A program made the position numbers and the translations under genes. A model generated the notes under the pieces. It was given only the letters and a program-made list of their open reading frames with translations, searched no databases and had not been told where the DNA came from. DNA of 57,462 nucleotides from Candidatus Kapaibacterium sp. (GTDB lineage: Bacteria; Bacteroidota; Ignavibacteria; Kapaibacteriales; UBA2268): assembly GCA_026418625.1 (NCBI GenBank), contig JAOABA010000026.1, positions 1-57,462 on the forward strand, read 5' to 3'. Positions 1 to 57,462 of this stretch are shown here, piece after piece (positions within the stretch are counted from its first letter, which is position 1; each line of letters opens with the position of its first letter).

Positions 1-107
1 CCTCAGAAACGGGTATTTTACTCCAATTGGACGCCGATTACTTTCTTACGGCTTTACAAAATTAATATATTCTTTCGTTTCTTCTCCTGTTCATCTTCTT
101 TTTAGTT

Positions 108-226
108 AAAGCGCTTCGCTTTTAATGTCGCCTCAGAATGACCAGTTTTTACACAGCCTCACTCCTGCGGATGCAGGAGTCTCTGATGATTGTAGAGATT
201 CCTGTATGCGAGGCTATGTTAAAAGC
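108..226. repeat. Cluster of small repeats and hairpins
   Basis: Positions 1-355 hold no gene I can support. Positions 128-161 are an exact reverse-complement copy of one end of the inverted-repeat element at 8012-8142 (32 bases plus two flanking bases). Next to it, ACTCCTGC-GGAT-GCAGGAGT at 159-178 is a perfect hairpin. A second degenerate end-like word (AGGCTATGTTAAAA) lies near 212-225. A short stem AAAGCG-CTT-CGCTTT followed by T residues sits near 111-125 and could end transcription from the left. The region reads as a pile-up of mobile repeat fragments. Confidence 0.6.
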
Positions 227-355
227 AGTTATTCAGTGCCGAAGGTGAAGGATCAATTGTGAATCATAATAAATTTTCTAAGCTTAGTTTGTCAGAATGC
301 CCTAAAATTCAATGATTTCAAACCTCAATATCGAAATATTTTGAATTATTTGTGT

Positions 356-1252
356 TTAACTGATTTCAATTCTTTTAAGAAGAGAATCTAAAGAATTGAT
401 GTATTCTATTTTCATATCAGACAGATGAGATATTATTTCATTCTTAAGGTTTCCACCCACCAAAATATCCGTTTCAGGCAAATAAGACCTTAATTTTTTC
501 AAATTATTAATTATAATTGAATCATTTTCAGGATAAATTATACTAAGGATAACGTATTTTGAGTTAGACTGATTGGCTGCAGAAGCAATGTCCTCGCTGG
601 GAACATTTGCACCAAGATAAATGGTATTATAACCTATAGTAGTAGCTAAAACAGCAATTGCAGTAGCAGCTAGTTCGTGATGCTGTCCTACCGGTGTGCA
701 GACTATGATTTTTGGGGCATATTCGGTTATATATTCACTTTCTTTCATATCCAGTAGGAAGTTTTTAAAGATAGCTGTCGCAAAATGCTCGTGAGATATT
801 CTAAGTCTGCCATCCCGCCACATATCCCCAATAATTTGAAAAAGCGGGAGAATTATTTCAGTAATAATAATTTTTTTTGGAAGTCTGACATTCAAATCGT
901 CGAGGCTTTGTCTAATTTTTCTCTCATCAAATTCCTTTGTTAATTTGATAAATTTTGAAATAATTTCATTATAATTATCATTGTCAGACCTAACATTCTT
1001 TTGTTCTTTTATTGATTTATCAAATAAATATTTTAATTCTTCATTAGACAAATTGGCAATACTACCTATTCTGAAGCCTTGATGAGTCAAATCGTTTAGT
1101 AATTTTAGCTTTTCGATATCTTCTTCTGTGTATAACCTTCGATTTGAGTCAGTTCGTAAAGGCAGGAGAGCTTTATAACGTAGTTCCCAAGCCCTGATTA
1201 CGTTTTTTGTCAGCCCAGATCTTTGGGCAGCTATGTCAATTGTATAATTCAT
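356..1252 (-). CDS. CarH/LitR-type MerR regulator with B12-binding domain
   Basis: Cytoplasmic transcription factor of 298 residues. Residues 1-75 form a MerR winged helix (VIRAWELRY, then RRLYTEEDI). Residues 90-175 match the helical cap and 180-295 the Rossmann cobalamin-binding domain. The cap carries W145-x9-E155-H156, the Wx9EH signature of CarH proteins, which use adenosylcobalamin as a light sensor. The B12-loop is QHHELA, with H192 as likely lower ligand; the family motif is E/DxHxxG, so the last glycine is alanine here. In known CarH the dark tetramer represses and light breaks it up. The gene is divergent from the DUF4397 gene at 1524, and the gap carries 11-bp-spaced TnTACA repeats, so autoregulation and control of that neighbour are likely. 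Family call sure; light response inferred. Confidence 0.85.
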   Translation of the reverse strand: MNYTIDIAAQRSGLTKNVIRAWELRYKALLPLRTDSNRRLYTEEDIEKLKLLNDLTHQGFRIGSIANLSNEELKYLFDKSIKEQKNVRSDNDNYNEIISKFIKLTKEFDERKIRQSLDDLNVRLPKKIIITEIILPLFQIIGDMWRDGRLRISHEHFATAIFKNFLLDMKESEYITEYAPKIIVCTPVGQHHELAATAIAVLATTIGYNTIYLGANVPSEDIASAANQSNSKYVILSIIYPENDSIIINNLKKLRSYLPETDILVGGNLKNEIISHLSDMKIEYINSLDSLLKRIEIS

Positions 1253-1297
1253 AATTTCAAACTTAAAAAATTAATGTCTAAAAAAAATTTTTATTTT

Positions 1298-1314
1298 TAT
1301 ACAAAATATATACA
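1298..1314 (+). promoter_or_regulatory. Putative CarH operator, copy 1 (TATACA-N5-TATACA)
   Basis: TATACA at 1298-1303 and again at 1309-1314, an exact 11-bp direct repeat, lies about 45 bp upstream of the B12-MerR gene start. CarH proteins, as I recall the structural work on the Thermus protein, bind consecutive 11-bp direct repeats with a TnTACA-like core. Its position suggests autoregulation. The assignment is inference from spacing and motif. Confidence 0.5.
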
Positions 1315-1442
1315 ATAATCGTGAATATTATACGAATATTGTAATGTATTGATTATTTGTTAATGAATTGAAAGGTTTCAAATATGCTTAAATACACTAT
1401 ATATAAGACAATAGAATTGTTAAATAATTTTTATTTAAAATT

Positions 1443-1459
1443 TCTACAAAAATTATACA
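1443..1459 (+). promoter_or_regulatory. Putative CarH operator, copy 2 (TCTACA-N5-TATACA)
   Basis: TCTACA at 1443-1448 and TATACA at 1454-1459 repeat at 11 bp in the same orientation as copy 1, 65 bp upstream of the DUF4397 gene. A further TATACG follows at 1474-1479. Two pairs of 11-bp-spaced TnTACA words in one short gap support a shared operator region. The background is very AT-rich, so chance is not excluded. Confidence 0.45.
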
Positions 1460-1523
1460 ATGATAGAAAAATTTATACGTTAACTTTAAATAATTAATTT
1501 TCAAAACTAAAAGGAGGTAAAAA

Positions 1524-2564
1524 ATGAATAAGTATAAATTATTTTTAGTTGCTTTATTAATGCAACTCGCAATCATCGGTTCGGCTTATGCTAATATAGC
1601 TCGAGTTCAAGTTATACATAATTCAGCAGATAGGGCAGCTGCAGAAGTTGATATCTGGCTAAATAATGTATTATTACTTGACAATTTCAAATTCCGACAG
1701 GCAACACCATTTGTTGATGCACCAGCCGGAGTTCCAATCACAATTTCAATTCAGCCATCAAACAGCAAAGATACCGTTGGAGCATTGGCAAAATTCACTT
1801 ATACACTTGAAGCTGGAAAAAAATATATAATTATAGCAAATGGTATTGTCATCCCAACTGGATATAATCCTGTAAAGCCATTTAACTTATACGTCTATGA
1901 TATGGGAAGAGAATCAGCAAGTAACTCAAATAATACAGACGTATTGGCATTTCACGGGTCAACTGATGCACCAACTGTAGATGTAGTAGAATCACTCGTT
2001 GGAGCAGGAACAATAATCGATAACTTTGAGTATGGTAAGTATGCAGGATATTTGGAATTGCCCAATGAGAATTTCAAGCTTGACATAAAGGATGAAACCG
2101 GAAAAACAACTGTCATCAGCTACAATGCACCGTTGAAGGATTTAAATTTAAAAGGGAAGTCACTTATATTAATGGCATCAGGCTTTTTAAATCCTGCAGC
2201 AAATAATAATGGAGAAGGCTTTGGATTATTTGCTGTTTTAAGCGATGGAACAGTAGCAGCACTACCACCAAGCACAATGTCAAATGTAATTGAAAACAGT
2301 TTCATCAACAAGTTGTTTTCAAATTACCCGAACCCGTTCAGCGATGAAACAAACATTACTTTTAATGTTGAAAATCCCGGTAGAGTAATAGTTAATATTT
2401 ATGATTATAGAGGAAAATTAGTAACAACATTACTCGATGATGTTTTACCAACTGGTGAGCAAAATATTAAATTTTCATCAAGCAGTTTGCCAAGCGGAAT
2501 ATACTCTTATAAAATCATCAAAGATTCTAATGTCATATCAGGCATAATGAACGTCATAAAATAA
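1524..2564 (+). CDS. Secreted DUF4397 protein with T9SS sorting domain
   Basis: 346 residues with a signal peptide ending near residue 23. Two DUF4397 modules follow, about 25-135 and 138-250 (ARVQVIHNSADRAAAEVDIW, then LAFHGSTDAPTVDVVE). Residues 264-346 are a T9SS type A sorting domain (NYPNPFSDETNITF, then LPSGIYSYKI near the end), so the protein should cross the outer membrane by T9SS and be anchored or released at the surface. The molecular role of DUF4397 is unknown. The start has a very strong Shine-Dalgarno AAGGAGG at 1511-1517. The gene is divergent from a CarH-like regulator and may be light- or B12-controlled. A strong terminator follows at once. Confidence 0.85.
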   Translation: MNKYKLFLVALLMQLAIIGSAYANIARVQVIHNSADRAAAEVDIWLNNVLLLDNFKFRQATPFVDAPAGVPITISIQPSNSKDTVGALAKFTYTLEAGKKYIIIANGIVIPTGYNPVKPFNLYVYDMGRESASNSNNTDVLAFHGSTDAPTVDVVESLVGAGTIIDNFEYGKYAGYLELPNENFKLDIKDETGKTTVISYNAPLKDLNLKGKSLILMASGFLNPAANNNGEGFGLFAVLSDGTVAALPPSTMSNVIENSFINKLFSNYPNPFSDETNITFNVENPGRVIVNIYDYRGKLVTTLLDDVLPTGEQNIKFSSSSLPSGIYSYKIIKDSNVISGIMNVIK

Positions 2565-2589
2565 TTTACGATTTTGTTGGTTTTTTTAT

Positions 2590-2624
2590 AAAGAGCTTCT
2601 GAACAATAGAAGCTCTTTTTTTTC
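2590..2624 (+). terminator. Rho-independent terminator
   Basis: An 11-bp perfect stem (AAAGAGCTTCT / AGAAGCTCTTT), a 7-base loop and a T-run end the DUF4397 transcription unit. Confidence 0.9.
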
Positions 2625-2714
2625 ATCTATTTCAATTTTGTGTAAGATTACTCTTTTGCTATATTTGTAAGTTTTATAATTATGTAGAATAAATTAATTT
2701 GCTTTTTTAAGATT

Positions 2715-3539
2715 GTGATAAAAAAATTAATCAATATATATCTATTCGTATTGCTCTTTATTTCGTTGCTGCCAACCAACTTAAAATCAGAGAACAAGAT
2801 TTTTCTGCGGGATACTACAATTGAAAGAGGGGTGAATAATATTATCCCAATTTATGGAACTATCAATTTCTCACCCTTGGATAATATAATTCTTGAATTT
2901 CAATATGATGCGAGAATAATTAATATTAATAAAATTGTTGGAGACCCAAATTTTATAATTATCCCAAAAAATCCAAATGTTCAGCAACAGCTTCGGGAAT
3001 TAAACAATGCCTTGGTAATTATTAATTCAAATGAAGTTCAATCAAAAGAAAATGGAATACTATGTTATTTCGAGGTCGAAGGATTGGTTTTTTCTGATTC
3101 TCTTGCCGATATTTTTTTGAACAGGGTTGTTATTAATGGCATTGAACGGAACGAGATGAAGGGAAAAATAGGGACAATCAAAGTTCGGGGGCAGTCATTT
3201 TTGCCTAATTTTCCTGATAATTTGGGTTTAAACTATCCAAATCCCTTTTCTAACGAAACAAGGTTCGAATTTAATCTTGAAAACACGACCCAAATTTCAT
3301 TTTTTATGTATAATTCGAGTGGAAAAGAAATTTATTCTTCGGTTAATACACCAGAGATTTTCGAAGTGTTTAGCTATGACGGAACTTTGATAGATGACCC
3401 ATTTGGTAAATCATTAACAAGGGGCAAATATTATGTTTTATTTCGCCCACCAACCTATGATTTTGCATCTGGGGTATATTTTTTTGGAATGAAGACTGAC
3501 AAGGGGTTTTATAATAGAAGTTTTTCAGTAATTAAATAA
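2715..3539 (+). CDS. Secreted cohesin-like protein with T9SS sorting domain
   Basis: 274 residues from a GTG start. Residues 1-25 are a signal peptide. Residues 28-155 look like a cohesin-type beta-sandwich (IERGVNNIIPIYG, then LDNIILEFQYDARIINI), a fold used for protein-protein contact; the similarity is to the general pattern only. Residues 163-274 form a T9SS type A sorting domain (LNYPNPFSNETRFEF, ASGVYFFGM), with a longer middle insertion than usual. The gene lies 24 bp before the IgGFc-type outer-membrane gene on the same strand, so the two may be co-transcribed and act together at the surface. No catalytic motif is visible. Confidence 0.7.
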   Translation: MIKKLINIYLFVLLFISLLPTNLKSENKIFLRDTTIERGVNNIIPIYGTINFSPLDNIILEFQYDARIININKIVGDPNFIIIPKNPNVQQQLRELNNALVIINSNEVQSKENGILCYFEVEGLVFSDSLADIFLNRVVINGIERNEMKGKIGTIKVRGQSFLPNFPDNLGLNYPNPFSNETRFEFNLENTTQISFFMYNSSGKEIYSSVNTPEIFEVFSYDGTLIDDPFGKSLTRGKYYVLFRPPTYDFASGVYFFGMKTDKGFYNRSFSVIK

Positions 3540-3563
3540 TTTTGAATTGAATAGAAGGTTTTA

Positions 3564-5996
3564 ATGAATCAGTCAGAAAAAAGGAAGAATAAGAAATTTT
3601 GCTATTCAATTTTGTTTAAGCTTGAATTAATACTAATCATAATATTTATTAACTTCGGATATTCTTTTTCTCAGCAAATCGAGAGCAAAGATACAACTGA
3701 ATACAAACCAAAAAAGTATTTAAAGGTCAAAAATCCAGTAGGAACTGAATTCTGGCTTTGTTTTATGAAGAACTACAAGGAAGACAAACGACCGAGTCAG
3801 GTTCAGGATTTGATCTTAGAGCTTTTTATTACTGGCGATGAAGATTCAAAAGTAAAAATAGAAATTGATGGAATTGGTTATAGGCAAAATGTTAATGTGC
3901 CTGCGGGAACTGTCCAGAACGTAAGAATTCCCGCAGAAGCTCAGGTGAAAAGCGATCAAGTGCTCGAGAGATTGGCTGTTCATATTACATCAGACAAACC
4001 AGTTTCAGTTTATGGCTTAAACAGAAGATTTCAGACTACTGACACATATCTCGCTCTTCCAACCGAGGTTTTGGGAACTGAATACAGAGCAATGTGCTAT
4101 ACAGTCTCCGATGGATTAATGCCACAAATAGCAATCGTAGCGACAGAAAACAATACCGAAGTTGAAATTACTCCTTCAGCAAATCTTGTGCTGCATAGGA
4201 AGGGCGTTCCTTTCAAAGTTCAGCTCAAAAAAGGTGATGTTTATCAATTTGCATCACTGTTTGAAGTAAATAGTGATTGTGATTTAACAGGCACTTTGAT
4301 TAAATCAAACAAAAAAATTGCTGTCTTCAGCGGACACCAGTGTGCCTATGTAACACCGAAAATAATTGCTTGTAATCACCTTGTCGAACAAATGCCACCA
4401 CTTCCCTCGTGGGGAAGACATTTTTATCTTGGTAGATTTGATACGAGATCGAACTACACTTTTCGTGTTCTTGCAAACGAAAATCAGACAAGAGTTTTTC
4501 TTGATGCAAAATTAATTCGAACTTTGGGTAGCGGGGAATTCTGGGATAGCACACTAAGCCGAGACATACAAATAACAGCTAATAAACCTATATTAGTCGC
4601 TCAGTATTCACAGGGATTTAAGAATGGGGATTCTATTGGCGACCCGATGATGTTACTTGTTAGCCCAACTCAACAGTTCCTCCAACAATATCGCTTCGCA
4701 ACACCAGTGAACGGCAGTTGGAAGCATAGGATTAATGTAGTAGTTCCTACAGCTGGAATAAAGTCAATGAAATTAAATGGAGAGCCAATTGACCCTAAGC
4801 TTTTCAAACCATTGGGTTTAAGCCGTTACTCAATAGCTTATATTCCTATTCCATATGGGAGCCATTTCATCGAAGGAGACCTGCCTTTTGGGATGTATTC
4901 CTATGGTTTTGGTTTTGACAGAGATGCTTTCGATGCCTATGGAACTATGGCTGGTCAGTCCTTTCAGGATTATGAGCCTGCAAATGACACTCTGCCACCA
5001 ATGGCAGAAGAATCAGAAACATTTAATTTGATGAAAGTTATTTTTAGGGACGATAGGGTTGATGATTCCGGCATTAAACTCATTAATGTAATAGAAAATA
5101 TGGGTTTAAAAATTCAGATCCCAAGAATTGAAGAGGGTAGCCCTCAAGTCGAGATAACAGTCAGACCTGATCAGCCGGGAGTAATTAGCAGAGCCTTCGT
5201 TGAAGCTGTTGATTTAGCAGGGAACAAATCAGTCTTTACAATCTGCTATACACTTGACAATCGAACGCAAAGATATTATTTCTATCTGACTCAAGGAAAA
5301 ACAGAGAGCTGTTTTCCCGATCCGGGATTTCAAATTGGAGCTTTCGTCAAAGTGTCTGGCTTCTTTCATTCTGCTGATTTTTCCAGTTCAGGAGATATTG
5401 CAGCTCAGGGAAAATTCGGTGAATCTTTTGGCACTGGAGGGCTGTTTGGCATTTACTTTGGACGAAAGTTCACAAATGATTTTGCAGGATCGGCAAGGCT
5501 TTCGATTGAAAAATATGGCGGAACACTCGATGCACCTGACTCAGTCATAAAAAGAGTGAGAATGCCAAACGGCGATTTAAAACCCTTTCAGGAAACCCGA
5601 TTATTGAGATTGAATGGAGTCTTTATTCATCTTGGTTTAAGCGGTGAGTATTTTTTCAATCAATATAGCTATGCTTTCGGAGGATTAAATTTTGCTTTTA
5701 ACCTTTCAAAATCAATAGAATTGCAAAGGCAGATTTTAATTCCTGATAATTTTACTTATACTGACGGGACAAGAACACATATAGACCCGGAAGACGCTCA
5801 AACGCTTAGCAGTCTGAGTTTTTTAAGATTGGGATTATTAGCCGGATTAGGTTTGACATATCCTATTAATCATTTATTTTCAGCTTATGTTGAATCGCAA
5901 TTCATTCATCATTTAGGCAATGTAATAAACGACGGCACTTGGGGTTTAAATCAACTTTCGATACAAGCCGGTATTAGATACAGGTTTTTTCCTTAA
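3564..5996 (+). CDS. IgGFc-binding-like outer-membrane protein with C-terminal barrel
   Basis: 810 residues. After a signal peptide (about 1-37), residues 58-480 resemble the IgGFc_binding N-terminal region (GTEFWLCFMKNY, PVSVYGLNRR, LPTEVLGTEYRAMCY), seen in many Bacteroidota surface proteins. Residues about 485-580 form a beta-rich linker, and about 587-810 have the alternating pattern of an outer-membrane barrel, ending in RYRFFP. There is no T9SS domain, so the barrel itself probably places the protein in the outer membrane. Likely role: adhesion or surface scaffold; true IgG binding is not implied. It sits between a T9SS cargo gene and ccmB, 18 bp before the latter. Confidence 0.7.
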   Translation: MNQSEKRKNKKFCYSILFKLELILIIIFINFGYSFSQQIESKDTTEYKPKKYLKVKNPVGTEFWLCFMKNYKEDKRPSQVQDLILELFITGDEDSKVKIEIDGIGYRQNVNVPAGTVQNVRIPAEAQVKSDQVLERLAVHITSDKPVSVYGLNRRFQTTDTYLALPTEVLGTEYRAMCYTVSDGLMPQIAIVATENNTEVEITPSANLVLHRKGVPFKVQLKKGDVYQFASLFEVNSDCDLTGTLIKSNKKIAVFSGHQCAYVTPKIIACNHLVEQMPPLPSWGRHFYLGRFDTRSNYTFRVLANENQTRVFLDAKLIRTLGSGEFWDSTLSRDIQITANKPILVAQYSQGFKNGDSIGDPMMLLVSPTQQFLQQYRFATPVNGSWKHRINVVVPTAGIKSMKLNGEPIDPKLFKPLGLSRYSIAYIPIPYGSHFIEGDLPFGMYSYGFGFDRDAFDAYGTMAGQSFQDYEPANDTLPPMAEESETFNLMKVIFRDDRVDDSGIKLINVIENMGLKIQIPRIEEGSPQVEITVRPDQPGVISRAFVEAVDLAGNKSVFTICYTLDNRTQRYYFYLTQGKTESCFPDPGFQIGAFVKVSGFFHSADFSSSGDIAAQGKFGESFGTGGLFGIYFGRKFTNDFAGSARLSIEKYGGTLDAPDSVIKRVRMPNGDLKPFQETRLLRLNGVFIHLGLSGEYFFNQYSYAFGGLNFAFNLSKSIELQRQILIPDNFTYTDGTRTHIDPEDAQTLSSLSFLRLGLLAGLGLTYPINHLFSAYVESQFIHHLGNVINDGTWGLNQLSIQAGIRYRFFP

Positions 5997-6014
5997 TAAT
6001 TAATTTTCTTACAG

Positions 6015-6692
6015 ATGAATTTCAAGCCTTTATTCAGGGTTTTAAGTGTTTTTCAAAAGGAACTAAAGAGCGAATTACGAAATCGTTACTCGATATCAGC
6101 AGTTGTTTTATTTGTTATCACAACAATTACCATAATTTTATTTGCATCAGCTGGCGAAGATATAACACCGGGTATGGCTTCGGGACTGATTTGGATAATT
6201 ATGTTTTTTTCAGCAATGACTGGCTTGGGAAGGAGCTTTGTTAGCGAAGAAGAAAGAGGAACAAGCCTTTATTTGAAGCTTTCAACAACATCAGGGGCAA
6301 TTTTTTTTGGAAAACTTTTTTTTAATGTAGTTCTTTCAATTTCATTAAATACAATTGCTGTAATATTATTCTTTCTTTTCATAGACTCCGTAATATTAAG
6401 AGTTTTTGAAACTTTCATAATCACTCATATTCTTGGAAGTATTGGTATAGCAGGCGCTTCAACCATTATTTCAGCGATAATAGCTCGAGCAAACACCAAA
6501 GGAGCTTTATTTCCAGTCTTGTCATTTCCAATTATACTCCCACTTTTGATGTTTGGTATAGAAACGACAAGGTTTGCGCTCGATGGAACGCCTTTTGATT
6601 CGGCATTGAACAACTTTGGAATGATGTTCTCCTACTGCGGAATAATTATAACATTATCATATTTTCTTTTTGACTTTGTCTGGAAAGAGTAA
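6015..6692 (+). CDS. ccmB: CcmB-type heme export permease
   Basis: 225-residue inner-membrane protein with about six membrane segments, the normal size for CcmB. The family pattern is clear: an N-terminal KELKSELRNRYSIS segment, then WIIMFFSAMTGLGRSFVSEEERGT before the third helix. CcmB is the membrane subunit of the CcmABC complex that passes heme to CcmE for cytochrome c maturation. The usual partners ccmA, ccmC and ccmE are not nearby, so the cytochrome c genes must be scattered. The start lies 18 bp after the IgGFc-like gene; co-transcription is possible but a functional link is not obvious. Confidence 0.85.
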   Translation: MNFKPLFRVLSVFQKELKSELRNRYSISAVVLFVITTITIILFASAGEDITPGMASGLIWIIMFFSAMTGLGRSFVSEEERGTSLYLKLSTTSGAIFFGKLFFNVVLSISLNTIAVILFFLFIDSVILRVFETFIITHILGSIGIAGASTIISAIIARANTKGALFPVLSFPIILPLLMFGIETTRFALDGTPFDSALNNFGMMFSYCGIIITLSYFLFDFVWKE

Positions 6693-6790
6693 ATCAATTG
6701 TAAATCCATAGTTAAATAATTTTCAACACTCAAAGATTAATTTACTTTGATAAAATTAAAAATAGTGGTATTTTTGTAGTCTTTAAAAAA

Positions 6791-6865
6791 GGGCGGATAG
6801 CTCAGGTGGTATAGAGCGCCTGCCTTACAAGCAGGAGGTCGGGAGTTCAAATCTCTCTTCGCCCA
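6791..6865 (+). tRNA. tRNA-Val (anticodon TAC)
   Basis: A full cloverleaf: acceptor GGGCGGA with TTCGCCC, anticodon stem CCTGC/GCAGG with loop CTTACAA (anticodon TAC), T-stem GGGAG/CTCTC around TTCAAAT, discriminator A. CCA is not encoded. Confidence 0.95.
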
Positions 6866-6875
6866 CAAAAAAAAA

Positions 6876-6960
6876 GCAGAAGTGGCGGAACTGGCAGACG
6901 CGCTGGACTCAAAATCCAGTGGGCTCATCACCCGTGCGGGTTCGACTCCCGCCTTCTGCA
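6876..6960 (+). tRNA. tRNA-Leu (anticodon CAA)
   Basis: An 85-base class II tRNA, 10 bp after tRNA-Val. Acceptor GCAGAAG/CTTCTGC, anticodon stem CTGGA/TCCAG with loop CTCAAAA (anticodon CAA), long variable arm (GGGCTCATCACCCGT), T-stem GCGGG/CCCGC. CCA is not encoded. Both tRNAs probably share one transcript. Confidence 0.95.
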
Positions 6961-7238
6961 CATAATACTAAATGTAAGTTTTATATTTTCAAACACTTAC
7001 AATTTTAATATCTTTCTCCACATACAATTTTACATACATTTTTTTTATCTTCAGAATTAGTAGAGATATTAAAATCTGTTTACTAACAGCAAATATATAA
7101 AATAATTGAAAAGGTTACCATTTTAGCAAACTAAATTTGGAAGGATTCACTGAATCTCTGATCGGATTATTAGCCCAAATGGCTCAATAAAAAAAATTGA
7201 TTACTTACATTGTTTTTTGATTATAAAGGAAATATTTT

Positions 7239-7428
7239 TTAGTGCTTATTTTTTTCAGTCATTGTATAAACTCCTCTTTCAGATTTCTCAATGAATTCGA
7301 TGCAATGTCTGACTTCATCCGAAATATTGTCCCTTTTTTTGTATTCTCGGATAGCATCACTAATATTTAAGCCTTTTTTGTAGAGGAAATGATAAAATTC
7401 GCTTATTTCTTCAATAAGCTCGGGGCTA
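7239..7428 (-). pseudogene. Detached copy of the lpxA 3' end
   Basis: An open stretch ending TMTEKNKH that repeats the last 62 or so codons of lpxA (9307 onward). Bases 7330-7428 are identical to 9398-9496 (99 bases), while the last 90 coding bases differ at many sites (for example RDNISDEVRHC against RENISNEVNHC). It has no start of its own and no hexapeptide repeats, so it cannot make a working acyltransferase. It marks one edge of the inserted patch between 7.4 and 9.3 kb. The identical block next to a diverged block suggests gene conversion or crossover with related incoming DNA. Confidence 0.85.
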
Positions 7429-7588
7429 TTGATGAGCATTAAGGTTTAGTGATGGTTCTTGGGTGCTGGCTTACCATAATACAATCGCTATTTGATATTA
7501 AATTCTCTCATTCCAACGCCGGAGCGTTAGAAAGAGGGAAAAATAATTTGGATAATTGAAAAAATATTACTATGTTATTCGTGTAAAA

Positions 7589-7617
7589 TTGACATAACAT
7601 TAAAATATATATATAAA
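7589..7617 (+). promoter_or_regulatory. Putative sigma70-like promoter
   Basis: TTGACA at 7589-7594, 17 bases, then TATAAA at 7612-7617, upstream of the Shine-Dalgarno at 7640-7645. Spacing and boxes fit the housekeeping consensus, but Bacteroidota often use a different promoter pattern and the area is AT-rich. Confidence 0.35.
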
Positions 7618-7653
7618 TTACATTTTTCTCAAACTTTTTAAGGAGAATTAGTT

Positions 7654-7704
7654 ATGTCTAAAAATTATTTTACATCCCCCCCCCCCAATATTATCAGTCG
7701 ATAA
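7654..7704 (+). other. 16-codon open frame with strong ribosome site and C11 tract
   Basis: AAGGAG at 7640-7645 precedes an ATG at 7654. The frame reads MSKNYFTSPPPNIISR then stop, with the prolines encoded by a run of 11 C (7676-7686). One fewer C stops at a TAG within about 30 bases; one more C runs to about 7733. No frame joins the surface gene at 7786. It may be the remnant 5' end of a lost gene, a leader peptide, or a phase-variable switch. The stretch 7441-7785 also holds a weak hairpin near 7504-7536 (AACGC-CGGA-GCGTT) and nothing else I can name. Confidence 0.35.
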
Positions 7705-7785
7705 TATATAGAATTATTATTATACTATATTTATGATGCTTCCATTCATTCTTATTAAATAGTTCAAAAATGATTGAGGTATGAA

Positions 7786-9185
7786 ATGAAAAAAATATTT
7801 TTTATTATATTTATTATTTCCTTTTTAATTATATTACCAGAAGCTTCAGGAGAGTATGTCTGGACAAGGATTGATAAGGTTAGAGGAGGATATTTTCGAA
7901 GTTTTTGTGAAGATAGTTTAGGGAATATTTACTTATCGCAAAGTTGGAGGATATTGAAATCTAATGACGATGGTTATAATTGGTCTGATATATATACAAT
8001 ACCCTCGAATGAGGCTGTGTAAAAACTGGTCATTCTGAGGCGAAGGCGAAGAATCCATATCATTTAAGTCATTGATAAATAATAGACTCTTCACTTCGTT
8101 CAGAGTGACTAATAACTACTTTTTATACTTTTTACACAACCTCGAATGCAGGTTATATAGTTTTAAATAATATAACAAGTACAAAAGAAAGCATACTTTT
8201 CGTAGGAGGTGATTCACTTTTAATATCTCATGACCAAGGTGCTTCATTTATTAATATTTCTCCTGATATTGACACAATTAAAGTTTCCTATTCAAATCTA
8301 TGCATTTACGACTCAACCTTATTTCTTTTTAAAAATAAATATTTTTATAAAAGTGATGAGTATATTTCATATTTAATGTATTCTAGTGATTTAGGTAAAA
8401 ATTGGAATCTGGTTGACAGCTTTCCAGGTATAGATAAAAGTTATATAAAAGAAAGAACACCGGTTGATTTAAAGGTAGATTATGATGGTTCCTTATTTTT
8501 TATCGTAGATACAAACTATTATTATAAGAAAGATATCCTAACAGAACCAAAAATCATCAAACATGAAATATTTCTAAAACACAATGATTACTTTTTTATC
8601 CCTGAGGGAAAAGACATATTTCTGATAAATAATTATCATTTATTCAAATTAGATAAAAAAACATTAGACCTAATTGAATATTCTTTTCCTAGTGTTGGCT
8701 TTAAAGACTTGAACCATCATGAAGGGACATTCTTTTGTTTAGGAGGTGGAGAATTATACGAGTCAAAAGATACTATGAAGACTTGGGAATTAATAAAAGA
8801 CAAATTTTCTTTTGATTCATGGCCACCTCGATTATTTGTTACCAGGAAAGGAACAATAATCGTTGGTGATTCCTACTATGGCTTAAATATAGGAAGAAGA
8901 GTAAATAGTATAATTGAACGAAATAATGAGTACATTGCAATCTTCCCCAACCCGGCGAGGGAGTATATTGAGATATCTGGAATTGAGAGCCACACCCTGA
9001 AGGGAGTGGTTGCAGAGGATGTGAGAATTTTTGATGTGCTTGGGGAGTGTGTTTTGACTACCCCGCCCCTTCGGGACACCCCTTCAGAGAAGGGGAATAT
9101 AAGGGTTGATGTTTCGGTCTTGCCGGCGGGAGTGTATTGTGTGAGGATTGGAGAGTGGGTTGGTAAGTTTATGGTTGTAAGGTAG
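7786..9185 (+). pseudogene. T9SS-sorted surface protein gene broken by an inserted element
   Basis: The 5' part starts at ATG 7786 (GAGG at 7776-7779; the longer frame from TTG 7774 is less likely), encodes a signal peptide and a beta-propeller-like start (YVWTRIDKVRGGYF, KSNDDGYNW), and stops within the element at 8020-8022. The 3' part continues in another frame from 8142. Removing 137 bases (element plus one target copy) restores a single 420-residue protein reading PSN-AGYIVLNN across the junction. Repeats such as SSDLGKNWNLVDSF and SKDTMKTWELIKD suggest a BNR/YCF48-like propeller, followed by a T9SS domain (IFPNPAREYIEISG onward). The last 250 bases are richer in GC and hold an inserted PPLRDTPSEKGN segment. 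In this genome copy the gene cannot make the full product. Confidence 0.85.
8012..8142. mobile_element. 131-bp MITE-like inverted-repeat element
   Basis: Ends AGGCTGTGTAAAAA (8012-8025) and TTTTTACACAACCT (8129-8142) are inverted repeats with one mismatch. The flanks repeat CGAATG (8006-8011 and 8143-8148), or CCTCGAATG if three bases of the end are counted as target. There is no coding capacity. Related sequence occurs at 128-161 (one end) and at 57261-57339 and 40837-40910 (core), so this is a multi-copy family. A transposase acting on these ends would be needed in trans; none is complete in the window. Confidence 0.8.
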
Positions 9186-9199
9186 TAATAGTAAATGAG

Positions 9200-9258
9200 C
9201 AAGGGAGCAAGCTCCCTTGTTCATGAAGTTTGCAAGTCGAAAGGGGCAGTGCGCCCCT
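9200..9258. terminator. Two tandem hairpins between convergent genes
   Basis: CAAGGGAGC-AA-GCTCCCTTG at 9200-9219 and AGGGGC-AGTGC-GCCCCT at 9242-9258 lie between the surface gene and lpxA. They lack clear T-runs, so they are either weak two-way terminators or small palindromic repeats brought in with the surface gene. Confidence 0.5.
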
Positions 9259-9306
9259 GCTGAAGCACATATAAAACAAACTGAAATTAATTTATAAATT
9301 AACTTT

Positions 9307-10104
9307 TCAGTGTTTGTTCTTTTCGGTCATTGTGTAGATACCTCTGTCGGAGTTTTCAATGAATTCGATGCAGTGATTAACTTCATTGGAAATGTTTTCC
9401 CTTTTTTTGTATTCTCGGATAGCATCACTAATATTTAAGCCTTTTTTGTAGAGGAAATGATAAAATTCGCTTATTTCTTCAATAAGCTCGGGGCTAAAAC
9501 CCCTTCTTGTAAGTCCAATTCTGTTAATACCTTCAATTTTTGGGGGGATATTTCCTATTAATGTATATGGAGGAACATCTTTAACTAATTTTATATCACC
9601 GCCTATCATTGTGTGGCAGCCAATTTTACAAAATTGATGGACTTTAGCAAAAGCTCCTAAGTTTGCCCAATCTTCTATTTCGACGTGTCCCGCTAATTGA
9701 GATACATTCGACATAATGATATTATTACCAATATGACAATCGTGAGCAATATGACAATAAGCCATAATAAGGCAGTTTTCGCCTACCCTTGTTTCGCCAG
9801 TGGCTAAAGTTCCACGATTTATTGTAACAAATTCACGAACTACAGTATTATCTCCAATTTTTACGATGGTAGGTTCACCTTTGAATTTCAAATCTTGTGG
9901 TTCAGTTCCTATTATGGAACTTGCAAAAATTTTGCAATTATTACCAATTCTGGAGCCGTTAGCAATAACGACATTGTTTCTGATTTCAGCATTATCGCCA
10001 ATTTGAACATCATCTTCAATAATAGTATATGCTCCAACAGAGACATTATCCCCGATATGAGCTTTCTTTGATACAATTGCAGTAGGGTGTATTTGTAGTG
10101 CCAT
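9307..10104 (-). CDS. lpxA: UDP-N-acetylglucosamine acyltransferase LpxA
   Basis: 265 residues, normal length. It adds an R-3-hydroxyacyl chain from acyl-ACP to UDP-GlcNAc, the first step of lipid A synthesis, in the cytoplasm as a trimer. Residues 1-190 are hexapeptide repeats of a left-handed beta-helix (IHPTAIVSKKAHIGDNVSVG). The catalytic histidine is H121 in CHIAHDCHIGNN. The C-terminal helical domain begins near 190 (RIGLTRRGFSPELIEEISEF). It is 18 bp downstream of lpxC/fabZ and surely co-transcribed. Its last 190 bases are duplicated at 7239-7428, and the 99-base identical block suggests the present 3' end may have been exchanged with the other copy. Confidence 0.97.
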   Translation of the reverse strand: MALQIHPTAIVSKKAHIGDNVSVGAYTIIEDDVQIGDNAEIRNNVVIANGSRIGNNCKIFASSIIGTEPQDLKFKGEPTIVKIGDNTVVREFVTINRGTLATGETRVGENCLIMAYCHIAHDCHIGNNIIMSNVSQLAGHVEIEDWANLGAFAKVHQFCKIGCHTMIGGDIKLVKDVPPYTLIGNIPPKIEGINRIGLTRRGFSPELIEEISEFYHFLYKKGLNISDAIREYKKRENISNEVNHCIEFIENSDRGIYTMTEKNKH

Positions 10105-10122
10105 AAAATAATTCCGAATAAA

Positions 10123-11517
10123 TTAACGATTAACTATTGCTGCCTGAAATTCTCCTTCAGCAACCACCTGACCATTTACATAAGCTTCACCACGAAAATG
10201 ATAAGTATTGAACTTTTTGCCAGTCATTTTCAATTGCATAATTAGTTGGTCCCCCGGTATAACTGGTTTTCTGAATTTAATATTATTCATTCCCATAAAG
10301 AAAACAAGAATCTTGGAGACATCCTCGACATTTTGAAGAAGCAGTAGGCAGCCAGTTTGAGCCATAGCTTCACAAATCAAAACTCCGGGCATAACGGGCT
10401 TTTCGGGAAAATGACCAGTGAAGAAAGGTTCATTGATTGTTACATTTTTTAAGCCCACAATAGTTTTTGCGTCCAAATCCATTTCAATTATTTTATCAAC
10501 TAATAAAAATGGATAGCGATGTGGCATAAAATTCAATAAGTTGTAGATATCAAGAACCGCATCGCCAGACTGTGCAGTTTTAATTTGAGGTATAGGTTTC
10601 TTTTTCTTGTATGCTTTTCTTAAAAGTTTAGCAAATTCGATATTACTTGCATGACCGGGTCTTGCAGCAAGAATCTGTGCTTTTAAAGCAACTCCAGCTA
10701 AGCTTAGGTCTCCGAGCATATCGAGAAGCTTATGTCTTGCAGGTTCATTCTTAAATCTTAATTGAGTGTTGTTCAAAATTCCATTAGAACCAACAGTAGG
10801 TAATTCCTTAAGCTTGAAACTTTCTTTAAGATATTGCAGTTCGGCTTGAGTAACATCCTTATCAATGATAACAATAGCATTATCAATATTGCCACCTTTG
10901 ATTAATCCTTGCTTTAATAGCATTTCTACTTCGGCAAGGAAGCAGAAAGTTCGAGCAGGTGCAAACTCAGTTATGAACTCTTTTTCCAAATTAAATAATC
11001 CTGTATGCTGACTGCCAAGGGCTGGATTAAAATAATCAATCATTACTGTTATTCTGTAATCATCGGTAGGTAGCGCTACTATATCAACAGCCTTTTGTTC
11101 ATTTGTATAACGAATTGTTTCATCAACAACAAAATATTCCCGTGGTGCGTTTTGCTCAACAATTCCTGCTTTTAATAAAGTCTCAACATAAGGTAGTGAA
11201 CTTCCATCTCCAACGGGTGGTTCGCTTCCATTTAATTCAATCCTACAATTATCAATTTGTAAGCCTGTTAAAGCAGCAAGAACGTGCTCGACTGTCAAAA
11301 CCTTGACATTGTCAATCCCAAGGGTCGTCCCCCGTGATAAATCTACTACATAATCAACTAAAGCGGGGATTTCTAAATTTGAATCTATATCGGTTCTTGT
11401 GAATTTTCTTCCATAATTTTCGGGTGCCGGATGGAAAGTTATAGTTGTAGTTTCACCTGTATGTATTCCAATCCCTGAGTAAGAGACTGGTGTTTTGATT
11501 GTTCTTTGTTTCTCCAA
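10123..11517 (-). CDS. lpxC-fabZ: Bifunctional LpxC deacetylase / FabZ dehydratase
   Basis: 464 residues from a TTG start. Residues 1-305 are LpxC, the zinc enzyme that deacetylates UDP-3-O-acyl-GlcNAc and commits to lipid A: zinc ligands H78, H262 and D266, catalytic E77 and H289 (RPGHAS). Residues 322-464 are FabZ, 3-hydroxyacyl-ACP dehydratase: H333 in FMPHRYPFLLVD and E383 in CEAMAQTG. The fusion is a known trait of Bacteroidota and Chlorobiota and couples acyl supply to lipid A synthesis. lpxA follows in the same transcript; lpxD, often upstream in this operon, is absent here. Confidence 0.97.
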   Translation of the reverse strand: MEKQRTIKTPVSYSGIGIHTGETTTITFHPAPENYGRKFTRTDIDSNLEIPALVDYVVDLSRGTTLGIDNVKVLTVEHVLAALTGLQIDNCRIELNGSEPPVGDGSSLPYVETLLKAGIVEQNAPREYFVVDETIRYTNEQKAVDIVALPTDDYRITVMIDYFNPALGSQHTGLFNLEKEFITEFAPARTFCFLAEVEMLLKQGLIKGGNIDNAIVIIDKDVTQAELQYLKESFKLKELPTVGSNGILNNTQLRFKNEPARHKLLDMLGDLSLAGVALKAQILAARPGHASNIEFAKLLRKAYKKKKPIPQIKTAQSGDAVLDIYNLLNFMPHRYPFLLVDKIIEMDLDAKTIVGLKNVTINEPFFTGHFPEKPVMPGVLICEAMAQTGCLLLLQNVEDVSKILVFFMGMNNIKFRKPVIPGDQLIMQLKMTGKKFNTYHFRGEAYVNGQVVAEGEFQAAIVNR

Positions 11518-11655
11518 TTTATAACCTATTTTATCAGAAATTTTACCATAAATAAACTAACAAAATTATCAAATTAAGTTAAGAGAAAAAAATTCAGATT
11601 TGTTTGTGTTAAAAAGTTTTATATGTGATTATAATAAAAAATTATTTAATTTCTT

Positions 11656-12570
11656 TTAAAATGGTGTCCAGACAAATGAAACAAAAGGAAATATGTAGGG
11701 TTGTGTAAATAAGGCAAGACCGAAATCAGCAGATACAGCGGTATTGCAAAGCCTTAATCCAAGCATTAATGCTGTGTTCGTTGGTCTTTCGACATCAATA
11801 TTCCAGAGTTCCCCGATAAAATGAAGTCCTTTCATTCTGGGTATTTCGGTGTCAATTCCCAATCCTAATCCAAATGAACCATTTGGATATTTTAATTCCT
11901 GCATATTGTTACCATAAATTATAAAATTGAAGTCGTCGCTTCCAACTTTATAATAAACAGAGCCCGTAAGTTCAGTTTTATATAATTTTATGGTTGACAC
12001 AACATAAAGATGCTGAAATCTGTTATTGTGATTTGCAAAACCTAAATTACCACCCAAAGCAAGAGAAACCATACGAGCAACTGAATCGAATTCCATTGTC
12101 AGGAAAGTGAATTTAGCATTAATAAGTGAAATTTGCTGAGAAGATGTTACTTGTGGAACAATTGTTCTGCCTGCTGTTATCGAAAAAAAGTCGGATATAC
12201 CAGCACCTAAATATAGAAAGAGTAGCTCAAAAGAGCCTACAAAATGATTGTTTTTTATTGGATTAGCAGTTGGGAGCAGGAAAACTCTGTGATTATGACG
12301 GTAATATTCATCTTTAATTCGAACATCAGCAATTTGATTATTATAAATTGTTGCTTTCCCTAATTCAGTGATGATTTTTATTCCGAGCCCTTCATTTTCG
12401 GAATTGAATACATCAGTAATAACACCGGTTATGATATCGCCATTCTTTAATCTTACAACGCATTCGTAGTCCTCGTATGCACTCAATTCATTTTCATTAT
12501 AACCAAATGTTTGGCTTTGAGTTAAAAAAATCAAGAAAAACACAAAAAAAATTATAAAAGCTCTATTCAT
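11656..12570 (-). CDS. Outer-membrane protein with N-terminal Sm-like segment
   Basis: The product is 304 residues if it starts at ATG 12570 (signal peptide MNRAFIIFFVFFLIFL); a TTG 18 bases upstream gives six more. Residues about 35-85 (YEDYECVVRLKNGDIITGVI, then AKATIYNNQIADVRI-like strands) resemble a small SH3/Sm-type barrel. The rest alternates hydrophobic residues and glycines like an outer-membrane beta-barrel and ends in VSFVWTPF, a typical C-terminal aromatic signal for BAM. No substrate can be inferred. It stands between lpxC/fabZ and a T9SS cargo gene, all on the minus strand. Confidence 0.6.
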   Translation of the reverse strand: MNRAFIIFFVFFLIFLTQSQTFGYNENELSAYEDYECVVRLKNGDIITGVITDVFNSENEGLGIKIITELGKATIYNNQIADVRIKDEYYRHNHRVFLLPTANPIKNNHFVGSFELLFLYLGAGISDFFSITAGRTIVPQVTSSQQISLINAKFTFLTMEFDSVARMVSLALGGNLGFANHNNRFQHLYVVSTIKLYKTELTGSVYYKVGSDDFNFIIYGNNMQELKYPNGSFGLGLGIDTEIPRMKGLHFIGELWNIDVERPTNTALMLGLRLCNTAVSADFGLALFTQPYIFPFVSFVWTPF

Positions 12571-12632
12571 AAATATCTGTTTTTCCAAATAAAATAGAGC
12601 GAAAGATAATCAAAAAGAGGATAATAATAAAA

Positions 12633-13712
12633 TTATTTAAAAAATACGAACTTCTTCAAAATTGATTTGTTTTGAGAACTAATCTTTAATAAATAGACTC
12701 CGTCAGGCAGATTTAGAGCATCAAAATGAATTTCATTATTAGATTTTTGTAATTCATTACCTGAATAGTTTAAAATAATATTTCCTAACAAATTATAAAT
12801 CATAATGTCAGTAATCGGCATATTTGAAGGATTAAATTGAAATCTTAATGAATTATCAGATTGAAAAATAATTGATACATCAGTTTCATCTAATCTTTGT
12901 CCATCAACTTCAAGTTCTATGTTGCTTAACTGATATACCATCCACCAAAAAGCTTTTGCTATTCTGATTGAGCCTGTCCAGTTTGGATGGCACGCTTGTG
13001 CCCCCGGTTGCTGCTCACCGCAAAATGGCTTATAAGCAATTTCCCAACCATTGGAATTTACTTGATAATTTCCATTCTCGTCGTAGCACTGCATATCAGC
13101 AATATCAAATAAAATTTTGTTGTTTTGTTTAACATAATTTCTAATCATATTATTTAATGTGTCAGTGCAAAGTTGCCCAACTTGTGTCAAAGGAATACTC
13201 CACCAGACAAAAATTTTATTCGGGTATTTTTTTTCTAAAAATTCCATTTTATCCCTCAAATAATTCCATGCTTTTTGAACCGACTTGAAATCTTTGTCAC
13301 AGGGTTCTTGAAGACCATCCAAACCATCGAGATAACAATATTTGAAGGAGAATATATCAAAATCGTTCAATTGATTTTGGACTTCAGTAACGAAATCATC
13401 AACTTTGCCATACCATCCGGAATTTCCACGAGCTTGACATTGGAAATTACGACGGTCATATTTATACGGAGGGTAGTTTTTGCATTCTGCAGGATTATTT
13501 CTTGTTCCTTGCAAACAGTCTAAAGCATTATTGATTGTTGTTCCAACCGAAGCGTGACGAAACATAACTCTTAGTTTCGCTAAATCTGGCAGAACTGCCT
13601 CAGGTATTGATTCAAACTTCTGGATGCAAGTATGGTCAATAATAATTGGCTTTGAGGAATATAAAGAAGTAAAAGATAATATGACAACAAAAAAGTAAAT
13701 CAAAATTTTCAT
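12633..13712 (-). CDS. Secreted SGNH-hydrolase-like protein with T9SS domain
   Basis: The product is 359 residues from ATG 13712, which has GAGG at 13718-13721; the longer frame from 13739 adds nine residues before the signal peptide MKILIYFFVVILSFTSLYS. The middle has patterns of an SGNH/GDSL-like esterase fold: MFRHASVGTTI near the start, FVWWSIPLTQ in the core and ACHPNWTG near the end, where the family usually has its Asp-x-x-His block. Many cysteines suggest disulfides. The last 80 or so residues are a T9SS sorting domain (IMIYNLLGNIILNYSG, LPDGVYLLKI). Substrate unknown; the hydrolase assignment is moderate. Confidence 0.6.
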   Translation of the reverse strand: MKILIYFFVVILSFTSLYSSKPIIIDHTCIQKFESIPEAVLPDLAKLRVMFRHASVGTTINNALDCLQGTRNNPAECKNYPPYKYDRRNFQCQARGNSGWYGKVDDFVTEVQNQLNDFDIFSFKYCYLDGLDGLQEPCDKDFKSVQKAWNYLRDKMEFLEKKYPNKIFVWWSIPLTQVGQLCTDTLNNMIRNYVKQNNKILFDIADMQCYDENGNYQVNSNGWEIAYKPFCGEQQPGAQACHPNWTGSIRIAKAFWWMVYQLSNIELEVDGQRLDETDVSIIFQSDNSLRFQFNPSNMPITDIMIYNLLGNIILNYSGNELQKSNNEIHFDALNLPDGVYLLKISSQNKSILKKFVFFK

Positions 13713-13856
13713 TAGCACCTCAAATATTTCATTTTTCATTATTAAGTAATGTTATAAATTAATTTATGTTACTAATTTATTAAAACTTTTTTACTTTTCC
13801 TTTGTTGTTTATTTTTTTTACTAAGAAAAGATTAAATTTGCAGATTAAATTTTTAA

Positions 13857-16112
13857 TTGAGAATCATATTGGCAATCGAAAAAATATTGTTTCAAGATAT
13901 TGATTTCATTGAAATCAAAAATAATCCTGATTTTAAAGAAGATAGCGTCAGAGAAATTATTATACTCCCAATTTTAAATAAACTTGGTTATAAACAATCT
14001 GATATTGTAAGAAGTAAATCATTAAAACATCCTTTTCTTAAGATTGGCAGTAAAAAAAGACCAATAACTTTAATTCCTGATTATACTCTTAAGGTGGAAG
14101 ACAACTATGCTTGGGTTTTAGACGCAAAATCTCCTAAACAAAATATAACAGATATTGATAATGTCTCGCAAGTTTATAGTTATGCATCGCATCCAGAGAT
14201 AAGAAGCACTTATTTTGCCTTATGTAATGGATTAGAATTTGCTTTATATAGAACTAATTCGACCGACAAACCAATTCTTCTCTTTTCATTATCAGAAATC
14301 GAACATTATTGGGATAAATTAAAATTATATTTATCCCCTGACAGTTTTCACGTTGGTAAGAACTTTGATTATAATTCAACTACAGCAATTTTTAAAAAAT
14401 CTGAGTTCAATTATAGGTTTAGACCATTATTGCCGGAAATTCCCGTAAAAAAACAAGCAGTTAAAAGGCATTTTGGTGTTCACGGATATTTCACCAAACA
14501 GGCTTGGAACGTGGTCTCTGAATATATTAAAAATTACTCGAAACCAGGAGATTTGATTTTAGATCCTTTTGGCGGAAGTGGTATAACTGCAATCGAAGCG
14601 TTGATGAATGATAGGAGGGCTATACATATAGATATCAACCCTCTTTCAAAATTTATAGTTGACTCATTAATAACACCAGTAAAAAATTCTGATTTAATTA
14701 CAGCATTCGAAAGGGTTAAAGCTGAATACTTAAAGAAGGAACCAAAAACAAAATCAGAGGTCAAAACGATTTTAAATAAATTAAAATATCCTAAAGGGGT
14801 TCCCTTACCGAAAGGCTCTGATGTTGAAACTGTTGAAAAGCTATTCACCGACTATCAATTAGCTAAACTTGCATTATTAAAATCAATAATAAAAAAAGAA
14901 AAAGACGAAAGCGTTCGTTCCTCTCTTTTGCTTGCTTTTTCAAGCACAATAACCAAAATAAATAGAACTTATCATAATTCGAGTTCAAGAAATGAGAATG
15001 CCGGCAATGCTTCAGCTTTTGCATACTACCGTTATAGAATAGCTAAAAACGAAGTTTCATTGGATATTATGAATACTTTTGAAACAAAGTTTAAACGTGT
15101 ATTGGCAGCAAAAAAAGAAATTCAAGTAAAAATCAATGAACACACTTACCAGAATGCAGTAGTTTTAAAAGGTTCTGCAACAAACTTAAGCTGGATACCA
15201 AATGAATCGATTGATTATATATATACTGATCCACCATATGGCAAAAAAATTCCTTATTTAGATTTATCAGTAATGTGGAATGCTTGGCTAGATTTAGATG
15301 TAACAGAGGAAGATTATGAACTTGAAGCTATAGAGGGTGGTGAACATCAAAAAACTAAGGAAAGTTATAATTACTTAATAGCTCAAAGCATAAAGGAAAT
15401 GTATCGAGTCCTGAAATTTGATAGATGGCTTTCCTTTGTTTTTGCACATAAAGATCCTGAATTCTGGCATTTAATAATTGAAACTGCTGAAAACAGTGGA
15501 TTTGAATATGTTGGGGCTGTTCCCCAGAAAAATGGTCAAACGAGTTTTAAAAAACGTCAAAATCCATTTACTGTTTTATCAGGTCAGCTAATAATAAATT
15601 TTAGAAAAGTTAGAAACCCTAAGGCAATATTAAAAGCTAATCTTGGAGCTGATTTTGCACAAATAGTTATGCAAACGATAGAGGGTTTGATAGCTAAAAA
15701 TAATGGTGCAACTCTCGAACAAATAAATGATGAGTTGATTATTAAAGGGCTTGAATTAGGTTTTCTCGATTTATTAAAAAAGGAATACTCTGACCTTAGC
15801 CCGATACTATTGAATAATTTTGATTATAATGAAGAAACTGAGCTATTCACAATAAAAAAAGACGGCTTATTTAAAACAAATCTCGATGTAAAATTAAGAA
15901 TAAGATATTATTTGATAAGCTATTTAAGAAGAGCTGAAAGAGAAGGCAAGACTCCAAGCTTTGATGAGATTGTTTTAGCAATATTGCCTTTATTGAAAAA
16001 TGGGGTCACTCCTGAAAATCAAACAATATTAAGCGTTTTAGAGGACATTGCAGAGCATATCGGAAATGGTTGTTGGAGGTTGAAAGCTGAAGATCAAAAT
16101 AAACTTTTTTAA
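13857..16112 (+). CDS. Nuclease-methyltransferase fusion (HsdR-N-like plus N6/N4 DNA methylase)
   Basis: 751 residues with no ATG near the start; TTG at 13857 or TTG at 13869 (TGAG just upstream) must serve. Residues 15-150 look like the type I restriction HsdR N-terminal nuclease: PD75 and D89-A-K91 make a PD-(D/E)xK site. Residues 200-560 form an amino-methyltransferase with motif I D236PFGGSG and motif IV D458PPYG, separated by a long helical insert that may recognise DNA. Residues 600-751 are helical and unassigned. The layout suggests a single-chain restriction-modification enzyme, or a methylase with a guide domain. No separate restriction or specificity gene is adjacent. Not previously named as far as I can tell from sequence alone. 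Confidence 0.75.
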   Translation: MRIILAIEKILFQDIDFIEIKNNPDFKEDSVREIIILPILNKLGYKQSDIVRSKSLKHPFLKIGSKKRPITLIPDYTLKVEDNYAWVLDAKSPKQNITDIDNVSQVYSYASHPEIRSTYFALCNGLEFALYRTNSTDKPILLFSLSEIEHYWDKLKLYLSPDSFHVGKNFDYNSTTAIFKKSEFNYRFRPLLPEIPVKKQAVKRHFGVHGYFTKQAWNVVSEYIKNYSKPGDLILDPFGGSGITAIEALMNDRRAIHIDINPLSKFIVDSLITPVKNSDLITAFERVKAEYLKKEPKTKSEVKTILNKLKYPKGVPLPKGSDVETVEKLFTDYQLAKLALLKSIIKKEKDESVRSSLLLAFSSTITKINRTYHNSSSRNENAGNASAFAYYRYRIAKNEVSLDIMNTFETKFKRVLAAKKEIQVKINEHTYQNAVVLKGSATNLSWIPNESIDYIYTDPPYGKKIPYLDLSVMWNAWLDLDVTEEDYELEAIEGGEHQKTKESYNYLIAQSIKEMYRVLKFDRWLSFVFAHKDPEFWHLIIETAENSGFEYVGAVPQKNGQTSFKKRQNPFTVLSGQLIINFRKVRNPKAILKANLGADFAQIVMQTIEGLIAKNNGATLEQINDELIIKGLELGFLDLLKKEYSDLSPILLNNFDYNEETELFTIKKDGLFKTNLDVKLRIRYYLISYLRRAEREGKTPSFDEIVLAILPLLKNGVTPENQTILSVLEDIAEHIGNGCWRLKAEDQNKLF

Positions 16113-16238
16113 AATTTTTATAATAAGAACTTATCTAAAAAATCTATTTTTTTTCATACTATCTTGCGGTTTTTATTTTACGTATCTTTCTCTTTTAATA
16201 AATAATTCATGTTAAAAGTATTTCTCTTTTTTGATTAT

Positions 16239-17132
16239 TTACATTTTACTTCTTTTGGTTAGATATTCCCTTAAAGCTTTATCAAAAGGCTCAGAGGTAT
16301 TGATAAGCTGATATTCGATATTGTGGTTATAACATTCTGTTTCGATGTATGAAATGAAATCCTTGACAGCCATAGAATAGGTTTTTTGAATTTGATAAGG
16401 CTGGGTAATCATTTCTTCGCCAGTTTCTAAATCTTTGAAGGTGGCTCCGGGACCGAATTTGAAATCAATTTCACGTGGATCGAGCACCTGAAAGGCTATA
16501 ACTTCGTGATTTTTATGCCTGAAATGCTTTAAAGCATTGAGAACTGATTGTGGGTCATCAAAGAAATCACTAAAAATAACGACCAAACCTCGCCTTTTGA
16601 TTCGTTCAGCTAATTCATCTAAAGCTTTTGAAGTGCCTGTTTCATTTGCTGGTTTTGTTGATACCAAAGCTTTCAGAATTTCATAAATATATGAAGGTTT
16701 TGAGCGGGGTGGTAGGTATGTTTGAACTTTTGTATCATAAAGAGCTAATCCAATTGCATCTCGCTGTTTGATAAGCATATAAGCAATTGCAGCCGCAAGA
16801 TAAATTGAATATTCGAATTTTGAAATGTTACCTTTTGAGGCAAATCCCATCGAGGCACTTGAATCAATGGAAAGAATACTCCTTAAATTTGTTTCTTCTT
16901 CGAACTGTTTTACGAAAAATTTTTCTGTTCTTCCAAAGACTTTCCAGTCAATATGACGAATTTCATCACCGGGACGGTATTGACGATGCTCGGCAAATTC
17001 GACGCTGAATCCGTGATATGGGGAGCGGTGCAATCCTGTTATAAAGCCTTCAACAACAAGACGTGCTTTCAACTCAATATTTTCAAGTTGGGCTATTGTT
17101 TGGGGTTCAAGATATTTTCTGTAGTCCTGCAC
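16239..17132 (-). CDS. DUF58 family protein
   Basis: 297 residues from a GTG start. The DUF58 signature is clear (FAEHRQYRPGDEIRHIDWK, then a VWA-like core LRSILSIDSSASMGF with the DxSxS metal-site pattern). Family members usually partner with a MoxR AAA+ ATPase and with aerotolerance (Bat) proteins in stress or metalloenzyme maturation. Here no moxR is adjacent; instead the gene ends a run of bamD, a CBS protein and DUF58. Its start is 19 bp after the CBS gene stop, so they are co-transcribed. No membrane segment is visible, so it is likely cytoplasmic. Confidence 0.9.
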   Translation of the reverse strand: MQDYRKYLEPQTIAQLENIELKARLVVEGFITGLHRSPYHGFSVEFAEHRQYRPGDEIRHIDWKVFGRTEKFFVKQFEEETNLRSILSIDSSASMGFASKGNISKFEYSIYLAAAIAYMLIKQRDAIGLALYDTKVQTYLPPRSKPSYIYEILKALVSTKPANETGTSKALDELAERIKRRGLVVIFSDFFDDPQSVLNALKHFRHKNHEVIAFQVLDPREIDFKFGPGATFKDLETGEEMITQPYQIQKTYSMAVKDFISYIETECYNHNIEYQLINTSEPFDKALREYLTKRSKM

Positions 17133-17151
17133 TATATTTTATGATTTAATA

Positions 17152-17589
17152 TTATCTGACATTTCCGCTAATGTAGTCCATAAGGTATTTATTTTCATAC
17201 ATTTTATCTGATAGTTGAGCTTTAACGACGTCCCCGATAGAGATTAAACCAACTAAAATTTTATTATGTAGAACAGGTAGGTGGCGAATTCTGTTTTCAG
17301 TCATTATTTTTTGAACGTAATCAATATCGTCATCGGGTTCAGCTATTAAAAGTTTTGTTGTCATACAATCTTTTACCCGAATATCAAGGAAAGAATCGGG
17401 ATTATGATAACAAGCCTTCAGAATATCACGTTCACTTATTATTCCTTCAATTTTAGCATTGTCAGAAATAACAATTAACACTCCAATGTTATTTCTTGTG
17501 AGAATTTCGACAGCGTCCCTGAGTTGCTTTTCGTCCCCAATTGTGTAAACTTCAGGTCCTTTATTTTTTAGTATATCACGAACTTTCAT
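17152..17589 (-). CDS. Two-CBS-domain protein
   Basis: 145 residues made almost entirely of two CBS domains (about 1-65 and 75-135; GVLIVISDNAKIEGIISERD, RIRHLPVLHNKILVGLISIGD). Such stand-alone pairs bind adenine nucleotides and act as energy or redox sensors for partner proteins. The start has a strong GGAGG. The neighbours are bamD upstream and DUF58 downstream. The partner cannot be told from sequence. Confidence 0.92.
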   Translation of the reverse strand: MKVRDILKNKGPEVYTIGDEKQLRDAVEILTRNNIGVLIVISDNAKIEGIISERDILKACYHNPDSFLDIRVKDCMTTKLLIAEPDDDIDYVQKIMTENRIRHLPVLHNKILVGLISIGDVVKAQLSDKMYENKYLMDYISGNVR

Positions 17590-17658
17590 TTAACCTCCAA
17601 AAATTAAAGAAAATTAATAATCCAGCAAACGTATTTTGAGTTAAAAAATTATCTCTTA

Positions 17659-18408
17659 TCATTTATTTAAGTTTTTTTCTAAACTTAAAATTTTAGGAAG
17701 ATTCTGACTATTAGGAAAATTTGATTTGAATGTATTTATAATGAATTTAGCTTCCTCAAATTTATTTTGTTCAATTAAAATTTCGGTCTTCATAATAACA
17801 GCAAGATCATAAAACTTTGTGTCGGGAAAATCTTCTATTATAAAATCCAGATAAATGATAGCTGAGTTAGGACTATAAATAGTTCGATAAAGCTTAGCAA
17901 TATTATAATTCTTTTCTGCAAGTTTATTTCTCAATTCTTGAATAAAGATACCAGCCTGCTGATAAAGAGAATCACGGGGATAAGCTCTTTGAAAATCCTG
18001 AAAAGCATCAATAGCTTTCAATGTGTATTCTTGGTCTCGCTCAGGGTCAGGTGATAGATTATAATATGAAAGAGCTGTTTTATACATAGATATTTTTGAA
18101 TATTCGCTATTGGGATATAATCTTCTTAGCATATTGTAATTGAAAGCGGCTAAGATGAATTCATCTTTTTTAAAATTTATTTCTGCAAGATAATACTGAG
18201 CGTCATCGGCAAATTGACTTGCAGGATATTGCAATTTTATAATATCAAAAACTTTGCTTGCTTCGAGTAAATCATTATCGTTGAATAGTTCAACTCCTCT
18301 TTTGAACATTTCTTCAGCAGACTTTATTTCAGTAACCTTACTTGAACTGCAACTTATTATCAATAATGATATTGAAAATAATATTACAATCAAGAAAAAT
18401 CTTTTCAT
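17659..18408 (-). CDS. bamD: Outer-membrane assembly lipoprotein BamD
   Basis: 249 residues from ATG 18408; a frame start 21 bases further upstream is less likely. A lipoprotein signal ends at LLIIS-C, about residue 20. Tetratricopeptide-like helical repeats fill the rest (AEEMFKRGVELFNDNDLLEA, YPASQFADDAQYYLAEINF). BamD is the essential lipoprotein of the BAM complex that inserts outer-membrane barrels, and the window contains several likely clients. It is the first gene of the bamD-CBS-DUF58 run, about 70 bp ahead of the CBS gene. Confidence 0.88.
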   Translation of the reverse strand: MKRFFLIVILFSISLLIISCSSSKVTEIKSAEEMFKRGVELFNDNDLLEASKVFDIIKLQYPASQFADDAQYYLAEINFKKDEFILAAFNYNMLRRLYPNSEYSKISMYKTALSYYNLSPDPERDQEYTLKAIDAFQDFQRAYPRDSLYQQAGIFIQELRNKLAEKNYNIAKLYRTIYSPNSAIIYLDFIIEDFPDTKFYDLAVIMKTEILIEQNKFEEAKFIINTFKSNFPNSQNLPKILSLEKNLNK

Positions 18409-18558
18409 TATTAAAATTTGGGATAACAATATTATTTATTTTTGTTAATTATAAATTTATAAATTAATAATTTCTGCTAAAATGTAACAAACGAACGTTA
18501 TTATTAGTTATAAATAACAGAATTGAATTGACGTAGAAAGTAAGAAAAAGGTTTTATT

Positions 18559-19302
18559 ATGGCTGAAAGTTATATTGTTTTTGATATCGAAACCGTTGCC
18601 CTTGATTGGGAAAGTTTTTCAGAGTCACAACAGGAATATCTTGTTCGTGGTGCAAAAACCGAAGAAGAAATACTGAAAAAGAAATCCGAGATGGCTCTAT
18701 ATCCCTTAACTTCCCAAGTGGTCTGTCTTGGGTTACAGTTTGTTGAAATAGATGATGATGGCATAGAGTCTTTGAAAAAAATAGCTTATGTAATGGATAA
18801 TTCAGTAAATGATGAAGAAAAAAAAGAGATAGAATTATCAACAGAAGATAAGTGCTTTGTTGCATCTGAAAGCAAAATAATATCTCACTTTTGGAAAATG
18901 ATTACTAAGTATTATAAATCAACATTGATTACATTCAACGGTAGAAATTTTGACATTCCTTTCCTTATGCTAAGGTCTGCCATTTTAAAAATTAAACCAT
19001 CAAAAAATTTAATGTCGGGAACCAAGTTCAATTACACAGGCAGTTCGGGACATATAGATTTGATTGATGAATTAACCTTTTATAATGCAAGTAGTTATGG
19101 AGCAACAAAAAGGTTTAATTTCGATTTTTACACCCGTGCTTTTGGTATAACCTCACCCAAATCAGAAGGTGTTGATGGCTCAAAAGTTGCAGAATTATAC
19201 AAGGAAGGGAAACTGAAAGAAATTGCCGAATATTGCCTTCGTGATGTTACAGCTACTTGGGAACTCTTCAAAGTCTGGAATGAGTTTCTCAGATTTCCCT
19301 AA
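18559..19302 (+). CDS. DEDDy 3'-5' exonuclease, PolB-exo-like
   Basis: 247 residues in an RNase H-like exonuclease fold. Exo I is FDIETVAL (D9, E11), Exo II is TFNGRNFDIPFL near residue 131, and Exo III is IAEYCLRDVTATW near 227-234, giving a complete DEDDy metal site. This matches the stand-alone predicted 3'-5' exonucleases related to the proofreading domain of family B polymerases. It has no polymerase domain. It probably trims DNA or RNA 3' ends. It is divergent from bamD and stands alone. Confidence 0.85.
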   Translation: MAESYIVFDIETVALDWESFSESQQEYLVRGAKTEEEILKKKSEMALYPLTSQVVCLGLQFVEIDDDGIESLKKIAYVMDNSVNDEEKKEIELSTEDKCFVASESKIISHFWKMITKYYKSTLITFNGRNFDIPFLMLRSAILKIKPSKNLMSGTKFNYTGSSGHIDLIDELTFYNASSYGATKRFNFDFYTRAFGITSPKSEGVDGSKVAELYKEGKLKEIAEYCLRDVTATWELFKVWNEFLRFP

Positions 19303-19381
19303 GCTGTTGAAAAGAAATAATTTTGAATTTCAAAATAATTTCTTAAATTAGATACGCAGTTTTTTCAGCGAGGAGGTAAAA

Positions 19382-22300
19382 ATGAATACTAAGTTACCCA
19401 CCCTTATTTTATATCTTTTCTTTTTTGTGCTTTCGATAGGCTACAAATCCTATTCCTGTCCGATAATTGAAGTTCCTTTAGAGGAAAGAGTTACCAACTC
19501 AAATTTAGTTATCGAGGGAAAAATCATCGGCAAATTCAGTTTATGGAACGATGAAAAAAATTTGATTCTAACGATTCATAAAGTGAAAATTTTTAAAGTT
19601 TTCAAAGGAAACATTCAAAATACTGAAATTGAAATTTTGACTGAGGGGGGAAAAGTCGGCGATGTCGAACACATAATCTATCCAAATGATAATTTGAACA
19701 TTGATGATTATGGTATTTTCTGTCTTGAAAGGTCTGAATATTCAAGTCTTTCAGGTTACAAAGGTAATTTCTTTAGAATTTATGCAACTAAGCAGGGTTT
19801 TATTAAGTATGATAAATTGAATGATGTTGCAACTGATTACTTCAGAGAATACAAAGGATTACCACAGAAAATTTACGAAATTATTGAAAAGTTAACTGGT
19901 TTGAAATACAAAGAAATTCAGAAAAATGAATTATTTAACAATGAATTTAAGGATAATCGGGATAAACCGCTTGTAACAATAAATTCTTTTACGCCAACAT
20001 CGATTACAGCCGGAACAGGAGCTATATTAGCCATCAATGGGACTGACTTCGGAGCAGCGAGGGGTTCGGTAAGATTTCGCAATGCCGACAATGGAGGAAT
20101 AGATTATATTACAGTAACAGGAGCAACCTCAATTCCTTTCTGGTCAAACACTGACATACTCGTAATTGTTCCAAAGAATGCTTGTAGCGGAACAATACAA
20201 GTAGTAACGACACTTAACGAAGTAGCGACTTCATCTACTTCATTAGTAGTGCCTTATGCTGTTCAATCAGCTTCAGAAACATTACCTATATTCCTTGTGA
20301 ATTTGAATGGTAGCGGAGGATATACTTTCAGATTCTCTCAGCCATTTTTAAGGAATACCGCCGCATTAAATGCTTTCCTAAGGGCTTTGGAAACTTGGCG
20401 ATGTGGAACTTATGTAAATTTTGGCTACACTTTAACACCCGTTCAGGATTCCTGTCCAAGCTACAACAACGTAAATACTATTACATTTACTAATCAAAAT
20501 TGCGACCTTTCCGCTGGGATTATAGCTCAGACAAGATTTGCCTATACGAATTGCGGAACGGGGGCTTTTTTCTATGAAATGGATATTATTTTTAAAAACG
20601 GGACAAATTGGAATTTTGACTTTAACAGAACCTGCACAGCCTGTATAGATTTTCAATCAGTTGCTCTTCACGAGCTTGGACACTGCCATTCGCTTGGACA
20701 TTCCTGCGGAACAAATGATGTGATGTATTATTCAATACCTAATAATGTTGAGCGGCGTTTCCTGAATTATGACAGCGATTTAGCAGGTGGTAACTTCGTG
20801 ATGGATAGCAGTAGGGTTTTCAACCGATGTAGCCGCTCTCCGATGGAGGCTTTAAATAGTTCAAATTGTTCGGTTACATATTCTCCAATTGCCAAGTTTG
20901 GTGTTTCAGCTACTCAAGGTTGCCAAAGCTTGGTAGTAAATTTTAATGATCAAAGTGAAAATAATCCAACAAATTGGAGTTGGGACATTGATAATAATGG
21001 CACTTATGATTATTTCACACAAAATCCAAGTCATACTTACAATTCACCCGGCACCTATTCTGTAAAACTTAAAGTAAGTAATGCAATTGGTAGTGATAGT
21101 TTAATTAAAATTAATCTAATAAAGGTATATCCTGCTCCAACACCTGATTTTCTAGGGGACTTATCTGTTTGCGAAAATGACTCTGCTGTTTACACAACAA
21201 CTAAACTAACAGGAAATTCTTATCTTTGGTCTGTTGTTGGTGGAAGAATTTCAGGAGCAAATAATTCAGATACTCTAAAAGTAATTTGGTTAGGTGGACC
21301 TAATGGTTCAATTACCTTAAAACAAACAGTGGATTCTACAGGCTGCACGGACTCTTTAACCAAAAATGTGGTTATAAATCCTTTGCCTGCACCGAAAATC
21401 ACTGGTGATGATAGACTATGTTTTGGTTCCCAAACATTTTATAAAGTTCAAGCAAAACCAAACTTGGTATCACGATGGACTGTTGACGGTGGACTTATTA
21501 ACGGACCGAATGATAAAGATTCAGTAAGTATAACTTGGAATAGCGCAGGAAGCAACACTGTTAAAGTTATACAAACTGATACGCTCTCAGGTTGCAGAGA
21601 TTCTGCATCATACTCCGTAATTGTGAATCCATTACCGGTTGTTGAATTTTTTGGAGAAACCAATACCTGCCTAAATTCGCAAAACTTATATTATATTAAA
21701 GGAAATGACAGTTTGTCTTATTACTGGTCTGTTTCAAACGGTAGAATGATTACCAACAGAGAAAATGATAGTCTAACCGTTGTGTGGGATAATTTAGGAC
21801 AGGGCAAAATCAAAGTCGTCTTTATTAACGATACTACTGGTTGTATGGATTCCTTATCTTTTAATGTTACAATCAATCAAGCACCGAAAAATCCAATTTC
21901 GGGCGACACTGTGGTTTGCCAAAACACTATTGGGAATTATTTAGCAAAAGATGACCCTGACATAAAATACCTTTGGAAAGCAAATAACGGAACTATTATA
22001 GGCTCAGATTCAAATTATCAGGTTCAGGTTCTTTGGGAAGTAAGAAGTAAAAACAGGTTAACTCTTGTTCAAAAGGATTTAGCAACAGGGTGTATTGATT
22101 CGACAATTCTTGATGTTACGGTAAATTCTCTTCCGAGACCTTCATTCATTGCTTCAACAGATGCTTGTCTTGGTTGTTTATATAAATACGGCGCAAATTC
22201 AGCAAATCTACTTTATAAGTGGGAAGCTTACAAAGGAAATATTGTTGGAGATAATGACAAAAGAGAAGTTAATGTTCGTTGGTCAGAGGAAGGCACAGGT

Positions 22301-23107
22301 TCTATAAAACTTGTTGTAGTGGATCCAAGAACAAATTGCAAAGATTCATTAATAAAAAATATCGAGATTAAAAAGTTAGATCCACCACCAATTATTATTA
22401 GTTCTGATGTCTGCGAAGGGACTTTTGATACAGTGTTTACAACAAATAATCAGATTTATTCTCTCAAATGGAAAGTAACAGGAGCCACACTTGGAACTAA
22501 TGAGATAAATCCTTTTGCAATTGTTTATTGGACAAATGTTGGAATATGCAAAATTAAGCTTGTCAGGACTATTCAATTTTATGATTACATAGACTCTTCG
22601 GAAAAACAGGTTACCGTTAATCCAAAACCACAGAAACCAGCAATATTAAGGGAGGGGGACAACTTAATATCATCAATATCTGCTACTGAATATGATTGGT
22701 ATCTTGATGATTTATTGATTGCAACAAACACACAGAATCTCTTTAAACCAACAAAATCAGGAACCTATAAGCTAAAAATCAGGAATGGATTCGGTTGCTA
22801 TTCTGACTTTTCCGATCCTGTGAATGTTTCAATTGTTTCTGTTGATGATTTTACAATCCACGATAAAACATTAATTAAGCCGAACCCTGCGAGTGATAAT
22901 ATTTCGATTGAATTAATAAATCCAAATTTTGAAGAAATTGTAATAAAATTATTCGATAACATAGGCAGAGAAGTTTCGGGAATTTCGCCCGTAGTCCTTA
23001 ACAACATAATACAAATTGATTTAAATCAAATTCCACAAGGAATTTATACAATTCTAATAAGGGAAGGAACAAAAAATTATATCGGGAAAATAGTAGTAAT
23101 AAAATAA
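19382..23107 (+). CDS. Large secreted matrixin-like metalloprotease with IPT, PKD and Ig-like repeats, T9SS
   Basis: 1241 residues with a strong GAGGAGG ribosome site. After the signal peptide comes a cystatin/NTR-like region (40-150), an IPT/TIG domain (about 197-290; INSFTPTSITAGTGAILAIN), and a zinc protease domain with H430-E-L-G-H434-x5-H440, the metzincin pattern, with a VMYYS Met-turn nearby. A PKD domain (about 500-590) and about six repeats of roughly 85-90 residues follow (each with C, W and an SWSV-like strand, plus DSL endings). A T9SS sorting domain closes it (IKPNPASDNISIEL, IPQGIYTILI). It is likely a surface or secreted protease with a long stalk. The Ig-like repeats are good sites for recombination. 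Confidence 0.85.
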   Translation: MNTKLPTLILYLFFFVLSIGYKSYSCPIIEVPLEERVTNSNLVIEGKIIGKFSLWNDEKNLILTIHKVKIFKVFKGNIQNTEIEILTEGGKVGDVEHIIYPNDNLNIDDYGIFCLERSEYSSLSGYKGNFFRIYATKQGFIKYDKLNDVATDYFREYKGLPQKIYEIIEKLTGLKYKEIQKNELFNNEFKDNRDKPLVTINSFTPTSITAGTGAILAINGTDFGAARGSVRFRNADNGGIDYITVTGATSIPFWSNTDILVIVPKNACSGTIQVVTTLNEVATSSTSLVVPYAVQSASETLPIFLVNLNGSGGYTFRFSQPFLRNTAALNAFLRALETWRCGTYVNFGYTLTPVQDSCPSYNNVNTITFTNQNCDLSAGIIAQTRFAYTNCGTGAFFYEMDIIFKNGTNWNFDFNRTCTACIDFQSVALHELGHCHSLGHSCGTNDVMYYSIPNNVERRFLNYDSDLAGGNFVMDSSRVFNRCSRSPMEALNSSNCSVTYSPIAKFGVSATQGCQSLVVNFNDQSENNPTNWSWDIDNNGTYDYFTQNPSHTYNSPGTYSVKLKVSNAIGSDSLIKINLIKVYPAPTPDFLGDLSVCENDSAVYTTTKLTGNSYLWSVVGGRISGANNSDTLKVIWLGGPNGSITLKQTVDSTGCTDSLTKNVVINPLPAPKITGDDRLCFGSQTFYKVQAKPNLVSRWTVDGGLINGPNDKDSVSITWNSAGSNTVKVIQTDTLSGCRDSASYSVIVNPLPVVEFFGETNTCLNSQNLYYIKGNDSLSYYWSVSNGRMITNRENDSLTVVWDNLGQGKIKVVFINDTTGCMDSLSFNVTINQAPKNPISGDTVVCQNTIGNYLAKDDPDIKYLWKANNGTIIGSDSNYQVQVLWEVRSKNRLTLVQKDLATGCIDSTILDVTVNSLPRPSFIASTDACLGCLYKYGANSANLLYKWEAYKGNIVGDNDKREVNVRWSEEGTGSIKLVVVDPRTNCKDSLIKNIEIKKLDPPPIIISSDVCEGTFDTVFTTNNQIYSLKWKVTGATLGTNEINPFAIVYWTNVGICKIKLVRTIQFYDYIDSSEKQVTVNPKPQKPAILREGDNLISSISATEYDWYLDDLLIATNTQNLFKPTKSGTYKLKIRNGFGCYSDFSDPVNVSIVSVDDFTIHDKTLIKPNPASDNISIELINPNFEEIVIKLFDNIGREVSGISPVVLNNIIQIDLNQIPQGIYTILIREGTKNYIGKIVVIK

Positions 23108-23314
23108 ATGGCTTGATCAAATTTGTATTAATTATTTTTTTAAAAAAAAATTCAAATAAGAAGATTAAGAAAATAAGAAGAGTTGGAGAGGTGTTCTAAC
23201 GATGTGCCCATTAGAGGTTTTACAAAAAAAATAAAGGGATTATTTCGTTTAGTATTGACATATTCGTGGCTATGTTAAAATATAATAAATACTATATTAA
23301 AACAAGAGAATGAT

Positions 23315-24874
23315 ATGATGACAGATATGATGACAACAGTATTCATTGTTCTTTTGATAGTCCTAGTGATAATCAATATTTGGTTAACTTTGACAAAAAA
23401 GGTATCAAGCAATAACGAAGAACTAAAAGAAAAGCTAATCAAAATTGAATCTAACCTTTCAAGAATTGACTCTTTGATTCGAGAAGAATTTGGTCGAAGT
23501 AGGGACGAAAGTCAGAAAGCTTTTAAAGAAAATAGAGAAGAATTAAATAATTCCTTCAAACTTTTAGGAGAAAGTTTAACTAAAACAATTACAGATTTAT
23601 CAAATGCTCAAAAGAACCAATTTGAAATCTTTTCTAACCAACTTAGTGAATTAGTTAAGTCATTTGACAACAAAATGAAAAATATTCAGGAACAACTTGA
23701 AAAATCTTCAAGAGAAAACAGAACAGAATTGACTAATTCATTAAAATCATTTGAAGATAAATTCTCTAAAAATGTTCAAGAGTTTAATGAACTTCAAAAA
23801 CAAAAGTTTGAAGATTTAATTAAAAGACAAGAATCCATTAGAAAAGAAATTGAAGAAAAGTTAAAGGAGATTAGAGAAACCGTAGAAGGTAAGCTAAATA
23901 GCATTCAAGAAGACAATAATAAAAAGCTTGAAGAAATGCGGAAAACAGTTGATGAAAAATTACAAGAAACTGTTGAAAAAAGATTTAATGATTCCTTCAA
24001 AATCATAAGCGAGAGACTTGAACAAGTACACAAAGGACTTGGTGAAATGCAAACACTAGCTTCAGGTGTGGGAGATTTGAAAAAGGTTTTATCGAATGTT
24101 AAAACAAGAGGCAACTTAGGGGAAATCCAACTTGGTACAATACTGGAACAAATACTATCCCCAGAACAATACGAAAGAAATGCAGTTGTAAAAGAAGGTA
24201 GCCAAGAAAGAGTTGAGTATGCAGTGAAATTGCCAGGTAAAAATAAAGACGACAAATCTCTGCTTTTACCTATAGATTCAAAATTTCCAATTGAAGATTA
24301 TCAAAGATTAATAGAAGCTTACGAGAACACATCCAATTTGAGCACAAGAGATAAAGAAATTATAATTAAACAATTTGAAAACTCGGTCAAAAATAACGCA
24401 AAAAACATAAAAGAAAAATACATAAACCCTCCTGTTACAACTGATTTTGCAATTATGTTTGTACCTACTGAGGGCTTATACGCTGAAATATTAAGACTTA
24501 CAGGCCTTTTTGATTCTCTACAACGCGACTTTAAAATAACTGTAGTAGGCCCAACCAATTTAGTAGCTTTTTTAAGCAGTTTACAAATGGGATTTAAAAC
24601 TCTAGCAATTGAGAAAAGGTCGAGTGAAGTTTGGGAAATACTTGGTGCAGTAAAAACAGAATTTGGAAATTTTGGAACAGTTTTGGAAAAAACTAAAAAG
24701 AAGTTGCAGGAAGCCAAAAATGTTATTGACCAGGCCGGTGTCAGGTCAAGAGCAATCGAAAGAAAACTCAGAACAGTGCAAGAACTACCGCAAGAGAAAG
24801 CTGTTGCTTTATTAGAAGAGGCAATTGAAATTGAGCAAGACAATCAATTAATTAGTGATTTTAGCGACGACTGA
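23315..24874 (+). CDS. rmuC: RmuC-type DNA recombination protein
   Basis: 519 residues: an N-terminal membrane helix (6-25), a coiled coil of about 200 residues, then the RmuC nuclease-like domain (about 260-490; GNLGEIQLGTILEQILSPEQ, LPIDSKFPIEDYQRLIEAY with the PD-(D/E)xK-like DSKFP, MFVPTEGLYAEI). RmuC limits sequence inversions at short inverted repeats in E. coli. That is of note in a region full of inverted repeats, though the link is inference. TTGACA at 23255 with TATAAT at 23281 has 20-base spacing, too long for a good promoter. Confidence 0.95.
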   Translation: MMTDMMTTVFIVLLIVLVIINIWLTLTKKVSSNNEELKEKLIKIESNLSRIDSLIREEFGRSRDESQKAFKENREELNNSFKLLGESLTKTITDLSNAQKNQFEIFSNQLSELVKSFDNKMKNIQEQLEKSSRENRTELTNSLKSFEDKFSKNVQEFNELQKQKFEDLIKRQESIRKEIEEKLKEIRETVEGKLNSIQEDNNKKLEEMRKTVDEKLQETVEKRFNDSFKIISERLEQVHKGLGEMQTLASGVGDLKKVLSNVKTRGNLGEIQLGTILEQILSPEQYERNAVVKEGSQERVEYAVKLPGKNKDDKSLLLPIDSKFPIEDYQRLIEAYENTSNLSTRDKEIIIKQFENSVKNNAKNIKEKYINPPVTTDFAIMFVPTEGLYAEILRLTGLFDSLQRDFKITVVGPTNLVAFLSSLQMGFKTLAIEKRSSEVWEILGAVKTEFGNFGTVLEKTKKKLQEAKNVIDQAGVRSRAIERKLRTVQELPQEKAVALLEEAIEIEQDNQLISDFSDD

Positions 24875-25072
24875 AACCCAACCAAAAACCGTTTTTGCTC
24901 AATTGGAGATAATGTGGTTCGTTGAAGGTTATTGTTATTATTCAGCAATGATGCAAACTAAGTGTTTATAGCTTCTAAATTCACCTCTTCTCAACTCCGC
25001 GAAGCATCCCTTCTTACTCTTTATTGAAAAAGCATTTTTTTTGTCTCTTTTAATCTGATTTTAGCAAACGAG

Positions 25073-25231
25073 TTACACGGTAGGAAAAAATATGTAGCTT
25101 ATTGCTACTAAGATACCCAAGAGAACCACACCAGTCAAAATTGAATAAAAAATCAATTTTTTCTCAATGGGTTCTAATGGTTCATATTCCATTTTTTTTA
25201 TTTCTTCAGCAATTTTTGGGTTTTCGCTCAT
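25073..25231 (-). CDS. Small single-pass membrane protein after the YeiH-like gene
   Basis: A 52-residue frame, MSENPKIAEEIKKMEYEPLE then PIEKKLIFYSILTGVVLLGI, then a hydrophobic tail ending FFPTV. It has a GAGG ribosome site seven bases before ATG 25231. It has one membrane helix (about 26-49) and a charged N-terminus. It begins 23 bp after the stop of the YeiH-type transporter on the same strand, so the pair is co-transcribed; it may be an accessory subunit of that transporter. The rest of 24875-25072 shows nothing I can name. Confidence 0.7.
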   Translation of the reverse strand: MSENPKIAEEIKKMEYEPLEPIEKKLIFYSILTGVVLLGILVAISYIFFPTV

Positions 25232-25254
25232 TTTTATTCCTCATAGGTTAATAA

Positions 25255-26697
25255 TCATAATACTGGTGGCTTAGCTCCGTGGAAGAAAATCCAAGAAATA
25301 AGCAATCCAATCCAGATAATGAAGCCAAAAAGGCATAAAATGTAGATAGCAGCAAGTTTACCAATTCCTTCTTCCCATAATTTTTTGAAATTAGAAACAA
25401 CTCCAATCGTGAAGAATGTCATCACAAAGAAAAGTTGCCTGAAAACATTACCTTCCTCACTTGCTACCTTAGCCATTTTAATAGCTTCGGGAAAACTTAG
25501 GCAAATAATAAGAAAGATGATGAAGGTGAGTGCATAACCAATAACAAATTTTGGGAATCTGTCCCAGATTTCTTTTGCAGATGGCTTTTCGCCTGATTTG
25601 CTCTTATTGATTTTTGCCGTCCAAATATAAGCAAGAATGAAAGCCCAAATACCAATGAAAACATCAATGAACACTTTGACTGTTGTTGCCGTCATAAGTA
25701 TCCAGCCTTCTTTGTATGCAACTCCGGTTTCAGCAAGTGCTTTTGCCCTGATTAGTCCGTCTGTAATAGCCCCACTTGCAACGGCAGCACCGTCTGTTTT
25801 CACGGCTAAACCCATCCAAGCTCCGGCAACGAGCGGTTCATTATATAAAAATGTTTGAGCAAGAAAAGGAAGAAGTAGTAATTCTACAACAGCAAAAATC
25901 ACAACAAGTGAGGAAACCATAATTGGTATTATCGGTCTGCTTCTTATGGCTCCGCCAGTTGCTATAGCTGCAGAAACCCCGCAAATCGAAATTCCTGAAG
26001 CCAGAGGTGCAGCCCATTCTTTGCTGAATTTGAAATATTTTCGGGCTATATAATATACTAATGCCCAATAAATAAGATAGGCTTCGATGATTGCACAAAG
26101 TCCTCTGAATAGAACTGCCGAGGCAAGAGTAGCCGATTCCGCTGCCTTTACTCCAAGTGCAGCTCCCATTATTACTATCGCTGTTTTAATATACAGTTCA
26201 GGTTTTGTTGCTTCATTAAGAAATTTCGAGAAACCGGGCATAAAGTTACCAACAATCAATCCAGCTAGTAAGGCTATTATATATCCTGCTTCCCCTGTGA
26301 GATTCAACGACCAGCTAATGCCATATTTATCAAGTTTATCAGGTGTAGCTGCAATATAAGCGTAATGACCCAAGAGCCAAGAAATATAGCTTATTAAAAA
26401 GACAACTGTAAAGCTGAATAGAAATTTTTTAATGTCTAAATTGAGAGCTTTGGCTCCTATTGTCATAATGACAATCATAAAGACAAAAGTCAGAAAAATT
26501 GAAATTATAGGAGACAGTTGCGAATATGTTTCAGAAATACTTTTTGTGGATTGTTCAATTGATATCCACACATTTGTCTTCGCAGACCAGCCTAGCAGGT
26601 CAATACCAATAAAAATTCCCAGACTTAATATAAATATTGCTAACCCCAACCAAAGGGCTAACCAGTCCTCACTAAGTTTCTTATCTTTTAGTTCCAT
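25255..26697 (-). CDS. YeiH/YadS-type putative sulfate exporter (Cons_hypoth698)
   Basis: 480-residue inner-membrane protein with about 11-12 helices. Family signatures are KTAIVIMGAALGVKAAESATL, AAPLASGISICGVSAAIATG and GAWMGLAVKTDGAAVASGAI. It is longer than the classic YeiH (about 340-350) because of extra N-terminal helices, as in the Bacteroidota forms. The family is annotated as a sulfate exporter on limited evidence, and the substrate here is uncertain. A small membrane protein follows in the same transcript. The region 26698-26898 upstream is AT-rich and shows no clear site for this gene. Confidence 0.85.
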   Translation of the reverse strand: MELKDKKLSEDWLALWLGLAIFILSLGIFIGIDLLGWSAKTNVWISIEQSTKSISETYSQLSPIISIFLTFVFMIVIMTIGAKALNLDIKKFLFSFTVVFLISYISWLLGHYAYIAATPDKLDKYGISWSLNLTGEAGYIIALLAGLIVGNFMPGFSKFLNEATKPELYIKTAIVIMGAALGVKAAESATLASAVLFRGLCAIIEAYLIYWALVYYIARKYFKFSKEWAAPLASGISICGVSAAIATGGAIRSRPIIPIMVSSLVVIFAVVELLLLPFLAQTFLYNEPLVAGAWMGLAVKTDGAAVASGAITDGLIRAKALAETGVAYKEGWILMTATTVKVFIDVFIGIWAFILAYIWTAKINKSKSGEKPSAKEIWDRFPKFVIGYALTFIIFLIICLSFPEAIKMAKVASEEGNVFRQLFFVMTFFTIGVVSNFKKLWEEGIGKLAAIYILCLFGFIIWIGLLISWIFFHGAKPPVL

Positions 26698-26898
26698 AAT
26701 AACTCATAATAATTTGGAACATTAAATTTTAAGTTAATATATAAATTTTTTTATCATCACATTATTAAAAAAAATGAAAAATAATTTTTGTAATTAGAAT
26801 TGTTTTTTTTAAGCTAAAAATCTGTTAATTTATAAAAGAAGGTTTTCATATTTTCATTTTTATAAGTTCATTAAAAATCAAAGTAATAATAATACAGC

Positions 26899-26926
26899 TT
26901 AAAATTATCTTAACATAATTTTAACA
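26899..26926 (+). promoter_or_regulatory. Pho-box-like triple direct repeat
   Basis: TTAAAA (26899-26904), TTAACA (26910-26915) and TTAACA (26921-26926) recur every 11 bp, 80 bp before the TonB receptor gene. PhoB/PhoP-type regulators bind 11-bp direct repeats; TTAACA with 4-6 bp spacing is the Bacillus PhoP form. The AT-rich context lowers certainty, but similar pairs precede the next gene. Confidence 0.5.
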
Positions 26927-27005
26927 GATAATTTATTTCCAGTTCATATTTCAGAGGCAATTTTGCAATTGGTAAATTATAAATAATTTATTTTTTGGGT
27001 GAAAT

Positions 27006-29882
27006 ATGGATTTCTACTATCAAAGAAAGACAGTAATAGCTGTCTTTATTTTATTTTTATTTTTTTCTGTAAGCCAATTATTATTGGCTAATACAGGAAG
27101 TATATCAGGGAAGGTCGTCGATTCTGAATCAGGAACCCCACTCAGAAGTGCAACAATTATGGTGAAAGATACTAAGTTAGGAGCATTTTCTGATGTTAAA
27201 GGTGAATATAAATTACGTAATCTTAAACCCGGTGTTTATTCTCTAAAAGTCAGTTATGTTGGGTATGTTCCCAAAGAAATAGAAAACATTGAAGTTCCTT
27301 CAGCACAGGAAGTTAATATCACAGTCGTTCTTCAACCAGAATCCAAGATGACAGAAGAGGTTATCGTTGATGCCGTAAGGCTAAATGATAATCAAGCAGC
27401 AATTTTAGCAATGAGGAAAAATGCTTCTAACGTTAGCGATGGAATAAGCATTGAAGAAATAAAAAAACTACCTGATTCTGACGCAGGACAGTCATTGAAA
27501 AGAGTAACCGGAGTAACACTCGTTGATAATAAATTTATTTACATTAGAGGTGTGAGTGAGCGATATAGTAATACTACCCTTAATGGTGCTGCTGTTACTA
27601 CAACCGAGCCAGACAAGAAGGCTTTCTCCTATGATATTTTTCCCTCAGACTTGCTCGAAAATGTTAGTGTAGTTAAATCTTTCACCCCAGATTTACCCGG
27701 AAACTTTGCTGGAGGGCTTGTTCAGCTAAACACAACTAATTTTCCGGATAGGTTCAGCTTAAAATTTTCCACATCAACAAGCTTTAATACAAACGTAACA
27801 GGAAAATCAGATGCATTTATCTACTCACCCGGTGGCTCTACTGATTGGCTTGGTTTTGATGATGGCACAAGAGCTTTACCCGCTGATTTTCCATCAAATC
27901 GTCGTGAAATTGACCAATTGAGAACAAGTGCTTATAATCCATACGATACAACTGGAGCTAAAGATAAATATGAAGCGATAGCAAGAAAATTCAATTCAAA
28001 GTCTTGGCGACAAGATAGGAAAACAATTGGACCACTTGATAACAGAAGCTTTGGTATCAGCTTTTCGAACGCTTATGATATTGCTGAGGATAGTAGATTT
28101 GGCGTTATTAGCTCACTAAATTATGGAAATTCATATTCTTTGAACACCCTTGAAAGAAACAGATTAACATCCAGCGGAAGCGAATTTTATTTAGCTAAAG
28201 GAACACAAGCGACCCGCTCAGTTAATATTGGAGGTTTGCTAAATTTCGCTCTAAAATTAGGTCCAAATCATCAAATTGGCTTTAAAAATGTCTATTCTCG
28301 AAGCGCTGACGACGAGGCTACACAATTGGAAGGTCAGGATGTTGCTTATCAATTTCTTGACTATAAAAACTTCAGCACACATTACACCCAAAAAGAATTA
28401 TATTCCGCACAATTGAATGGAGATCACAATTTATTTTCAAATAATACTTTGGTTGAATGGAGATTTGGCTTTTCAAAATCACATCGCGATGAACCTGATT
28501 ATCGCAGACTTAGATTTGCCAGACAGCTTGCCGATGCACAAGAGAATCCATTTACACCATACGCACCTGAAATAGTATATACAGAATATGGCGATGGAGC
28601 AAGGGTTGGAAGATTTTATTCAAACTTAAACGATAATATTTTCTCTGGGGCTCTTAATTTGACAATTCCAGTTGGACGGTTCAAAATTAAAATTGGCGCA
28701 TTAACCGAAAATAATGAAAGAGACTTTAGCGCAAGGTCATTAACTATTATTACACCTCCTCAAGGTTTGGCTGATGATATAGATTCAATTTTATATGATT
28801 ATAAAAATCCCGATAGAATTTTTGCACCTGAAAATTTCAGAGTAGAAGATGGTTTCAGGATAAGCGAGGATTCTAAGCTAATGGATTCCTATACTGCAAG
28901 CGAAAGCCTTTGGGCTGCCTATCTTATGCTTGATATACCATTCAAAGTTTTGAATCAGGACCTAAGATTCATCGGTGGTGTCAGATATGAAAACAGCCAT
29001 CAGACACTTAATAGTTATATGATTAATGATGAAAAGGTTGAAGTAAATAATATTAATCAAGATTTATTACCTTCAATTAATTTCATTTGGAAAACTGATG
29101 AATTAACTAATTTAAGATTATCATACTCAAGAACATTAACAAGACCAACGTTCAGGGAATATGCACCATTTGCATTTTTCGACTTTCTAACTCAATATTT
29201 AGTCAGAGGAAACCCAAGCCTTGTTCGTGCTTTGATTGACAATTATGATCTAAGGTATGAACTTTTCCCACAAGTTGGCGAAGTATTTTCTGTTGGGGTA
29301 TTTTACAAAACATTTGAAAACGCAATTGAAGAGACTATATTTCCTCAACAAAGTGAAATTTCAAGAACTTATGATAACGCCAAAGGAAATGCAAGAAATT
29401 ATGGTATTGAATTTGAGTTGAGAAAAAATCTTGGAACAATATTTAGCTTTCTTGAAAACTTCACTGTTAATTTAAATTTAGCTTTAATCAAATCTGAGAT
29501 AACCGTATTACAGGGTGGCAAAGGGACTGAAGATACTCGTCAAATGTGGGGACAATCTCCTTATACATTCAATCTTGGATTATTCTATTATAATCCTGAT
29601 TTTAGAACATCAGTCAATCTTGGCTATAACATTTATGGTAGAAGAATTATACAAGTTGCTCAACAGGGTATTTATACTTTTGAAGACCCGCACATTTATG
29701 AATTACCAAGAAATATAGTTGATTTCTCAATCATTCAACCTGTTTTTTCGAATATGGAACTCAAATTATCAGTCAAAAATCTTCTTAATGAAAAATTGAC
29801 TTATCAGCAGGGCGGAAAAACTGTTGACCTAAACAACTACGGAACTGATATTTCATTTGGTATCAGTTACAAAATTCAGTAA
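27006..29882 (+). CDS. TonB-dependent receptor with carboxypeptidase-regulatory-like domain
   Basis: 958 residues. Signal peptide to about residue 30, then a CarboxypepD_reg-like domain (33-118; GSISGKVVDSESGTPLRSAT, VSYVGYVPKEI), a plug domain (about 125-250; DAGQSLKRVTGVTL, IRGVSERYSNTTLNGA), and a 22-strand barrel to the C-terminus (ISYKIQ). The plug sequence resembles receptors of the general siderophore/phosphorus type, so the ligand is open. Pho-box-like repeats lie upstream, and a secreted beta-rich protein gene plus arsC and arsM follow. A phosphate-compound receptor is my inference. A strong terminator hairpin follows, with separate control of the next gene. Confidence 0.9.
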   Translation: MDFYYQRKTVIAVFILFLFFSVSQLLLANTGSISGKVVDSESGTPLRSATIMVKDTKLGAFSDVKGEYKLRNLKPGVYSLKVSYVGYVPKEIENIEVPSAQEVNITVVLQPESKMTEEVIVDAVRLNDNQAAILAMRKNASNVSDGISIEEIKKLPDSDAGQSLKRVTGVTLVDNKFIYIRGVSERYSNTTLNGAAVTTTEPDKKAFSYDIFPSDLLENVSVVKSFTPDLPGNFAGGLVQLNTTNFPDRFSLKFSTSTSFNTNVTGKSDAFIYSPGGSTDWLGFDDGTRALPADFPSNRREIDQLRTSAYNPYDTTGAKDKYEAIARKFNSKSWRQDRKTIGPLDNRSFGISFSNAYDIAEDSRFGVISSLNYGNSYSLNTLERNRLTSSGSEFYLAKGTQATRSVNIGGLLNFALKLGPNHQIGFKNVYSRSADDEATQLEGQDVAYQFLDYKNFSTHYTQKELYSAQLNGDHNLFSNNTLVEWRFGFSKSHRDEPDYRRLRFARQLADAQENPFTPYAPEIVYTEYGDGARVGRFYSNLNDNIFSGALNLTIPVGRFKIKIGALTENNERDFSARSLTIITPPQGLADDIDSILYDYKNPDRIFAPENFRVEDGFRISEDSKLMDSYTASESLWAAYLMLDIPFKVLNQDLRFIGGVRYENSHQTLNSYMINDEKVEVNNINQDLLPSINFIWKTDELTNLRLSYSRTLTRPTFREYAPFAFFDFLTQYLVRGNPSLVRALIDNYDLRYELFPQVGEVFSVGVFYKTFENAIEETIFPQQSEISRTYDNAKGNARNYGIEFELRKNLGTIFSFLENFTVNLNLALIKSEITVLQGGKGTEDTRQMWGQSPYTFNLGLFYYNPDFRTSVNLGYNIYGRRIIQVAQQGIYTFEDPHIYELPRNIVDFSIIQPVFSNMELKLSVKNLLNEKLTYQQGGKTVDLNNYGTDISFGISYKIQ

Positions 29883-29915
29883 GATTTAAAAAATTAACTG
29901 ACATTTTTTAGCAAA

Positions 29916-29955
29916 TTAAGGTGGTAAATATTACCACCTTAATAGCTTTTTAATG
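29916..29955 (+). terminator. Terminator hairpin after the TonB receptor gene
   Basis: Perfect 12-bp stem TTAAGGTGGTAA / TTACCACCTTAA with a 3-base loop (29916-29942), followed by a T-rich stretch. Confidence 0.75.
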
Positions 29956-29959
29956 CTAT

Positions 29960-29976
29960 TTAAACAAGATTTAAAC
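29960..29976 (+). promoter_or_regulatory. Pho-box-like direct repeat (TTAAAC-N5-TTAAAC)
   Basis: TTAAAC at 29960-29965 and 29971-29976, 11-bp period, upstream of the secreted-protein gene at 30088. Same phase length as the repeat before the TonB receptor gene. Confidence 0.4.
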
Positions 29977-30005
29977 AACTAAATTCACAATAGATAAATC
30001 ATAAA

Positions 30006-30022
30006 TTAACAAAGACTTAACC
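30006..30022 (+). promoter_or_regulatory. Pho-box-like direct repeat (TTAACA-N5-TTAACC)
   Basis: TTAACA at 30006-30011 and TTAACC at 30017-30022, 11-bp period, about 65 bp before the start of the secreted-protein gene. It matches the TTAACA-N5-TTAACA pair at 26910. Confidence 0.5.
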
Positions 30023-30087
30023 GCTAAAGAATAAATTGCTATTTCTTTTTAAACAAAATCATTTATTTTTTATTATTGGAGTATTAT

Positions 30088-32127
30088 ATGAATAAAAATC
30101 TAATTACAATTCTATTTTTCTTAATGATGATGCCTTTCTTATTAGAGGCACAAACGCCAACAAGCGTTAAATTAACAAGACCGAATGGAGGCGAAAAGTT
30201 CAGAGCTGGGACATCCGAGGATTTAACTTGGGATACAACCGGAACATATAGAGCAAGATGGACTTTCCAATTTTCGACATCACCAACAGGACCTTGGACA
30301 AATTTGAGTGGAGCAACAAATATTTTGGATAGTGCAGCAAGGAGAGGTCGTTTTGCTGGTGGTATGAGAGTTCCTGCTGTTAGAACAACAACAGGATATG
30401 TTAGAATAGTCCTTGTTAATCCAGATGGAACATTGAATGAAGCTGTTTCTGATATAAATGATGCACCATTTGAAATCGAACAACCGGAAGCTACACGTTC
30501 AGACTCAGTTCTTAAAAATCCTATAAGCACACATGTTAAATTAACAAGCAAGAAAATATACAGCTTAGATGGCTATCTTTATGTTGATGATGGTGGAGTT
30601 CTCGAAATAGAACCCGGAACAATTATTATTGGTGATACAGTTGGTCAAAACTCAGCAATTTGTGTTAATAGAGGTGGAAAAATATTAGCTCAAGGAACAG
30701 CAAGAAATCCAATTGTTATGACAAGCTCAGCACCTCCGGGACAGAGAAGAGGTGGTGACTGGGGTGGCTTACTTATTTGCGGCAAAGCAGCAACAAATCA
30801 TCCGGGTGGTGAAGCAGCTCTTGAGGGTGGTATTGCCGATGGTAGCACAGTTAGAGTTCGTGGTTGGTTTGGTGGTAAGGATAATCCCGATGAAAATGAC
30901 AATAGTGGTATTATTGAATATGTAAGAATTGAATTTGCAGGTATAGCTGCAGCACCAAACTCAGAATTAAACTCATTGACAATGGGTGCAGTTGGACGTG
31001 GAACAACAATTAATCATGTTTGCGTTACTTATGCTAATGATGATGCTTATGAATGGTTCGGTGGAACAGTTAACGCAAAATATTTAGTATCAGCAGGAAC
31101 ACTTGACGACGACTGGGATTGCGATAACGGTTACAGTGGAAGAATCCAATTTGCAGTTGCTCAAAGATTTAAAGAAAGAGGCGACGTTTCCACAAGTCAG
31201 GCTTTCGAAATTGATAATGATGCAGCAGGTTCTTATAATAAACCTTACACAACTGTTCTCTTTTCGAATATGACAGCTATCGGTCCTCTTGCTGATACAA
31301 GTTGGACTGCAACTGCTACAGGTTCTGGCGAAAGAAATTATAGTAGAAATTTTGGAGCAGGTGCTCAATTGAGAAGAAATGCCCGTGCTTCAATCTTTAA
31401 TTCGCTTTTCCTCGGATGGCCCCGTGGTATTGAATTGCTCAGCACTGGAACTCAAACTGCTGCCGGAAATGATTCTCTTATGATAAGAAATTCTTATTGG
31501 TATGGGGTAAAAGGTCAGGTTCTTAGACTTGATGGAACAACACCAGCTATTCCTGCTGATTGGCTTCTAAATCCTGCTTTCAATAATTTCGTGGATGCTG
31601 AAAGACCACAAAAAGCTATGCTGACAAATCCCTTTGTCATCGGAAATGATTTTAATCCAGTTCCAATGGCAACTGCTTCTTATCTTAACAAAGCTTCGTT
31701 CGTTGGTAATGCTGTAGTGAAAATTGATGATCCTTTCTTTGCAAAAGTTAACTATGTTGGTGCTTTTGAACCAGACATTGCTAAGAGATGGGATCTTCCT
31801 TGGTGCGAATATGACCCGATTAATAAAGCTTATATCCCAACATCAGTAGATGAAGACCAAGTTGAAGAACCATCAATCAAAATTACACCAAACCCAGTGT
31901 CATCATTCGCAACTGTCTTATATAATATTACAAGAGACGACAACGTTCAAATTAGAATAATTAACCCATCCGGTGCTTTAGTTAGCACAATAGCATCAAA
32001 TAGATTCCAAACCGAAGGTTATTATGAATTTTCTATTGATGTAAATCAAATTCCAAGTGGAGTTTATTTCGTCCAGATTATTACATCAAACGGAATTATA
32101 TCCGAGAAATTCACAGTAGTTAAGTAA
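30088..32127 (+). CDS. Secreted beta-rich protein paired with the TonB receptor, T9SS
   Basis: The product is 679 residues from ATG 30088 (TTGGAG at 30076; the frame opens four codons earlier). Signal peptide, then an Ig/Kre9-like module (about 25-125; LTRPNGGEKFRAGTSEDLTW), then a repetitive domain of about 450 residues with many Gly/Asn/Asp turns (GGVLEIEPGTIIIGDTVG, ARNPIVMTSSAPPGQRRGGD, GGDWGGLLICG), which looks like a right-handed parallel beta-helix. It ends with a T9SS sorting domain (IKITPNPVSSFATVL, IPSGVYFVQI). The beta-helix core is a surface ligand-binding or enzyme candidate working with the receptor upstream. Direct repeats in both promoters suggest co-regulation. Confidence 0.75.
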   Translation: MNKNLITILFFLMMMPFLLEAQTPTSVKLTRPNGGEKFRAGTSEDLTWDTTGTYRARWTFQFSTSPTGPWTNLSGATNILDSAARRGRFAGGMRVPAVRTTTGYVRIVLVNPDGTLNEAVSDINDAPFEIEQPEATRSDSVLKNPISTHVKLTSKKIYSLDGYLYVDDGGVLEIEPGTIIIGDTVGQNSAICVNRGGKILAQGTARNPIVMTSSAPPGQRRGGDWGGLLICGKAATNHPGGEAALEGGIADGSTVRVRGWFGGKDNPDENDNSGIIEYVRIEFAGIAAAPNSELNSLTMGAVGRGTTINHVCVTYANDDAYEWFGGTVNAKYLVSAGTLDDDWDCDNGYSGRIQFAVAQRFKERGDVSTSQAFEIDNDAAGSYNKPYTTVLFSNMTAIGPLADTSWTATATGSGERNYSRNFGAGAQLRRNARASIFNSLFLGWPRGIELLSTGTQTAAGNDSLMIRNSYWYGVKGQVLRLDGTTPAIPADWLLNPAFNNFVDAERPQKAMLTNPFVIGNDFNPVPMATASYLNKASFVGNAVVKIDDPFFAKVNYVGAFEPDIAKRWDLPWCEYDPINKAYIPTSVDEDQVEEPSIKITPNPVSSFATVLYNITRDDNVQIRIINPSGALVSTIASNRFQTEGYYEFSIDVNQIPSGVYFVQIITSNGIISEKFTVVK

Positions 32128-32153
32128 TTTTAAAAGAAATATTTCCTCTCAAG

Positions 32154-32190
32154 AAGGGGCTACTTGATAAAGGTAGCCCCTTAATAATTT
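32154..32190 (+). terminator. Terminator-like hairpin
   Basis: 10-bp stem AAGGGGCTAC / GTAGCCCCTT with a 9-base loop (32154-32182), then an AT-rich tail. It separates the secreted-protein gene from arsC. Confidence 0.7.
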
Positions 32191-32234
32191 TAATATTTAA
32201 CAAACGTTTCTTTCAACTTTAGGAACAATATTTT

Positions 32235-32660
32235 ATGAATATATTAATTCTTTGCACAGGAAATTCTTGCAGAAGCCAAATGGGCGAAGCGTTTATGCGA
32301 TCTTTTGATCCAAGGCTAAACGTCTTTTCAGCAGGAACAAAACCCGCATTGAAAGTTAACCCTTTTGCAGTAAAAGCAATGTCAGAAATTGGAATTGACA
32401 TTAGCTCTTATTATCCGAAAGATGTAGAAGAATTTATATCACAATCATTTGACTATGTTATAACTGTTTGTGATAATGCAAAAGAAACCTGCCCTGTTTT
32501 TGTTGGCGAAGTTAATCAAAGAGTTCATATTGGTTTTGAAGATCCTGCTGATGCTACTGGGACAGATGAAGAAATTACTTCAGTTTTCAGAAAAGTTAGG
32601 GATGAAATCAAAAGAGATTTTTATGAATTTTATATTAATAATATCAAGGATAAATTGTGA
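32235..32660 (+). CDS. arsC: Thioredoxin-coupled arsenate reductase
   Basis: 141 residues of the low-molecular-weight phosphatase fold. P-loop C7TGNSCR, and the redox pair C79 and C86 (TVCDNAKETC), as in the Staphylococcus/Bacillus ArsC type; C79 and C86 attack in turn before thioredoxin restores the enzyme. It reduces arsenate to arsenite in the cytoplasm. The stop overlaps the GTG start of arsM (GTGA at 32657), so the two are translationally coupled. No arsR or ars efflux gene is adjacent; detoxification therefore runs through methylation. Confidence 0.95.
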   Translation: MNILILCTGNSCRSQMGEAFMRSFDPRLNVFSAGTKPALKVNPFAVKAMSEIGIDISSYYPKDVEEFISQSFDYVITVCDNAKETCPVFVGEVNQRVHIGFEDPADATGTDEEITSVFRKVRDEIKRDFYEFYINNIKDKL

Positions 32661-33445
32661 ATAATCTTGATTTAAAAAAAGTTGTTAAAGAGAAATATTC
32701 TGAGATAGCATCTCTGCCAATTATTTCTAATTCCTGCTGTGGATCGGATTATTCATCTGATTTTACAGTGATGAAAGATGATTATACTAATATTGATGGT
32801 TATTTCAATGAAGCTGACCTTGGACTTGGTTGCGGAATACCAACTGAATTTGCTGACATTAACAAAGGGGATTTTGTTTTGGATCTTGGCTCAGGTGCAG
32901 GGAATGATGTTTTTATAGCAAGAAGGCAAACCGGTGAAAAAGGAAAAGTTGTCGGGCTTGATATGACCGAAAAGATGATTGAGAAAGCAAATATCAATAA
33001 GCATAAACTTGGCTTTGAAAATGTTGAATTTGTTCTCGGTGATATTGAGCAAATGCCTTTTGGGGAAAATATCTTTGATGTTGTGATTAGCAATTGTGTT
33101 CTTAATTTAGTTCCAAATAAAGAAAAAGCCTTCTCTGAAATATACCGTGTTTTAAAAGCCGGTGGACATTTTTGTATATCTGACATAGTAACCGAAGGAA
33201 TTTTGCCTGAAAAGTTGCAAGAAGTTGCAACCCTTTATGTCGGATGTGTTTCAGGAGCACTTACTAAGGCAAAATATCTCGATATTGTTCAAAAGACCGG
33301 TTTTAATAATATTCAAATCAGAAAAGAAAAGCAAATTGATATTCCGGATGCTGTTTATCTTAAATACCTTGATAAAACTGAATTTGAAAACTTTAAAAAA
33401 CAAGGTATAAATATTAAAAGTATTACATTAACTGCTCAAAAGTAG
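32657..33445 (+). CDS. arsM: Arsenite S-adenosylmethionine methyltransferase
   Basis: 262 residues, GTG start. Motif I is LDLGSGAGND (76-85). Cysteines C59, C147 and C197 match the three arsenic-binding cysteines of ArsM; the last two keep the 50-residue spacing of the Cyanidioschyzon enzyme. It converts arsenite to methylated, partly volatile products using AdoMet. Together with arsC it turns arsenate entering by phosphate uptake into exportable forms. The 3' end overlaps by 10 bp the convergent LpxR-like gene. SCCG near residue 26-29 adds cysteines that may also bind arsenic. Confidence 0.93.
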   Translation: MNNLDLKKVVKEKYSEIASLPIISNSCCGSDYSSDFTVMKDDYTNIDGYFNEADLGLGCGIPTEFADINKGDFVLDLGSGAGNDVFIARRQTGEKGKVVGLDMTEKMIEKANINKHKLGFENVEFVLGDIEQMPFGENIFDVVISNCVLNLVPNKEKAFSEIYRVLKAGGHFCISDIVTEGILPEKLQEVATLYVGCVSGALTKAKYLDIVQKTGFNNIQIRKEKQIDIPDAVYLKYLDKTEFENFKKQGINIKSITLTAQK

Positions 33446-34389
33446 ATTCTTAATTTAAGTGACGCCCAGAATGTGTTTTTTGCATCCTTGAACTCCGATG
33501 TCCTAATTGAATTACTATAGTCCACTTCAATATCATATATATTGATTTTTAGACCGTATTCTCCGTTGAAGTAAAATCTGTTAATATTGTCAGTTGGAAT
33601 GGTATAGATACTACTCCGATTGAAAATACCTCCCTGCAGTAAAGAGTTATAAACTACAAAACGGACAAAAGAATCAAAATAAATATAATAAGCAACGCTT
33701 GTTTTCTTATCTTTAGCAATTTTTAAGTCATAAAACCTGCCAATTTTAAAATTTGCACCTAATCCAAATTCATTTACCAATGTTCCAGCATTGAAATCAA
33801 TAAGAACTGATGTATTTATAAATTCTGGCAGAACTTCATAAAAGATGGAATTTTCGAATCTGTTATAGAAGTTTAAAATAACATCAGTAGATAGTTGATT
33901 ATCCCATCCTTGAGGTATAGGTGATTTGAACCATTGACGATGGAGAAATGTTTGCAATTCTTTTCCAAGAGCATATTTACCTATAAAACCTATTGATAAA
34001 CGGCTTAAAAGTTTTTGCCTTAAGACATAGTTAGATGAAGATTTAGAAAGTGATAGATAAAATAAACCGGCATAAGGGCGATCATCACGTAATATTGTAT
34101 CAGCGCTTATATTCGAAGGGGTAAAAAGTTTGTGTGTTAAACCTATTGAATAATTTTCTTCATTTTTATCAAGAGAAAAGAGAAAATCATTGAGAAAAAA
34201 TTCGGGTGTTTCTGATTTTGGAAAAGTCAGGTTTAATTCAGTTCCGTAAGTGTAATACCTGTCATAATTTTTTCCAATTGAGAAAGCATCATTGTCAACA
34301 ACAATTTGAAGAGAGTATTTATCATCAATGGAGAAGGCATAAAAAGCTGAAACAAAGAAAATTGCGAATGCTATTAACTTTTTACTCAT
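33436..34389 (-). CDS. LpxR-family lipid A deacylase (DUF2219)
   Basis: 317-residue outer-membrane barrel with a signal peptide (1-20). DUF2219 signatures: VVDNDAFSIGKNYDRYYTYG, DDRPYAGLFYLS, GKELQTFLHRQW and PQGWDNQL, which supply the Asn-Asp, Thr, His and Gln/Glu positions of the LpxR active site. It ends in LKLRIYF, a BAM signal. LpxR removes the 3'-acyloxyacyl chain of lipid A at the outer surface. This complements the lpxC/fabZ-lpxA operon in the same window. Convergent 10-bp overlap with arsM. Exact cleavage specificity cannot be told. Confidence 0.88.
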   Translation of the reverse strand: MSKKLIAFAIFFVSAFYAFSIDDKYSLQIVVDNDAFSIGKNYDRYYTYGTELNLTFPKSETPEFFLNDFLFSLDKNEENYSIGLTHKLFTPSNISADTILRDDRPYAGLFYLSLSKSSSNYVLRQKLLSRLSIGFIGKYALGKELQTFLHRQWFKSPIPQGWDNQLSTDVILNFYNRFENSIFYEVLPEFINTSVLIDFNAGTLVNEFGLGANFKIGRFYDLKIAKDKKTSVAYYIYFDSFVRFVVYNSLLQGGIFNRSSIYTIPTDNINRFYFNGEYGLKINIYDIEVDYSNSIRTSEFKDAKNTFWASLKLRIYF

Positions 34390-34502
34390 TCTTATTTTTT
34401 CATTTTATTAATGCACAAAAATGAAATATAAAATATAAAGAATATAAGAAAAAAGGGATTTTTTTTGATAATTTTGTTTTTTTCTTAAAGTGGTAAATTA
34501 CT

Positions 34503-35873
34503 ATGAACAGCTTTTATACAATTAATCCGACAAACGGGGAAAAGATAAAGGAATACAACGAATTTAGTCTACCTTATATTGACGAATTAATTACATTAGC
34601 CGATAAAACATTTAAATCTTGGCGAGATACAACTTTTATGCATCGGGCAAATCTAATGAAAAATGTTGCTCGAATTTTAAATGAAAGAAAAGAAGAACTT
34701 GCTCGCTTGATGGCTCTCGAAATGGGTAAGCCAATTATGCAAGGTATAGCAGAAGCCGAAAAATGTGCTTGGGTTTGTGATTATTATGCTGAAAATGCTG
34801 AAAAATTTTTGGCTGATGAGCATATAGAAACACAATACCAAAAGAGTTATGCAGCATTTATACCCCTCGGGGTTGTTTTTGCTATTATGCCTTGGAATTT
34901 TCCTTTCTGGCAGGTTTTCAGATTTGCTGCTCCCGCTTTGATGGCTGGTAATACAGCAATTCTTAAACACGCCCGAAATACAATGGGGTGCGCCGTTGAA
35001 ATTGAGCGAATTTTTAAAAAGGCTGGTTTTCCAGATGGTGCTTTTACAACCCTTGTAATAGGTTCGGATATGGTGACCAAAGTTATTGGTCATCCTCTTG
35101 TTAGAGCAGTAACATTGACCGGAAGCACTCCCGTTGGCAGTAAAGTTGCTGAAAAATCAGGCAGCAAAGTTAAGAAAACTGTTCTTGAGCTTGGAGGTAG
35201 CGATCCCTATGTTGTTCTTGCTGATGCAAATCTTGAAAAAGCAGTTGAAACTTGCGTGATTGCCCGTTTAATTAACAGCGGGCAGAGTTGTATTGCTGCA
35301 AAAAGATTTATTGTTGTTCGTGAAGTTTATAATGAATTTATTCATCTTTTTACTGAGGGGATGAAATCGGTCAAAATGGGTGACCCGATGGACAAAGATA
35401 CTTTAGTTGGTCCTCAAGCGAGGAAGGATTTGCAAGAAACACTTCATCAACAAGTTATGCAAAGCAAGGAAAAAGGTGCCAAATTGCTTCTTGGCGGTGA
35501 AATTCCAAAAGGCAAAGGGTTTTTCTATCCCCCGACTGTCCTTTCGGATGTTCATAAAGGTATGGCTGCTTATGACGAAGAAACATTCGGTCCGGTTGCT
35601 GCTATCATTCCAGCTAATAGCGAGCAACAAGCCATTGATTTAGCAAATGATAATATCTATGGTCTCGGAGCTGCAATATTCACCGAAGATTTGGAAAAAG
35701 GTGAATGGATTGCTCGTAACAGACTGGATGCAGGGTGTTGTTTTGTTAATGATTTTGTTAAATCAGACCCCAGACTACCATTTGGTGGAATTAAAGAGTC
35801 TGGTTACGGGCGAGAGCTTTCTGTTTATGGTATAAAAGAGTTTGTGAATATAAAAACAGTGGTTGTTAAATAA
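34503..35873 (+). CDS. NAD(P)-dependent succinate-semialdehyde dehydrogenase family
   Basis: 456 residues of the aldehyde dehydrogenase superfamily. NAD fold motif MPWNFPFWQVFRFAAPALMAGN, catalytic Glu in LELGGSDP and catalytic nucleophile C263 in NSGQSCIAAKR. The NSGQSC and NPTNGE patterns fit the GabD/Sad-like group that oxidises succinate semialdehyde to succinate, but the true substrate cannot be fixed from sequence. It lacks neighbours of a GABA pathway and stands as a single gene. Confidence 0.88.
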   Translation: MNSFYTINPTNGEKIKEYNEFSLPYIDELITLADKTFKSWRDTTFMHRANLMKNVARILNERKEELARLMALEMGKPIMQGIAEAEKCAWVCDYYAENAEKFLADEHIETQYQKSYAAFIPLGVVFAIMPWNFPFWQVFRFAAPALMAGNTAILKHARNTMGCAVEIERIFKKAGFPDGAFTTLVIGSDMVTKVIGHPLVRAVTLTGSTPVGSKVAEKSGSKVKKTVLELGGSDPYVVLADANLEKAVETCVIARLINSGQSCIAAKRFIVVREVYNEFIHLFTEGMKSVKMGDPMDKDTLVGPQARKDLQETLHQQVMQSKEKGAKLLLGGEIPKGKGFFYPPTVLSDVHKGMAAYDEETFGPVAAIIPANSEQQAIDLANDNIYGLGAAIFTEDLEKGEWIARNRLDAGCCFVNDFVKSDPRLPFGGIKESGYGRELSVYGIKEFVNIKTVVVK

Positions 35874-36057
35874 AAAAGTAGGTTATTTTCTTGCGTAGAG
35901 GGCGAGATTCGAACTTTGATAGTTCTTTTTTACTTTGGTGTTTGGTAACACAAAAATCAACATTGCCAATAATCTTGGTGCAATCAAATTGCCAGAAATA
36001 ATCATTAGCAACCTTGTTTTTAAGTTCTTCTTCCCAAATATTTGAGGGATATTTCAT
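35866..36057 (-). pseudogene. Truncated methylase-like gene fragment
   Basis: The frame begins MKYPSNIWEEELKNKVANDY and includes FDCTKIIGNVDFCV. This resembles the start of large DNA methylase / restriction-type proteins, but only about 45 residues remain, and I recall the similarity only in outline. The frame then runs into a tRNA-like sequence at 35892-35913 and ends. I read it as the 5' remnant of a lost gene. It may also be a short protein of its own. Confidence 0.35.
35892..35913 (-). other. tRNA 3'-end-like sequence, possible attachment-site scar
   Basis: On the minus strand, TTCGAATCTCGCCCTCTACG is followed by CA. This matches a T-loop, T-stem 3' half and acceptor 3' strand with G discriminator, most like a tRNA-Ser end. 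The other half of the T-stem and the tRNA body are missing. Such 3' ends mark integrase target sites. Confidence 0.4.
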
Positions 36058-36168
36058 TAAAAAATCAATAAATTATAAATTTTTGGGGTATCAAACAAAA
36101 ATAAGAAAATTATTGAATTTTTTATGAATAGTTTTTGCCGAATTAAGCTTAAAAGTAGTCTCTGCAGA

Positions 36169-36253
36169 TGTGGATAAGTAGTGCAAAATGATAAATTTTT
36201 AATTTTTAAAAACTTACTGATAATTAAGCTTGAAGTGCCTTATCTGTTGATAA
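36169..36253. promoter_or_regulatory. Gap with one perfect and one near-perfect DnaA box
   Basis: TGTGGATAA (36169-36177) is a perfect DnaA box, and TGTTGATAA (36245-36253) differs by one base; both point the same way. They lie in the AT-rich, gene-free stretch 36058-36360 ahead of the SIMPL and nrdJ genes. DnaA control of ribonucleotide reductase genes is known in E. coli. Two boxes are too few for an origin. Confidence 0.3.
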
Positions 36254-36360
36254 CTTTGTCTTCACGAAAAATTATTTTTTTATTAACTTGAAAATTATTG
36301 GAAAGTTAATTATTTTAGAAATGCAGTATAATTTTAAAACATATTTTTTTGGGGGGAGCG

Positions 36361-37107
36361 ATGTCAACTCAAGATACATCTCTTAAAACCGGCTTGTTTT
36401 TATTTGGTCTTTCTATTGGGGTGAGCTTAATTGTAGTTGCAATCATATTTTCGATAACCCTCAGTAACATTAAAATGTCAGATAAGACAATAACAGTCAA
36501 AGGCTATGCAGAAAAGAACATAACTTCTGACCTTGCTATTTGGAGCGGGACAATATCAGTCCGTTCTTCGGATATGACCATTGCTTATGATAAACTTCAA
36601 AAAGATATGTCAAAATTTATTAGCTACCTTCAATCCAAAGGAATTGAAACATCAAAAATAACGACATCGTCCATTAGCACTATAAAAAACTTTCGATACA
36701 CCCCCGAAGGCTATTCAACTGGTCAAATAGACAGTTACGAATTAACTCAAACAGTCAGCATAACTTCAGAAAATGTAAATTTGGTCAATCAAATTTCAGG
36801 TGAAGCTACTTCACTAATAAAGGATGGCTTAGAAATTTATTCAAATCCACCACAATTTTACTATACTAAGCTTAACGATTTGAAAATAGAAATGCTTGGT
36901 GATGCTGCAAAGGATGCTAAACAACGTGCTGAAAAACTCGCAAAAAGTAGCGGTGGTGATGTTGGACCAATGAAATCCGCCACTCAGGGTGTTTTTCAAA
37001 TTACTCCGCTTTACTCAACAAATGTCTCTGATTGGGGTGAGTATGACTTAACTTCAATCCAGAAAACTATAAAATCTGTTGTAACTATTGATTTTACAAT
37101 AAAATAA
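36361..37107 (+). CDS. SIMPL-domain (DUF541) protein
   Basis: The product is 248 residues from ATG 36361, which has GGGGGAG at 36351-36357; a TTG four codons upstream is less likely. One membrane helix (about residues 10-32) anchors it, and the rest is the SIMPL/DUF541 fold (ITVKGYAEKNITSDLAIWSG, DAAKDAKQRAEKLAKSSGGD). Related proteins such as E. coli YggE affect oxidative stress tolerance, but the mechanism is unclear. The next gene is nrdJ on the same strand, about 100 bp on. Confidence 0.88.
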   Translation: MSTQDTSLKTGLFLFGLSIGVSLIVVAIIFSITLSNIKMSDKTITVKGYAEKNITSDLAIWSGTISVRSSDMTIAYDKLQKDMSKFISYLQSKGIETSKITTSSISTIKNFRYTPEGYSTGQIDSYELTQTVSITSENVNLVNQISGEATSLIKDGLEIYSNPPQFYYTKLNDLKIEMLGDAAKDAKQRAEKLAKSSGGDVGPMKSATQGVFQITPLYSTNVSDWGEYDLTSIQKTIKSVVTIDFTIK

Positions 37108-37208
37108 CTATTTAAGAGCCTATAACTTATATAATTACAGATTGGTTCTGCTATGTTTTTTTGACTAAAAACGAAATTAAATATAAAACTAAATAAATAG
37201 AGGTTAAA

Positions 37209-40200
37209 GTGAAAATAGACAAACGATTTACAAAAGGATATAAAAATGTCTTTGATATGTTTGAGTTTACTAAGAAAAGCTCGACATTAAAAAATCCTGA
37301 TGGATCCATAGTCTTTCAAATGGATAATATCGAGGTTCCAGTTCAGTGGTCCCAAGTGGCAACTGATATTCTTGCTCAAAAGTATTTCAGAAAAACAGGC
37401 GTCCCCCAAAGAAATAAAGCTGGCAAAATAATTTATGATAAAGATGGCAAACCAAAGCTTGGTTCAGAAAATTCCTTAAAGCAAGTGGTTCATCGCCTTG
37501 CAGGAACTTGGACTCATTGGGGAAAAGAGTATAATTATTTCAATACTCAAGAGGATGCTCAAAATTTCTATGATGAAATTTCCTATATGCTATTGAATCA
37601 AATGGCAGCTCCAAACTCTCCGCAATGGTTCAATACTGGTCTTCATTGGGCTTATGGCATAACTGGAAATAAGCAGGGTCATTATTATGTTGATCCCAAA
37701 ACAAAAAAAATGATGCACTCAAAAGATGCTTACAGCAGACCACAGCCTCACGCCTGTTTCATTCAATCAATCAAAGATGATTTATTGAATGAAGGAGGTA
37801 TTTTCGATTTAGCTCTGCGTGAAGCGAGAATCTTTAAATTTGGAAGTGGAACAGGAACAAATTTTTCAACCCTCAGAGGAGAAGGCGAAACACTCTCAGG
37901 CGGTGGAAAATCATCAGGTTTGATGAGCTTTCTAAAAATTTTTGATAGGGCTGCCGGAGCTATAAAATCCGGAGGGACAACCCGTAGAGCCGCCAAAATG
38001 GTAATAGTTGATATTGACCATCCTGATATTGAACAATTTATTGACTGGAAAGCCAAAGAGGAAGAAAAAGTTGCCGCTATTGTAACAGGTTCCAGAATAA
38101 ATGCAGCTTATCTTTCTGCTATTGTCAATGAGGCGAAAAACAGAGGAACCGATAGAAAAACAAATAAAAGATTATCAAATCTTATTCAAAAAGCTCTGCA
38201 CTCTGGCGTTCCATTGAATTACATTATTAGGGTAATTTCACTTGTTGAGCAAGGAATAACTGAGTTTAACTTTGATGTATATAATACTCACTATGAAGGA
38301 GAGGCTTATCTAACTGTTAGCGGACAAAATTCAAACAATTCCGTCCGTGTTACCAATAAGTTTATGCAAATACTCGAAAATGATGGGCTTTGGGAATTAA
38401 AATTCAGGACTACTGGCGAAACAACTAAGACTGTTCAGGCGAAATATCTATGGGATAAGATAAATTTAGCTGCTTGGAAATCTGCTGATCCGGGTTTGCA
38501 ATTCGATACGACCATAAACGAATGGCACACCTGTCCAAAATCTGGCAGAATAAATGCAAGTAATCCTTGTAGTGAATATATGTTCCTTGATGATACTGCT
38601 TGTAACCTTGCGAGTTTGAACTTAATTAAATTTTACGATGAAAACAATTATGTTTTTGATGTTGAAAGCTTCAGGCACGCAGTTAGACTCTGGACAATTG
38701 TCCTTGAAATTTCAGTTTTAATGGCTCAGTTCCCTTCGAAAAGTGTTGCTCAATTGAGTTATGAGTTTAGAACTCTCGGTTTGGGTTATGCTAATCTTGG
38801 AACCTTATTAATGGTTAATGGTGTTCCTTACGATTCGCCCGAAGCCTTGGCAATGACCGGTGCAATAACAGCAATTATGACTGGCGAAAGCTATGCCACA
38901 TCAGCTGAAATGGCAAAGGAATTAGGTCCATTTCCAAAATTCGAATTAAATAGAGAGCCAATGCTCAGAGTAATTAGAAACCATAGAAGAGCTGCCTATA
39001 ATGCTGAACCTGAGGAATATGAAGGATTGACTATTAAGCCTATGGGAATTAATCCAAAATACTGTCCTGAATATTTGTTGCAATCAGCAAGACAGGTTTG
39101 GGACGAAGCTCTTTCACTTGGTGAACAATATGGATATAGAAACGCACAGGTTACGGTTCTTGCACCAACAGGAACTATCGGATTGATTATGGACTGCGAT
39201 ACAACCGGCATAGAGCCTGATTTTGCTATAGTAAAATTCAAAAAACTTGCCGGAGGTGGTTATTTCAAGATTGTAAATCAATCGGTCAGAATGGCTTTAA
39301 CCAAACTTGGCTATAGTGATAAACAAATTGAAGAAATTGAAAAATACTCAAAGGGACACGGAACTCTAATAGGTTGTCCAGCAATTAACCATAAAACGCT
39401 TAAGGCTAAAGGGTTTACAGATGAAAAGATAATGAAGATTGAATCCGAATTAGATAATGTTTTTGATATTAAGTTCGCATTTAATAAATATATCTTAGGG
39501 GATGATTTTTGCAAAAAACTTGGAATGACCGAAGAGCAATTGAATAATCCAACATTCGATATGCTTTCTTGGCTCGGTTTTACTGCGGAAGAAATTGAAC
39601 GAGCCAATGATTATGTTTGCGGAACAATGATGCTCGAAGGAGCGCCCCATCTTAAGGAAGAACACCTACCAATTTTTGATACTGCAAATAAATGCGGTAA
39701 AAATGGACAGAGATTTATTCCCTATATGGCTCACGTCAGAATTATGGCGGCTGCTCAACCGTTTATATCTGGTGCCATTTCGAAAACCGTTAATATGCCT
39801 GCAGAAGCTACTATTGACAATATTGGAGAAGTTTATCTTGAATCTTGGAAAATGATGCTTAAAGCTATTGCCATTTATCGTGATGGTTCAAAACTTTCAC
39901 AACCCCTCAATTCTGCTAATTATGATGGTTTGGATGAAGTTGTTATGATTGGTGATGAAGACTCCTTTGATGAAACAATCGGACCAAAAGAAGTTCAAGA
40001 GCAAATTGTAAAAAATAACACTAACACACCTGTTAGAAGGCGATTGCCTAAGAAAAGAAAAGGTTATATACGAGAAGCCTACGTCGGAGGACATAAAGTT
40101 TACTTAAGAACCGGAGAATACGAAGATGGCACTCTTGGTGAAATCTTTATTGATATGTATAAAGAAGGAGCTTCTTTCAAAGGTTTAATGAATTGCTTTG

Positions 40201-40736
40201 CTGTTCTTGCTTCGAAAGCTCTTCAATACGGGATGCCACTCGAAGAGTTGGTAGATTCGTTTACATTCACACGTTTTGAACCTGCCGGACCGGTTACTGG
40301 TCACGAAGCTATTAAAAATGCTACGTCGGTTCTTGACTACGTCTTCCGCTCAATCGGGTATGACTATCTTAATAGAAGTGATTTTGTTCACGTAAAAGCC
40401 GTTGACGAAGATCCCGTTGATAAAAACCATAATAATCACAATAATGAGAATTCCGATTCTAATGATAATATATCATCAAGGCAAGAAGATTATGATTCAA
40501 GTGAAGATGATATAACTGATGAAAATGAAGAAAATTATGAAGAAGAAACAGAGAATGTCAATGTTCATTCTAATAATGGTAAAAGTAACGGAAATGGGTT
40601 TAAGTTGAAATCAGCAGCTGCAAAACAGGCAGGCTATACAGGCGAGCAATGTTATGCCTGTGGCTCAATCAGAGTGAAAAGAAGCGGAAGCTGCACAGTT
40701 TGTGAAGACTGCGGAACCACAAGCGGCTGCTCTTAA
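37209..40736 (+). CDS. nrdJ: Class II (B12-dependent) ribonucleoside-diphosphate reductase
   Basis: 1175 residues from a GTG start. N-terminal segment, then the catalytic barrel with PNSPQWFNTG, the NPCSEYMFLDDTACNL active site and the C-terminal domain CYACGSIRVKRSGSCTVCED (two CxxC knuckles, a zinc ribbon). Between about 1090 and 1140 lies an acidic, Asn-rich linker that is probably disordered. It makes deoxyribonucleotides with adenosylcobalamin, so DNA synthesis works with or without oxygen. An insert near 300-360 (NEAKNRGTDRKTNKRLSNLI) is shared by the long NrdJ form. No B12 riboswitch is visible in the 100 bp upstream. Confidence 0.96.
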   Translation: MKIDKRFTKGYKNVFDMFEFTKKSSTLKNPDGSIVFQMDNIEVPVQWSQVATDILAQKYFRKTGVPQRNKAGKIIYDKDGKPKLGSENSLKQVVHRLAGTWTHWGKEYNYFNTQEDAQNFYDEISYMLLNQMAAPNSPQWFNTGLHWAYGITGNKQGHYYVDPKTKKMMHSKDAYSRPQPHACFIQSIKDDLLNEGGIFDLALREARIFKFGSGTGTNFSTLRGEGETLSGGGKSSGLMSFLKIFDRAAGAIKSGGTTRRAAKMVIVDIDHPDIEQFIDWKAKEEEKVAAIVTGSRINAAYLSAIVNEAKNRGTDRKTNKRLSNLIQKALHSGVPLNYIIRVISLVEQGITEFNFDVYNTHYEGEAYLTVSGQNSNNSVRVTNKFMQILENDGLWELKFRTTGETTKTVQAKYLWDKINLAAWKSADPGLQFDTTINEWHTCPKSGRINASNPCSEYMFLDDTACNLASLNLIKFYDENNYVFDVESFRHAVRLWTIVLEISVLMAQFPSKSVAQLSYEFRTLGLGYANLGTLLMVNGVPYDSPEALAMTGAITAIMTGESYATSAEMAKELGPFPKFELNREPMLRVIRNHRRAAYNAEPEEYEGLTIKPMGINPKYCPEYLLQSARQVWDEALSLGEQYGYRNAQVTVLAPTGTIGLIMDCDTTGIEPDFAIVKFKKLAGGGYFKIVNQSVRMALTKLGYSDKQIEEIEKYSKGHGTLIGCPAINHKTLKAKGFTDEKIMKIESELDNVFDIKFAFNKYILGDDFCKKLGMTEEQLNNPTFDMLSWLGFTAEEIERANDYVCGTMMLEGAPHLKEEHLPIFDTANKCGKNGQRFIPYMAHVRIMAAAQPFISGAISKTVNMPAEATIDNIGEVYLESWKMMLKAIAIYRDGSKLSQPLNSANYDGLDEVVMIGDEDSFDETIGPKEVQEQIVKNNTNTPVRRRLPKKRKGYIREAYVGGHKVYLRTGEYEDGTLGEIFIDMYKEGASFKGLMNCFAVLASKALQYGMPLEELVDSFTFTRFEPAGPVTGHEAIKNATSVLDYVFRSIGYDYLNRSDFVHVKAVDEDPVDKNHNNHNNENSDSNDNISSRQEDYDSSEDDITDENEENYEEETENVNVHSNNGKSNGNGFKLKSAAAKQAGYTGEQCYACGSIRVKRSGSCTVCEDCGTTSGCS

Positions 40737-40760
40737 AAATTTTTATGCTTAATAATACTT

Positions 40761-40797
40761 ACAACCCTGCGAAGAATCGTGGGGTTGTTTTGTTTTT
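40761..40797 (+). terminator. Terminator of nrdJ
   Basis: Stem ACAACCC / GGGTTGT (40761-40767 with 40782-40788), 14-base loop, followed by TTTGTTTTT. Confidence 0.75.
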
Positions 40798-40910
40798 AAT
40801 CCAGATTATGCATTAGAGAAATAATAAACATTTTAATGTCATGTTGAACGAAGTGTAGCATCTATTTATGATTTACTGGATTCTTCCTCAATTCGTTCGC
40901 CTGAATGACA
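40798..40910 (+). repeat. Diverged copy of the amidohydrolase tail plus repeat core
   Basis: Bases 40798-40824 read N-P-D-Y-A-L-E-K-stop, the last residues of the amidohydrolase that ends at 57246. The similarity continues through the following spacer (TTTTAATGTC) into the TGAACGAAGTG...ATTCTTC core shared with 57261-57339 and with the element at 8012. So a piece including a gene end was copied. It is the first part of a 565-bp gene-free stretch (40737-41301). Confidence 0.7.
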
Positions 40911-40997
40911 GCTACCATAAGTATCGAGAATAAGTATTAAATTCCTATTGCATCATCAGTTTTATCCAGACTATTCAAATTTTATGAGGTTTTTTCT

Positions 40998-41162
40998 CGC
41001 AGAGAACGCAGAGTTACTCACAGAGTTCGCAGAGATTTGTCAAGAACATTGAATTTTTAACAAAATAATTTTCAAATATTTATCTAATTTAACAAGCTCT
41101 GCGCACTCTGCGGTTAATCAATTTTTTTAATATTCAAGAAATTATTCTTTGCGTTCTCTGCG
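40998..41162. repeat. 165-bp palindromic CGCAGAGAACGCAGAG element
   Basis: Outer arms CGCAGAGAACGCAGAG (40998-41013) and CTTTGCGTTCTCTGCG (41147-41162) are inverted repeats with 15 of 16 matches. Inner arms 41018-41034 and 41097-41113 are a second, looser pair. No coding frame. It belongs to a type of small interspersed palindrome seen in many genomes. Different from the 8012 family. Confidence 0.7.
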
Positions 41163-41211
41163 TGAAATAGATAAATGAATGTTAATCGGTGATATAAACA
41201 GAATATTACAT

Positions 41212-41252
41212 TGAGAATTCTTCCAAACCTCGTTTGAAAGAATGACAGTAAG
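41212..41252 (+). repeat. Fragment of the ATTCTTC...GAATGACAG repeat
   Basis: ATTCTTCC, a short spacer with CGTTTGAAA, then GAATGACAG, close to the right part of the copy at 40837-40910. Likely a decayed further copy. Confidence 0.45.
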
Positions 41253-41301
41253 AATTTAATTAAATTATTGTGCTATGTATATTGATAATTTTGGGCTTTT
41301 T

Positions 41302-41607
41302 TTACTCTTTAAATGCTCTAATTCTTTCCCTTATTTCCTCCGCAGTGGGCAATCCTTTAGGATAAAATCGGCAAGTTAATGAAGGGTTGGTTGGAGCTTC
41401 CAAACCTTCTAAATCCTTGCCGTTTATTAACAAAGTTGGAGAGCCACGAAATTGATATTTTTTGGCTTTTTCGTTTGTGTCAACTATTCTTTCGATTAAT
41501 TCAACGTTATCCAAGCCTTGGATTGCTTCTTTTATGTTTTTGAGCAACTTTGGTCCGTTTGGACATCCGTGAAAATGCTGGAATTCAAGAATTACTTTTG
41601 TTTGCAT
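41302..41607 (-). CDS. Thioredoxin-fold protein, single-Cys active loop
   Basis: 101 residues in a thioredoxin-like pattern: a beta strand and FQHFHGCPNGPKL loop near residues 9-21, YQFRGSPTLLINGKDLEG with the cis-Pro turn, and a C-terminal helix. The usual CxxC is reduced to one cysteine (C15), with another at SLTCRF. It resembles small thioredoxin-like or selenoprotein-type relatives found beside metal-handling genes. ATG follows directly on the stop of the MerP-like gene, so the two are coupled. A role in thiol or mercury/copper handling is inference. Confidence 0.6.
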   Translation of the reverse strand: MQTKVILEFQHFHGCPNGPKLLKNIKEAIQGLDNVELIERIVDTNEKAKKYQFRGSPTLLINGKDLEGLEAPTNPSLTCRFYPKGLPTAEEIRERIRAFKE

Positions 41608-41946
41608 TCAATCGTGACCACCTTTCTGGCAGCATTTTGGTAATTTTTTGTAAGCCTTTTTGTTTGCGGGAACATCATCAGCATCATATCCGGTTTTCGA
41701 AATTACCTCCTTGATTTTTTCGATATCTGTTTGTTCGCTATCAAAAACAACTTTAACTTCTTTGGTTTCTAAATCGAGCTCTGAGCTGATTACTCCTTTT
41801 GATTTGTTCAGGGCTTTTTCAATTCTATCCTTGCACTGCTCGCACTGAGCTGAAGTTTTTATTCTAACTTCCTGACTTGTTTCGGCTAATAGAAACATTG
41901 AGAATAGCACAAAAGTTAGAATATATAATGCTAATCTATTTATCAT
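41608..41946 (-). CDS. Periplasmic MerP-like heavy-metal-binding protein
   Basis: 112 residues: signal peptide (1-21), HMA domain with C35-E-Q-C38 and the EKALNKSKGVISSELDLETK / VSKTGYDADD-type pattern, and a C-terminal KCCQKGGHD tail that can add metal ligands. It probably carries Hg, Cu or Zn in the periplasm. GGAGAT lies before the start. It is immediately followed by the thioredoxin-like gene. No mercuric reductase, transporter or merR-type gene is adjacent, so the metal is unknown. Confidence 0.8.
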   Translation of the reverse strand: MINRLALYILTFVLFSMFLLAETSQEVRIKTSAQCEQCKDRIEKALNKSKGVISSELDLETKEVKVVFDSEQTDIEKIKEVISKTGYDADDVPANKKAYKKLPKCCQKGGHD

Positions 41947-41988
41947 TATTATCTCCGATTTTTTGATTAAAATTTAATTGACGAAATA

Positions 41989-43473
41989 TTAATTGTTTAT
42001 TATAATACCTTTATATTTGATTTTTGTGTTATTTAATAACGAATATATATAAAAACCTTTAACAAAATTCAAATTTTCAAGGTTTAATTGTGATTCTAAA
42101 GTCCCTTTAAAAAGCTCTTCTCCGGTGAGAGTATAAATTATCAATTCAAGGTGTCTGTCCTTAGTAGAAGCAAGAAATTTTTGAAAATCTGAAAAACTAA
42201 GAAAATTTTTGTTGTCAATGTCATTGGAAAAATTTAAAATATCCGAAATTGGGGGGTTTCCTTCATTGGCTCCAATTGAGGGTGGGTCGTTAAATTTCTC
42301 TCCAAAATAGTCAAACTCAACAAAATCGAACTTTTTGCCTTTTCCAACAGCCGGGGAGTTTTTCTCTATTTTATAAGCCAGATTATGATTAATTAAGAGA
42401 GGATTTTGATTTAGTATTGAATTAGTGTGTGTAACAGCAGGATTTGGTCCGTTCCAATTCTGATTATCAGTGTTATACCAAAAATTATTAGAAAAATCGA
42501 ATGTATTTGGCAATGTGTTTGAACCGATATTTATCCCTCTTTCGTTATTAGCTGAATTATTGAAATAGCAAATATTATTGGCAAATGTGTTATAACTGCA
42601 GCGGACAAAACCCTCGTTAACATTTTCCTGCAAAATTCTGACTAACCACCTTTCGGGCATATAAAGCAAATTGTTGATTACGCTACATTGAGTTGCACCA
42701 ACGAAAGCAATCGGTGCCACTGAACCAACAAATTGATTAGTATAAACTCTGATGTTCATAGCTTCATAATTAGCATCTAAAGGACGGAAATACTGCAATC
42801 CAGTTGAACCGCCAATGTTGATGGAACGCTGACCAGCATTTGAAAAGTAATTTTGGTAAATATCAATACCCTTGCAACCGCCTTTTGCCTGAATGGCGTT
42901 AGAACCCGCTTTGCTGAAAGTATTTCCATAAATTTTTCCCTGATGACAACCAACCATATCAATCATACTGCCACCACTTGCACCATTTTCAAAAACACAG
43001 AATCTTACTTCAAAGTTATCAATTCCACTCATTTTAAGCTCATCATTATTACCGGTAGCATTCATTCCTAACCATTTACAATTTTCAATAATAATATGGT
43101 GGGTAGGACTATCATAAGTGCCTCCATCATCAATATTAAATCCATTTGCAGACTGTCCTGAAAAAACAATATTGCTGATTTTTAAATATGAGACATCAGA
43201 TAATTGAATGGCAGTGCTTCCTCCTTCGAACATAGCCGGATTTTGTGGGTTAGAAGTGATAACAATCCATTTATCAGCTTCTCCATTAATATTTTGGATG
43301 TATTGATTTACTTTGTGTTTTTCACTTAACAGAATTAGGGTATCTCCGGGTTTGGCATTTGATAAAGCTGAGCCGAGGTCAAGATAGTCCCCGCTTGAAC
43401 CTACTGTAATATTTTTTGCATTTATGATGATGGGTATCATTATTAACAACAATATTAGTAATTTTATTCTCAT
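41989..43473 (-). CDS. Secreted right-handed beta-helix protein, T9SS
   Basis: The product is 494 residues from ATG 43473 (AGGTGG upstream; a GTG two codons earlier also opens the frame). After a signal peptide, residues 25-400 form a parallel beta-helix of polysaccharide lyase or chondroitinase-B type (DLGSALSNAKPGDTLILLSE, WIVITSNPQNPAMFEGG, repeated NNxxFxN turns). Acidic catalytic residues cannot be assigned. The C-terminal 75 residues fit a T9SS sorting domain (LIIYTLTGEELFKGTL, FVKGFYIYSL). It probably binds or cleaves an acidic glycan at the surface. Confidence 0.75.
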   Translation of the reverse strand: MRIKLLILLLIMIPIIINAKNITVGSSGDYLDLGSALSNAKPGDTLILLSEKHKVNQYIQNINGEADKWIVITSNPQNPAMFEGGSTAIQLSDVSYLKISNIVFSGQSANGFNIDDGGTYDSPTHHIIIENCKWLGMNATGNNDELKMSGIDNFEVRFCVFENGASGGSMIDMVGCHQGKIYGNTFSKAGSNAIQAKGGCKGIDIYQNYFSNAGQRSINIGGSTGLQYFRPLDANYEAMNIRVYTNQFVGSVAPIAFVGATQCSVINNLLYMPERWLVRILQENVNEGFVRCSYNTFANNICYFNNSANNERGINIGSNTLPNTFDFSNNFWYNTDNQNWNGPNPAVTHTNSILNQNPLLINHNLAYKIEKNSPAVGKGKKFDFVEFDYFGEKFNDPPSIGANEGNPPISDILNFSNDIDNKNFLSFSDFQKFLASTKDRHLELIIYTLTGEELFKGTLESQLNLENLNFVKGFYIYSLLNNTKIKYKGIIINN

Positions 43474-43590
43474 AACCACCTAAAATAGAACAAACAAAAA
43501 AACTTTTAACTCAATCAATAGAAATAAATTAACAATTAATTAGTTACAAAAAAGTCATTGAAATAACTTTTAATCAAATAAAAAAAGAGT

Positions 43591-44136
43591 ATGAAGAGTA
43601 AAAATATTGATTTTCACGGAACAACAGTTGTTGGTGTTATAAAAGACGGGAAAGCCGTTCTTGGCTCTGATGGTCAGGTTTCCTATGGTAATACTATAAT
43701 GAAGCATACAGCCAGAAAAGTCAGAAAGCTTTATAACGATACAATTTTAGCAGGATTTGCAGGAGCAACCGCCGATGCCTTCACTCTTTTGCAAAGATTT
43801 GAGGAAAAACTGGAAACACACAGAGGTAATCTTTACCGCTCTGCAATTGACCTTGCCAAAGACTGGCGAACCGACAGATACTTAAGAAGGCTTGAAGCAA
43901 TGCTTATAGTAATGGATAAATCTAAAGTATTACTAATAAGCGGTATAGGAGATGTTATTGAACCTGACGATAATATTATTACGATTGGTTCTGGAGGTCC
44001 CTATGCACTTTCAGCAGCAAGAGCTTTAATGAAACATAGCAACCTATCTGCAAGAGAGATAGTTGAGGAAGCTCTCAATATTGCTGCAGATATCTGTATT
44101 TATACCAATAAAGAGCAGACTATCGAAGAGTTATAA
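43591..44136 (+). CDS. hslV: ATP-dependent protease peptidase subunit HslV
   Basis: 181 residues, standard length. Cleavage before T11 in [10 protein letters not shown] leaves the catalytic N-terminal threonine; SDGQVSYGN, the ARKVRKLY segment and [14 protein letters not shown] are family marks. The enzyme is a dodecameric chamber that degrades proteins fed by HslU in the cytoplasm. hslU lies 49 bp downstream. Confidence 0.97.
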
Positions 44137-44185
44137 GAAATTTAGAAATTAATATAAATCATTTTTGTTTACTAATTGAAAAATT

Positions 44186-45619
44186 ATGGAGAATAGTGAA
44201 ACTTTCAAATTAAATGAGACAGATAAAGAAATAATTGTAAATTTTGTAAAAAAACAGATATCAATGTCAGAACAACTCACACCACGCCAGATAGTTACCG
44301 AGCTTGATAAATTCATTATCGGTCAGGATGCTGCTAAGAAAGCAGTTGCAATTGCCCTTAGAAATAGGTGGAGACGTCAAATGGTCAAAACAGACCTTAA
44401 AGACGAAATTATGCCTAATAATATCATTTTAATAGGTCCAACAGGAGTTGGTAAAACTGAAATTGCTAGAAGATTAGCAAGATTAGCTAATGCACCTTTT
44501 GTTAAGGTTGAAGCTACTAAATTCACCGAAGTTGGTTATGTCGGGCGTGATGTTGATTCAATGCTTCGAGATTTAATAGAACGCTCGGTTGCTATGGTTC
44601 GAGAAGAAAAAACAGAAGAAAAAAGGAAAGAAGCCAAAGTAGCCGCAGAAAACAGAATCCTCGATATTCTTGTTCCTCCAGTAAAAAGGGGTCCTTCATT
44701 CGATACAATAACCGATGATGAGATTGAGGATAACACTCGCACAAGGGAAAAATTTAGAAATATGCTCAGAAATGGTGATCTAAACGAAAGGATGGTCGAA
44801 TTAGAGACAATGGTTGACCAAATACCCTCTATGCAAATTCTTGGTCCCATCGGGCTTGACGAAATGGGTATGAATCTTCAGGATTTGTTCGGAAATATAT
44901 TGCCAAAGAAGAGTAAAAAGAAAAAAATGACAGTTGCCGAAGCTCTTAAATTATTAGAAAAAGAAGAAGCTGAAAAACTGATTGATATGGATGCTGTCAT
45001 TAAGGAAGCAATTTACCGAGCAGAACATAATGGTATTATTTTCATTGATGAAATAGATAAAATTGCATCGAGGTCAAATAGCACTTCTGGTCCTGATGTT
45101 TCAAGGGAAGGTGTCCAACGTGATTTACTTCCTTTGGTTGAGGGAACAACTGTCAATACGAAATATGGACCTATAAAATCTGAGCACGTTCTTTTCATAG
45201 CCTCTGGCGCTTTTCACGTTTCTAAACCTTCTGATTTGATACCTGAGCTTCAGGGAAGATTTCCAATCAGAGTTGAACTAAAAAGCTTAACTGAAGATGA
45301 TTTTGTTAAAATCTTAACATTACCCGAAAATGCTTTAATCAAGCAATATCAGGCATTAATGGAGTCCGAAGGAATCAAACTCGAATTTGATGAAGGTGCT
45401 ATTAAGAGAATTGCAGCAATCGCCGCTCAGGTTAATGACGATGTTACAAATATCGGTGCAAGAAGATTGCACACTATATTAACCACTTTACTGGAAGATT
45501 ATTTATTTAATACACCAGATAATATTACTGAAAAAAATATTCAAATTACTGCCGAAATAGTAGATTCCAAGTTGAAAGATATTTCGAAAAACATTGATTT
45601 AAGTAAGTTCATTCTCTAA
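44186..45619 (+). CDS. hslU: ATP-dependent protease ATPase subunit HslU
   Basis: 477 residues. Walker [16 protein letters not shown], Walker [12 protein letters not shown], pore motif GYVGRD and a full I-domain inserted between them (about 130-260, with [20 protein letters not shown]), then [14 protein letters not shown] and the C-terminal IDLSKFIL docking tail. It unfolds substrates for HslV. Same transcript as hslV. Confidence 0.97.
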
Positions 45620-45629
45620 AAGTCAGTCT

Positions 45630-45875
45630 ATGAAGGTAATTAACACTGTCATAAAAAAACGGTCTTTGCCAAATTACACTTATCTTGGTTGCTCAATGAC
45701 AAAGAACAGATCACCTTGGTGTTTCAGGCTTTGCCAACCAAATAATAAAGGTATTGGAAAATGTGGCAGACCAGCCCCTCATTTTTATCAGGGAAGAATT
45801 CAACTTGGAATAATCGAATTCGAAAAGAGAAAAAAAACCGAACAAGGTAAAAATTTGAATTATATTCAGATATGA
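45630..45875 (+). CDS. Small conserved-looking Cys-rich protein
   Basis: 81 residues with CSMTKNRSPWCFRLCQPNNK then GIGKCGRPAPHFYQGRIQLG. Four cysteines (C21, C31, C35, C45) plus W and P in a compact block suggest a small metal- or cluster-binding fold; the last 25 residues are charged. I do not recognise a named family. It starts 10 bp after hslU, and its TGA overlaps the subtilase start (ATGA at 45872), so it is translated with its neighbours. A function cannot be stated. Confidence 0.6.
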   Translation: MKVINTVIKKRSLPNYTYLGCSMTKNRSPWCFRLCQPNNKGIGKCGRPAPHFYQGRIQLGIIEFEKRKKTEQGKNLNYIQI

Positions 45876-48745
45876 AATCCATACTTCTTTATATTATAAC
45901 TTTATTGTTTGCAGTAACTTCTGTTTTTGCTAATGATGAATATCACAACAATAAAATTATAATAAAATTTAAAGGTAATAGTGAAGCCTATTATAATTGG
46001 TTAAACAGTAACCGTAAAAATTATATTAAAGATTTTGAGAACCTTTTAGGAAAACATTCCATAAAACCTTATGTCCGTGATGAGGTTTTAAAAGCCTTTG
46101 AAAAGAGAATCTCAAGGAATAATTTAAATTACTCAGCAATAGATGAAATCGAAAATTTAAGACGTATTGCTTATATTGACTATGAAAAGGATATAAACCC
46201 AATTTACGCTGCAAGAAAACTCTCTTCCTATGATTTTATCGAATATGCCGAACCTTATCCAATTCATAAATTGGTTACAGTTCCAAATGATGCATTGGTT
46301 TTCGAGCAATATTATCTTGATACAATCAAGGTTTTTGATGCTTGGAATTATGCTGATACAAGCCAAATCATCAACGTTGGTATTATAGATACCGGAATAG
46401 ACTACGACCACGAAGATTTAGCTGAAAATATCTTTAATAATCCCGGAGAAATTGGTTTAGACAGTCTTGGAAGGGATAAAAGCTCAAATAATATTGATGA
46501 TGATAATAATGGATTCATTGATGATTGGCGAGGCTGGGACTTTGTCAGCTCAGATAGTTCAGGTCAGGACAACGATCCAAAACCCGGACATATTCACGGA
46601 ACTCACGTTGGAGGTATTATTGGAGCATCAATCAATAACGGTATAGGTATTGCCGGAATTGCTAATAAAGTAAGGTTAATACCCGTCAAAATAGGAAGCG
46701 ATAATCCATTCAGCACTTCAATAGAAAATGGATATGAAGCAATTCTCTATGCTGCCGGAGTTGGTGCAGATATTATTAATTGTTCTTGGGGTTCTGGAAG
46801 TAAAGGTCAAGCTGAGGCTGAAATTATTAAGACTGTTGTCAATTCGGGTGTGGTAATTGTTGCTGCAGCTGGAAATAATGGATCAAATACTCCTTTCTTT
46901 CCTGCTTCTTATGATGGTGTAATGTCAGTTGCAGCAGTTGACCGAAGGGACAAAAAGGCTTACTTCTCGAATTATGATAAATCGGTTGACATATCTGCCC
47001 CGGGAGTCGCAATTTTGTCATCTGTGCCAAAAAATGATTATAACTATCTTGATGGAACCTCATTTGCTTCGCCGATTACTGCAGGAGTTGCAACTCTTTT
47101 GAGGGCAAAGAAGAAGGGATATACGAATATTCAATTAATTGAACATCTCAAAGTTACCAGCACTAATATTGACACACTTAACTTAAATTATGTGGGAAAA
47201 ATCGGAAAAGGACGGGTAAATGCCCTTAATGCTTTGTCAAAAGATAATGCAAAATCTGTAATTTTAACAAATTATATAATCGAAGATGAAAATAAGGATG
47301 GAGTTTTCGATCCGGGTGAAAAAGTTGATATAACCGCCACTTTCCAGAATATTCTTGACTCTTTGACAGGTGTGAAAGTTTTGGCAAATTCTGACGCACC
47401 CTTCAACCTAACTTTTTCAAAAGCTGATTTTTTTATTGGGGATATGTCTGTTGGTTTGGAAGCAACAACCCCAACACCATTTAGCTTCCGTTTGCCAGAC
47501 TTATTACCGATTGACTACCAACTTGATATAGCTCTTACTATAAGAGATTCTAAAGAAATAATAAATAGAGAAATACTGAGCTTGACGGTAAATCCCTCAT
47601 TCAGAACTATTCGAGGTAATGATATTGCTGTAACACTGAACAGCGTCGGCAATTTTGCTTATAATGACTATCCCAAAAATTTACAAGGCGATGGCTTTAG
47701 TTATAAAGATAGTTATAATCTTCTGTTCGAGGGAGCTTTAATGGTTGGAATCAATGACTCGACTGTTTCAGATGTTGCGAGAGGATATGACCAATCCAGC
47801 AAAAACAATGCTTTCATTACAACTAATGTTCTTAAAGTTAATACTCCCGGAATAATTGCTAATACTGAAGCAGAAACCGATTTCAAAGATAACTCTTTGG
47901 ATTATCATTGCGGTGTATCTGTTTCTCAAAAAGTTTATCAGTTTAATGATGATAAGAACAGAAACTACATACTATCAATCTATGATATTACTAATATCTC
48001 TGAAAAAGCATTTGATTCGCTATATTTTGGATTTTATTTCGATTGGGATATTGGTCCCTCGGGTAGTAATAATCAAGCAGACTTCGATAGGCAATATCAA
48101 TTTGGTTATGTAAAAAATGTAAACGATTCAAGTCTACCAATGACCGGGGTAAAGCTATTATCCCCTTATCCAGTCAATTATTTTGCTCTTGATAATGACG
48201 GCAATACCGAGGATAATCCCGGTGTTTATGATGGTTTTACGATTCAAGAAAAGTGGAAAACACTAAGCAGCGGTTTGAAAAGAACAAAATCAAATGTTAC
48301 GGATGTTTCGCAAATAATTTCAGCAGGACCGATAAAACTATTTGTTGGGGATACAGTCAGATTAGCTTTTAGTATTTTTGCCAGTTATAACTATGATGAT
48401 TTGATTACTGCTTCTCAGGAATCTTTCAAAACAGCAAATAAGCATAATTTGATAAAAGGTAATTATAATCCTTTGCCTCCAACAGATGAAATTTCGATTA
48501 TTTATCCAAATCCTCTAACTGCTGGAGAACTGACAGTATCATATACATTATTGGAAAATACTAATGTTACAATGTCAGTTTATGATATTCTTGGAAGAAA
48601 GTGCTTTGATGTCTTAAATGATGAACCAAAATCAACTGGCAGACATAAGACAAAGATTCTATCCACTAAACTTCCGGGCGGAGTATATTATCTGCTGTTT
48701 AAAACATCAAAAAAGAAGCAGGTGATTGGATTTGTGAATTATTAA
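45872..48745 (+). CDS. Secreted subtilisin-like serine protease, T9SS
   Basis: 957 residues. Signal peptide (1-20), inhibitor-like prodomain (to about 150), S8 protease domain with D173 (IDTGIDYDHEDL), H242 (HGTHVGGIIGAS) and S397 (GTSFASPITAG), all present. A beta-sandwich stretch follows (NDIAVTLNSVGNFAYNDYPK near 590). A T9SS sorting domain closes it (IIYPNPLTAGELTVSY, LPGGVYYLLF). Likely an active protease on the cell surface. Start overlaps the stop of the small Cys-rich gene; ends by overlapping 4 bp with convergent rsmB. Confidence 0.92.
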   Translation: MKSILLYIITLLFAVTSVFANDEYHNNKIIIKFKGNSEAYYNWLNSNRKNYIKDFENLLGKHSIKPYVRDEVLKAFEKRISRNNLNYSAIDEIENLRRIAYIDYEKDINPIYAARKLSSYDFIEYAEPYPIHKLVTVPNDALVFEQYYLDTIKVFDAWNYADTSQIINVGIIDTGIDYDHEDLAENIFNNPGEIGLDSLGRDKSSNNIDDDNNGFIDDWRGWDFVSSDSSGQDNDPKPGHIHGTHVGGIIGASINNGIGIAGIANKVRLIPVKIGSDNPFSTSIENGYEAILYAAGVGADIINCSWGSGSKGQAEAEIIKTVVNSGVVIVAAAGNNGSNTPFFPASYDGVMSVAAVDRRDKKAYFSNYDKSVDISAPGVAILSSVPKNDYNYLDGTSFASPITAGVATLLRAKKKGYTNIQLIEHLKVTSTNIDTLNLNYVGKIGKGRVNALNALSKDNAKSVILTNYIIEDENKDGVFDPGEKVDITATFQNILDSLTGVKVLANSDAPFNLTFSKADFFIGDMSVGLEATTPTPFSFRLPDLLPIDYQLDIALTIRDSKEIINREILSLTVNPSFRTIRGNDIAVTLNSVGNFAYNDYPKNLQGDGFSYKDSYNLLFEGALMVGINDSTVSDVARGYDQSSKNNAFITTNVLKVNTPGIIANTEAETDFKDNSLDYHCGVSVSQKVYQFNDDKNRNYILSIYDITNISEKAFDSLYFGFYFDWDIGPSGSNNQADFDRQYQFGYVKNVNDSSLPMTGVKLLSPYPVNYFALDNDGNTEDNPGVYDGFTIQEKWKTLSSGLKRTKSNVTDVSQIISAGPIKLFVGDTVRLAFSIFASYNYDDLITASQESFKTANKHNLIKGNYNPLPPTDEISIIYPNPLTAGELTVSYTLLENTNVTMSVYDILGRKCFDVLNDEPKSTGRHKTKILSTKLPGGVYYLLFKTSKKKQVIGFVNY

Positions 48746-50124
48746 AGCTTCTTTACAAGTCTTGCCGCAAATGCCCCATCGGTATTGTGAATATGTGGAA
48801 AAATTTGCATAAATCCATCTTTGCAAACTTGCGGTATTAGATGATTTTCTGCTGGATCCAAAGAGAATTCCGGAAATTTCTCTAAAAACCAGCTAATATT
48901 CTCTTGATTTTCTTCAGGTTCAATAGTGCAGGTTGAATAAATTAATGCTCCACCCGGTTTGACCATTGCAGCACCTGACTCAAGAATTTTTCTTTGTGTA
49001 TCAACAAGAATATAAATATCTTCACGCTCACGTTTCCATTTGATATCGGGTTTTTTAGCAATAGTTCCCAAACCTGAACAAGGAACATCAGCAAAGACAA
49101 TATCAAATTGCTCATCGAGTTTCATAATTCTTGCATCATCATTAACTGTTTTTATAATATTTAGCCCAAGCCGCTCAGCACCTTCCTCAATAAATCGCAA
49201 CTTTGATTTATATTGATCAACTGCAATAATTTCACCCTCGTTATTCATTAATTCTGCCAAATAAAATGATTTTCCTCCGGGTGCAGCACAAAGGTCAATG
49301 ACTCTATCTCTGGGCTTTGGTTGAGCGAGAAGGGCAGCCATACTGGCACTTGTGTCCTGAGGTGTAACCCATCCATCAATAAAAATTTCGAGGCTTGTTA
49401 TATCTATTCTTGGTGTTCGAACTACAATTGAATCCTTTAGGTAAGGAGAGACAAAAAAAGAAAAATTTTTACTTCTCAAAAATTCAATGACTTTTTCTGT
49501 TGTAGTTTTTGTTTTATTTACTCTTAATGTCAGATATGGCTTTCTATTATTAGTGAAAAGTAATTTTTCGGCTTCATTTTCACCATAGCGATCTACCCAT
49601 CTTTTGACCATCCATCTTGGATGAGAATACATTACAGAAAGATAGTATATTGGATCCTCCTCTTTAACAGGATAGCGAACGTTATCAAGGTTTCTTGCAA
49701 TGTTACGAAGAACACCATTGACAATTCCAGCGGTTTTTTCACCCTGAATTTTTTTTACGATTTCGACCGAGTCATTTATTGCTGCAGGGATAGGGATTCT
49801 ATCCAAATATAAAATTTGATAGAGAGCAACTCGCATTGCATTTTTGACTAAATTCAAACATTTAAGGAAATCCCCGTGATAAAAACCTACAAGAATCCAG
49901 TCAAGTTTCAATTTCCAACGAATTACTCCATTAACCAATTCTGTTAACAAATTTTTATCAAATTCATTCAGATTTCCGGTTCTTAATTCATAATCAACCA
50001 ATTTGTCAATATAAGAGTCACTACGCTCGAATCTGCTTAAAATTCTAATCGCTGCTGCACGTGCACCATTAAAAATACCTTTTGATTCGTCATTATTTTC
50101 TAATGTTTCTTGAATTTCATCCAT
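48742..50124 (-). CDS. rsmB: 16S rRNA m5C967 methyltransferase
   Basis: 460 residues. N-terminal NusB-like RNA-binding domain (about 20-150; RAAAIRILSRFERSDSYID), then the Fmu methyltransferase: AdoMet loop DLCAAPGGKSFYLAE, DVPCSGLGTIAKKPD and catalytic YSTCTIEPEENQ. It modifies C967 of 16S rRNA. It is divergent from the outer-membrane gene at 50182 and convergent with the subtilase. The family could also be an RsmF/RsmB relative, but the NusB domain favours RsmB. Confidence 0.93.
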   Translation of the reverse strand: MDEIQETLENNDESKGIFNGARAAAIRILSRFERSDSYIDKLVDYELRTGNLNEFDKNLLTELVNGVIRWKLKLDWILVGFYHGDFLKCLNLVKNAMRVALYQILYLDRIPIPAAINDSVEIVKKIQGEKTAGIVNGVLRNIARNLDNVRYPVKEEDPIYYLSVMYSHPRWMVKRWVDRYGENEAEKLLFTNNRKPYLTLRVNKTKTTTEKVIEFLRSKNFSFFVSPYLKDSIVVRTPRIDITSLEIFIDGWVTPQDTSASMAALLAQPKPRDRVIDLCAAPGGKSFYLAELMNNEGEIIAVDQYKSKLRFIEEGAERLGLNIIKTVNDDARIMKLDEQFDIVFADVPCSGLGTIAKKPDIKWKREREDIYILVDTQRKILESGAAMVKPGGALIYSTCTIEPEENQENISWFLEKFPEFSLDPAENHLIPQVCKDGFMQIFPHIHNTDGAFAARLVKKL

Positions 50125-50181
50125 AATAAAATTGGAACTAAAATAAATGATTACTATATTACAAATAAAAGAGTTTTAAAA

Positions 50182-51003
50182 ATGCAAATATTAAAAAAAT
50201 TTAATTTAACATTTTTTTTGGTTTTAATCATAACCACTGCTAAACTATTTTCTCAGGATTTAGCCACGCCTCTCGACCCCGAGAAAATGAGAAATCAAAG
50301 AGAAATCGGAATTCTTTTCGGTTTCGGTCAGAATTTTATGGGGGGAAACTTTCGAACTGAGTGTGATTGTCCAGAATTTATTGATGGGGTGAAATTTGGG
50401 TATTCATTCGGAGCATTATACGAAATGGATTTTTCTCCAAAATTTATGTGGGGTGCTGCCCTGATTTATAGCAATCGTGATGTTTTCAGTGAATATCAGA
50501 TTATAGAAGATGTTCAGCTTCAATCAGTTATCACAGGAAAACCTGAAACTGCTCCCATTAAATTCAAACACAAAGCAAATGCTGATTTTTCATTCCTAAC
50601 TTTAATGCCTTATCTAAAATGGAATTTGGCTGATTTTATGTTTATCAAACTTGGATTTTCTGGCTCATTCGTTCTCAATAATCATATTAAACACGAAAAA
50701 GAATTAATCCAGAAAACTGCAAGATTATCTTCTGGAGAGGTAGTTTCCATAAAGCTTGACAGCGAAAATGGAACTACGAAAGTTGTTGAGGATGGGGAAT
50801 TCCCTCAAACTAATTCTTTCCAAATGTCTATAGACCCAATGATTGGTTTTAACATTCCATTAGAGGAAAATCTTTTTGTAAGTCCTATATTTCAATATTC
50901 TCTTCCATTAAGTAATATTTCTGAAAGAGGCGAGAATTTTAAAATCAGTGCTTGGCGATTTCTTCTTGAAATAAGGCTTGCTTTAAATTTGAGAATGATT
51001 TAA
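50182..51003 (+). CDS. Outer-membrane beta-barrel protein
   Basis: The product is 273 residues from ATG 50182; the frame opens 24 codons earlier, but that part would precede the signal peptide MQILKKFNLTFFLVLIITT. The mature part has barrel-type alternation, beginning with FGFGQNFMGGNF and SFGALYEMDFSPKFMWGAAL, and ends LALNLRMI. It looks like the porin_2/OMP_b-brl type. No substrate clue. A short CDC pair (RTECDCPEF) near residue 55 might bind a metal or disulfide. Confidence 0.7.
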   Translation: MQILKKFNLTFFLVLIITTAKLFSQDLATPLDPEKMRNQREIGILFGFGQNFMGGNFRTECDCPEFIDGVKFGYSFGALYEMDFSPKFMWGAALIYSNRDVFSEYQIIEDVQLQSVITGKPETAPIKFKHKANADFSFLTLMPYLKWNLADFMFIKLGFSGSFVLNNHIKHEKELIQKTARLSSGEVVSIKLDSENGTTKVVEDGEFPQTNSFQMSIDPMIGFNIPLEENLFVSPIFQYSLPLSNISERGENFKISAWRFLLEIRLALNLRMI

Positions 51004-51076
51004 TTTTATCCAATTAATTTTAAAAAGCACTCATATTTTTATAAATTTGTTTTTTGTCTTATAAGCAATATTAAAT

Positions 51077-52351
51077 ATGAATATTACAACTGAAAAAGGT
51101 ATTGAACAAGTCCATAAAATCAGACAAGGTAAGATATTAAAAGAACTCCTTGACAAAGATACTTCGCTTTTGATTGAAGACCCACTTGAAAATGATATGG
51201 TTTTGAATATGGGACCACAACACCCCGCAACACACGGAGTGTTAAGAGTTTTACTAAGGCTTGACGGTGAAACTGTTATTAAATGTGTCCCTGAGCTTGG
51301 ATATCTTCATCGTGGTTATGAAAAATTAGCCGAAAATACTACACTACACGAATTTATACCTCATACGGACAGGCTCGATTACCTTGCTCCTATGTCAAAT
51401 AACGTTGGTATTGCACTTGCCATTGATAATTCATTAGGAATTGAAGCACCTCCAAGAGCGCAATGGATTAGAACACTTGTTGCCGAATTAGCTCGTATAT
51501 CATCTCATTTGATGGCTATGGGCTCGACTTGTATGGATGTTGGTGCTTTAACACTACTTCTTTGGACTTTCACCGAGAGGGAAAAATTATATGATATATT
51601 TGAATTAATCTGCGGAGCCCGCTTTACTACAAGCTATACCAGAATTGGCGGAGTTGCTAATGACATTGACGATGCTACTATCAGAAAAATAAAAGAATGG
51701 GCTGACCAGTTTCCTAATGAACTGAAATATTTCGAAGCACTTGTAAATCGTAACAAAATTTTCATTGATAGAATGGCTGGAATTGGTATTATGCCTCCAG
51801 AAAAAGCAATCCAACTTGGATTGACTGGTCCTACACTTCGAGGTTCGGGAATTCCACGAGATTTGAGAAGAGACAACCCATATTTGGTTTATGACCAACT
51901 TGATTTTGATGTAATAACATTTAACGATTGCGACGTTCTTTCCCGCTATAAAGTCAGAGTCGAGGAAATGAAGCAGAGCCTGAAAATTGTAAATCAAATT
52001 ATTGATAAAATGCCTCAAGGCGAAATTCACTTAAAAAATCCAAAATATGTTCTTCCTCGTAAAAAAGATATTTACACAAAAATGGAAGAATTAATTAACG
52101 ATTTTATGCTGATTAATTTCGGAGCAGCACCGAAACCCGGAGAATATTATACAGCAATTGAATCGCCAAAAGGCGAGCTTGGATTTTTAATAGTTTCAAC
52201 GGGCGAAGGTCATCCTTGGAAATTGAAGATTCGTTCTCCCTCAACATCAAACCTTCAGGGACTTTCTTATATGGTCGAAGGTTCAATGATAGCAGACGTG
52301 GTTGCAATCATTGGTTCTATTGACCCAATTATGGGTGAAGCTGATAAATAG
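51077..52351 (+). CDS. nuoD: NADH-quinone oxidoreductase subunit D
   Basis: 424 residues, normal size. LNMGPQHPATHGVLRVLLRL, the quinone-site HEFIPHTDRLDYLAPMSNNV and the C-terminal IIGSIDPIMGEADK are family marks. It is the 49-kDa subunit of complex I, forming the quinone pocket with NuoB. No other nuo gene is next to it, which is unusual. It is followed 24 bp on by a YCF48-type gene with a doubtful start codon. Confidence 0.95.
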   Translation: MNITTEKGIEQVHKIRQGKILKELLDKDTSLLIEDPLENDMVLNMGPQHPATHGVLRVLLRLDGETVIKCVPELGYLHRGYEKLAENTTLHEFIPHTDRLDYLAPMSNNVGIALAIDNSLGIEAPPRAQWIRTLVAELARISSHLMAMGSTCMDVGALTLLLWTFTEREKLYDIFELICGARFTTSYTRIGGVANDIDDATIRKIKEWADQFPNELKYFEALVNRNKIFIDRMAGIGIMPPEKAIQLGLTGPTLRGSGIPRDLRRDNPYLVYDQLDFDVITFNDCDVLSRYKVRVEEMKQSLKIVNQIIDKMPQGEIHLKNPKYVLPRKKDIYTKMEELINDFMLINFGAAPKPGEYYTAIESPKGELGFLIVSTGEGHPWKLKIRSPSTSNLQGLSYMVEGSMIADVVAIIGSIDPIMGEADK

Positions 52352-52374
52352 TAGAAATTATTTCGGGTGATTTC

Positions 52375-53550
52375 ATTAAAACAATTTTTTTAAAAATTAT
52401 CATATTTTTATTTCTATTATTCAGTTCTAAGTCAATAACTTTAGCTGAATATCAATGGCAGCTTATACCCTTCAATTCGGAAAATACTCTAATAGGAATT
52501 CATTTTTTTGATGAGACAAATGGAATCATTGTTGGCGATGCAGGAACATATTTAGTAAGCACTAATGGTGGTTCTAATTGGGTAGAATATCCAAAATTAA
52601 CCGAAGAACATCTAACATCAATTGTATTTATTGACTCAAAATTTGGCATCATAACAAGCTTCGATACCCTCTTTATAACAAAAGATGGTGGTAAGAACTG
52701 GCAGAAAATAGGATTTGGGCTCGATGTTTATTTTTATCAGCTTGGATTCTATGATAAAATGAATTTGTGGGTTGTGGGTGATTACGGAACAGTTTTGTAT
52801 TCGTCTGATGGCGGCGAAAATTGGGAAGATTTAGGCTTAGGTTCAGAAAATGATATTTTCAATATATATGTCATAAATAAAAATAAAATCATTGTTTCAG
52901 GCAGTAACGGATTTATTGCCAGAATTATTAATAATGGAGAATTGACTGAATATCTGGATGTGGGTTATGACTCATATATCACCTCAATGAAGTTTTTAAG
53001 TGAAAAAGTTGGTTTTGTTGGCATTGATTCATTAAAAATTTTAAAAACCACTGATGGTGGTGATAGCTGGAAGGAAGTTTACAAAGGCGACCCTGACGAT
53101 TGGATTATGTCTTTCGAATTTATAGACAATTCGGAAGGATGGGCTGTTAGCGATATGGGATTGATTTTAAGAACAACTGACGGTGGTAACTCTTGGAATG
53201 TAGTTTTAAATACTGGACGCCCATTAAATACCTGTTATTTCTTAAATAGAAACTTTGGTTTTATAACTGGTTATATGGGAACAATTTATAAATATACAGA
53301 TATTGTTAATTCTGCTCAAGATAGTGATAAAATCTGTAGTGAATGCCCTTATTTAGTTGAAGAAAGTAATTTAATCAATATTAAAAATATTAAAACTGAT
53401 GATAAAATTGAAATATTCAATTCAACAGGCGTAAGCATCTACAAAGCCTTTTCCACCTCAAATGAATTTTCACTTTCTACCCACAAATTTGCCATTGGTT
53501 TATATTTCATTTCAATTAATAATAAGATTTTTAAATTTTTAAAATATTAA
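52375..53550 (+). CDS. Secreted YCF48/BNR-propeller protein, apparent ATT start, T9SS-like end
   Basis: The frame is open from a stop at 52345-52347 to 53550 and has no ATG, GTG, TTG or CTG before the signal peptide. The only ribosome site is GGGTGA at 52365-52370, with ATT at 52375: ATT-AAA-ACA-ATT, read (M)KTIFLKIIIFLFLLFSS. The first ATG at 52759 would lose 128 residues, including the signal peptide. The mature protein is 391 residues of YCF48 blades, each with an STNGGSNWVE or SSDGGENWEDL turn, and ends in a short sorting-like tail (DKIEIFNSTGVSIYKAFS, FAIGLYFISI). Whether ATT is truly used needs proof; a one-base change from ATG would explain it. Confidence 0.7.
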   Translation: MKTIFLKIIIFLFLLFSSKSITLAEYQWQLIPFNSENTLIGIHFFDETNGIIVGDAGTYLVSTNGGSNWVEYPKLTEEHLTSIVFIDSKFGIITSFDTLFITKDGGKNWQKIGFGLDVYFYQLGFYDKMNLWVVGDYGTVLYSSDGGENWEDLGLGSENDIFNIYVINKNKIIVSGSNGFIARIINNGELTEYLDVGYDSYITSMKFLSEKVGFVGIDSLKILKTTDGGDSWKEVYKGDPDDWIMSFEFIDNSEGWAVSDMGLILRTTDGGNSWNVVLNTGRPLNTCYFLNRNFGFITGYMGTIYKYTDIVNSAQDSDKICSECPYLVEESNLINIKNIKTDDKIEIFNSTGVSIYKAFSTSNEFSLSTHKFAIGLYFISINNKIFKFLKY

Positions 53551-53571
53551 CAAAATATTTGAGGCAGAATC

Positions 53572-54510
53572 ATTAATATAGATTCAGTAGATATCATTAT
53601 TATTAATTATAACAATTTTGAAGCTACTAAAAATTGTATTAATTCAATACTCGATAGTTACAATGAAAAAGTTAATATTTATGTTGTTGATAATAATTCT
53701 AAAGATGGGTCAGTCGAGAAATTAAAGAGAACATTCACGAATGTTCAGATTATTCAAAATCAGGAAAATTTAGGATATGCTTATGCTGTTAATAAGGGGT
53801 TTAACTCATCAAAATCCAGCATTGTTATTATCTCGAATAATGATGTTATTTATCTGAAGGATTCGATAAAAAATTTAATTGAACCATTTTATAATATTGA
53901 AAACATCGGTGTTATCGGTCCGCAGCAAATCTATCCTGATGGGAAATGGGAATATAGCTATGGAACTTTTCCGGGTATAAAAACAGCAATAAGAGATGTT
54001 TTTTTTGTGAATTTCTTGAGCCACTTCATTAAAAAATTGAAATGGAAATTAAAAATTAGCAGTAAAGAAATAAGAGAAGTAGAATATATTGACGGTGCGG
54101 TTATGGCTATAAATAGAGAAGCTTATAACGAAGTCAATGGTTTTGATGAAGACTATTTCTTCTATACCGAAGAGGCTGATTTTTGCTATAGACTGAAGTT
54201 GAAAGGCTGGAAAATTATTTTCAATCCAAAATCTGAGCTTATTCACGAAAGAGGTGGAAGCACTGCCAAGATGGGTTTAAATCCGCAAAATGTTGAAATG
54301 TTTATCAATTCCAAGGTTCGCTTTTGCAATAAGCACTTAAAAAAAATAGAGAGATATTTTTTTATTCTCTTAGAAAAGTTTCATCATAATATATTAGTAA
54401 ATTTATTTAAAATTTTAGATTCAGTTTTTAAAGGAAAAATAAAGTTTTTTTCAGATAAGAAATTGATATTTGGCAATTTGTTTGAGGGATGGAAAAATGT
54501 CGGGAAGTAA
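53572..54510 (+). CDS. Family 2 glycosyltransferase, apparent ATT start
   Basis: Open from the stop at 53560-53562 to 54510. No standard start lies before VDIIIINYNNFEATKNCINS, the conserved first strand of GT2. GAGG at 53561-53564 sits before ATT 53572, giving (M)NIDSVDII and 312 residues. A start inside at 54007 would lose the nucleotide-sugar domain. Motifs: VVDNNSKDGS, SNNDVIY (DxD-like), DGAVMAINREAY and FFYTEEADFCYRLKLKGW. It resembles rhamnosyltransferase-type enzymes of O-antigen or capsule synthesis. Overlaps the next gene by 14 bp. Confidence 0.8.
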   Translation: MNIDSVDIIIINYNNFEATKNCINSILDSYNEKVNIYVVDNNSKDGSVEKLKRTFTNVQIIQNQENLGYAYAVNKGFNSSKSSIVIISNNDVIYLKDSIKNLIEPFYNIENIGVIGPQQIYPDGKWEYSYGTFPGIKTAIRDVFFVNFLSHFIKKLKWKLKISSKEIREVEYIDGAVMAINREAYNEVNGFDEDYFFYTEEADFCYRLKLKGWKIIFNPKSELIHERGGSTAKMGLNPQNVEMFINSKVRFCNKHLKKIERYFFILLEKFHHNILVNLFKILDSVFKGKIKFFSDKKLIFGNLFEGWKNVGK

Positions 54511-55351
54511 GTCTTATGATTTGGTAATTGCCTATAGAATTTATCCGGGTGTTTCGAAAATCCCACCAATATTTTCAGATAATAAACTCAAACTATCAGA
54601 ATTGTGTTTAATTAGCTTCAAAGAAGCATTAAAAGATTTCAATTTCAAGTTATATGCTATCTTAGACAATTGTCCTGATGAATATAAGAAGCTATTTAAT
54701 TATTATTTTCAAGATAATGATTTAGAAATTTTATCCCTGCAAAGAACAGGAAACGCAGGAACTTTTGGGCTTCAATTAAAATTACTCCTTGAGCAAAATT
54801 ATTCTGATTACGTTTATTTTGCTGAAGATGACTACTTTTATCTGCCCAATGCTTTCCAGGAGATGATATCATTCATAAAAAACGCCGATGTGGATTTTGT
54901 TTCTCCCTATGACCATCCAGATTATTACAACCTTGATTTGCATAATTATCATTATCAAATCAAAAGATTTGGTAATATTGAATGGAGAACTGCTGGCTCG
55001 ACTTGTATGACATTTCTGACCAAAAAAGCAGTTTTAGAAAAAACACAGAGATTATTTAGAACTTATACTAAGAATAATTATGATGCGAGCATCTGGCTTG
55101 CCTTAACGAGAAAAAAAATTACAAGTATTAAATTTTTGTTTGGGGATGCTCCTAAGAACCCTCTTTACAGAAGAATTTTGCTAAAATTGTTATTTTTTAG
55201 CCCTCAAAGACTTTTCTTTGGCAATGACTGGAAGCTTTGGACACCGCTTCCATCGCTTGCAACACATATGGACAAAGAACATTTAGCCCCAGCTATTGAT
55301 TGGTATAAGCTATTCCAAAACACTAAAGAAAAATTAATTTTTTCTCATTAG
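54497..55351 (+). CDS. Glycosyltransferase-like protein
   Basis: The product is 284 residues from ATG 54497 (GAGGGA upstream; the frame opens nine codons earlier inside the previous gene). It has a GT-A-like pattern: VIAYRIYPGVSK at the start, LDNCPDEYKKLF, and YFAEDDYFYLPNAF, a DxD-type site. Further on lie DVDFVSPYDHPDYYN and STCMTFLTKKA. It has no membrane helix. I take it as a second transferase for the same surface glycan as the GT2 upstream. Exact sugar unknown. Confidence 0.7.
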   Translation: MSGSKSYDLVIAYRIYPGVSKIPPIFSDNKLKLSELCLISFKEALKDFNFKLYAILDNCPDEYKKLFNYYFQDNDLEILSLQRTGNAGTFGLQLKLLLEQNYSDYVYFAEDDYFYLPNAFQEMISFIKNADVDFVSPYDHPDYYNLDLHNYHYQIKRFGNIEWRTAGSTCMTFLTKKAVLEKTQRLFRTYTKNNYDASIWLALTRKKITSIKFLFGDAPKNPLYRRILLKLLFFSPQRLFFGNDWKLWTPLPSLATHMDKEHLAPAIDWYKLFQNTKEKLIFSH

Positions 55352-55369
55352 TAAAATTGTTATTTTTGA

Positions 55370-55624
<255 letters not shown>

Positions 55625-55641
55625 GTATAGATTTTAATCGA

Positions 55642-55671
55642 AAAAGCCGGTACAGTGTATCGGCTTTTTTT
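55642..55671 (+). terminator. Rho-independent terminator after ferredoxin
   Basis: 11-bp stem AAAAGCCGGTA / TATCGGCTTTT with a 5-base loop (one G-U pair), then a T-run. Confidence 0.9.
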
Positions 55672-55704
55672 ATGCTTAAATCATTTTTTAAATAGAGGAT
55701 AATA

Positions 55705-57246
55705 ATGGCATTTCAAGGCGAGATATATATAAAAGATGGAAAAATCAAAGAACTTTCAGAAAAAGTTGGTTTTGTAAAAATCATTCAAAATCAAAATGAA
55801 GCGGTGTTTGACAATGCTTTTGCATTTCCCGGCTTCAAAGACCATCATGGTCATATTGTCGGATTTGGCAGGTCGCTATCACTTATTAACTTTAGTGATT
55901 GTTCGAGCGCCGAAGAATGTTGCGAAATGGCAGTTAACTCAAATAAGGCTTTTAATGAGTGGATAATTGGCTATGGCTGGAATCAGGAAAAATGGGCAGA
56001 AACAGATCTTCCAAGAAAAGAAATTATTGATAAATATTTTCCTGATAACCCAGTATACTTCGTTAGAGTTGATGGGCATTCTGCTTGGGTAAACAGTAAA
56101 GCACTCGAATTGGCTGGAATCAGCTCAAACCCGAAGAATCCCGAAGGAGGGGAAATTTTACTCGATGAATCTGGCTATCCAACAGGAATTCTTATTGATA
56201 ATGCAATGGAATTAGTTAATTCGCTAATTCCAAAATTGTCTGACAACCATATCAAAACCTTTATTCAAATTGCTGTTGATCAATTAATTGCTTATGGTAT
56301 TACAGAAGTTGATGATATGGATGTTGATCCTAATTTTATCCCATTATTTAAAGATTTAGACAGTTCAAATCAGCTAAAAATTAAGGTCAATTCATTTGTA
56401 AAAGCTCAAAACGATGAATACTTAAAAAATAAAATTACACCTAAGCAATTCAAGAATTTTAATATTAAAGGTATTAAATTTTACTCTGATGGTGCACTCG
56501 GTTCTTATGGCGCTGCTATGATAAAACCTTATAGCGATAATAAAAGAAGCTCAGGACTACTTCTAATTTCTTATGAAGACTTACTTGAAAAAAGCAAAAA
56601 AGGTATTGATTTAGGCTTTTCAATAGCTACTCATTCTATCGGTGATTTGGCAAATAGGCTTGTAATTGATGTCTATTCAAAACTATTTGAAATTTTTCAA
56701 AACGAAAACATAGAATTAAGAATAGAACACGCACAAATTATTCACCCTGAGGATTTGAAAAAAATCGGATTTTTGTCTGATAAGGGACATAGAATTATTG
56801 CTTCGGTTCAACCCATTCATTGCATTAGCGATGCTAATATGGCTCGTAAACGTTTGGGAAGGAGAACAAGAAATTCTTATTTATGGAAGTCTTTGATGGA
56901 AAAGGGAGCAAAATTGATTTTTGGTTCGGATTTTCCCATTGAATCACCAGACCCTCTTCTTGGAATAGATGCTTTGATAAATAGGATTCCTTTTTCCGAA
57001 ACAAAAAGTTGGCTCGAAAGAGAGACAATTGATTTGCTGGATGCTTTAAATGGATATCAGTCAGATTTATTTAGAAATAATTATTCATCAAAACAATTAA
57101 ATAAAAATCTACCTGCTGATATTACAATTCTTGACAAGAACTTATTTGAATTAAACAGTAAAAACATCAAGTCAGCTAAAGTTGTAGCAACTTTTGTGAA
57201 TGGAAATAGAGTTTTTTTAAACCCTGATTATGCATTAGAAAAATAA
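55705..57246 (+). CDS. YtcJ-type amidohydrolase
   Basis: 513 residues of the amidohydrolase 3 (YtcJ) group: metal motif PGFKDHHGHIVGFG, RVDGHSAWVNSKALELAGIS, the FYSDGALGSYGAAMIKPYSD lysine/acid loop, and FGSDFPIESPDPLLGIDALI near the C-terminus. It likely hydrolyses an amide or N-acyl bond with a divalent metal, but the substrate is unknown. There is no signal peptide, so it is cytoplasmic. AGAGG precedes the start. Its last codons are repeated at 40798-40824. Confidence 0.88.
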   Translation: MAFQGEIYIKDGKIKELSEKVGFVKIIQNQNEAVFDNAFAFPGFKDHHGHIVGFGRSLSLINFSDCSSAEECCEMAVNSNKAFNEWIIGYGWNQEKWAETDLPRKEIIDKYFPDNPVYFVRVDGHSAWVNSKALELAGISSNPKNPEGGEILLDESGYPTGILIDNAMELVNSLIPKLSDNHIKTFIQIAVDQLIAYGITEVDDMDVDPNFIPLFKDLDSSNQLKIKVNSFVKAQNDEYLKNKITPKQFKNFNIKGIKFYSDGALGSYGAAMIKPYSDNKRSSGLLLISYEDLLEKSKKGIDLGFSIATHSIGDLANRLVIDVYSKLFEIFQNENIELRIEHAQIIHPEDLKKIGFLSDKGHRIIASVQPIHCISDANMARKRLGRRTRNSYLWKSLMEKGAKLIFGSDFPIESPDPLLGIDALINRIPFSETKSWLERETIDLLDALNGYQSDLFRNNYSSKQLNKNLPADITILDKNLFELNSKNIKSAKVVATFVNGNRVFLNPDYALEK

Positions 57247-57260
57247 AAAAAGTTTTAATA

Positions 57261-57339
57261 TCGCTCTGAACGAAGTGAAGAGTCTATTAGAATTCAATGA
57301 CTTATGGAATGTGGATTCTTCGCCTTCACCTCCTAATGA
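57261..57339 (+). repeat. Core copy of the 8012-type element
   Basis: TCTGAACGAAGTGAAGAGTC, a spacer with TCAATGACTTA, then GGATTCTTCGCCTTC match the reverse complement of the core of the element at 8012-8142. The inverted ends are absent, so it is decayed or an internal piece. It follows directly on the amidohydrolase gene. Confidence 0.75.
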
Positions 57340-57384
57340 ACAAAGCAATGTATTTATTTTAGTAATTGCATAAAAAACAAGGAA

Positions 57385-57462
57385 TTAACTTACAGGGACC
57401 AATTCAAAGCCCAATTCTTTGGCTTTTCTTGATATATTTCTATATACAATTTGTCTATATTT
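57385..57462 (-). CDS. C-terminal piece of a gene cut by the window edge
   Basis: On the minus strand the last 25 codons read KYRQIVYRNISRKAKELGFE then LVPVS and stop. The Arg/Lys-rich tail recalls the ends of some transposases, but I cannot name a family. If it is a transposase it lies just beside a copy of the small repeat. Confidence 0.35.
   Translation of the reverse strand, partial: KYRQIVYRNISRKAKELGFELVPVS

Follow-up and report, generated by a model that had tools for sequence, protein, structure and literature searches.

A predicted phosphate-starvation receptor and surface-protein pair next to arsC-arsM in a Candidatus Kapaibacterium genome

The PhoP box of Bacillus subtilis (TTAACA-like hexamers at 11 bp) and the Pho box of Escherichia coli are repeats that lie before phosphate genes. 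As regards a Bacteroidota Pho box, a search of the open-access literature (subscription papers were outside it) returned a single candidate, the TTTAACA motif of Riemerella anatipestifer PhoP, present around 579 of 583 peaks and likened by its authors to that of ArcA (PMC9603813). In Caulobacter, ElpS is induced by phosphate starvation and encoded beside the TonB receptor CC0171; CC0171 is reported to be constitutive, and ElpS loss to leave phosphatase activity unchanged (PMC2996285). The FI, FII and FIII proteins of Flavobacterium are likewise already published. FII is encoded beside a TonB receptor and rises under low phosphate; in phosphate-starved cells few proteins are induced as strongly as those of the FII type, with low-phosphate FC values of 8.02 and 9.91 for Fjoh_0545 and Fjoh_0546 (log2 by the text), and low-phosphate loci without assigned function are reported to be tightly repressed under N and Fe limitation (PMC8115612). 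Finally, arsenic islands with pst genes are described for Halomonas GFAJ-1 (PMC5930303).

The DNA analysed here (the window) is a stretch of 57,462 nucleotides, contig JAOABA010000026.1 of assembly GCA_026418625.1, from Candidatus Kapaibacterium sp. (order Kapaibacteriales). The features that concern us are the following.

26899..26926, + strand: three-unit 11-bp box, TTAAAA-N5-TTAACA-N5-TTAACA, a predicted site for a PhoB-type response regulator
27006..29882, + strand: TonB-dependent receptor, 958 aa, with carboxypeptidase-regulatory-like N-domain, plug and beta-barrel
29915..29943, + strand: terminator- or attenuator-like hairpin separating the receptor gene from the secreted-protein gene, with a stem of 13 pairs and a T-rich tail
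29960..29976, + strand: TTAAAC pair at an 11-bp step (words at 29960 and 29971)
30006..30022, + strand: weak TTAACA/TTAACC pair at an 11-bp step, one mismatch (words at 30006 and 30017)
30088..32127, + strand: secreted ElpS/FII-family protein, 679 aa, with N-terminal beta-rich region, predicted parallel beta-helix and T9SS type A tail
30493..31794, + strand: predicted right-handed parallel beta-helix core (model residues 113-546, pLDDT 90.5)
31888..32118, + strand: T9SS type A C-terminal sorting domain (PF18962 40.7 bits, TIGR04183 40.4 bits, both above cut-off)
32154..32182, + strand: terminator-like hairpin separating the secreted-protein gene from arsC, with a stem of 12 pairs, 6 of them G-C
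32235..32660, + strand: ArsC-like arsenate reductase of the low-molecular-weight phosphatase family, CX5R loop CTGNSCR
32657..33445, + strand: ArsM arsenite methyltransferase (NF008823 320.8 bits, cut-off 263)

A sequence-only reading of this region had proposed a phosphate/arsenate module made of Pho-box-like repeats, receptor, secreted protein and arsC-arsM. Its gene calls were correct and the repeats it noticed are real, the three words before the receptor and the two pairs before the secreted-protein gene lying where it had placed them; its interpretation is partly supported. We read the receptor and the secreted protein as a phosphate-starvation scavenging pair of known type, in a variant found in an Ignavibacteria-like member of the Bacteroidota and under predicted PhoB-type control, and assign this a probability of about 0.83. 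The reading draws its support from a conserved box, from homology to FII and from the pho-gene neighbours of related pairs.

The secreted protein is confidently predicted to be a beta-helix. Comparison of the model gives Z scores of 22.8 to NosD and about 20 to polygalacturonases and the lyases of pectate and alginate; the fold was assigned from these scores and from pLDDT because the superpositions returned by Foldseek alone were poor (query TM 0.11-0.28 among the best 50 rows). A sequence comparison with the PDB yielded no match at E<=1. We know of no activity for FII-type proteins. The protein had been taken for an undescribed surface partner of the receptor, a claim that falls, the family having been published as ElpS in Caulobacter and as FI/FII/FIII in Flavobacterium. 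It is placed with ElpS and the Flavobacterium FII proteins by sequence homology to FII-like proteins and, as regards ElpS and Fjoh_0546 themselves, via gene order. Its core is 37% identical over 479 columns (E 6e-79) to the FII-like protein of locus L096, encoded beside phoB-phoR-like genes; among 29 homologues fetched, 19 were aligned and are 41-63% identical. Two Flavobacterium-type homologues start with a lipobox-like stretch. The window protein shows no lipoprotein anchoring and carries the T9SS tail instead, which makes it an anchoring variant. Hairpins in the region number six, against 4.9 expected in shuffles; the one between the receptor and secreted-protein genes was counted against the phosphate reading, as were the constitutive expression reported for CC0171 of Caulobacter and the unchanged phosphatase activity on loss of ElpS.

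The box before the receptor gene reads in full TTAAAA-TTATC-TTAACA-TAATT-TTAACA, and the receptor ATG at 27006 lies 79 bp downstream. Within the window, two-unit matches with at most one mismatch number four against 1.26 expected, and 5 of 100 shuffles reach four, an enrichment of 11-bp pairs only modestly above chance. The three-unit box is the sole one-mismatch triple, and the best three-unit match, in the 3.3-Mb genome; matrix scoring puts it at about the 98.3-98.6th percentile of other genes. The pairs before the secreted-protein gene are present, but as binding sites they stand at chance level: the TTAAAC pair is not above chance and is absent from the best matrix sites, and the TTAACA/TTAACC site reaches the 93.9th percentile of other genes. 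They were rejected as a second box. Strong boxes before the secreted-protein gene exist in some relatives (L065, L073).

Genome-wide, the exact two-unit word occurs 5 times against 6 for the reversed control, and three-unit matches (at most three mismatches) 61 times against 78; enrichment of the TTAACA-type word was discarded as support, the counts not being above control. The refuting condition named in the sequence-only reading, a motif as common as in random DNA, thus holds for the plain count, but it fails for the conserved position before the receptor described below. The genome's own pho genes gave a mixed answer. The PHO4 phosphate transporter gene is preceded by an exact two-unit box and scores only at the 85th percentile with the three-unit matrix, which places 2 of 15 other PHO4 genes of the order above the 95th. 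A weaker box lies before phoA (97.8th percentile), and TACTTTTG stands 10 bp downstream of it; pstS, whose best site scores 13/18, lacks a strong box and was rejected as a carrier; the phoX match lies at a contig end, its first base being base 77. The matrix was also rejected for the pstS genes of the order, where 3 of 28 pass, near chance (pstS is found in 57 of 80 order genomes; 30 loci were returned and two dropped as truncated). A different 11-bp element, GTTACC-N5-GTAACA, lies upstream of 17 of these 28 genes; it was found and counted on one pstS set, so that only the spacing control is independent. The best PhoB candidate scores 227.6 of 296.2 bits, below the NCBI cut-off, and phoBR does not adjoin the pair in this genome. 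The unenriched words, the pstS genes and the PHO4 scores with the three-unit matrix were weighed against phosphate control.

Comparison with relatives marks the window box as clearly non-random. At spacing 11, a box of at least 15/18 precedes 29 of 48 relatives' receptor genes (50 cluster members, from which the window receptor and one of at most 850 aa were left out). The same threshold at other spacings from 6 to 24 finds 0-2 receptor genes, except 10 at spacing 22; as controls, shuffled sets give 0.15 each, and among 748 other genes 2.0% carry such a box (p about 2e-29 if kinship is ignored). Since the (T/G) at the first word position had been chosen after inspection of the relatives, the analysis was repeated with TTAACA alone and with a named set of loci. 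The TTAACA word reaches 14/18 at spacing 11 in 30 of 48 receptors, as compared to 0-2 at other spacings from 7 to 24, except 13 at 22. Of the 64 receptors in the named set, which is nearly independent, 52 are preceded by the box, compared with 8.6% among 418 other genes. When a matrix was trained on 28 loci from outside the order, 17 of the 20 loci within it exceeded the 95th percentile set by 720 other genes, and the box is also found before the receptor in Flavobacterium loci L247-L249. By these sequence criteria, the repeats have the behaviour of a PhoB-type box that is conserved phylum-wide upstream of this receptor family, a result that upholds the nature originally ascribed to them. The box is often followed, at a constant distance of 9 bp, by the Bacteroidota -7 element TAnnTTTG. 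This distance is exact for 15 of 41 boxes and for 9 of 42; of the 10 remaining perfect copies, 8 lie at 20, 31 or 42 bp, that is, at 9+11n.

The receptor gene lies at most two genes from the secreted-protein gene in 44 of 60 relatives' loci and immediately beside it in 63 of 80 named loci. Recurrence of the pair beside pho genes was found in some relatives. Genes resembling phoB-phoR adjoin the homologous pair in two named species, Flavobacterium micromati and F. fontis, and in a MAG of that genus; in L081-L083 the pair is contiguous with pst-phoU genes, whose families were checked in L083. L068 has PhoX and a MauG-like gene near the pair, and L094 has polyphosphate kinase and exopolyphosphatase there. 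The PhoB-like neighbour in L096 scores 220.4 bits, below the NCBI cut-off. Altogether, some phosphate-linked neighbour occurs in 26 of the 80 named loci, and the other 54 have none of the phosphate-linked genes sought within about 6 kb; these 54, and the PhoB candidates under cut-off, were entered against the phosphate reading. A plasmid of Indioceanicola profundi, bearing an alphaproteobacterial homologue, carries genes for the secreted protein, a TonB receptor and type II secretion together, matching the surroundings of ElpS. Near the homologue on a Marinobacter plasmid, no TonB receptor is annotated within 6 kb (the gene table is incomplete).

Because it sits behind a widely conserved low-phosphate-like switch, the pair very probably aids phosphate scavenging. 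Under low phosphate, PhoR would phosphorylate a PhoB-like regulator, which would bind the box, this taking the role of a -33 element, and turn on the receptor gene; the secreted-protein gene could be switched on by read-through or from a weak promoter of its own. The type IX system would then pass the secreted protein to the cell surface, where its beta-helix may bind or loosen a phosphorus-containing polymer, or aid phosphatases, and the TonB receptor would import the released product.

The box could, however, be read by a different regulator of the OmpR family (ArcA-, PhoP- or CpxR-like), with the pair answering another signal. Direct-repeat sites are common to members of this family, the pstS gene of the window's genome has no clear box, and several box carriers in relatives (an M28 peptidase, an outer-membrane barrel, a TonB-like protein) show no evident phosphate link. 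The motif of Riemerella PhoP, a Bacteroidota regulator, points the same way (PMC9603813). Yet among the carriers in relatives, at loci that had been picked for presence of the pair, are the L083 pst operon, with its site 366 bp upstream of pstS, PhoX in L068, FIII-like orphan genes and, in L072, L079 and L080, an acyltransferase fusion of the ornithine-lipid type; in the window's own genome PHO4 has the exact two-unit box and phoA the weaker one, and in Flavobacterium FII responds to low phosphate, with low-phosphate loci of unassigned function reported as repressed under N and Fe limitation (PMC8115612). On balance we regard a different regulator as unlikely. Far less probable still is that receptor and secreted protein serve ordinary uptake of carbohydrate (in SusC-like fashion) or of iron, the latter protein being a surface enzyme of pectin-lyase-like type. 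The predicted fold, common to pectate and alginate lyases and polygalacturonases, would suit such a system, as would the similarity of the receptor to TIGR01782 (TonB-Xanth-Caul) and SusC; but the receptor scores 267.7 of 310 bits with the former, being related and outside the named subfamily, and 68 of 368.25 bits, below cut-off, with the SusC model TIGR04056. A scan of four further proteins encoded between 25255 and 34389 gave no SusD family match, and gene context and box indicate phosphate.

The arsenic link is weaker than the phosphate reading. We see even odds that the pair is Pho-regulated and arsC-arsM an unrelated neighbour with its own promoter, the proposed phosphate/arsenate module being an accident of gene order. 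Strong terminator-like hairpins part the pair from the ars genes at both places examined, the window and L066; co-transcription is not supported because these hairpins intervene, and arsC-arsM is probably a separate transcription unit. The arsC gene, whose product scores 125.4 bits with TIGR02691 (thioredoxin-type ArsC), below the cut-off of 174.3, has no box of its own (69th percentile). No arsC or arsM match near the pair was found in the 80 named loci at E<=1e-15, and four members of the window's family (G160, G331, G337, G346) have arsC-arsM and no pair within the 1.5 kb read (L223-L226). Among 80 order genomes, arsC lies directly behind the pair, or behind the pair and acr3, in just three, counting the window; the reading covered 30 of the 61 arsC places found. 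What speaks against an accident is that the other two cases, G220 (pair, acr3-arsC) and G318 (pair, arsC), repeat the juxtaposition in a family other than the window's, and that in G192 and G329 arsC lies inside the pst operon, together with one gene between pstC and arsC, an MIP channel in G192. Beyond genus g12, none of 29 other loci read had pst genes on both flanks of arsC. The arsC-arsM products would reduce and methylate arsenate slipping in through induced phosphate uptake. Taken jointly, these observations may mean that much of the Bacteroidota uses one phosphate-starvation promoter code (three KTAAYR words at 11-bp steps, TAnnTTTG at a fixed 9 bp); that the receptor and beta-helix protein are among its most conserved targets, a dedicated phosphorus-capturing system; and that the window's order repeatedly wired arsenate detoxification into phosphate uptake, behind the pair and in the pst operon (pstS-pstC-MIP-arsC-pstA-pstB-phoU). 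This combined proposal is tentative, its chances falling slightly below half.

With a box that can be read and a promoter layout that is fixed, the phosphate regulon would become callable from sequence in uncultured Bacteroidota, and the receptor and surface-protein pair is indicated as a widespread member of it. Such a box would also allow a direct test of whether or not arsenic detoxification is tied to phosphate hunger.

Among known systems, the pair resembles ElpS (CC0170)/CC0171 of Caulobacter crescentus in that a secreted protein is encoded beside a TonB-dependent receptor, ElpS itself being induced by phosphate starvation (PMC2996285). ElpS is a lipoprotein released via type II secretion, and its gene precedes that of the receptor, whereas in the window the receptor gene comes first and the protein bears a T9SS tail as well as an additional region at its N-terminus. 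The order of receptor gene, then secreted-protein gene, is that of receptor Fjoh_0545 and FII lipoprotein Fjoh_0546 in the PhoBR cluster PUSIV of Flavobacterium johnsoniae, and the F. micromati, F. fontis and Flavobacterium MAG clusters resemble the published Fjoh_0541 to 0546. The FII-like proteins examined carry a lipobox-like start, unlike the T9SS-tailed window protein. The box shares with those of B. subtilis and E. coli direct repeats about one helical turn apart; it differs from them in having usually three units, in allowing G at the first place and in the Bacteroidota -7 element often found 9 bp downstream. As in the Halomonas GFAJ-1 islands, arsenic resistance genes adjoin phosphate-uptake genes, the neighbour here being instead an outer-membrane receptor pair or, where arsC lies within it, the pst operon.

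The TonB-dependent receptor gene of the window is preceded by three words at 11-bp steps (26899-26926), a predicted PhoB-type site here called the box. It forms a pair with the gene for a secreted T9SS-tailed protein, and arsC and arsM follow:

27006-29882, plus strand: TonB-dependent receptor
30088-32127, plus strand: secreted protein with T9SS type A tail
32235-32660, plus strand: arsC-like gene
32657-33445, plus strand: arsM

The end of arsM overlaps, tail to tail, a gene for an LpxR-type outer-membrane protein (33436-34389, minus strand; PF09982, 178.6 bits).

When the window alone is considered, the three-word site is only modestly unusual, and whole-genome counts show no excess over the control (5 versus 6 with the reversed control for the two-unit word; 61 versus 78 for three-unit sites when at most 3 mismatches are allowed). 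By such counts the motif is as common as chance would have it; its rank in the genome and its conservation in relatives say otherwise. The site at 26899-26926 is the single three-unit site with 1 mismatch in the host genome (3.3 Mb in 58 contigs, 96% complete, the window being contig C40). Four others have 2 mismatches. Of these, one stands directly 5′ of C10:80600-81265, the best PhoB-like gene, and points the other way. Another of the four falls in the window (13767-13794, minus strand), directly 5′ of the gene for a second T9SS-tailed protein (12633-13739).

Conservation was assessed in 60 relatives' loci, in which receptor homologues were identified by clustering and the best repeat near gene starts was scored. 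At a spacing of 11, 29 of 48 receptor genes reach 15/18, as against 0.15 per shuffled set and 2.0% of 748 other genes; all other spacings from 6 to 24 yield 0-2 genes, save 22 (twice 11) with 10. The same pattern is obtained when TTAACA is used unaltered (30/48 at 14/18 or better at spacing 11; 0-2 at other spacings from 7 to 24, 13 at 22). A three-unit scoring matrix trained on 28 loci from outside Kapaibacteriales, the window's order, gives 17 of the 20 loci of the order a score higher than 95% of 720 other genes, the window standing at 98.3%. With the full matrix, 52 of 64 receptors in 80 loci from named genomes (the top 80 among at least 591) exceed the 95th percentile, versus 8.6% of 418 other genes; this set is nearly, not fully, independent, one locus (L320) being identical to a training locus. 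The p-values for the box disregard kinship among genomes. The sequence-only reading was thus right to take the 11-bp repeats before the receptor as a real, non-random feature.

The position of the box relative to a putative promoter was also examined. The consensus of the Bacteroidota -7 element is given as TAnnTTTG (PMC7366714). This octamer occurs exactly 9 bp past the third box unit in 15 of 41 boxes of the unnamed set and 9 of 42 of the named set. Eight of ten other perfect copies lie at 20, 31 or 42 bp, that is, at 9 plus multiples of 11. The in-register octamer of the window, TATTTCAG, is just a 4/6 match to the element as judged by eye, so that here the layout is degenerate.

That reading had also proposed, as a check, to see whether pst, phoA or phoX genes of the genome carry TTAACA-N5-TTAACA. 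An exact copy lies 46 bp upstream of a PHO4 phosphate transporter gene, which scores only at the 85th percentile with the three-unit matrix, and a site 45 bp 5′ of the phoA ATG, with TACTTTTG 10 bp downstream of the site, reaches the 97.8th percentile; pstS has no strong box. The phoX match starts at base 77 of its contig, leaving little upstream sequence. Among other PHO4 genes of the order, 4/15 score at least 11/12 at spacing 11 (0 or 1 at each other spacing from 7 to 19) and 2/15 pass the matrix threshold. A related but distinct element, GTTACC-N5-GTAACA, precedes 17 of 28 pstS genes of the order (L173-L196; 0-2 at other spacings from 6 to 21), about 95-165 bp 5′ of the matched pstS start; it can alternatively be read as an inverted repeat.

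In the relatives' loci, which had been selected for the pair and not neutrally, the strongest non-receptor sites lie before secreted-protein homologues (L065, L073, L088, L097-L099, L105). Other such sites precede an acyltransferase-GNAT fusion of the ornithine-lipid synthesis type (L072, L079, L080), a glycosyltransferase gene (L092), PhoX (L068) and a pst operon (L083, 366 bp 5′ of pstS). Genes with no evident phosphate link are also among the carriers, for example in L084 (outer-membrane barrel protein), L111 (TonB-like protein), L082 (M28 peptidase) and L102 (choice-of-anchor protein).

Homologues of the secreted-protein core are found in 196 of 296 genomes of the phylum and 113 of 140 genera (E<=1e-10). 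A receptor gene lies within 2 genes of the secreted-protein gene in 44 of the 60 fetched loci, window not counted; the remaining 16 include 3 in which clustering missed the secreted-protein gene and 12 that all belong to a single genus (g71), whose genomes hold as many as four copies each. In the named set the two genes are immediately adjacent in 63/80 loci. Neighbours of the pair include phoB-phoR-like genes (L094, L095, L096, L114 and named loci such as L247 of Flavobacterium micromati and L248 of F. fontis), pst-phoU (L081-L083, family-checked in L083), PhoX with a MauG-like gene (L068), and polyphosphate kinase with exopolyphosphatase (L094). An exopolyphosphatase-type (Ppx/GppA) gene occurs near the pair in 9/60 loci (L059-L064, L070, L072, L094; family check on one member). 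In the named set, PhoB-like and PhoR-like genes each occur in 11/80 loci, the acyltransferase fusion in 6/80 and a calcineurin-like phosphoesterase in 5/80. The pair does recur beside pho genes in some relatives, as the sequence-only reading had proposed to check. Over all phosphate-linked queries, 26/80 named loci have at least one phosphate-linked match within about 6 kb and 54/80 have none, contig ends cutting many loci. The phosphate reading of the pair is very likely right.

The proposed tie between the arsenic genes and phosphate uptake is weaker. In the window, arsC-arsM sit 3′ of the pair. A hairpin (12 pairs, T-rich tail) stands between, and no box precedes arsC. The pair is followed by acr3-arsC in genome G220, here too with a hairpin between, and by arsC in G318. 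Between its pstC and pstA, G192 carries a gene for a MIP channel and then an arsC homologue, and G329 repeats this gene order. The complete arrangement, pstS-pstC-MIP-arsC-pstA-pstB-phoU, covers L326:4093-9812 (G192) and L329:5353-11227 (G329), the channel family-checked in G192 only. In six genomes of genus g148, arsC lies about 6 kb from pstS (from coordinates; one locus read). By these juxtapositions, with the pair or with pst genes, arsenate genes have become neighbours of phosphate-uptake genes more than once in the order. On the other side, other members of the window's family have arsC-arsM without the pair (within the 1.5 kb read), and none of the 80 named pair loci has an arsC or arsM match. 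Co-regulation of the arsenic genes with the pair is plausible but unproven. Arsenic islands elsewhere are reported to contain pst genes (PMC5930303), likewise combining arsenic and phosphate-uptake genes as in the window's order.

The secreted protein had been thought undescribed; it belongs instead with the ElpS/FII family, being 37% identical to an FII-like protein (L096). Its AlphaFold2 model from the family alignment is confident (pLDDT 90.5), with a predicted right-handed beta-helix from about residue 113 and a beta-rich region ahead of it. The helix model aligns with NosD (Z 22.8, 272 residues, 3.4 A) and, further, with alginate epimerases and lyases, pectate lyases and polygalacturonases; sharing this fold is no proof of an activity. 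A PDB sequence search returned no relative at E<=1. Tandem helix units occur in one reading frame in some relatives of the order, four in L066 and L067 (about 2,315 aa) and two in L058-L064 (1,272-1,392 aa).

According to Lidbury and others (PMC8115612), phosphate-starved F. johnsoniae induces the receptor Fjoh_0545 (FC 8.02) and lipoprotein FII, Fjoh_0546 (FC 9.91; log2 by the text), clustered with phoB, phoR, OprP and a glycosyltransferase; FI, related to FII, is described as its most abundant exoprotein under starvation, and FI-FIII are likened to a Caulobacter lipoprotein. The latter, ElpS, is reported to be produced in phosphate starvation and to adjoin the TonB receptor CC0171 (PMC2996285). 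Proteobacterial plasmid homologues of the window protein show 31-41% identity among 15 records listed of 21. One of three checked is, like ElpS, immediately followed by genes for a TonB receptor and type II secretion, a second precedes a TonB receptor, and the annotation near the third includes no receptor. The link to ElpS and Fjoh_0546 is made through published descriptions, gene order and the FII-like homologue, not through their own sequences. The Flavobacterium loci resemble the Fjoh cluster: in L248 and L249 a glycosyltransferase gene is followed in turn by phoR, phoB, receptor and secreted protein, and L247 carries the last four of these five. On these comparisons, the secreted protein is a new, T9SS-borne variant of a described family.
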